A stretch of DNA of 28,904 nucleotides from a virus. The stretch lies in the IMG/VR virus record IMGVR_UViG_3300024302_000039, positions 1 to 28,904 of that record; one strand, 5' to 3'. Of this stretch, positions 1-28,904 are shown piece by piece; the first letter of the stretch is position 1; every line of letters begins with the position of its first letter. A model generated the notes under the pieces. The model ran no database searches and had not been told where the DNA came from. It saw nothing but the letters and a program-made list of their open reading frames with translations. Position numbers and translations under genes: made by a program.

Positions 1-1
1 A

Positions 2-604
2 GAAGGTACACTAACACTACAGGTAGGTACAACACCTGATGACTTGTTACTAACACCTACAGATGCAGGTATAGTTGCGGCTAATATGGATAATGTGGTT
101 CTAGCAGCACAAAGTGTTGCAACTATACAAACAGTAGCAGACAACATATTAGATGTTAATACAAACGCTACAAATATAGTAGCGATTCAAAATGCAAGTG
201 CAAACGCAGATACTGCAACAGCTAAAGCTCAAGAAGCTAGTGATAGTGCAAGTACGGCCTTAGAATTAAAAAATACAGTAGTAGAAAAAGAAGCATTAGT
301 TAATCCTCATTATGGTGCTATAGATAGCATTGCAGCTGTTGAGGTATTAGAGGATATGAATATCTTAGCTAATACTCAAACACTAGCTGACATTGAAGCG
401 GTAGCAGGTATTGCAGACCTTATTGAAGAAGGAGTTGGCTCTATTGGCAATACAACTTCTCAAGGTATGTTTCAACACAATAAAAGAATAGTATCAGACA
501 AGACAATTACAGAAGATTATAATGCTATCAGTGCAGGACCTGTAACTGTAGATGAAGGTGTAACTGTAACTGTACCTGAAGGTTCTACATGGGTAATTTG
601 TTAA
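2..604 (+). CDS. Tail fibre protein, C-terminal part (5' end outside window)
   Basis: The reading frame is open to the left edge, so the start lies upstream; the TTG at 44 is only an internal codon. What remains (about 200 residues) is Ala/Asn/Thr-rich with heptad-like stretches (VAANMDNVVLAAQSVATIQT, then ANADTATAKAQEASDSASTA), as in trimeric coiled-coil fibre shafts. The last 40 residues (DKTITEDYNAISAGPVTVDE, ending GSTWVIC) match the conserved C-terminal beta strand seen on many phage fibres (pattern AGPVTV..GVTVTV..GSTWVI). It probably forms a distal or connecting part of a host-recognition fibre. The stop codon overlaps the ATG of the downstream HNH gene (TAATG). The fold class is fairly sure; the exact position in the tail is inferred from the neighbouring tailspikes. 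Confidence 0.8.
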   Translation, partial: EGTLTLQVGTTPDDLLLTPTDAGIVAANMDNVVLAAQSVATIQTVADNILDVNTNATNIVAIQNASANADTATAKAQEASDSASTALELKNTVVEKEALVNPHYGAIDSIAAVEVLEDMNILANTQTLADIEAVAGIADLIEEGVGSIGNTTSQGMFQHNKRIVSDKTITEDYNAISAGPVTVDEGVTVTVPEGSTWVIC

Positions 605-1065
605 TGAGTAGTTTAACGCAGGATGTACTGACGGAGTTACTAGAATATAAAGATGGGGGATTATACTGGAAAGTTCGCCCTTATAAGAGTAGAGTAGAAG
701 TAGGAGATAGAGCAGGAAGTGACCATCATTCAGGATACAGAATAATGAGCATTGGAGGTAATCAGTATTCTGAACATAGAATTATATACCTACACCAGAC
801 AGGGAACATAGATGATACTCTACAGATAGACCACATAGATGACAATAAATCTAATAATAGAATTGAGAATCTACGCTTAGTAACTGCTCAGGTGAATTGC
901 AGAGATAGAGACAAACATGCGAAAGGGTATTCTTGGGACAAACACAACAAGACCTTTAATGCTAGAATCAAGAGGAACGGAAAGTTGAAGCATCTAGGTT
1001 GCTTTGAGACAGAAGAAGAAGCACGAGAGGCTTATGTTGATGCCTTAAAAGCTGAAGCAGTATAA
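604..1065 (+). CDS. HNH homing endonuclease with AP2-like DNA-binding domain
   Basis: A free-standing HNH endonuclease of about 153 residues. The HNH_3-type core reads HRIIYLHQTG, then IDHIDDNKSNNRIENLRLVT with the catalytic His and the Asn of the third motif. The C-terminal 45 residues (KGYSWDKHNKTFNARIKRNG, then LGCFETEEEAREAYVDA) are an AP2-type DNA-binding module, a common partner of phage HNH nucleases. A start at 604 is chosen because that ATG overlaps the stop of the fibre gene as TAATG, which suits translational coupling. An in-frame codon at 589 would add only five residues and has no better ribosome site. It sits between two tail genes and has no structural role. Expected activity is a sequence-specific cut that spreads the gene into related phages. 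Confidence 0.88.
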   Translation: MSSLTQDVLTELLEYKDGGLYWKVRPYKSRVEVGDRAGSDHHSGYRIMSIGGNQYSEHRIIYLHQTGNIDDTLQIDHIDDNKSNNRIENLRLVTAQVNCRDRDKHAKGYSWDKHNKTFNARIKRNGKLKHLGCFETEEEAREAYVDALKAEAV

Positions 1066-1080
1066 TGAGAAAGGAATAAT

Positions 1081-2997
1081 ATGAGTACAATTAAAGCAAA
1101 CCAAGTATTAAACTTGGATGGAGATAGGATTGGTTCTGTAGTAGTAGATAGTATTGCTAATATGAAGAACTTAAATCCTGAAATAGAAGCTAATGCTACA
1201 GTAGAGCTATTAGGCTACTATAGTAAAAGTGATGGTGGTGGAGGTACTTTCTATTGGGATAGTACTTCTATTGAAGATGATAATGGCGGTACTATTATTG
1301 AAGCTACTGGTGTAGTAGATGGTAGATGGATTAGAAAATATAGCGGAGCTGTTAATGTAAAATGGTTTGGTGCTAAAGGTGATGGTGTTACTGATGATAC
1401 TGCAGCTATACAGAAGGCGTTAGATTCTACATCTGAGGCAGTGTGGTTTTCTGATGGGGAGTACAGGATTACTGATACTGTATACGTTACCACATCTATA
1501 CACAGTGATGGTAGCTATAAAAGTGGGTATAGGGCACTTATAGTTATGGATAGTGCTGCCCCTAAAGCAATTTTGGCTGGGGATACAAATGATTCTGATG
1601 CTTTGCGTAACATCGAAGGGGTTTCTATCTCTGGTAAAGATGACCAAAGTAAAATACATACAGCTATATATGGTAAAGGGTATAGACTAAAATTAACTGA
1701 CATACGTATCAGGAACTGTGCGGTAGGTGTAGACATAGCAGGTGTATACATATGGAATACTAGGCTAGATATTTCAACTTGTATTATAGGATACTACCCA
1801 TCAACCTTACATAGAGATGCACCTGACGTAGGGTCTACGATGTTTTCTTTTGAAGAATGTATCTTCAACTATAACAGTACTGGGTTTTACCAAAAGCATA
1901 GATATGGAGGAGGAGGAGGCAACTCTGAAGACTTACTAAATGTAACATTTAAAGGGTGTGGCTTTGAACATAATACAACTGGGTTATGGGCGGAAAATAG
2001 AATATGGAACTTAACGGTACAGAACTCTTGGTTTGAAGCTAATAGTGAATATGGATTAAAAATTGAAGCTACATCCACAGATGTTACTGAGATTAACAAT
2101 AGACATGAGAGTAACTCCCCATATATGTTGAATAATAATTACTCAAAACTAGCTCATGGCTCTATAGACTCCTCTTCGTTTGGTGATTATCTACAAGTTA
2201 AAGGACCTATAAATAGTGATATACCTTCAACTATATCTTCTAATTATACAGATGCCTTACAAGGTATGGATATAGGAGCAATAATCAGATCAGGAAATGA
2301 AAACACCTTGTTAGCTATAGGCTATGGAGGATATAACGTGCTTGGTAAATCAGGCTTAGCATTTTTAAATGGTTATGGCGATTCAGGAGGTACTGGGCAT
2401 ACTATAGTATCTGATAGAAGTATTGAAGGTGGAGGTACAGCTGGTAGAGGTGCTCTAAGATTCTTTACTAACAGTAAAACCTCCACCTCAGAAGTGCTTA
2501 GATTAGGGTACAAAGGGCTTTACCCAGCTATAGATGCTAACTCTTCATTAGGGCGAGCTACAAATAGGTGGAGTGTAATCTTTTCTTCTACAGGCACTAT
2601 AAATACTTCTGATGATAGAGAGAAAACATATAGAGATATCACAGAAGGTGAAACTTTAGTAGCTAAAGAGCTTAAAGGTCTCATGAAGTCTTTTAGATTT
2701 AATGACGCTATAGCTTCTAAAGGTGATGAAGCAAGAATTCACTTCGGTACATCTGCTCAAACAGTTAAAGCTACATTTGAGAAGTATGGATTAGTAGCAG
2801 AAGATTATGCACTGCTTTGTTATGATGAATGGGAAGCTGAATATGAACAAGTTGTAGATACTGAAGCTATACTAGATGAAGAAGGTAATGTTATTACAGA
2901 AGCTACTTATAAAGATGGCGAGTTGATTAAAGAAGCTGGTAATAGATATGGTATTCGATATACAGAATTATTATGTTTTATAATAGGAGCAATATAA
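1081..2997 (+). CDS. Tailspike with pectate-lyase-like beta-helix and self-cleaving S74 chaperone
   Basis: A 638-residue tailspike. Residues 1-85 form an N-terminal anchor module. AVNVKWFGAKGDGVTDDTAA (from residue 90) is the entry motif of Pectate_lyase_3/GDSL-type beta-helix spikes, followed by a long Gly/Ser/Asn-rich beta-helix. From about residue 505 comes a Peptidase_S74 intramolecular chaperone: TSDDREKTYRD with the cleavage-site Ser510-Asp511, RIHFGTSAQTVKATFEKYGL, YALLCYDEWE and the terminal RYGIRYTELL. In characterised S74 spikes this domain drives trimer folding and then cuts itself off at the Ser, which would leave a mature spike of about 510 residues. AAAGGAATAAT precedes the ATG. 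The beta-helix probably binds or degrades a surface polysaccharide, but substrate and catalytic residues cannot be read from sequence. Confidence 0.9.
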   Translation: MSTIKANQVLNLDGDRIGSVVVDSIANMKNLNPEIEANATVELLGYYSKSDGGGGTFYWDSTSIEDDNGGTIIEATGVVDGRWIRKYSGAVNVKWFGAKGDGVTDDTAAIQKALDSTSEAVWFSDGEYRITDTVYVTTSIHSDGSYKSGYRALIVMDSAAPKAILAGDTNDSDALRNIEGVSISGKDDQSKIHTAIYGKGYRLKLTDIRIRNCAVGVDIAGVYIWNTRLDISTCIIGYYPSTLHRDAPDVGSTMFSFEECIFNYNSTGFYQKHRYGGGGGNSEDLLNVTFKGCGFEHNTTGLWAENRIWNLTVQNSWFEANSEYGLKIEATSTDVTEINNRHESNSPYMLNNNYSKLAHGSIDSSSFGDYLQVKGPINSDIPSTISSNYTDALQGMDIGAIIRSGNENTLLAIGYGGYNVLGKSGLAFLNGYGDSGGTGHTIVSDRSIEGGGTAGRGALRFFTNSKTSTSEVLRLGYKGLYPAIDANSSLGRATNRWSVIFSSTGTINTSDDREKTYRDITEGETLVAKELKGLMKSFRFNDAIASKGDEARIHFGTSAQTVKATFEKYGLVAEDYALLCYDEWEAEYEQVVDTEAILDEEGNVITEATYKDGELIKEAGNRYGIRYTELLCFIIGAI

Positions 2998-2998
2998 C

Positions 2999-4582
2999 AT
3001 GAGTGAATTAATAATAGATAAGATTACTACCAGAGATGGTAGTAATGTGGGTGCAGTAGTAGTATCAGATATAGACGAACTACTATTGTTAAATACGAAT
3101 AAAGAGATTAATACTACAGCTATTGTAAAAGATAGTAATAGAGGTGGTGTATTTAATTATGATGGTGCACAAAGTGGTGTTAATAATGGTGGTACTGTCT
3201 TTAATGGTTGGGTACGACAATATGATGGTGCAGTGAATGTTAAGTGGTTTGGAGCAGTTGGAGATGGTATTACAGATGACTATTCAGCACTAGTATCAGC
3301 CGTGGGTTCAGTTCCAGCAAGTACAGAAGCTAGTTTTATATTCCCAAATGGTACTTATTTAATATCTGAAACATTAGAGTTTGGAAACAGAGTTTTAGTG
3401 ATTGATGGAGGAAATTCAACCATTAAACTTACTAGTAATAGTAATGGATATGTATTAAAATTTACCAATTCTGCGATAGTTAGTAATTTAAGAGTGACTC
3501 AAACTGCTGGATTAACATCGGATGGTATTTTTATTGCTGGTATTCGCCATAGATTTGACAACATCCAATCATTCAATGCAAAATTTACAAAAGTATTCCA
3601 TTTGCAAAACTGTAAAGAGAGTCATTTTTCTAACATTAGAGTAGATGCAGATGCATCAGGTAAGACGGGTAGTGTGTTCTATATGGACTATTCTGTAAAC
3701 AATACAATTTCTGATTCAATGATAGGTTATTGTGAGCATGGTTTTGAGTTCTCAACAGCTACTGAACCTACTTACGGATATAAGAGTGAGGGCTTTACAG
3801 CAACTAATGTTGTTACAGTATATTGTGATAGAGCCTTTGAAGCACTGAGTGTAACATCACTAGGAATTGTAAATTGTGTATTAGATTTCAATGAAAGCTA
3901 TGGTGTTTTTTGTACTAACGGGGGACAGCTGTTCGTATCTGATAGTTGGATAGCTATGACTAATGGTTCTACGGGTGCTTGTATTGGTGGCCATGCTAAC
4001 TTTACAGACGTGAAAGTACATAATAACTCATTAATAGGTGGTGGCTCATCTACTACAGCAAGGGCAATTTCAGCAGGAGGTACATATACTAGTTTCGTAG
4101 GGAACTATATACAAAACTTAAATTTTGGTATAGTTAATGACTCTAGTAGTTACTCTGCGCTCAATAAGCAGACTACAGGTACTACTAATGCAGGAAATGC
4201 AAAAGGTTTAGATTTTAATAATGGGGAACTATCGTTTGATGTTGCTAAGGTATCAAAGATAGATAGTACTGGGAATACTTTTGATTTAGGTAAGGCTAAA
4301 CACTTTTCAAATAAGACGGTTGGTACTGGTTCTAACTTGGTTTATTCACAGCTAGGAGATGTACCTACTTTTGGGGAAGTGTATGTGTCAGAAGCAGGTA
4401 CAAACAATTACCTTATATTGAAGTTCTATAAGCAAGGAAGTGCTTATTCTCCAAGAGTTACTACGGTAGCTAATCTAAATCTTACTTTTGCAGCAAGTAA
4501 TGCTGGTGGAACTATAGCTATATCAGGATATACGGACATTGCTAATTGTACTTTTAGTACAGAATTTACAACTACAAGATAA
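2999..4582 (+). CDS. Second beta-helix tailspike (no S74 domain)
   Basis: A 527-residue spike starting one base after the stop of the previous spike. Its N terminus (DKITTRDGSNVGAVVVSDID) and AVNVKWFGAVGDGITDD (about residues 78-94) parallel the upstream protein (NLDGDRIGSVVVDSIA; AVNVKWFGAKGDGVTDD), so the two share an anchor plus the Pectate_lyase_3 entry motif. The central part is a Ser/Gly/Asn-rich right-handed beta-helix. The C terminus is unrelated to the first spike and has no S74 motif; it ends in a beta-rich segment (GDVPTFGEVYVSEAGTNNYL onward) that may be a receptor-binding or trimerisation cap. Together the two spikes suggest either two receptors or a branched spike assembly. The fold is confident; the substrate is unknown. 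Confidence 0.85.
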   Translation: MSELIIDKITTRDGSNVGAVVVSDIDELLLLNTNKEINTTAIVKDSNRGGVFNYDGAQSGVNNGGTVFNGWVRQYDGAVNVKWFGAVGDGITDDYSALVSAVGSVPASTEASFIFPNGTYLISETLEFGNRVLVIDGGNSTIKLTSNSNGYVLKFTNSAIVSNLRVTQTAGLTSDGIFIAGIRHRFDNIQSFNAKFTKVFHLQNCKESHFSNIRVDADASGKTGSVFYMDYSVNNTISDSMIGYCEHGFEFSTATEPTYGYKSEGFTATNVVTVYCDRAFEALSVTSLGIVNCVLDFNESYGVFCTNGGQLFVSDSWIAMTNGSTGACIGGHANFTDVKVHNNSLIGGGSSTTARAISAGGTYTSFVGNYIQNLNFGIVNDSSSYSALNKQTTGTTNAGNAKGLDFNNGELSFDVAKVSKIDSTGNTFDLGKAKHFSNKTVGTGSNLVYSQLGDVPTFGEVYVSEAGTNNYLILKFYKQGSAYSPRVTTVANLNLTFAASNAGGTIAISGYTDIANCTFSTEFTTTR

Positions 4583-4592
4583 GGATTATAAC

Positions 4593-4787
4593 ATGGAAAT
4601 AAACAATAGTGAAGAATTTACAACAGATGAACTGATAGCGATTGAACGCAACATAATCAATAAAGAAGCTAGGCAATATTTATCTTTAACTGATTGGTAT
4701 ATTGTTAGACAAACAGAAACGGGAATAGAAGTGTCAGTAGAAATATTAGATAAAAGAGCAGAAGCAAGAGCTTCAATAGATGAATAA
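4593..4787 (+). CDS. Small tail-assembly-like protein (Phage_tail_APC-type motif)
   Basis: A 64-residue protein. The ATG at 4593 is chosen over the upstream in-frame codon because it follows the spike stop and has AAGGATTATAAC ahead of it. The pattern ARQYLSLTDWYIVRQTETGI followed by ILDKRAEARASI resembles the R..LL..TDW.V.R..E.G......YR..LR motif at the end of tail-assembly chaperone-like proteins (Phage_tail_APC and similar). Such proteins are usually coded right after fibre or spike genes, as here. The assignment rests on a short motif and on position. Confidence 0.5.
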   Translation: MEINNSEEFTTDELIAIERNIINKEARQYLSLTDWYIVRQTETGIEVSVEILDKRAEARASIDE

Positions 4788-5034
4788 CTTAAACTCAATA
4801 CCAAAAGACAAACTACTCCATAGTTTCTATGGTTCTTGGATATACATACTATCTACACTAGTACTACCTACTACCTTTGCATTAGCATTGGTAATAGTTA
4901 TAGCTATAGGTAAAGAAGTATATGATAAAGTATCAGGTAAAGGTACCCCAGAATTAATGGATATAGTATATACTATTGGTTTACCAGTAGCTATAGTACT
5001 AATAGATAAATATAAAGGAATAATAAATGATTAA
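4780..5034 (+). CDS. Small integral membrane protein, YfiM/DUF2279-like; holin candidate
   Basis: An 84-residue protein with two hydrophobic stretches, roughly residues 17-44 (YGSWIYILSTLVLPTTFALA onward) and 61-78. The layout DKLLHSFYGSWI, then GKEVYDKVSGKGTPELMDIV and an ending hydrophobic helix, matches the DK..H...G......KE.yD...GKG...D pattern of DUF2279/YfiM-type membrane proteins. It overlaps the stop of the preceding gene and opens a run of small membrane or helical genes just before the endolysin, which makes a lysis role (holin or its partner) plausible. The family pattern is recognisable, but its biochemical function is not established. Confidence 0.6.
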   Translation: MNNLNSIPKDKLLHSFYGSWIYILSTLVLPTTFALALVIVIAIGKEVYDKVSGKGTPELMDIVYTIGLPVAIVLIDKYKGIIND

Positions 5035-5236
5035 TATAGCATTCGTACTATTAAAAGAGATACTACTGTCAATGGTAGCTAAGGTTGCATTTAAAGCAGT
5101 AGCAGAGAGGTTTGCTACAAGACTTGTAGTGTATGGATTAAAGAAACTAGAAGGGTATTCAACTAATGAAGTAACTTCTGGATTAGTAAAAGATATATTA
5201 GCTTCACTAGAAGGTAAAGGATTAAAGGCACTATAA
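5027..5236 (+). CDS. Small helical hypothetical protein in lysis cassette
   Basis: A 69-residue protein with no family I recognise. The first 22 residues (MINIAFVLLKEILLSMVAKV) are hydrophobic or amphipathic and could insert in a membrane; the rest is charged and helical (FATRLVVYGLKKLEGYSTNE). It overlaps the preceding membrane-protein gene by eight bases, with AAAGGA ahead of its ATG, and is followed two bases later by the holin candidate. The context suggests lysis or membrane function, but the sequence itself shows only amphipathic helices. Confidence 0.55.
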   Translation: MINIAFVLLKEILLSMVAKVAFKAVAERFATRLVVYGLKKLEGYSTNEVTSGLVKDILASLEGKGLKAL

Positions 5237-5237
5237 T

Positions 5238-5546
5238 ATGAATGGAGCACTAGAACAAAAAGTAGACAGTTTAGTAGAAGTAACTACTAAGCTTGTAGTA
5301 ATGCAAGAACAAACTACAAAGAATATAGACAAGTTAGCACTAGAGATAAAAGATACTATGTGTGAGTCACATGAATGTGATGCTGTTAAGAGAGAGATTG
5401 CTTACTTAAAAGACAAGACATCTAAACTTGAAGGTAAGATTGAAACTATAGAAGGTGTTCCTAGTGCCGTAGCAAAGAGAGCATTAATGACAGCAGTAGC
5501 TGCTACAGTTATGTATTTTATGTATACAATAGGAATTAGTAAATAA
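5238..5546 (+). CDS. Coiled-coil protein with C-terminal TM helix; holin candidate
   Basis: A 102-residue protein. Residues 1-75 are charged heptads (LEQKVDSLVEVTTKLVVMQE; then AYLKDKTSKLEGKIETIEGV) and residues 82-99 form a single hydrophobic helix (ALMTAVAATVMYFMYTIG) ending in a short SK tail. This topology, a cytoplasmic coiled coil with one C-terminal transmembrane segment, is that of XhlA-like and class III holin-associated proteins. It lies immediately before the M15 peptidase. Two Cys residues (CESHEC) interrupt the coil at about residue 41. The topology is clear, and the lysis function is inferred from position. Confidence 0.6.
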   Translation: MNGALEQKVDSLVEVTTKLVVMQEQTTKNIDKLALEIKDTMCESHECDAVKREIAYLKDKTSKLEGKIETIEGVPSAVAKRALMTAVAATVMYFMYTIGISK

Positions 5547-5578
5547 GTTATGATAGTTTATGGTGAAGGTGGTATTTA

Positions 5579-5998
5579 ATGTTTAAGTTTGGAACAGGAA
5601 GCATAAGAAATTTAAAAGATGTAACTCCAATAATGCAGGAGTTATGCGAAAGGGCTTTACGTGAATCGGATGTTGACTTTAGTATTATCTGTGGTTTCAG
5701 AAATAAGGAAGAACAGATGGAGCTATACAGCGAAGGACTATCTGAGCTAGATGGCACTATAAATATATCTGCTCACCAATTAGGATATGCTGTTGATATT
5801 CTTCCTTATGTTATAGACAATAATGGTTCTGTTTTGGACTGTTGGAATTACAATAATCCCAAGGTAAGAGTAGCATGGCTAGAAGTATACAGAGCATTTC
5901 TAAGAGAAGCTAGACTGATGTCCATTGACTTAGAACTTGGATTAACATACAATATAAATGAAGGATATGATTATCCACACATTGAGATAAAGGAATAA
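5579..5998 (+). CDS. Endolysin, M15-family (VanY/L-Ala-D-Glu type) peptidase
   Basis: A 139-residue zinc peptidase of the phage M15 endolysin type, which cuts the peptide part of peptidoglycan. The N terminus FKFGTGSIRNLKDVTP is the usual opening of this family. GFRNKEEQ (residues 39-46) matches the GyR..eeQ motif. Zinc ligands are expected to be His66 and Asp73 in SAHQLGYAVDI and His134 in YPHIEI, with Asp131 a likely general base. There is no signal peptide, so release would depend on a holin, and holin candidates lie directly upstream. GAAGGTGGT precedes the ATG. Length and motif order are typical of single-domain phage M15 lysins. Confidence 0.92.
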   Translation: MFKFGTGSIRNLKDVTPIMQELCERALRESDVDFSIICGFRNKEEQMELYSEGLSELDGTINISAHQLGYAVDILPYVIDNNGSVLDCWNYNNPKVRVAWLEVYRAFLREARLMSIDLELGLTYNINEGYDYPHIEIKE

Positions 5999-6000
5999 CA

Positions 6001-6825
6001 ATGGCTACATATACATGGAGTATCCCAGCAGGGAAAGAAATAATTGGATCTACTAAGATCATAGATACAGACAATCATATAGGTGATACTATAGATGACT
6101 TAGTTGATTTTGTAAATGGAGAAGGAAGTCACAACGGTCAAGGTTTATCTTATGACCTTGTTGATAGGGTAAGCTCTCAGACTATTAGTGGAGATAAGAC
6201 CTTTACTGGGGGATTAACAGGAACACTTACAGGTGATGTTGTTGGTAATATTACAGGAGATCTTACAGGTAATGCAGATACTGCAGCAGTTCTTGAGACT
6301 AGCAGGACTATTGCAGGTGCAAGTTTTAATGGTGGATCTGATGTAGATATTAGCTTTAATGACTTATTAGACAAACCAGATTTATTTATTTCTGGTATGG
6401 TTATGTTGTGGTCTGGTAATTCTACAAATGTTCCTTCTGGGTGGTTGTTGTGTGATGGTAACAATGGAACTCCTAACTTAGTTGGTAAATTTGTAAAAGG
6501 TTCTACATTAAGTGGGGGAACTGGTGGTTCTGAAACAACTTCTAGCAATGGAAGTCACAATCACACGACTGGAGACCATACATTAACTATCAATGAAATG
6601 CCAAGTCATAAGCATGAACAAAAACACGGATACTATCAAAACAATGACTACTATGATAATTCATCTGCATATGGAAACAATGGTACATGGAATGCTATTG
6701 AAGACGCAGAATCATATACTGGTGGAGGAGCATCACATAATCACGGCGATACTTCAGCCTCAGTAAGCCATACACATACAATAGAGCCAGTTCACTACGA
6801 GCTATGTTATATAATGAGGGGATAA
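6001..6825 (+). CDS. Phage tail-collar domain protein
   Basis: A 274-residue virion protein. Residues 1-130 contain fibre-like repeats (SQTISGDKTFTGGLTGTLTG, GDVVGNITGDLTGNADTA). From about residue 132 comes a collar domain: SGMVMLWSGNSTNVPSGWLL, CDGNNGTPNLVGKFVKGS, then the His-rich part INEMPSHKH, GGASHNHGDT and SVSHTHTIEPVHYELCYIMR. In known tails such domains form collars, fibre knobs or chaperoned fibre tips, and the paired HxH residues commonly bind metal ions in the trimer. It follows the endolysin by two bases and precedes the nozzle candidate by three, so it belongs to the same tail operon. Confidence 0.88.
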   Translation: MATYTWSIPAGKEIIGSTKIIDTDNHIGDTIDDLVDFVNGEGSHNGQGLSYDLVDRVSSQTISGDKTFTGGLTGTLTGDVVGNITGDLTGNADTAAVLETSRTIAGASFNGGSDVDISFNDLLDKPDLFISGMVMLWSGNSTNVPSGWLLCDGNNGTPNLVGKFVKGSTLSGGTGGSETTSSNGSHNHTTGDHTLTINEMPSHKHEQKHGYYQNNDYYDNSSAYGNNGTWNAIEDAESYTGGGASHNHGDTSASVSHTHTIEPVHYELCYIMRG

Positions 6826-6828
6826 TAA

Positions 6829-8493
6829 ATGTCTATTCAGCAATTACTAACATTTGAAGGGGGATTATCTACAAAGATAAGTCCTCATTTAATTGGAAGA
6901 AACGAAGGTATTAAATGTGAGAATGTAAACCTTGAAACAGGAACATTATTACCACTAACTCAATGCTATGAAGAAACAACTAAGACAGGTAAATACTGTC
7001 ATTACTTTAGCGGTAATATCATATCTAATACAGATGCTACAGATGAAAGATTCTATGTAGAATATGCAAATAGATTATATTGGTCTAATGCAGGATATGG
7101 TACTTATGGTCTTATGAGATATGATGGTACAGATGCAGGTATTGTTGCTGAAGCTCCTGCTTCTCCACAGAATATAACTGATATTACTATTGCAGAATGG
7201 AATGATACTGCTGATGACAATGGTCACTTAACTATGGGTGGTACTTACTATTATGCATTTACTTCTGTAGATTCTAATGGTACTGAATCAGCTCCTACAT
7301 ATCATCCAACATCTATTACTATTAATGTTTTAGCTAAAAGGTCAATTAAGATTAGTGTAGATTCTGATAATGTATTTGACAACATAATACCAACTGGTCA
7401 TACTGTGAACATATATAGGACAGGTGGAGATAATCCTACTTATAACCTTATTGCTTCAGGACTGAGTCCAGCAGAGACTATCTGTAGTGCAGGAGAGTCT
7501 TGCTATAGAGATAATACTGCTGACATTGATATAACACGAATAGAACTAACAACTATTGATAATACACCACCTCCTGCTTCATTAGATATGCTAATTGAAA
7601 GCTTAGGTACATTCTGGGGAGCATCAGGTAAGTATGTTTATTTCAGTAAGGTTGGTAGACCAGAATTCTGGGGATCATTAGACTTTGTTGCTTTAGATTC
7701 TGAATGTACTGGACTAGGTAAGTTTGGTAATAATATTTATGCATTTACTGTTCGTGGAGTATACCAAATAGAAGGATACAGTAGAGATACTGTTACTGTT
7801 ACTAAGCTTCCATTTAACCAAGGATGTGTACATAAAGATACTATTACTAACTTAGATGGTTATATGCTATGGGTATCAAAGAATGGTATATGTATGTATG
7901 ATGGATCTAGTATTAATGTTATCACTAAACAATCTATTGCTTGGAATACATTTGCTACTGTAGGTAACTTAACATATGAAGACTTTAATGCTGAAGAGAA
8001 ATGGACATCAGGTTTAGGATTTGAAATTACTTATTCTATCGGTTATAAAGATAGATACTATGGTGTATATTCTAATGGTTTATTTATTATTGACTTTGCT
8101 AATGGTTCAAATGTAACTACTATTGATATTCCAGATTCAAGATCATTGTTTATTAATTACGCTACAAATGTAGTTAATGTTGTTATTGAAGATGTCTCTA
8201 ACTTTAAGGTTAATACTTTAGAAGGAACAGATAATCCTATGACTGCAACATGGAAGACAGGAGAGATATCTGATGAAGGTTCAAATGTTGATAAACACTA
8301 TAGAGATGTAACAATAGATGGTACTCCTAATTCAATAGAGATATTTGTTGATGGTGAATCTAAAAAAGTATATACAAACAAGAATAGATTTAAATTACCT
8401 GCTGGATGCATAGGTAGCAATATACAGTTTGAGATAATCACTGATAGTGAGATTCGAGGACTTAAATATAATTACAGTCAACTAAAGGCATAA
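6829..8493 (+). CDS. Virion protein, probable tail nozzle / stabilisation protein
   Basis: A 554-residue beta-rich protein. The opening FEGGLSTKISPHLIGRNEGI and a central segment with PEFWGSLDFVALDSECTGLG, IYAFTVRGVYQIEGY, GCVHKDTITNLDGYMLWVSK and NGICMYDGSSINVI match the beta-propeller-like repeats of podovirus nozzle, stabilisation or tail-tube-B-like proteins, where P-E-W-G and wlS.dGi motifs recur. A fibronectin-like insertion (GGTYYYAFTSVDSNGTESAP) lies around residues 138-165. It would sit at the distal end of a short tail and gate DNA release. The structural class is fairly secure, but the precise tail position is inferred from the propeller motifs and the following ejection proteins. 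Confidence 0.7.
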   Translation: MSIQQLLTFEGGLSTKISPHLIGRNEGIKCENVNLETGTLLPLTQCYEETTKTGKYCHYFSGNIISNTDATDERFYVEYANRLYWSNAGYGTYGLMRYDGTDAGIVAEAPASPQNITDITIAEWNDTADDNGHLTMGGTYYYAFTSVDSNGTESAPTYHPTSITINVLAKRSIKISVDSDNVFDNIIPTGHTVNIYRTGGDNPTYNLIASGLSPAETICSAGESCYRDNTADIDITRIELTTIDNTPPPASLDMLIESLGTFWGASGKYVYFSKVGRPEFWGSLDFVALDSECTGLGKFGNNIYAFTVRGVYQIEGYSRDTVTVTKLPFNQGCVHKDTITNLDGYMLWVSKNGICMYDGSSINVITKQSIAWNTFATVGNLTYEDFNAEEKWTSGLGFEITYSIGYKDRYYGVYSNGLFIIDFANGSNVTTIDIPDSRSLFINYATNVVNVVIEDVSNFKVNTLEGTDNPMTATWKTGEISDEGSNVDKHYRDVTIDGTPNSIEIFVDGESKKVYTNKNRFKLPAGCIGSNIQFEIITDSEIRGLKYNYSQLKA

Positions 8494-8494
8494 T

Positions 8495-8656
8495 GTGAAA
8501 AGTAACCTAATCAAAGATAGAGCAACTAAAGATGCAGTAAGAGACCTTGAGAAGATAGCTGAGAGATTAAAGAAGATTCCTCAGTTACCTACAAATGCTA
8601 CTACTGAACAAATAGTTAAAGTTCTAAATAAAATAACAGATAGTATAAAGAGGTAA
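8495..8656 (+). CDS. Small helical protein of the tail/ejection operon (GTG start)
   Basis: A 53-residue ORF filling the gap between the nozzle candidate and the GNAT gene. It starts with GTG one base after the previous stop and ends two bases before the next ATG, exactly occupying the space. The protein is charged and helical: DRATKDAVRDLEKIAERLKK, then a PQLPTNATTEQI linker and a second short helix VVKVLNKITDSIKR-like (residues 41-53). Similar short proteins (dTxxAVRELExxLxxLxxxLP, then a helix) occur in the structural modules of many podoviruses. The upstream AACTAAAGGCATAAT provides AAAGG as ribosome site. Function is unknown; coding is supported by fit and codon use. Confidence 0.65.
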   Translation: MKSNLIKDRATKDAVRDLEKIAERLKKIPQLPTNATTEQIVKVLNKITDSIKR

Positions 8657-8658
8657 GA

Positions 8659-9102
8659 ATGGAAATAAGAAGATTTACATTAGATGACTATGAAGATGTT
8701 GTTGGTATGCATTACGACTTTATAAAGGAAGTATTCTCAGATAGAGTCATATCTCCTAAGTATTTCTTCTATAAAGAAGTAGGTAGTTGGATCAATGATT
8801 CTAAGAACATAATAGTAGCCTACAAGGGCAAAACCATTGTTGGGTATACATTGGCTTATGTAGATCAGTTTAACGGTCTTACCTCTCCTGTGTATAACGC
8901 AGAAATAGCATATATTAAACCAGAATACAGAAATAGTAAAGCAGCTTATCTTTTGTTTAAGAACACAAGTGATTATGCTAAGGAACAAAACATGACATTA
9001 ATAACTAACGGTAGAATAGAGAATGGTACTGCTTCTATTATGAAGAAGCATTTTAATTTAAAAGAAAAGCTAATTAGCTTTGAAGGAGTAGAGAATGAGT
9101 AA
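8659..9102 (+). CDS. GNAT-family N-acetyltransferase
   Basis: A 147-residue GNAT-fold protein. The start MEIRRFTLDDYEDVVGMHYD, the middle strand pair IIVAYKGKTIVGYTLAYVDQ and the strand-helix AEIAYIKPEYRNSKAAYLLF give the usual beta1-alpha1, beta2-3 and beta4-alpha3 order. The acetyl-CoA loop, normally Q/RxxGxG/A, is here RNSKAA, a variant with Ser in place of the first Gly. It lies inside the structural operon and overlaps the next gene by eight bases. Phages often place such a GNAT gene beside head-tail or ejection genes. The acceptor is unknown: a virion protein or a host protein is possible. Confidence 0.8.
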   Translation: MEIRRFTLDDYEDVVGMHYDFIKEVFSDRVISPKYFFYKEVGSWINDSKNIIVAYKGKTIVGYTLAYVDQFNGLTSPVYNAEIAYIKPEYRNSKAAYLLFKNTSDYAKEQNMTLITNGRIENGTASIMKKHFNLKEKLISFEGVENE

Positions 9103-10438
9103 AGGAAGTAGTAACTCACAAAGACAAGCAACAACAGAAGAGAAGGCACTATGGGATAGTCAAGCAGAACAGCTTGATAGTCTTAAAGTAATAGCTGAAG
9201 AGCAGCATGGCTTAGCTTTAGAAGATAGAGCTTATTACGAAGAAGTATTTAGAGATGCAGACTCATCTGAGGCACAAACAGCTATGGCTGATCTACAAGA
9301 AAGCTTAACAGGAACAAGACCTGCAGAAGGTTCTTTAACTACAGATACTTTATTAAGAGATGTGTTAGTTGGTTCAACTGGAGAGATGCAGAAAGCTACT
9401 GAAACTTTTGTAGCTAAACAACAAGAAGACTTTGATGCATTTGAAGGTGAGTTAACTGGATTATCTCAAACTTATGTAGATAGCATTAAATCTATTGGTA
9501 CTGAGTATGCTGATCAATTAGCTCAAACTAAAGCAGAACTAGGTACAGCATCAGCAGATATCTTATCAAGAGAAACTGGAGCAGCACAAGCTGGTATTAG
9601 TGCAGCATATGCAGAAGCAAGAAAAGGTATTGAAGGTGACTTAGCAAGAAGAGGATTAGCTGGTACTGGTGTTGAAGCTAGTGCATTATTATCTGCTTAT
9701 GGTTCTGAGGCTCAAGCTAAAGCTAGTGCAACTACACAAGCAAGATTATCTGCTATTGGTTTATCTGATCAACAAAGAATGCAAAAGCTTGGAATATCTG
9801 GACAAGAGTATCAATCAGGAATGAGTACTGCTGGTGGAGTATATCAACAACAAGCTGGTATTGCAGGACAAATGTATGGTGCTCAACAAGGTATATCTCA
9901 AACAGCTTACTCAATGGATTTAGCAAATACTCAACAAGGTATTAGTAACCTTCAAGTATTAAGTGCAGCAGGACAAGGTACATATGTTGGTTCTCAAAAC
10001 TATTTAAGTCAAGCAGCTTCTAGTTATGGCCAAGGTGCTCAGATTGCAGGACAATCAGCAGCTCAAATGGGACAGATGAATGATGCATGGGCAATGAACC
10101 AACAAAAGATGCAACAACAAGCTGGAGCAGGATTAGGAAGTATGGCTATGGGTATAGCAGGTCTAGGTACTGGTGGAGGATCTACTCTACTTGGTGGATT
10201 CCTGAAGTCTGACATTAGATATAAGAATGATATTGTTTTAGTTGATACAGTTAAGGGAGTTAACTTCTATACATGGAAATGGAACAGTGTAGCTGAAGAG
10301 TATGGTGTTGATGGAGAAGAAGAGTATGGAGTATTAGCTCAAGAACTAATGGGTATATATCCTGAGTTTGTTATTACTGATGAGAATGGATATTATAAAG
10401 TTGACTATGCTGGTCTATACAGTGAAATAGGAGAGTAA
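9095..10438 (+). CDS. Internal virion/ejection protein with C-terminal S74-type domain
   Basis: A 447-residue protein. Residues 1-340 are helical and rich in Gln, Ala, Gly and Ser (YQQQAGIAGQMYGAQQGISQ, AQIAGQSAAQMGQMNDAWAM), with a Gly-rich hydrophobic stretch near 345-368 (GLGSMAMGIAGLGTGGG). This is typical of podovirus internal or ejection proteins that form membrane-spanning channels. The last 80 residues form a compact Peptidase_S74-like domain: KSDIRYKNDIVLVD with Ser372-Asp373, then GVNFYTWKWN, EYGVLAQELMGIYPEFVITD and GYYKVDYAGL. In spikes this domain is a self-cleaving chaperone; here it sits on an internal-type protein. It is followed directly by two more ejection candidates. Confidence 0.78.
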   Translation: MSKGSSNSQRQATTEEKALWDSQAEQLDSLKVIAEEQHGLALEDRAYYEEVFRDADSSEAQTAMADLQESLTGTRPAEGSLTTDTLLRDVLVGSTGEMQKATETFVAKQQEDFDAFEGELTGLSQTYVDSIKSIGTEYADQLAQTKAELGTASADILSRETGAAQAGISAAYAEARKGIEGDLARRGLAGTGVEASALLSAYGSEAQAKASATTQARLSAIGLSDQQRMQKLGISGQEYQSGMSTAGGVYQQQAGIAGQMYGAQQGISQTAYSMDLANTQQGISNLQVLSAAGQGTYVGSQNYLSQAASSYGQGAQIAGQSAAQMGQMNDAWAMNQQKMQQQAGAGLGSMAMGIAGLGTGGGSTLLGGFLKSDIRYKNDIVLVDTVKGVNFYTWKWNSVAEEYGVDGEEEYGVLAQELMGIYPEFVITDENGYYKVDYAGLYSEIGE

Positions 10439-10439
10439 T

Positions 10440-11804
10440 ATGAGTTTAGCATTTATGAGTGGTCTATATACTGGACTAGGTAAAGGACTAGAAGAATTCA
10501 ATAAAAATGAACAAGCTAGAGCCAAGACAGTAGCAGCCAATACAAAGGCTACAAACCAACAAAAGAAAGACAATGATGCAAAGGAAGTGAAGTGGGGAAC
10601 TGATACTGCTAAAGCTTTCCAGAATATAGAAGATGATATTGCTAAGATTAAAGGATCTGATTCTAAGTTATCACTAGAAGAAAGAAAGAATCAAGTTAAT
10701 CAACTTCAAAAGCGTAAGAGAGATATGGTTAGTCAGATTGGTTCTAATGCTGCAAAGCTTGGTTATAAGATTCCAGAAGCTCTAACTACTGCTGACTATT
10801 CAAACTATACTGAAATTGATGGTAAGTGGACAAATGATGATCAGTTAGCTCAAGTAAAAGATAATCCTAATCTTACAATAAAAGATGGTAAAGTATTTCA
10901 AAAGACTGGTGGAGAAATATTTAGTATAGATGATGCTACTGGTAAAGAAGATGTTACATCTCCTGTTGAATATTCTGAGACAGGAATGGAGTTCCAAAGT
11001 ATGGAAGATGTATTTGCTACAAAAGACATTAAAGACAGCATTGTTCTTGGAACAGAAGAAAAAGCTACAAGATGGTTTGACACTGAATATGCTAGACTAA
11101 AGGAATCAAACCCTAAAGAATTTAAAAAGAAAAGAGCAGACTTTATTGAGAAGACAGCCACTAGGTCTACTGCTGGTAAAGGTGCAGTAAAAGAAGATAT
11201 GGACACAGATCAAGCAGAAGCTGCTATCACTGAAGGAATTAATTTAATTGCTGGAACTGATAAAAACAAAGTTAACAAACTAAAAGCAACTCAAAGAAAA
11301 ATCTTGAGAAATGTATCAACTAAAGATGAAGCAAGTCTAACAAAGACAAGAGATGAGCTAAGAGCTGAAGCTGTTACTATTGAATCTCTTGACGACATCA
11401 ACACTCTTGTTAAAGAGAAGATAGATAGCAAAACATATAAAAGAGGACTTATAGACAATGTAATACATGGTGCTAAAGCTCTTACTGGACTAACAGATGA
11501 AGATAAAGATATCATAGGAACTATTGATGTTAACACTAGGGTTGGCTTTATTAAAGCAATGTTTGTAAAAGCTATCTCTGGAGCAACTGTATCAGACACG
11601 GAGAGAGCTGAATATATGAAAATGTTTTATGGAGGTAATTGGTCAGACGAAACAACAGCTAAGGCTACTCTAAAAGCAATGACAGACACAATGAAGGGGT
11701 ATCATATAAAAAAAGCTAAGAAGACTAGAGATACTCTTCCTCATGAATATAACAATTCATTAAAATATAAGAAACAAAAGAGCTACTCTAGTAGCTTTAG
11801 ATAG
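10440..11804 (+). CDS. Putative internal virion / ejection protein
   Basis: A 454-residue protein starting one base after the previous stop. The N terminus MSLAFMSGLYTGLGKGLEEF is an amphipathic Gly-rich segment. The body is highly charged and helical (LSLEERKNQVNQLQKRKRDM), and the C-terminal quarter contains FVKAISGATVSDTERAEYMK followed by a short helix, a pattern (aisGaavsd.E..r...) that recurs in podovirus internal proteins. The C-terminal end is Lys/Ser-rich and basic. No enzymatic motif is visible. Size, composition and location between two other internal proteins support a role in the ejectosome, but this is inference. Confidence 0.6.
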   Translation: MSLAFMSGLYTGLGKGLEEFNKNEQARAKTVAANTKATNQQKKDNDAKEVKWGTDTAKAFQNIEDDIAKIKGSDSKLSLEERKNQVNQLQKRKRDMVSQIGSNAAKLGYKIPEALTTADYSNYTEIDGKWTNDDQLAQVKDNPNLTIKDGKVFQKTGGEIFSIDDATGKEDVTSPVEYSETGMEFQSMEDVFATKDIKDSIVLGTEEKATRWFDTEYARLKESNPKEFKKKRADFIEKTATRSTAGKGAVKEDMDTDQAEAAITEGINLIAGTDKNKVNKLKATQRKILRNVSTKDEASLTKTRDELRAEAVTIESLDDINTLVKEKIDSKTYKRGLIDNVIHGAKALTGLTDEDKDIIGTIDVNTRVGFIKAMFVKAISGATVSDTERAEYMKMFYGGNWSDETTAKATLKAMTDTMKGYHIKKAKKTRDTLPHEYNNSLKYKKQKSYSSSFR

Positions 11805-11827
11805 ACAAAGAAATAAGGATAAGCAAT

Positions 11828-13777
11828 ATGGGATTTATAAATATACCAGAAGGAACTAGCGAAATCAGAATGAAGGACGGAACTTGGATGTCTGTTCCTG
11901 AAGGAGCTACAGAGGTTAACGAAGATGACCTATGGTCTGAAGAAGCTGAGACTATTGAAGCTACTGAGACTAAAGCTGACATTATTGAAGAACAAACAGT
12001 AGATGCTCAAACACATCTTGATGCTTCTATTGCAAGGATTGAGAAACTTAGAACTCAACATCCAGACAATACTGAGTATTATGATATTGCTATTATTAAA
12101 GCAAAAGAAGACTATCAAGCAAAAAAAGATAAAGCAGTAAAGGATGAAATAGAAAGAGAGAGAAATAAAAAAACTCTTAAAGAAATGAAGGAAGCTCCTT
12201 CTCCTATAGATAGAACCTTAGAAGCTGGAGAAGGAATGGGTAGAGGAGCAGGAAGAATGCTTCTAGGTCTAGGTAAGGTAGGGCAAGATATTGCATCTTC
12301 TTTATCAGACGAAGAATACTCTCAGTTCGATACTTGGATTGCCGAAAATGAGAAAGCCATAAAAGATAAAAAACTAGAGGGTTCTGCTCTTGTAGGAGAA
12401 GTATTAGCCAACATCTTACCAGTGGCAAGACTAAAAGCAATTAGTACTATTGCTGGTGGAGAATTTATTATGGCTTCTTTATCTGAGCTAGGAAAAGGTA
12501 AAGACTATAAAGAAGCAGGAAAGACTGGAGCTATTGCTGGTGTTACAGCTGGAGTTTCTGGAGCTATTATAAATAGACTTTTCCCTAATGTTCCTATTGA
12601 TGAAATAGATACTGCATTTAAGAAAAGTATATCAAAGCTAGATATTGATGACCAAAAGAAAATCAATAGCATATTAGACCACTTGGATGAACAGGGAATA
12701 ACTAAGATGGATACTGAAGCTAGGGATAATATTCTAAGTAGTGTATTCAGTGGGAAAAAATCTTCTACTGAAGTGAGTGCAGATGTTGTTAGAAGACTTA
12801 AGGCTCAAGCAAAAGTAGCCAAGCAGAAAGTAACTAATGCATACAGTGAAGCAAAGGAAGTAGCTTCTAGCATTGAAGTTGATACTCCTGTTAAGTTTGA
12901 ATATAGACCAAGAGGAAAAGATGAAGTAAAGACTGTTAAGAATATTAAAGCCTTCTTGAGTCCTAAGTACAACAAGACTGTAGCTGACCTAGAAGATACT
13001 TTGTCTTCTTTAAAGGCTAACCAAAGAGCAGCTATAGGTTCAGACAAAAAGATATATGGAGAAGCTATTAAGTCTGTTCAGGACAAACAGGATGCTTTAG
13101 GAGGAGTTGGAATATATAAGAAAGCCAGAAAGCTATCTAAAGACTTCAATACTGAATATACTGGGGTTATCAAAGAAGGAGAAGAAGCTACTGCTGGAGC
13201 TACTGTATCTAAAGTATTAGAAAAGAAATATACTGAAGAAGCAGGAGAAATGTTAGTAGATAGAAAGATTAACTTAAATCAGATAGGAGCTGCTGCTAAG
13301 AAAATGAAACCTAGTCAGAAACAACAAATAGTACAAGATATTCTAATTAAAGACCTAGCTGAAGATGCAATTAACTCTCCAGAAAGAGTAAGGAAAGTAT
13401 TATCTAATTATGCGACTATGGATAAAAAAGGATTAGTAAAACTACTAGGGAAATCAGAAGCTAAGAAGTTAGATATTCAAATGAACTCCTTAAATGAAAT
13501 AGAATTGGCAATTAAGGGAGCTAAGGGTCATGAGTTAAGTGTGACTGATGATGTATTGGCACTAGCTGCTGCTGGAGCTACTGTTAAGTTATCACCTTAC
13601 TTAGCAGCAAGAACATCTATGTATGCTACAAAGAATATTATTAGCAAGATAACAAAGAGTGGAGGAAGAGCTAAATTAATAGCAAGAATAAATAAAGTAG
13701 AAGACAGAAGGTTGAGAGCAACTCTTATGAGATCTTTTGGATTGGCTATGAGTTCTATAAACACAAATGAAGAGTAG
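11828..13777 (+). CDS. Large internal virion / DNA-ejection protein candidate
   Basis: A 649-residue helical protein, last in the plus-strand operon, with AAGGATAAGCAAT ahead of its ATG. The N terminus repeats a short beta motif (INIPEGTSEI, then SVPEGATEVNEDD), followed by an acidic coiled region. Residues about 137-160 (GEGMGRGAGRMLLGLGKVGQ) and 195-250 (GEVLANILPVARLKAISTIA, TGAIAGVTAGVSGAIINRLF) are Gly/Ala-rich and membrane-active in character; the rest is Lys/Glu-rich helix, with another hydrophobic patch near residue 580. This layout fits ejection proteins that leave the capsid and span the host envelope. No lytic transglycosylase motif is seen. The class is inferred from composition and context. 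Confidence 0.6.
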   Translation: MGFINIPEGTSEIRMKDGTWMSVPEGATEVNEDDLWSEEAETIEATETKADIIEEQTVDAQTHLDASIARIEKLRTQHPDNTEYYDIAIIKAKEDYQAKKDKAVKDEIERERNKKTLKEMKEAPSPIDRTLEAGEGMGRGAGRMLLGLGKVGQDIASSLSDEEYSQFDTWIAENEKAIKDKKLEGSALVGEVLANILPVARLKAISTIAGGEFIMASLSELGKGKDYKEAGKTGAIAGVTAGVSGAIINRLFPNVPIDEIDTAFKKSISKLDIDDQKKINSILDHLDEQGITKMDTEARDNILSSVFSGKKSSTEVSADVVRRLKAQAKVAKQKVTNAYSEAKEVASSIEVDTPVKFEYRPRGKDEVKTVKNIKAFLSPKYNKTVADLEDTLSSLKANQRAAIGSDKKIYGEAIKSVQDKQDALGGVGIYKKARKLSKDFNTEYTGVIKEGEEATAGATVSKVLEKKYTEEAGEMLVDRKINLNQIGAAAKKMKPSQKQQIVQDILIKDLAEDAINSPERVRKVLSNYATMDKKGLVKLLGKSEAKKLDIQMNSLNEIELAIKGAKGHELSVTDDVLALAAAGATVKLSPYLAARTSMYATKNIISKITKSGGRAKLIARINKVEDRRLRATLMRSFGLAMSSINTNEE

Positions 13778-13789
13778 GGTAACCTACTC
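13772..13789. terminator. Hairpin between convergent operons (probable bidirectional terminator)
   Basis: GAGTAGG-GTAA-CCTACTC is a perfect 7-bp stem closed by a GNRA-type GTAA loop. It overlaps the TAG stop of the last plus-strand gene and lies just before the end of the first minus-strand gene. The flanks are only moderately T-rich (CTCTATCTATTTACTTCT on the plus side; TTCATTTGTGTTT on the minus side), so it is a weak or bidirectional terminator rather than a textbook one. Confidence 0.6.
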
Positions 13790-13795
13790 CTCTAT

Positions 13796-13948
13796 CTATT
13801 TACTTCTAAGGTAAGCCTTAGCATTACTTTCAGTATAAAAGACCTTTTCTATATACCACCCCTCTACTAAACCCTCCTTTATCATAACTAGATATTGTCC
13901 AGAATCATTCTTTACTATCTTTCTGACATAGTCTTTCTTTTTAGACAT
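13796..13948 (-). CDS. Small hypothetical protein, last gene of the minus-strand operon
   Basis: A 50-residue ORF read on the minus strand in the gap between the convergent blocks. It begins MSKKKDYVRKIVKNDSGQYL and continues VMIKEGLVEGWYIEKVFYTE to SNAKAYLRSK. Its ATG overlaps the end of the MazG gene by eight bases, as is usual in this operon. The basic N terminus followed by a beta-rich middle looks like a small folded domain, but I recognise no family. Coding is supported by tight packing and the absence of any other use for the stretch. Confidence 0.6.
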   Translation of the reverse strand: MSKKKDYVRKIVKNDSGQYLVMIKEGLVEGWYIEKVFYTESNAKAYLRSK

Positions 13949-14300
13949 TGTAGTTAGCCTTATAAGTATCTACTTGATCTTTTTGCTTTTGCCACTTACC
14001 ATTAGCTCCATTCTTATCCCAATCTTCTTTCTGTTTAGGACATTGATTTCTTGAACTAATTTCTTTAACTACTTCATTCATAACACCATCAACATCATAA
14101 CCCATCAGTTCTAATTCATTAACAGACAGTACAATAATATCTGCTAAAGCATCTATTATCTCATGTTCATCTTTATTAATCTCAGCTTCATGTAATTCAG
14201 TTACTTCTTCATGTATCATCATAACAATATTACCAGATGGTTCAGTAATGTTTCTATCACTTCTCCACTTAGCTAATCCTTTTTGCCAATAACTAATCAT
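13941..14300 (-). CDS. MazG-type nucleoside triphosphate pyrophosphohydrolase
   Basis: A 119-residue all-alpha NTP pyrophosphohydrolase of the MazG/dUTPase-like superfamily, which hydrolyses (d)NTPs to (d)NMP plus pyrophosphate. The metal site ExxE...ExxD is visible: Glu32 and Glu35 in HEEVTELHEA, then Glu47 and Asp50 in DEHEIIDALADIIV. The next helix (ELELMGYDVDGVMNEVVKEI) carries the usual K/R-S-R-like ending (SSRNQCPKQ). Phage MazG proteins are thought to cleanse nucleotide pools or alter ppGpp signalling. Its ATG overlaps the upstream small gene's TGA (ATGA). Confidence 0.85.
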   Translation of the reverse strand: MISYWQKGLAKWRSDRNITEPSGNIVMMIHEEVTELHEAEINKDEHEIIDALADIIVLSVNELELMGYDVDGVMNEVVKEISSRNQCPKQKEDWDKNGANGKWQKQKDQVDTYKANYNV

Positions 14301-14425
14301 CCTGCTTCCTTTATCTTCATTGCATCATCTATTGTTGCACACTTAATTTCTCTTCCATCTTCAAAGATAACAACATATTCATTGCCATCTTCTCTTGGAT
14401 GTAGTCCTTTAATTACTGCTTTCAT
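14297..14425 (-). CDS. Small hypothetical protein (42 residues)
   Basis: MKAVIKGLHPREDGNEYVVI, then FEDGREIKCATIDDAMKIKE and AG. Its TGA overlaps the ATG of the MazG gene (ATGA), and its own start lies inside the end of the DUF3310 gene, with AAAAGGAATACA as ribosome site. A beta-hairpin followed by a helix is likely, but there is no family I can name. Both coupled ends and a good ribosome site support real coding. Confidence 0.65.
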   Translation of the reverse strand: MKAVIKGLHPREDGNEYVVIFEDGREIKCATIDDAMKIKEAG

Positions 14426-14675
14426 TGTATTCCTTTTCTAACAAGTATCTACATATATGTATAATCTTTTCTAAGTCTAGTTTACCTTGACCTTCTTTTG
14501 TTCTAAGAACCCTCTTAACAATATCTGCTCTCCATGGATCTAACTTATACTCAGCCCATATATGCCATGGTTGTATATTCTTCTCAGCATAATTACTTTC
14601 ACCAATATTATAAGATTGAACATTATTACTTGCTTTCTCTTTCATCTTTTCCACAGCATCAATATGATTTCCCAT
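14409..14675 (-). CDS. DUF3310 (SaV-like) phage protein
   Basis: An 88-residue protein. The second half reads IQPWHIWAEYKLDPWRADIV, KRVLRTKEGQGKLDLEKIIH and ICRYLLEKE, matching the DUF3310 pattern (qpi..i....l.f..g.ivKYi.R...k.g..DL.Ka..yl). The family is widespread in phage nucleotide-metabolism and replication modules, and its function is not established. The N-terminal 35 residues are a charged, unordered-looking extension. It ends next to a MazG gene, consistent with a nucleotide-related role. The start overlaps the stop of the GIY-YIG gene by one base. Confidence 0.75.
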   Translation of the reverse strand: MGNHIDAVEKMKEKASNNVQSYNIGESNYAEKNIQPWHIWAEYKLDPWRADIVKRVLRTKEGQGKLDLEKIIHICRYLLEKEYNESSN

Positions 14676-15124
14676 TACTCTTCCTTTTCTATGATCATCT
14701 TATCATACCACTTAATCCATTCTCCTGCTCTTCTATTAACATTGTCAAAATACTTACCCATAATATTAGCATTTAAACAATCAGCACTGAATAGAACTTC
14801 ATTATCAAATAATACTTTAGCTTCTGAATAAGATAAATGATTCTTACTGTCAGCAAACATTAGTATCTCTTTTGATATAGGTATCATGTTTCTACTAGCA
14901 TCTGTTGACCCTGTATATAGTCTCCAATTAGACTCAATCATAGATACTCTTTTTCTCTTGTATCCTTTAAGTGGTGGCATAGTCTTCTTTCTATAAAGAC
15001 TCTTCTTTCCATAGTAACTATATAATTTACCTTCACCATCTTCAAATATTATCTTATAGATAAACCCATAATGATTTATAGGTTCATTAGGATTAAAGAC
15101 TTCACTTTTATAATACCAATCCAT
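14675..15124 (-). CDS. GIY-YIG-like putative endonuclease
   Basis: A 149-residue protein of the phage group in which YGFIYKIIFE (GIY strand) is followed by LYSYYGKKSLYR (YIG strand), then SNWRLYTGSTD, ISKEILMFADSKNHLSYSEA and a final CLNANIMGKYF. This pattern (YxYkI....YyGkks...snW..Y.Gs....k.eIL......L.Y.Ea..l....vl....lN..I) recurs in phage genomes as Seg-like or other putative nucleases. The Arg of the helix after YIG and the late Glu are not certain, so activity is inferred. It shares one base with each neighbouring gene and could be a mobile intruder or a domesticated nuclease. Confidence 0.7.
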   Translation of the reverse strand: MDWYYKSEVFNPNEPINHYGFIYKIIFEDGEGKLYSYYGKKSLYRKKTMPPLKGYKRKRVSMIESNWRLYTGSTDASRNMIPISKEILMFADSKNHLSYSEAKVLFDNEVLFSADCLNANIMGKYFDNVNRRAGEWIKWYDKMIIEKEE

Positions 15125-15381
15125 TAGAATAGCACTCCTTGTGTATTACCTAAACAAGATAAATCTTTACCTTGTAGGTACTTAATTAAATACTCTTTAT
15201 CCCAATGGCTAGCCAAAAGGATTTTAGTATCTTTATCGTATGCATTATGCACCCTGCTTGCTCTACCTTCCTGATTCTTCTTTACGAGATATATAACTCT
15301 ACCACCAGCCACAAAGGAGTTAGCCTTTGTAGCCGTTTTAATTTCAGGTTGATATTTAAAGCAATCTTCTTTATTTCTCAT
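15124..15381 (-). CDS. Hypothetical phage protein
   Basis: An 85-residue protein, MRNKEDCFKYQPEIKTATKA onward, with a strand-like middle (SFVAGGRVIYLVKKNQEGRA) and a short C-terminal helix (KEYLIKYLQGKDLSCLGN). I recognise no family. It lies three bases downstream of the SSB-like gene and overlaps the GIY-YIG gene by one base, so it is probably co-translated with single-strand DNA functions. Two Cys residues are too far apart to suggest a zinc site. Confidence 0.6.
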   Translation of the reverse strand: MRNKEDCFKYQPEIKTATKANSFVAGGRVIYLVKKNQEGRASRVHNAYDKDTKILLASHWDKEYLIKYLQGKDLSCLGNTQGVLF

Positions 15382-15384
15382 AGA

Positions 15385-16122
15385 TTAAAAAGGAATGTCT
15401 TCATCATTAATGTCTATAGTTGTCTCATCATCTTCAAACTCTGGAGCTTCTAATTTAACTCTCTTAATACCCTTGTCACTTAGTAAGAACTCTTTATCTT
15501 TAGCTAACTGAATAGAATCTTCTTTCTTAATAATCTCAATAGGAGTCTTACCTAAAGCAGAATATACTGAGAACAATACTTTCTTGTATCTAGGATTACC
15601 TTCATCATCAGTCTTAATTGAAGTCTTATCAGTTTCACCATCTTCATAGTTATACTCTTCTTCACATCTAACACCGTATTGAATTTCTTTACCAACTAAA
15701 TCAGTTAGCATACCAACAGTTAATTTAACTGCCTTACCGTACTCTTTAAACTCAATATCTTGCTCTTCAATCTTAATGTCTTCTAGCTCTTGACCTTTAC
15801 CTGTAGCACAGAATACTATTTGCTTTAACATCTTATAATCTTGTAAGCTTTGAGTTTTACCCTTATAAGTATAAGTAGTTACTTTCTTTCCATTCTTATT
15901 TGATACTGGATATAGTCTAAAGTTAATTAAGTTATCACCAGTTAAATGTAAATCAAACTGTACTCCACCCTTCTTAGTTGCAGTAACATATGCTCTTTCA
16001 ATAGTTGATTTATAAATACCATTAGTAGTTACAAAACCACCACCACTCTTATTCTCTAGTTCTTCATTCTTTAATTCTTCACTTACTTCTTGTATATCAC
16101 TAAATAGATTTGCTAAACTCAT
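15385..16122 (-). CDS. Single-stranded DNA-binding protein (DUF669/SSB-like) with acidic tail
   Basis: A 245-residue protein. The first 50 residues include a Gly-rich VTTNGIYKSTIERAYVTATK, an OB-fold-like opening (..g.Y...I..a......Ggv.f.l.l.....) also found in phage single-strand binding proteins of the DUF669/gp2.5 kind. The middle holds further beta strands (GKAVKLTVGMLTDLVGKEIQ). The last 25 residues are acidic and end DDETTIDINDEDIPF, the same kind of tip (acidic, hydrophobic end, -DIPF) by which SSBs recruit partner enzymes. Its operon context with Erf and primase fits replication and recombination. Confidence 0.75.
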   Translation of the reverse strand: MSLANLFSDIQEVSEELKNEELENKSGGGFVTTNGIYKSTIERAYVTATKKGGVQFDLHLTGDNLINFRLYPVSNKNGKKVTTYTYKGKTQSLQDYKMLKQIVFCATGKGQELEDIKIEEQDIEFKEYGKAVKLTVGMLTDLVGKEIQYGVRCEEEYNYEDGETDKTSIKTDDEGNPRYKKVLFSVYSALGKTPIEIIKKEDSIQLAKDKEFLLSDKGIKRVKLEAPEFEDDETTIDINDEDIPF

Positions 16123-16123
16123 T

Positions 16124-16291
16124 TTATAATCCTTTGCTTTGTCTTTTATTGTATCTTTCTATTGATACACACTTTGAATACTTGCCATTAATTTCTTCTT
16201 TCCAATAGTTTCCTATTCTCATTCTCTTTGGTGTTTTGTCATCTGCACTAATTAGCGTGATTCCTGCATATAGATTTACTGCTTCTTGCAT
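16124..16291 (-). CDS. Small hypothetical protein (55 residues)
   Basis: MQEAVNLYAGITLISADDKT, PKRMRIGNYWKEEINGKYSK, CVSIERYNKRQSKGL. The ATG at 16291 has AAAAGGATAAACA ahead of it, the same ribosome-site layout used at 26421 and 24794, and the TAA ends one base before the SSB-like ATG. It is basic and probably beta-rich. I recognise no family. Precise packing against the SSB gene supports coding. Confidence 0.6.
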   Translation of the reverse strand: MQEAVNLYAGITLISADDKTPKRMRIGNYWKEEINGKYSKCVSIERYNKRQSKGL

Positions 16292-16496
16292 TGTTTATCC
16301 TTTTACCTGATGACCTATACGGTCTTTAATTGTTCTACCCTACACATTGTATTCCTAAGAATAGTTTTGCATTATTTGGGCACTCCGTGTTCTTTTAATT
16401 CATATATATAAATATTGGTCTTACATCTTTCTCTTCGCCATAAAATCTTCTCTATAGATAGTGATTGATACCAGATATACAAATGCCAATCATTAT
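16292..16496 (-). promoter_or_regulatory. Intergenic gap between erf and the ssb operon
   Basis: About 205 bp with no open frame longer than 13 codons on the coding strand. It is AT-rich and includes TTTATATATATGAATT near its middle, a possible -10-like region, but no convincing -35 partner. Its left end holds the ribosome site for the 55-residue gene, and its right end is part of a 14-bp inverted repeat listed separately. A promoter for the ssb-mazG group is likely here but is not proven by a consensus. Confidence 0.35.
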
Positions 16497-16500
16497 CTAT
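16454..16500. terminator. Inverted repeat overlapping the erf stop codon
   Basis: ATAGATAGTGATTG (16454-16467) and CAATCATTATCTAT (16487-16500) are complementary at 13 of 14 positions, around a 19-nt spacer. The repeat includes the TAG of erf. On the minus strand the stem is followed by TAGAGAAGATTTTATG, a weak T-run. It may reduce read-through or protect the 3' end of the erf message. Confidence 0.45.
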
Positions 16501-17084
16501 GCTCCATCAGTATCATCTTCCCCAGCTATACCTAATAGATTAACTCTATGGTAACGAACACAATACGATTGAATTGTAGCTACACTCTGGACGAATTGTT
16601 GTTTCTTATTCTCATTAACAGGAACATCAAATACACTAGATATATATGAGCCATCTTTATGAGATACTATCATCTCTACCCTAGCTATCACTTGGTCTTC
16701 TACTATATAAGTAGATGGGAAATTCATAACAGCTAATCCATTATCAGCCAAAGGCTTTCTAGTCATATCAATTACTTGTCCTAGAGTTATATATTTATAA
16801 TTAAAAGCTTCTTTCCCTTTATTAAGATTCTTCATTTGACCACTAGCTTTAGCTATCGCATCAAACAACTCAGCTACCTTGTCTCCACCTATCTCTACTG
16901 TTGGTGCTACTATATTTATCTTGTTAGTTATTGGCTTAGCTACTGCTGGCTTAACTGCTTTAACTATCTCATACATAGTAGCCATATCAGTTTTAGCTAC
17001 TTCCTTGCCTTCTACACTATAAGTAGTTTCATTAATCTTAGTAGCTTCTACAACTACTCCTGTTTGTTTGTTTTTAACTTTCAT
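16497..17084 (-). CDS. erf: Erf-family single-strand DNA annealing recombinase
   Basis: A 195-residue protein. Residues 70-195 match the Erf core: LFDAIAKASGQMKNLNKGKE, AFNYKYITLGQVIDMTRKPL, ADNGLAVMNFP, then MIVSHKDGSYISSVFDVPV and the signature QSVATIQSYCVRYHRVNLLG ending IAGEDDTDG (compare GSAITYARRY...LLGIAAEDDDG). Erf proteins form rings on single-stranded DNA and anneal complementary strands during phage recombination and circularisation. The first 65 residues are an extra module (MKVKNKQTGVVVEATKINET), a small beta-rich segment followed by a Pro/Ala linker (VKAVKPAVAKPITNK), not part of the core. It is coded beside an SSB-like gene, its usual partner. Confidence 0.88.
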   Translation of the reverse strand: MKVKNKQTGVVVEATKINETTYSVEGKEVAKTDMATMYEIVKAVKPAVAKPITNKINIVAPTVEIGGDKVAELFDAIAKASGQMKNLNKGKEAFNYKYITLGQVIDMTRKPLADNGLAVMNFPSTYIVEDQVIARVEMIVSHKDGSYISSVFDVPVNENKKQQFVQSVATIQSYCVRYHRVNLLGIAGEDDTDGA

Positions 17085-17259
17085 TTTCTTTACCCCTTAA
17101 AAATTGCTCTCTTTGCTTAAATGCTCCGTTATCCCATGCTAACATAGTCATTCTGTATACAAACTCTTCCATATCCTCTTCTTTTTTTGGCTTCATTCCT
17201 GAACCCTCATTATCCCACCATATTTTAAAATCATTCATAATAACCTCGTATGCAGTCAT
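17074..17259 (-). CDS. Small conserved-type phage protein (WWxNEGSGM motif)
   Basis: A 61-residue acidic helical protein: MTAYEVIMNDFKIWWDNEGS, GMKPKKEEDMEEFVYRMTML, AWDNGAFKQREQFLRGKENE. The combination WWDNEGSGM.P...ED.EE....R...AWDNGA recalls small proteins found in many tailed phages. Their function is not known. It overlaps the erf start by 11 bases and is followed upstream by another small ORF whose stop abuts its ATG. Confidence 0.65.
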   Translation of the reverse strand: MTAYEVIMNDFKIWWDNEGSGMKPKKEEDMEEFVYRMTMLAWDNGAFKQREQFLRGKENES

Positions 17260-17472
17260 CTATATCTCCTTAATTATGTAGTATTCATATTTTTTTAAAT
17301 ATTTTAATATATGCTTTTTGTCATTCTTTGTACACTTGAAGCTATAATGCCCACTTCTACTAAAGGGGAAAGTTTCTCCGTGATACTTATATTTAATATT
17401 CAAGTCATCAAAAGCTTTTTTAAGATTATCACTAGACTTACACATTAAATCTACATCTATATTAACTTTCAT
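17260..17472 (-). CDS. Small hypothetical protein
   Basis: A 70-residue basic protein, MKVNIDVDLMCKSSDNLKKA, FDDLNIKYKYHGETFPFSRS, with a Lys/Tyr-rich C-terminal helix (HILKYLKKYEYYIIKEI). A beta-alpha-beta layout is likely. I recognise no family. It is set directly between the DUF3987 ATPase gene and the 61-residue gene, with GGAGATA ahead of its neighbours' starts, so it is read as part of the same operon. Confidence 0.55.
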   Translation of the reverse strand: MKVNIDVDLMCKSSDNLKKAFDDLNIKYKYHGETFPFSRSGHYSFKCTKNDKKHILKYLKKYEYYIIKEI

Positions 17473-17480
17473 TCTATCTC

Positions 17481-18893
17481 CTAGTCATAAAGGAGACGGA
17501 GCAAATCTTCTTGCTCATCATTTAGTTTCTCAGCTTCAATCTCTTCAGCTTGATCTACTTCCTTTAATATCTCTTCAGTCTTTTCATCTTGTTTAGTAAC
17601 ACTATAATAAACTACTCCTTTTCGAGATACTTCTTTCCATAGATAATTCTTTTCACTACTAAGCTCTTTAGTTAGTTTAATAACTTCTTCTATCTTCTTT
17701 GTCCACCCACTAGGAATAAACGGATAAGACAAAAAGTGCTGATTGGTGCAAGGATTACTTTCTTCTAGCATTCTTTCCAGCAGTCTATGATGTAAGGGCT
17801 TTAGTTTAGTAATCTCTGTTAATACCCTACTAGATTCATCTATTATCTCTTTTGCTTGTTGCATATGCTCTATCTCTACTTTGTCTTTCTCTTCAAAGAA
17901 GGCATAAATAGAAGCCAACTTAACAAGTTTAAATACTCTATTAAGCATATCAGACTGTACTGCTTCTGCCAATCCCTTATTAGTCTTAACAAAGTTCTCA
18001 CCTTCACATTGCACCTGAGCATAGAACAACATAGCTTCATCTGTTAAAGTCAACACACTATTCATCTTCTTTGCAGATATAAGATTTCTTATTCTTTCCC
18101 TGTCTGGAAGTCTATCTTTCTTTATCTGTTCAGTAGCTCTCATCTCTTTTACTACATCTGCTGGAGATCTCTCTTCTACTTCTACTGTTTTATCGTCTGA
18201 AAACACAAACCTTCTTCCATATCCAGTCTTTAATAAATTCTGAAAAGCAAACTCAATATTGTCTCCATTGATTAGCTTTGACTTGTCTCCATAAGCATAT
18301 AGGTTTACTGGTATTCCATCTATGTCTAATGGATTATTATCTGACCTCTTTAGTTGTGCTGGAAAATCTCCATTATTATAACACTCCAGCAATATATCAA
18401 ACAAATCAGCTTTGCCCACTACTGCATCAGCTACTTCATCTACAGATAAGTTAACATTTCCCACTCCTACAAGATATGCTGTTTCACTAGCACTATACAG
18501 TCCAGACAAAGTAGCATTAGAAGCTTTAGGAGTCCAAGCTTGCAAAGCTCTCTCTATTCCGTCATTTTCTAGTTTCTGTATAGCTTTCTTCTTAAACTTA
18601 GGATATACCTCTTTTTTCATGTAATCAAAAGCCAAAGAGAAGTACATATTGTCTAGCAAGTTAACACCAATACTTTTACCACTCCCACTAGGGCTAAAGC
18701 TCAAACCATAGAAATTTGATACTGCTGTACCAAAACCTGCTTCTGTGTCTACACACACTCTCATCTGTCCTGCAATGCTTGCCATCTTAAAGTGGACAGC
18801 ACTACAAGCCAATCCTAGTCCCATTGATAGTTTAGCTTTCTGTAAGTCTTTTACCATTTTTTGAACCAATGGATTTAATTTTCGTATGTCCAT
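17481..18893 (-). CDS. DUF3987-type P-loop ATPase, putative replication helicase
   Basis: A 470-residue ATPase. The Walker A motif SPSGSGKS is at residues 67-74 and the Walker B-like segment NVNLSVDEVAD at about 146-156, followed by DLFDILLECYNNGDFPAQLK and RSDNNPLDIDGIPVNLYAYG, the pattern of DUF3987 helicase-like proteins. In phages and plasmids these accompany primases, as here (primase-polymerase upstream). The C-terminal 80 residues are acidic and may be a winged-helix plus tail. The ATG at 18893 is chosen over an in-frame codon at 18938 because AGGAGG sits six bases upstream and because the longer form overlaps the HNH gene by 64 bases. Helicase activity is inferred from family and context. 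Confidence 0.82.
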   Translation of the reverse strand: MDIRKLNPLVQKMVKDLQKAKLSMGLGLACSAVHFKMASIAGQMRVCVDTEAGFGTAVSNFYGLSFSPSGSGKSIGVNLLDNMYFSLAFDYMKKEVYPKFKKKAIQKLENDGIERALQAWTPKASNATLSGLYSASETAYLVGVGNVNLSVDEVADAVVGKADLFDILLECYNNGDFPAQLKRSDNNPLDIDGIPVNLYAYGDKSKLINGDNIEFAFQNLLKTGYGRRFVFSDDKTVEVEERSPADVVKEMRATEQIKKDRLPDRERIRNLISAKKMNSVLTLTDEAMLFYAQVQCEGENFVKTNKGLAEAVQSDMLNRVFKLVKLASIYAFFEEKDKVEIEHMQQAKEIIDESSRVLTEITKLKPLHHRLLERMLEESNPCTNQHFLSYPFIPSGWTKKIEEVIKLTKELSSEKNYLWKEVSRKGVVYYSVTKQDEKTEEILKEVDQAEEIEAEKLNDEQEDLLRLLYD

Positions 18894-19369
18894 ACAAATC
18901 CTCCTGCTGTATATTGTTTTTTGTTGATGTTTACACAACTAGCTATGTTCCCAACAGTTATGCCAGTCACTCTACTTGCTTCATTGATTGAGATATAAGT
19001 ACCAACATTCGTTCCATCTTTAGTCACTTGTCTTACAGCTCTATGTGGTCTTCCTGAGCTTATATCTCCTCTTATGCAATCATAGTGCCCTTTTCTTCTG
19101 TTATCTTGGAAAGTCATCAGCTGTATGTTGTCAAGAGTGTATCCTTTGTGATTATTAATTCTGTCTACACTTGGTTTCATATTTTTGGTATGTCCTGTAT
19201 TTTCCCAGTATTCAAACAGTATATGAAATATATCTTGATTCATAATCCACCAACCAAACTCTTCTTTTGTATAGGCTGGCATATCAAAGCCTCTTGATTT
19301 ACACTTAGACCTCTGATGACTATAAAGCTTAGTTATCACACCTTTCTTTGTTTTGTCATATTTGTTCAT
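18875..19369 (-). CDS. HNH homing endonuclease with C-terminal NUMOD1 domain
   Basis: A 164-residue nuclease. Residues about 60-95 hold the HNH core KPSVDRINNHKGYTLDNIQL with MTFQDNRRKGH (Asp-Arg-Ile-x-Asn and Asn-x-Gln-Leu steps). Residues 108-162 form a NUMOD1-like DNA-binding helix module: AVRQVTKDGTNVGTYISINE, ASRVTGITVGNIASCVNINK, then AGGFVWTYEN. This domain pairing is standard for I-HmuI-like and free-standing phage homing endonucleases. AAGGAAAGATAG precedes the ATG. It lies between an 82-residue ORF and the DUF3987 gene, and carries that gene's ribosome site, so the host operon has adapted to it. No intron splice elements were recognised. Confidence 0.88.
   Translation of the reverse strand: MNKYDKTKKGVITKLYSHQRSKCKSRGFDMPAYTKEEFGWWIMNQDIFHILFEYWENTGHTKNMKPSVDRINNHKGYTLDNIQLMTFQDNRRKGHYDCIRGDISSGRPHRAVRQVTKDGTNVGTYISINEASRVTGITVGNIASCVNINKKQYTAGGFVWTYEN
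18900..18905 (-). promoter_or_regulatory. Ribosome binding site of the DUF3987 ATPase gene
   Basis: AGGAGG on the minus strand, six bases (ATTTGT) before the ATG at 18893. It is one of the strongest Shine-Dalgarno sites in the window, lies inside the end of the HNH gene, and decides the start. Confidence 0.75.
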
Positions 19370-19604
19370 CTATCTTTCCTTGTACCATGGTAGCACCATC
19401 CATTATGCTTTGATAATGATCTTCATCTCCTTTAATCTCTATCTTCACAGTAAAGACCTCTCCATTATGTTTATATCCTAGCCCAACATACCTTCTCATA
19501 ACGGATCTATCAAACCACACTTCAACTTGTGGACTTAAATATCTTTCTATCATGGCATGTCTTATTGCTTGATAATCTACCTCTTCTCTTTTTGATGTTG
19601 ACAT
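19356..19604 (-). CDS. Small hypothetical protein
   Basis: An 82-residue protein: MSTSKREEVDYQAIRHAMIE, RYLSPQVEVWFDRSVMRRYV, GLGYKHNGEVFTVKIEIKGD. A helix followed by a beta sheet is likely. I recognise no family. It begins 12 bases after the primase-polymerase stop and overlaps the HNH gene start by 14 bases. Position suggests a replication accessory role, with no motif to support it further. Confidence 0.55.
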   Translation of the reverse strand: MSTSKREEVDYQAIRHAMIERYLSPQVEVWFDRSVMRRYVGLGYKHNGEVFTVKIEIKGDEDHYQSIMDGATMVQGKIDEQI

Positions 19605-19615
19605 CTTTTCTCCCT

Positions 19616-20464
19616 TTATATGAATTGTTGTACATACTTTAAAGACTCTCTAAAAGTCATACCTTCTAACTCCATAAGTACATGAAAGATATCACCACTT
19701 ATTTCTTTAGAACCATAGTCACATATATATCCTGATTCATATATCTTAGCACTACTTGTATTCTCTTCGGGTCTCAACTTGCACTTACCATTGACAAACT
19801 CTATGCCAATAGATTCTAATACATCTTGTATCATCTCAGTAGTTAGTTGTTTTTTAATATCTTCTAAGCTACTACTACCATAACTATTAATTAAATCTTT
19901 ATCTATAACTATCTTTTCAACATACTCAGATTCTAGTTGTTTCTTAGCCAATTCTTTAGCTTTAAAGCAATCTAATAGTTTACCTTCGTTCTTTAAAACA
20001 ATACAATCACTTGTTCCTAGAAATGAAGCAGTCTTAGTTAAAGTCTGTTCATCATTGAATGGAAACATTAGTTCTAACATTCTAAAGTAAACATCATGTT
20101 CTCTTGGAATATTAATAGCTGGTATTAATACTCTAAACCTATCAGAAACAATACCTTTCTTTTCAAGCTGATGTGATTTAGTTGTAGCAATGATATATTT
20201 ATATTTACTAAACAAAGATTGAAAATCTACTATAGACATACCATCATCGATATCAATAATGATACAGTTCTGATTAGATCTATCAAAGTTCTTACTAGAC
20301 TTGATTCCTTTGTCCCACGCATAGCATGAATATTGTATTTTACTACTAGACATAGGTTTATGTATGTCTTCCCAAGTAACTGCCTTAGATCTCCAACCCT
20401 TTAGTGTAAGATGATATGCATCTGTAACTTTTCCTTTTAACTTTATAAAGCTTATATTAATCAT
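19616..20464 (-). CDS. Primase-polymerase (AEP superfamily)
   Basis: A 282-residue protein. The N-terminal half has the AEP catalytic signature: IIIDIDDG with Asp71 and Asp73 for metal binding, TTKSHQ with His98, and DRFRVLIP (108-115) with the conserved Arg, in the usual prim-pol order. Such enzymes make primers and can extend them. Residues about 220-282 resemble a CHC2/DUF-type primase zinc module (CKLRPEENTSSAKIYESGYI, CDYGSKEISGDIFHVLMELE, TFRESLKYV), but the Cys set is incomplete, so the finger looks degenerate and may not bind zinc. It overlaps the methyltransferase gene upstream by eight bases, and a DUF3987 ATPase lies two genes downstream. Confidence 0.82.
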   Translation of the reverse strand: MINISFIKLKGKVTDAYHLTLKGWRSKAVTWEDIHKPMSSSKIQYSCYAWDKGIKSSKNFDRSNQNCIIIDIDDGMSIVDFQSLFSKYKYIIATTKSHQLEKKGIVSDRFRVLIPAINIPREHDVYFRMLELMFPFNDEQTLTKTASFLGTSDCIVLKNEGKLLDCFKAKELAKKQLESEYVEKIVIDKDLINSYGSSSLEDIKKQLTTEMIQDVLESIGIEFVNGKCKLRPEENTSSAKIYESGYICDYGSKEISGDIFHVLMELEGMTFRESLKYVQQFI

Positions 20465-21557
20465 CTCTAATACCTTTAAATATATGTGCTATCACATCTA
20501 CTGTCCAGCCGTTACCTAACATTTTGTATCTTTGTGAATTAGAAACTCCCTCAGTATAATTATCAGGAACAGTTTGTAGTCTTTCACATTCTAATGGTGT
20601 CAGCTTTCTATATGTCGGATGTTCATATCTCATAAATCCGTTAGAAGTCTGTAGACAGTTAGATTTATCTTTCATGTTTCTGCCACGTCTTGTTTTTGAA
20701 TTTGGAACACTGTAATCAAAACAATCACCATCTTGTATCTCTGTATAGCCTTTCTTTGTGGCTTCTTTAACCTGGAGAATATATGTCGCACTATTTCCCG
20801 CCCTTAGGCATGGTGTCTTTCTTAGTCCTACTTTGTTGTCTTGAAAGCCACTGGTGGTCTTCATAGTAAAGAAGTCTTTGTTTGATTTTATAATCTCATT
20901 GTGATCTCTTTCTATATTCTTAAGAACAGATGGTTTAACTTTATACTTAGAGGTGTCTATATCTGTTTCTAGGACATCTCTAAGTAAAATCCCTTTATCT
21001 TGTGGCTGCTCAAGTCCAGGTATGTTAGTCCAATAAAATCTCACTCTATTCTGAGCCGACATTAAAGAACTATTAATCATAATTGGCTCAACACCCATAG
21101 CCTCATTAAACATAGGTAGCCATTTTTTAGTTACTCTCACATTTTCTAAAAAGAAATACTTAGGCTGTATAGCCTTCCATACTCTTACATATTCCCAAAA
21201 CAAATAAGACTGACCATCAAATTCGAAACCTTCCTCTTTTAGCATTAAGTATTGTTCGAGAGTAGTTACATCTTTTCCACACTTTGTAGCACTCCCTTTT
21301 AGACTCCCGCTTACACTGAATCCTTGACATGGTGAACCACCAATAATCATATCAATATCTAGTGTTTTTAGATAATCTGCATCTAAGTTAATAACACTAC
21401 CTAATCTTTTGTCAGCATCTTGTGGATAATTCTTATCTGCCACTTGAATAGCATATTTATCTATCTCGCTGCTATAATAATTATCTACTTTAATTCCTGC
21501 TCTTTTTAAAGCAATCCTACCACAACTCATTCCATCAAATAAACTTAAAATGTTCAT
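20457..21557 (-). CDS. C5-cytosine DNA methyltransferase
   Basis: A 366-residue complete C5 methyltransferase. Motif I is LSLFDGMSCGRIAL (residues 4-17), motif IV GGSPCQGFS with catalytic Cys77, motif VI LENV (137-140), motif VIII QNRVRFYW (169-176), then a target-recognition region, and motifs IX-X RKLTPLECERLQTVPDNYT and MLGNGWTVDVIAHIF near the end. It transfers methyl from S-adenosylmethionine to cytosine C5 in DNA. In a phage genome with no visible cognate endonuclease, the usual role is protection from host restriction. It is the most conventional of three methyltransferase-like proteins in the window; its target sequence cannot be read. Confidence 0.93.
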   Translation of the reverse strand: MNILSLFDGMSCGRIALKRAGIKVDNYYSSEIDKYAIQVADKNYPQDADKRLGSVINLDADYLKTLDIDMIIGGSPCQGFSVSGSLKGSATKCGKDVTTLEQYLMLKEEGFEFDGQSYLFWEYVRVWKAIQPKYFFLENVRVTKKWLPMFNEAMGVEPIMINSSLMSAQNRVRFYWTNIPGLEQPQDKGILLRDVLETDIDTSKYKVKPSVLKNIERDHNEIIKSNKDFFTMKTTSGFQDNKVGLRKTPCLRAGNSATYILQVKEATKKGYTEIQDGDCFDYSVPNSKTRRGRNMKDKSNCLQTSNGFMRYEHPTYRKLTPLECERLQTVPDNYTEGVSNSQRYKMLGNGWTVDVIAHIFKGIRDD

Positions 21558-21751
21558 TATATCTCCTTAAATGTAAAATTTTTAGACTTAAATAACTTGT
21601 CAGCTAATCTAACAGTATCTAACATCTCTTCAGGTATCAACTCTCTCATTAACTCACCATACTCTTCAACTGTTAAATCTTTTTCCTTCAGGATAGTATC
21701 TTTACTAGATACAATAGCCTTCATTGTCTTCTTACAAATCTTGACATTCAT
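21557..21751 (-). CDS. Small hypothetical protein
   Basis: A 64-residue protein: MNVKICKKTMKAIVSSKDTI, LKEKDLTVEEYGELMRELIP, EEMLDTVRLADKLFKSKNFT. It is acidic-helical in its second half. An internal ATG at 21727 would give a 56-residue form; neither start has a strong ribosome site, and the longer one overlaps the ABC-GNAT gene by 20 bases. The last base of its stop is shared with the methyltransferase ATG. No family is recognised. Confidence 0.5.
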   Translation of the reverse strand: MNVKICKKTMKAIVSSKDTILKEKDLTVEEYGELMRELIPEEMLDTVRLADKLFKSKNFTFKEI

Positions 21752-22826
21752 TGATTCTATCTTTAGCTATATCAAAATGCCCATCATCCATTTCTGTACC
21801 TATAAATTCATGTGAGTATGTGAGTCTGTCCGCATCTCTCAGTATGGTCTTTTCAGTTTTTCCAAATCCTTTAGATATTCTAGCTTCTCCATTTTTCTTT
21901 AAATAACTTTTCCTTTTTTTCATATTTGTACTTGTTGGTCTCCAGTTATCACTATTATTTCTATATTCCCCCATAGATGGATGTGAAGTTTTTGAAAAAT
22001 ATCTAAGTCCTCTATTTGTATATTCGTTGGCTATTGTATTGCTTAGGGCTTTTCCTATTCCTAACCCTTGAAACTCAGGTAGAACAACAAGCCTACTTTC
22101 TCTCCAGTATGTTCTTATGTCTCTACCACATCCGTGAATTATTGACAAAAAACCAACTTTCATATTTTCTATATATGCAGTGTAGCAATGAACTGACTTG
22201 CTCATATTGGTGTCTAAATAGTGATGTTTTTTGAAATAAATCCAATCTTCGTGGGAACTAGCAACGATTTCAATATTAATTTCTGGTCTCCTAAGTGAAT
22301 CCTTTTGAATAAATTTTTGCATATCAGTATCGTATATAAAATCAGGTTGTAACCATTCGATTATATCACTATGGCAACTAGCAATAAACAGATTAGTAAT
22401 GTCTCCTTTATCAAAACCCTTTCTTAATGCTACTGATAGAGATTTAGCAGTATTTCTATCTACAACACTCGTAAACTCATCAATACAGTTAATTCCTTTA
22501 TCAAGAGATAGTGCGACTTCGGCTCTATGTTTTTCTCCATTTGAAACTTTGTCTATATTTTTAAACCAAGTAGGTACACTTCTTAAACCAGCGGAAAGTA
22601 AAAACTTTTCAGCATTTTCATAGTTAGAGAAGTTATCAATAATGCTTATATTCGAATCAAAATTAATTTCTTTATCTAGCCCACATTCTTTTAGTATCGT
22701 ACTTTTTCCACTCCCACTAGTTCCGACTATAAGAATAATTCCATGCTTTTCTTTAAAGTCAGGAATATTTATTTCAGGTTGCTCGTAATCTTTAATATCG
22801 TATTTTTCTATTATACTATTGTTCAT
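21732..22826 (-). CDS. ABC-type ATPase fused to GNAT acetyltransferase
   Basis: A 364-residue two-domain protein. Residues 28-165 form a compact ABC-class ATPase: Walker A GTSGSGKST (35-43), signature SNGEKHRAEVALSL (95-108), Walker B GINCIDEFTSVVD (111-123) with the catalytic Glu, and the H-loop ASCHSD (149-154). Residues 185-300 form a GNAT domain: WIYFKKHHYLD (196-205), VGFLSIIHG, and the acetyl-CoA motif RLVVLPEFQGLGIGKAL (245-261) with QGLGIG. The C terminus is Lys/Arg-rich. There is no transmembrane domain, so it is not a transporter. It lies next to a cytosine methyltransferase. A role in DNA or protein acylation, for example a Mom-like base modification against restriction, is possible but unproven. 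Confidence 0.8.
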   Translation of the reverse strand: MNNSIIEKYDIKDYEQPEINIPDFKEKHGIILIVGTSGSGKSTILKECGLDKEINFDSNISIIDNFSNYENAEKFLLSAGLRSVPTWFKNIDKVSNGEKHRAEVALSLDKGINCIDEFTSVVDRNTAKSLSVALRKGFDKGDITNLFIASCHSDIIEWLQPDFIYDTDMQKFIQKDSLRRPEINIEIVASSHEDWIYFKKHHYLDTNMSKSVHCYTAYIENMKVGFLSIIHGCGRDIRTYWRESRLVVLPEFQGLGIGKALSNTIANEYTNRGLRYFSKTSHPSMGEYRNNSDNWRPTSTNMKKRKSYLKKNGEARISKGFGKTEKTILRDADRLTYSHEFIGTEMDDGHFDIAKDRINECQDL

Positions 22827-22836
22827 TTTTTTCCTT

Positions 22837-23187
22837 TTAAAAATCTACTGGTTCTGAGTTATCAAAATCAAAATCTGCTGTACTGTCTATGTATAGGATT
22901 TTTATTCTTTCGCCCCACTTCTCGTAGTTTTCTTCTTTTATGGGAAACTCAAAGTATTTCTTACTTCCTCTAAAGTTTGCTCTAATAAAGAGTTTTCCAA
23001 CAGAATATTCTACACCTATACTTACAGTATCAATTAAAGCACTTGCTTCAATACCTTCTTGTTTAGGAGTAGTTTTAATTCCTCCACTAAGATTAAGTCC
23101 TCTTTCATATATAAAGCTACTAATCTTCTCAATCATTTTATCCATTGCTACTAAACAGTCTTCATTCTTTAATACTATTCTACTCAC
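22837..23187 (-). CDS. Hypothetical protein with acidic SSB-like tail
   Basis: A 116-residue protein, MSRIVLKNEDCLVAMDKMIE, with a predicted helix-then-sheet body (LIDTVSIGVEYSVGKLFIRA, RGSKKYFEFPIKEENYEKWG) and an acidic end TADFDFDNSEPVDF. The last residues (acidic run, then -PVDF) imitate the partner-binding tails of single-strand binding proteins. No family is recognised. It overlaps the upstream gene by four bases (ATGA type) and sits in the replication and recombination operon, where a DNA-related accessory role would fit. Confidence 0.55.
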   Translation of the reverse strand: MSRIVLKNEDCLVAMDKMIEKISSFIYERGLNLSGGIKTTPKQEGIEASALIDTVSIGVEYSVGKLFIRANFRGSKKYFEFPIKEENYEKWGERIKILYIDSTADFDFDNSEPVDF

Positions 23188-23561
23188 GATAACTCCTCTA
23201 TTAGTTTTAACTCTTCTTCTGTTGGTTGATATTCTTCTTTCATTGCTGTTGGCTCTACAATTTGACCATAAGCAATTCCTACAGTTGTTCTGACATCATA
23301 CAAATCATTACTGATTGTAGTGGCTGTTCCTACTGGTAGTTCCTCAGGATAAGTGAATGGTTTATTGTTAGTCTTTCTGTCTTTACTTCTAAAGAACACT
23401 TTGACTACCTCGACAGATTGTGTTGGATACCTTTCACTAATGACTTTTGACACATCTCTATAGGTATATCCTGTTGGAATATTACCTCCATCACTTGCTT
23501 CACATAAAGAGATAAAACTATTTAGTGTTGCCTTCTTTTTCTCTGTGCTTTCGTTGTTCAT
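23184..23561 (-). CDS. Hypothetical protein
   Basis: A 125-residue protein: MNNESTEKKKATLNSFISLC, then SDGGNIPTGYTYRDVSKVIS and ERYPTQSVEVVKVFFRSKDR, a helix-turn-helix-like middle in which TYRDVSKVISERYP could be a short DNA-contact region. The C terminus is acidic (EEYQPTEEELKLIEELS). No confident family. Its ATG lies within the last part of the ribbon-helix-helix gene (44-base overlap), suggesting coupled translation. Confidence 0.5.
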   Translation of the reverse strand: MNNESTEKKKATLNSFISLCEASDGGNIPTGYTYRDVSKVISERYPTQSVEVVKVFFRSKDRKTNNKPFTYPEELPVGTATTISNDLYDVRTTVGIAYGQIVEPTAMKEEYQPTEEELKLIEELS

Positions 23562-23685
23562 CTTTAATTAACCTTCTTACTTCATAACTCATAGAGCTTG
23601 AATTTATTTCAGCTAAACTTCTAAGATATTCTTTTGAATCTTCATCAAGAGTGATTAACATACCCTTCTTGTTTGTTGTCTTCAT
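23518..23685 (-). CDS. Ribbon-helix-helix DNA-binding protein candidate
   Basis: A 55-residue ORF: MKTTNKKGMLITLDEDSKEY, LRSLAEINSSSMSYEVRRLI, KDEQRKHREKEGNTK. The order of a short strand (GMLITLDED), helix (SKEYLRSLAEIN) and second helix (SSSMSYEVRRLIKDEQ) matches the MetJ/Arc ribbon-helix-helix pattern, with the strand expected to enter the DNA major groove. AAAAAGGAAGAAA precedes the ATG. The gene is first after an operator-like block of tandem repeats (23769-23812), so autoregulation is plausible. It overlaps the next gene by 44 bases in another frame. Confidence 0.65.
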   Translation of the reverse strand: MKTTNKKGMLITLDEDSKEYLRSLAEINSSSMSYEVRRLIKDEQRKHREKEGNTK

Positions 23686-23863
23686 TTTCTTCCTTTTTGT
23701 TTAGTTGTTCAGAACTATATCCGTTCTCGCCTTATATGTAACTTATATAGAAACAATATGTTCTTTCCTTGAGTCAACATTGAGTCAACATTGAGTCAAG
23801 CTTGAGTGTTGCTATTGATATTGGTATTGTTTTTGCTATTGCTTTATTTAAAGATTTTGGAAA
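23686..23863 (-). promoter_or_regulatory. Control region upstream of the ribbon-helix-helix gene
   Basis: About 180 bp without an ORF, between the exonuclease stop and the ribbon-helix-helix gene. It holds the tandem 11-bp repeats (listed separately), five TATTG-type hexamers (23813-23842), and AT-rich TATATAAG and CATATAAGG boxes on the minus strand near 23733-23749. The repeats carry TTGACT on the minus strand, a -35-like hexamer, but no -10 box lies at 16-18 bases from any of them, so a standard promoter is not proven. Confidence 0.5.
23769..23812. repeat. Four tandem 11-bp repeats (iteron/operator-like)
   Basis: Units TTGAGTCAACA, TTGAGTCAACA, TTGAGTCAAGC and TTGAGTGTTGC follow without spacing; the first two are identical and the third differs at its last two bases. 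The core TTGA-G-TCAA is a near palindrome around one base. An 11-bp period places the sites on one face of the helix. A further core-like copy (TTGAGTCAGG) lies at 24599-24608 inside the exonuclease gene. Confidence 0.85.
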
Positions 23864-24674
23864 CTAAAAAGATACATCACTGTCATCTATTGTGATAGTA
23901 TCAATCATGTCACTTATGTCTTGAACTGTTGTCATAGTTAATGTACCATTGTATTGATGCATATCAACTAATCTCATATTCATTAACATATCTTCAGGTG
24001 TTGAGAATAGATTTACATAATCAGTAAATGTATTAGTCCCACTAGTCAAATCAGCTACAAACTTCCCAGCCTTAACCTTACCCATACCTTTGACTCCTTT
24101 GATGTTATCTGTTGAGTCTCCCTCTATAGATTGGATTAATCTATTAGTGTTAATTTCTACACTATCTAAACCTTTACTCCATTCCCACTTCTTGAAGTTA
24201 AAACATTGAGTAGGTGTTTGATGAATAATATCTTTGTCCATAGCAGATATTAAATAACCTTGATTAGCATACATGATAACTAGATCATCTGCTTCTACTA
24301 TTACATTGACATCACACATAGTTTTAATTCTTTTGTACACTAATGTCTTTAGTTCTCTAACTCTTTCTTTTAGTAACAATCCTGCTTCATCAGTTTGTTT
24401 CTTTCTACTATCTTTATACTCAGGATATATGTCATATCTAAAGTTAGTCTTAGCAGTAAAGCATAAAACAATCTCATCTACATTTGATGCTTTAGTATAA
24501 CATTCTCTTTCGATAGATTTAACTCTACCACTAAAATCAAAGTAAGCTAATTCTAAATCCCATTTATCTCTATATTTATAACAACTAAGAAAAAGAATTG
24601 AGTCAGGCGTCGATTGCTAAATTAATATTATCTTCTCTGTCTTCAGTATTCTCAAGTAATTTCGTTAAACTCAT
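23864..24674 (-). CDS. FEN-type 5'-3' exonuclease, read through a +1 frameshift
   Basis: A 269-residue protein if one base is skipped. The ATG at 24674 (AAGGAGGGG ahead) opens a 23-codon frame, MSLTKLLENTEDREDNINLA then IDA, ending at TGA 24605-24603. Skipping T24605 joins it to DSILFLSCYKYRDKWDLELA and the rest of a flap/5'-3' exonuclease: TNFRYDIYPEYKDSRK (RxxxYPxYKxxR), EADDLVIMYANQG, ISAMDKDI, then the H3TH region SIEGDSTDNIKGVKGMGKVK. The joined IDADSI supplies the first catalytic Asp. The long frame has no ATG of its own, being open from 24616, so the shift is needed for a full enzyme. It acts in primer removal and recombination. Confidence 0.82.
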
Positions 24675-24712
24675 TTTGCAACCCCTCCTTGTGTTAAATT
24701 TTGAATTTCCAT
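24671..24712 (-). CDS. 13-codon leader ORF coupled to the exonuclease gene
   Basis: MEIQNLTQGGVAK, with GGAGGTTTTAA ahead of its ATG. Its last codons contain AAGGAGGGG, the ribosome site of the exonuclease, and its TGA overlaps that gene's ATG (ATGA). This arrangement suits translational coupling. The peptide itself may have no function. Very short, so confidence is limited. Confidence 0.4.
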   Translation of the reverse strand: MEIQNLTQGGVAK

Positions 24713-24722
24713 TTAAAACCTC

Positions 24723-24794
24723 CTACTGATTTTGATTTTCCTCTAAGAGTATTTGATATACTCTTATAACTAATTCCTGTTCCCTTAAACTCAT
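24723..24794 (-). CDS. Possible 23-residue small ORF
   Basis: MSLREQELVIRVYQILLEEN and QNQ, with AAAAGGATAACC ahead of its ATG, the window's usual ribosome site. It overlaps a perfect 9-bp inverted repeat (24744-24766), so the stretch may be regulatory instead of coding. The peptide would be one amphipathic helix. Only the ribosome site and spacing support it. Confidence 0.35.
   Translation of the reverse strand: MSLREQELVIRVYQILLEENQNQ
24744..24766. promoter_or_regulatory. Perfect 9-bp inverted repeat (operator or hairpin)
   Basis: TAAGAGTAT (24744-24752) and ATACTCTTA (24758-24766) are exact inverted copies around TTGAT. They lie between the second ribbon-helix-helix gene and the exonuclease. 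There is no T-run after the stem on the minus strand (AGAGGAAAATCAAAATC), so a terminator is unlikely; an operator for the adjacent regulator is a reasonable guess. Confidence 0.5.
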
Positions 24795-24796
24795 GG

Positions 24797-25015
24797 TTAT
24801 CCTTTTATTAGACTACCAGCATACATATCTACTGCTAGATCTATGATACTTGATTGTGTTCTTCCTGTATCTTCTTGTATCCCCTTAAGTGTTTCCACTG
24901 TGTGTAATCTTAATTTAAAAGATAATTGTTTTTTATCTTCACCTTTAGGTCTTCCTATCTTCTTGTTTTCTTTACTCACGTATAGCTCCTTATAGCTCTT
25001 TTTATGTTTAGGCAT
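24797..25015 (-). CDS. Ribbon-helix-helix (CopG-like) transcription regulator
   Basis: A 72-residue basic protein. Residues 1-30 are Lys-rich with GRPKG, an AT-hook-like minor-groove motif. Residues 30-70 read LSFKLRLHTVETLKGIQEDT and GRTQSSIIDLAVDMYAG, the strand-helix-helix of the CopG/Arc class (LSFKLRLH as the DNA-contact strand, TQSSIIDLAV as the second helix). It is a second regulator of this class within 1.4 kb. A perfect inverted repeat lies just downstream of its gene. It probably represses or activates part of the replication operon. Confidence 0.75.
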   Translation of the reverse strand: MPKHKKSYKELYVSKENKKIGRPKGEDKKQLSFKLRLHTVETLKGIQEDTGRTQSSIIDLAVDMYAGSLIKG

Positions 25016-25052
25016 ACAATGTTTTGCCTAGTAATAGTTTTGCTCTATTTAC

Positions 25053-25364
25053 CTAGTTGCTTAGTTCAAGGATAGCTAACATACTATCTGCATCTATATC
25101 TAAATACTGATTGTAGTTAATATCTTCACTATTAGGTTTAATTTTTGCTAATTCATTAGGAATATCTTCTAATGAGATACCTTTATTCTTTTTACTATGT
25201 TTAAGCAATCCATATATAGCTCCATGAATAGTTCCATAGAAGTAATCTTGATTGTCATAGTTACTAATAATATCTTTACCAGCCATAGTATATATCTTTG
25301 GTTTATCTAATTTATCTGCTAAGATAAAATTATAATTATCTTTCTTTCTAATTACTAGTTTCAT
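25053..25364 (-). CDS. Hypothetical protein
   Basis: A 103-residue protein: [60 protein letters not shown], then an acidic end ([17 protein letters not shown]). A short beta sheet followed by a helix is likely. I recognise no family. It overlaps the pentapeptide-repeat gene by four bases (ATGA type) and is followed by a 37-bp gap before the regulator gene. Confidence 0.55.
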
Positions 25365-25990
25365 TGTTTGTCCTCCTTGCTTAGTTCAATTAATAATTTT
25401 CCTTTCCATTTATCTTCATAGCAAACCTCTACAATATTAAATATAATAGGTCTAAATTTATTCCACCACTCTAAAGCACCATCATCCATTTCTGCTATCT
25501 CTTCATCACTAAAGCTTTTCCACTCTTCTATCTTATGTCTTCGGCATCCTATCTGCAAGGTATCAAGTGTAAATCCTATTTTATAAGTATCAATTTGCAT
25601 TGTCCTCAATTCCTTCATATTTCCACTTGCTAACAGATTAGCACCTCTTAGATTAGCACCTCTTAGATTAGCACCTCTTAGATCAGCCTCATATAAATTA
25701 GCACCTCTTAGATTAGCCTCATATAAATTAGCACCTCTTAGATCAGCACCACGTAAATCAGCATCTCTTAGATTAGCACCTTCTAGATTAGCACCTCTTA
25801 GATAAGCACCTTCTAGATTAGCACCTCTTAGATTAGCACCATGTAAATCAGCATCTCTTAGATAAGCACCATGTAAATCAGTACCGTTAATAACCGCTTC
25901 TATTACTGCTTCTTTGACTGTATCTTTTTTGCTTTCAAAAATTACTTCTAATGAAAATCTATTTTTTATTTGTATCATCTTATTCTCCAT
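25361..25990 (-). CDS. Pentapeptide-repeat protein with C-terminal domain
   Basis: A 209-residue protein. Residues 37-121 are 17 tandem pentapeptides of the A(N/D)LxG type ([20 protein letters not shown] and similar) that fold as a right-handed quadrilateral beta-helix of about four coils. The C-terminal 85 residues ([55 protein letters not shown]) form a domain that follows pentapeptide repeats in several phage proteins. Some pentapeptide-repeat proteins mimic DNA and bind gyrase, but nothing here proves that. The coding DNA is itself a near-exact 15-bp tandem repeat. Confidence 0.88.
25628..25882 (-). repeat. 15-bp tandem repeats encoding the pentapeptides
   Basis: Seventeen 15-bp units in register with the protein repeat. 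Several are identical or nearly so (plus-strand consensus TTAGATTAGCACCTC and variants with TCAGCATC or ATATAAATTAGC), indicating recent unit duplication and a likely site of copy-number change. Confidence 0.85.
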
Positions 25991-26002
25991 ACATTTCTTA
26001 TG

Positions 26003-26230
26003 TTATTTATTAGGACTAATATATTCAACCCAACCATCTCTTTCTGTACAGTAATCATTTATATCTTCATCAATATTACCATTACCTCTAAATCTCTTAT
26101 ACTTGTCACACCAATAGATATACTCATCATCAAAGGTATCACTATTTAAACTCCAATGTTCTAACCTAAATTTCTTGTTAGGATTAAGAACCATACTTAC
26201 GATTGTTTCTTCTAATTTTAATTTCTTCAT
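26003..26230 (-). CDS. Hypothetical acidic protein
   Basis: A 75-residue protein: MKKLKLEETIVSMVLNPNKK, FRLEHWSLNSDTFDDEYIYW, CDKYKRFRGNGNIDEDINDY. The Trp/Tyr/Asp-rich middle (EHWSLNSDTFDDEYIYWCDK) suggests a small globular domain. Its ATG overlaps the upstream gene's stop (TAATG), so the pair is translationally coupled. No family recognised. Confidence 0.55.
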   Translation of the reverse strand: MKKLKLEETIVSMVLNPNKKFRLEHWSLNSDTFDDEYIYWCDKYKRFRGNGNIDEDINDYCTERDGWVEYISPNK

Positions 26231-26421
26231 TATTCATCTCCCATTATTCTGTCATCTTTCCATTCATCATAAGCTCTACATTGATATTCACTTACATAGC
26301 ATTCATAAGCTTCATTGAGCCATTCATCTTGTTCATCATTTGTTAAATCATTATCAATTAGAAATTCATCTAATTCCTCTAATCCATATTTTACACAATA
26401 CTCTTCATAATCTAATGTCAT
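26230..26421 (-). CDS. Small highly acidic protein
   Basis: A 63-residue protein: MTLDYEEYCVKYGLEELDEF, LIDNDLTNDEQDEWLNEAYE, CYVSEYQCRAYDEWKDDRIM. It has a strong negative charge with three Cys, in the size range of phage DNA-mimic or inhibitor proteins, though this is only a composition-based guess. AAAAGGATAAACA precedes the ATG. The structured element at 26443-26606 lies directly upstream and could control it. Confidence 0.55.
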   Translation of the reverse strand: MTLDYEEYCVKYGLEELDEFLIDNDLTNDEQDEWLNEAYECYVSEYQCRAYDEWKDDRIMGDE

Positions 26422-26442
26422 TGTTTATCCTTTTCTTTAATT

Positions 26443-26606
26443 AATACCCTAAAGAGAATCTATATGGTTGCAACATACCTGTACTTATTCCCCGAATAGT
26501 ACAAAAAATAATATTCCATAAGGCCGTTCCTTTCTAATTAAGCTCATTTATCCTCTGATAAACTACTGCACTGTTCTTGCATTTAATAGACTCTATTTAG
26601 GGTATT
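26443..26606 (-). ncRNA. Structured element bounded by 21-nt inverted repeats
   Basis: Arms 26443-26463 and 26586-26606 are inverted copies matching at 19 of 21 positions, without gaps (outer part AATACCCTAAA / TTTAGGGTATT). On the minus strand one mismatch becomes G-U, so pairing is better there. Inside lie a hairpin at 26481-26502 (GTAC-TATTC stem with a one-base bulge and a three-base loop) and a perfect 6-bp hairpin at 26547-26562 (TTTATC-CTCT-GATAAA). Together they suggest a folded RNA or leader upstream of the acidic gene. No target-site duplication is seen. Two tiny ORFs overlap it. Confidence 0.5.
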
Positions 26607-26624
26607 ATGTATTTAAAACTTTCA

Positions 26625-26681
26625 GATTCTTTTAATCATAGTTTTATAAAAGAATCATGGCTATGCACTGTTGCCATGATT
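26625..26681 (-). terminator. Two mutually exclusive hairpins after the DPPY methyltransferase gene
   Basis: AATCATGGC (26653-26661) pairs with GCCATGATT (26673-26681) around an 11-nt loop; on the minus strand it is followed by CTTTTATAAAAC, a terminator-like T-run. A second perfect repeat, GATTCTTTT (26625-26633) and AAAAGAATC (26648-26656), overlaps the first stem by four bases, so both cannot form at once. The position is seven bases after the methyltransferase stop. Confidence 0.6.
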
Positions 26682-26687
26682 GTGTTA

Positions 26688-27353
26688 TTAGTCTAATCTC
26701 TCGGTTGCTATATTAAAATAGCTTTCATCTAGTTCTATACCTATAAAGTCACGACCTAGATTCTTACAAGCAACACCTGTTGTACCGCTGCCCATAAAAG
26801 GGTCAATAACCGTTTGACATTCATTGGTACTATTACTGACATATAACTCCATCAACTCTATTGGTTTTTCAGTTGGGTGTATTGTCTCTTTGTTATTCTT
26901 ATATTTATGCACTGTTTTTGAACCACACTTATTTATAAATTTCGACTTTCCTTTTTTGCAAAAAATAATATATTCACAGTTTTTCATATACCATTTGTTT
27001 GGTGTAACATTTGCTTTTTCCCACACTAGCAAGTTATGTATATAGAAACCAGCATTTTCTGCTTCTTGCATCATGTCTTTTAAATTTAGTAAATTTGTCA
27101 TAAAATAAGCATGGCTATCATTTTTTAAAATATCAAAACATCTTGGCATCCATTCATTGAATTTTGGTATTTTTCCCATTAGTTGTTTGTTTTTTGTAAG
27201 TATGCCTGATGGTTTCCCTTTAGTTCCATTCTTTCCACCAGTTATTACTTTGTAAGGGGGGTCTGTTATGATTGCATCTACCACTACACCTTTAGCTATC
27301 AACTCATCCATAACAGTCAAGCAGTCACCTTTATATAAATCTATCTTACTCAT
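26688..27353 (-). CDS. Beta-class DNA methyltransferase (DPPY; N6-adenine or N4-cytosine)
   Basis: A 221-residue methyltransferase. Catalytic motif IV IITDPPYKV is at residues 28-36, target-side residues follow, HPTEKP is at 159-164, and the AdoMet-binding motif DPFMGSGTTG at 184-193, with GIELDESYFNIA after it. Motif IV before motif I defines the beta class (CcrM/MboII-like order). DPPY favours adenine N6, but N4-cytosine cannot be excluded. It is short, with a reduced recognition region. It is one of three methyltransferase-like genes here and the likely end of an upstream modification operon, since a terminator-like hairpin follows. Confidence 0.9.
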   Translation of the reverse strand: MSKIDLYKGDCLTVMDELIAKGVVVDAIITDPPYKVITGGKNGTKGKPSGILTKNKQLMGKIPKFNEWMPRCFDILKNDSHAYFMTNLLNLKDMMQEAENAGFYIHNLLVWEKANVTPNKWYMKNCEYIIFCKKGKSKFINKCGSKTVHKYKNNKETIHPTEKPIELMELYVSNSTNECQTVIDPFMGSGTTGVACKNLGRDFIGIELDESYFNIATERLD

Positions 27354-27561
27354 TACTCAATCCTTTCTCTACTACTGTATCTTCTATGCGTTTTGTTCTC
27401 TTTTCAAGTTCTTTTATTTTGTCATCTCTCTTTTTAAACTCTTTAGTCAGTTCTTTATCTATTGACTTGGCTATGGTTTTCAATTTATCCTCATCTATTG
27501 ATGGTTGATTTATCCAAAATACCACCCCGATTACAAGTATTAAAAAAGCAAAATCCATCAT
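27346..27561 (-). CDS. Small membrane-anchored coiled-coil protein
   Basis: A 71-residue protein. Residues 3-17 (DFAFLILVIGVVFWI) form one N-terminal transmembrane helix with a very short outside part, followed by a charged coiled coil (DEDKLKTIAKSIDKELTKEF, KKRDDKIKELEKRTKRIEDT). An alternative ATG one codon later changes little. It lies between two methyltransferase genes and overlaps the DPPY gene by eight bases. A membrane tether for a DNA-modification or host-takeover factor is conceivable, but no family is recognised. Confidence 0.6.
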   Translation of the reverse strand: MMDFAFLILVIGVVFWINQPSIDEDKLKTIAKSIDKELTKEFKKRDDKIKELEKRTKRIEDTVVEKGLSNE

Positions 27562-27573
27562 AAGCAGTCACCT

Positions 27574-28233
27574 CTATATAGATTGTTCATTCATACACTC
27601 CTCGAATAAATACTTATGTTCTCCTGCTTTAGTCCATTGTTCAGCCATTGCTTTTGCAATACCAGGAAAAGTTTTACTTGCTAGTTTTGCTCTTTTGCCA
27701 TCCTTAACAGTTGTACATCTTATGTCATACATCCATTTTTGCATACGCTTACCACTTGGCATATTGTGATATTCTAATTCTGGTTCTATTTCTGTATGTG
27801 GTTTCAGATTAGGCATACCTTTTATCCATAAACAAGTTGTCTTAGTTGCTAAATCTCCGAACATCCAAGGTTGCACAATTTGACTTGGTTTTTTCCATTT
27901 AGTACTCATTATTCCCACTGGATTTTCAATAGCAATTCTTTCACAATCTGCATTTGCTATTTCCATAAACAGATCAATACCTTGCTGTTGTCTTCCATCT
28001 GCAATTTTTTCTGGAAACCATCTTGCTCCACTAACTGCTAAATGAGTACATGGTGGAAATGCTATTATCATATCCCACTTGTCTTTTATTACTTTTACTA
28101 TATCATCTTGGATGTGCCATTCAGGATGTCCTCCACTACATTCTATTATGTCGCAAGAATACGCTTCGTGACCTAGTTTTCTTAATTCGATTGTTACTGC
28201 TTGACTTTCCTCGCAAGCTACTAATATTTTCAT
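27574..28233 (-). CDS. Short C5-methyltransferase-like protein with PPCT motif
   Basis: A 219-residue Rossmann-type enzyme related to C5 cytosine methyltransferases. MKILVACEESQAVTIELRKL replaces motif I, IAFPPCTHLAVSGARWF (57-73) carries the catalytic-type Cys62 in PPC but Thr instead of Gln, AIENPVG (101-107) corresponds to ENV, and RAKLASKTFPGIAKAMAEQW (181-200) to the last motifs. The target-recognition part is very small. This phage-typical group is usually annotated as DNA cytosine methyltransferase; the altered motifs leave open a different substrate, such as a free nucleotide or another modification. The ATG at 28233 is preferred over 28263 because AAAGGA stands eight bases before it and none before the longer start. 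Confidence 0.75.
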   Translation of the reverse strand: MKILVACEESQAVTIELRKLGHEAYSCDIIECSGGHPEWHIQDDIVKVIKDKWDMIIAFPPCTHLAVSGARWFPEKIADGRQQQGIDLFMEIANADCERIAIENPVGIMSTKWKKPSQIVQPWMFGDLATKTTCLWIKGMPNLKPHTEIEPELEYHNMPSGKRMQKWMYDIRCTTVKDGKRAKLASKTFPGIAKAMAEQWTKAGEHKYLFEECMNEQSI

Positions 28234-28266
28234 TTTATTTTCCTTTGTTAATTTCTTTGTCATATT

Positions 28267-28282
28267 TTTATCATATGATAAA
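28267..28282. promoter_or_regulatory. 16-bp perfect palindrome upstream of the C5-like gene
   Basis: TTTATCATATGATAAA is an exact palindrome located 34 bases before the ATG at 28233, in a gap of about 70 bp after the zinc-finger gene. It is a candidate operator or a promoter-associated site. Confidence 0.5.
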
Positions 28283-28305
28283 CTATTGTATTATATGTTT
28301 AGATA

Positions 28306-28904
28306 TTAATCTATTCCTACATCTCTTCTTGAATCATCTAGTGATTCTACATTTCCCTTCATTCCTGTAAACTTACCATATTCAGTAAGAGTGTTAGTTG
28401 GTTCAATATCACCTTGATAAGCTTTATACTTATAGTCTGTTGGTTCAATAACAGTTGCTTTGTTTTTCTTTAACCATTCCTGCTGTAGGTCTATAGCCTT
28501 AGAGGTCATTTGAGTCTTTTGCTTAGTTCTTCTAGCTATTACCATTGAAAGTGATTCTTTAGGTGTTACCTTGGGCATAGATTCAGCTTTAAACATAGGA
28601 ACTTCTATCTTTTTAGATTGAGGTACTACTTTAGGTTTACTCTTTACTTTCTCTTTTATAGTCTTAACTACTAGTTTCTTCTTTGTAGTAGTCTTCTTAG
28701 GTTTAGGTATTACTGATCTATCTTCTCTAAGAGCATGACCTCTCTTCTTTGCTCCTAGTTTACCATTGCAACTATATGAGCAAGTAACTGTCTTTATATT
28801 GTGAGCAATAAAAGGAGTATTACACTGTACACATATCCTATCTATATTGATAGTTGGTCTAACTCTTTCTCTTTGTTTAATAGTATTAACTATCTTTCTA
28901 CATT
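28306..28904 (-). CDS. Zinc-finger, Lys-rich hypothetical protein (5' end outside window)
   Basis: The frame is open to the right edge, giving at least 198 residues; the ATG at 28596 is internal. The visible part starts CRKIVNTIKQRERVRPTINI and contains CVQCNTPFIAHNIKTVTCSY then SCNGKLGAKKRG, a CxxC...CxxxC zinc site (about residues 25-47 of the visible part). A long basic linker of Lys, Thr and Pro follows (IPKPKKTTTKKKLVVKTIKE), then a C-terminal region (SLSMVIARRTKQKTQMTSKA, KKNKATVIEPTDYKYKAYQG). It is likely nucleic-acid binding. No specific family is recognised, and the missing N terminus may hold a further domain. Confidence 0.65.
   Translation of the reverse strand, partial: CRKIVNTIKQRERVRPTINIDRICVQCNTPFIAHNIKTVTCSYSCNGKLGAKKRGHALREDRSVIPKPKKTTTKKKLVVKTIKEKVKSKPKVVPQSKKIEVPMFKAESMPKVTPKESLSMVIARRTKQKTQMTSKAIDLQQEWLKKNKATVIEPTDYKYKAYQGDIEPTNTLTEYGKFTGMKGNVESLDDSRRDVGID

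Follow-up and report, generated by a model that had tools for sequence, protein, structure and literature searches.

What kind of element occupies 164 nt between two phage genes, bounded by long inverted arms, and does it act as DNA, as RNA or as the code for very short proteins? The question arises in a 28,904-nt stretch of viral DNA (IMG/VR record IMGVR_UViG_3300024302_000039, analyzed whole and called the window below), which is part of the genome of an uncultured tailed phage. In a related contig of 37.5 kb, 99.9% identical to the window across 21 kb, the terminase, portal and major head genes occupy one strand and the other strand holds a long early/replication block. The element sits in this block, on the minus strand, between a DNA methyltransferase gene and a small acidic gene, both also on the minus strand. 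The closest large-terminase relatives among described phages are less than 30% identical, and a primase search of genomes, seeking the host, gave no relative. The flanking features are these:

26688–27353, minus strand: N6/N4 DNA methyltransferase gene (PF01555, E 2.7e-36), upstream of the element, an exchanged cassette.
26428–26434, minus strand: Shine-Dalgarno sequence AAAAGGA of the downstream acidic gene, outside the closing stem and the fold.
26230–26421, minus strand: gene for a 63-aa acidic protein, downstream of the element, without a known family in family searches.

The 21-nt terminal arms claimed in the preliminary description were found exactly in place, at 26443–26463 (plus strand) and 26586–26606 (minus strand), complementary at 19 of 21 positions. 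A single pattern matches both arms and nothing else in the window, and their repeat is the strongest of the nine inverted-repeat pairs listed for it. The setting in a 266-bp gap was also borne out, although the surrounding operon is gene-packed only in part, since a simple list of open reading frames gives other gaps of 302, 374 and 417 nt. Each shuffled sequence was scored by its best 21-nt arm pair with the arms at most 200 nt apart; when the whole window was shuffled (first-order), 7 of 600 sequences (1.2%) reached at least 19, whereas shuffles of the 266-nt gap gave a maximum of 18 (in 3 of 4000) and never 19. The repeat by itself is modestly surprising for 28.9 kb and clearly unexpected within the 266-nt gap. 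These counts bear on the possibility that the element is a functionless relic between exchanged gene cassettes, its palindrome being partly chance: the whole-window frequency leaves room for it, but the chance is below 1 in 1000 within the gap alone.

When the sequence is read as RNA, a 180-nt fold of the minus strand reaches -48.1 kcal/mol (z = -4.85, with none of 200 shuffles as good) and that of the plus strand -38.2 kcal/mol (z = -4.07). After correction for G+C the minus-strand fold of the element is among the three best places in the window; stretches inside genes at about 4801 and 15061 fold as extremely, so fold energy alone is no proof of function. From these predictions, a region of about 165 bases between the two genes probably forms, as a section of the messenger RNA, a long closed stem that encloses smaller hairpins. 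The arms had been described as enclosing two more hairpins; inner hairpins are indeed predicted, but there are three of them, together with an inner helix of 8 pairs. The predicted parts, in the order of the minus-strand RNA except that the two arms of the closing stem (P1) come first, are:

26586–26607, minus strand: 5' arm of P1, 22 positions including one flanking pair, with 21 pairs and one U/C mismatch.
26442–26463, minus strand: 3' arm of P1, given by the pattern match, the inverted-repeat list and the predicted structure.
26469–26581, minus strand: helix 2 (26573–26581 with 26469–26478), 8 pairs stacked inside P1.
26541–26567, minus strand: hairpin of helix 3, with a UUUAUC/GAUAAA core.
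26520–26532, minus strand: short AAGG/CCUU hairpin, which covers the AAGGA preceding a 19-codon reading frame.
26479–26504, minus strand: hairpin of helix 5, whose loop holds a G/U transversion between the window and its relatives.

In a 340-nt fold, which takes in a wider context of the message, P1 has a mean pairing probability of 0.985.

Relatives were collected through the acidic protein, through DNA patterns and through a nearby 385-aa protein. Eight further IMG/VR contigs, all from the same phage group, contain the element at one syntenic place and with 96–100% identity; a ninth contig ends inside it, and one of the contigs bearing it is 99.99% identical to the window across 14 kb. Among them are four distinct versions of the element, with six variable sites within the 164 nt. 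Three of these sites lie in helices (C/U versus G in P1, A/G versus U in P1, and A/G versus U in helix 3) and all three changes leave a G-U pair in the minus-strand RNA, where the plus strand would give A-C; such an outcome for three of three transitions has a chance of about 1 in 8. Both transversions fall in hairpin loops and the one remaining site is unpaired. The helix 3 hairpin shows both kinds of change, as A-U becomes G-U in one relative and the loop differs by a transversion, while helix 2 is invariant and for that reason lacks comparative support. P1 forms on the minus-strand RNA a near-continuous duplex of about two turns that is kept in all four distinct sequences. Overall, 216 of 216 cells are paired (100%) compared to 35–45% in slid controls, the structure having been derived from the same sequences. 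Additionally, the folding energy weakens across relatives from -38.2 to -26.3 on the plus strand and from -48.1 to -40.1 on the minus strand. The preliminary view that the arms pair better as minus-strand RNA, where 20 of 21 positions pair including one G-U, is strengthened by these relatives. A search for covariation had also been proposed there, with a lack of compensatory changes counting against the fold; no compensatory double changes in helices were found, in relatives that at 96–100% identity are too similar to give this comparison power. Identity to the most diverged relative (L009) amounts to 96% for the element, 90% for the acidic gene beside it and about 84% for the pentapeptide gene; compared to the other relatives, the element is 97% and the shared genes 97–98% identical, so the element is no better conserved than they are. 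As a separate observation, the pentapeptide-repeat protein (25361–25990, minus strand) has strong internal repeats that vary between relatives.

Since the pairs are kept as G-U on the minus strand and would become A-C on the plus strand, the changes point to an RNA of operon sense. Though modest, they are the strongest evidence available on the mechanism, and they speak for folding of the minus-strand RNA more than for a DNA palindrome or the ends of a mobile element. The latter explanation, in which a miniature mobile element bounded by terminal inverted repeats would have landed in the 3' end of a gene for a 41-aa protein, had been raised as mobile-element remains on first inspection. It would account for the 21-nt arms at the ends and for the truncation of the gene that precedes the element in some relatives. 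Nevertheless, there is a single copy per genome in one syntenic place, and neither the window nor the searched parts of two relatives contain dispersed arms; homology extends about 26–30 nt past one arm and about 17 nt past the other, no target duplication was seen, and the changes are strand-asymmetric. A related contig (L051) has another gene at the place and offers no clean empty site. This origin is consequently disfavoured, and we consider it highly improbable.

Beyond this phage group the element appears to be narrowly distributed. Searches of near and distant INPHARED phages and of PLSDB plasmids for similar DNA gave nothing significant, one exact 23-nt pattern had no match in GTDB genomes, and a covariance model run over 25 loci recovered the known copies only. 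The exact two-arm pattern finds only the window in IMG/VR because the relatives differ from it by single bases. Matches to the core pattern in two loci (L031 and L032) and to the arm pattern in two others (L048 and L050) were rejected as chance, being unrelated sequence without the second arm. The element is absent beside methyltransferase relatives at 67% identity or less.

What the contigs with differing flanking genes share is a block somewhat longer than the element:

26425–26637, minus strand: gene-end remnant ATTAAAAGAATCTGA (26622–26636), the element, and the ribosome-binding region AAAAGGATAA.

Upstream of this block stands either the methyltransferase, as in the window, or the gene for the 41-aa protein (L030:7302–7427 and the same place in L005, L010 and L049), whose last codons the window retains as ATTAAAAGAATCTGA. 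Downstream comes either the acidic gene or a 61-aa gene followed by the acidic gene. The block is thus retained while the genes on both sides change. The 41-aa protein has its relatives in a phage family of 73–86 aa (found, for example, in Salmonella phage Jersey), but it lacks the C-terminal half and stops early exactly where the block begins. In L051 a different gene follows the methyltransferase and the element is not at that place. Given this absence and the exchange of flanking genes, the element is an accessory module in a gene-exchange region, not essential to the phage group. It is in this region that the relic explanation finds its other support, since the element adjoins a gene-exchange hot spot, next to the remnant codons and to the point of truncation of the 41-aa protein. 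On the other hand, the direction and placement of all the changes fit the minus-strand fold, and the element is kept at 96–98% in compact phage genomes. A relic is for these reasons judged unlikely, yet it stands as a serious rival to a functional fold.

Two observations concern the same region. Methyltransferase cassettes are swapped upstream of the element between the window (26694–28263) and L005, L027, L030 and L051, and their junctions fall in conserved gene ends and starts. In the window type only, the methyltransferase is followed by a second hairpin (26639–26695, minus strand; AATCATGGC/GCCATGATT, then CTTTTAT) that resembles a weak terminator and fails the terminator scan.

A scan of the region detected no terminator-like site, and promoter-like sites did not exceed the shuffle background. 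An intrinsic terminator (a G+C-rich stem followed by a T run) was rejected, as no site appeared in the scan; AATTAAAGAAAAGG comes after the 3' arm. Without promoter or terminator signals of its own, the element most simply belongs to the operon transcript. The same scan weighs on a further possibility, that of a stable small RNA acting in trans on host or phage messages. Such a molecule would be consistent with the closed, compact fold (about 165 nt) and its conserved unpaired stretches, yet no terminator-like site or promoter excess accompanies the fold, and a separate promoter would hardly fit into the 40 nt shared upstream. Production by processing is still conceivable, and a trans-acting RNA is on balance improbable. 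As to its identity, the lack of a match to a known RNA family was confirmed: Rfam gave none at gathering score and only chance matches at E up to 10. A riboswitch or other known Rfam family was rejected in the absence of any significant covariance-model score, and the region contains no tRNA or tmRNA.

The reading that we tentatively prefer, and to which we give somewhat less than an even chance, is that of a structured, cis-acting intercistronic RNA in the early polycistronic message of the minus strand, with the closing stem acting in cutting, protection or insulation. A two-turn RNA helix has the size that RNase III prefers, and as P1 measures about two turns, a role in cutting, protecting or insulating the message seems most likely. 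We infer that the closing stem serves as a double-stranded cutting or blocking site, and an RNase III site, one of the options named at the outset, would be the most economical reading of its anatomy (21 pairs, one mismatch and about two helical turns). If RNase III cut in P1, an internal RNA of roughly 120–140 nt would be freed and the downstream message would begin at a new 5' end 20–30 nt before the Shine-Dalgarno sequence, by which the downstream small genes may be uncoupled from the exchangeable upstream methyltransferase cassette. Alternatively, without cutting, the P1 stem may shield the message against 3'-5' decay or act as an insulator between the two genes. The earlier suggestion of a leader that controls the downstream acidic genes holds in part only: the Shine-Dalgarno sequence is left free by the fold, which makes it unlikely that the next gene is switched through masking of its ribosome site, and the gene that follows the fold in six relatives is a different small one.

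The RNase III sites of the T7 early message are short local hairpins of about 60 nt. Like them, the element would form an intercistronic stretch of double-stranded RNA in the early polycistronic message of a phage; unlike them, it consists of a long-range two-turn stem enclosing about 120 nt with further hairpins, and cutting is here a prediction. In bacterial pre-rRNA processing stalks, a structured RNA is closed off by long-range inverted repeats, whose duplex is available to RNase III. The element has the same long-range arrangement of repeats around a structured RNA, but it is far smaller and holds no rRNA or known stable RNA inside. The function is most likely an ordinary one, for example a cutting or spacing signal, and the fold itself is taken as real at the RNA level and of a kind known in outline. 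Should it serve in processing or insulation, this would account for a steady expression of the small downstream genes despite swapped methyltransferase cassettes, and the fold would represent a new RNA family to seek in environmental phages. Comparative genomics of bacterial and metagenomic sequences has yielded candidate structured RNAs that are conserved intergenic folds of unknown function, some of them in phage (for instance PMC2864571). The element resembles these candidates as a conserved intergenic fold, but they show covariation across diverse sequences whereas it is known from four near-identical variants only.

Finally, the region might encode a leader peptide or else very short proteins, one or several. 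Three operon-sense frames with an ATG are available:

26544–26582, minus strand: candidate short frame MQEQCSSLSEDK, 12 codons, whose stop overlaps the next ATG (ATGA).
26485–26547, minus strand: candidate short frame MSLIRKERPYGILFFVLFGE, ATGA-coupled to MQEQCSSLSEDK.
26460–26519, minus strand: candidate short frame MEYYFLYYSGNKYRYVATI, 19 codons, with AAAGGA 8 nt before the ATG and a TAG in the first bases of the P1 3' arm.

The AAAGGA before MEYYFLYYSGNKYRYVATI is invariant in all relatives; the variable sites of MQEQCSSLSEDK are at third codon positions in three of three cases (CAG/CAA, TTA/TTG and GAG/GAT, two silent and one E/D), and there is a single change within the last 93 nt before the stop. 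The one change inside the MSLIRKERPYGILFFVLFGE and MEYYFLYYSGNKYRYVATI frames is, however, non-synonymous in both (G/V and G/W), and relatives have lost the Shine-Dalgarno sequence that precedes the second frame (AGAGGAT to AGATGAT). For the third frame, a codon-degenerate DNA pattern retrieved the same DNA only, with no diverged coding copy, and database matches to the short frames were of no worth (best E 0.6). Coding is rather unlikely, but like the relic it is a serious rival. In its leader-peptide variant, the stop of the tyrosine-rich MEYYFLYYSGNKYRYVATI in the P1 3' arm could allow a terminating ribosome to open the stem. A bolder combination, in which the element is a phage RNA module of a new family between exchangeable genes and translation of the tyrosine-rich frame, whose end lies within the closing stem, would switch the fold and hence the downstream message, seems very improbable.

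Elsewhere in the window, the 5'-3' exonuclease frame (24380–24804, minus strand; PHROG 107) has no ATG upstream of its annotated TTG and is open to 24616. Just upstream of it, frames such as GISYKSISNTLRGKSKSVGGFKWKF resemble the C-terminal repeat of a homing endonuclease, and the start of the exonuclease may possibly reflect an endonuclease remnant or a frameshift.
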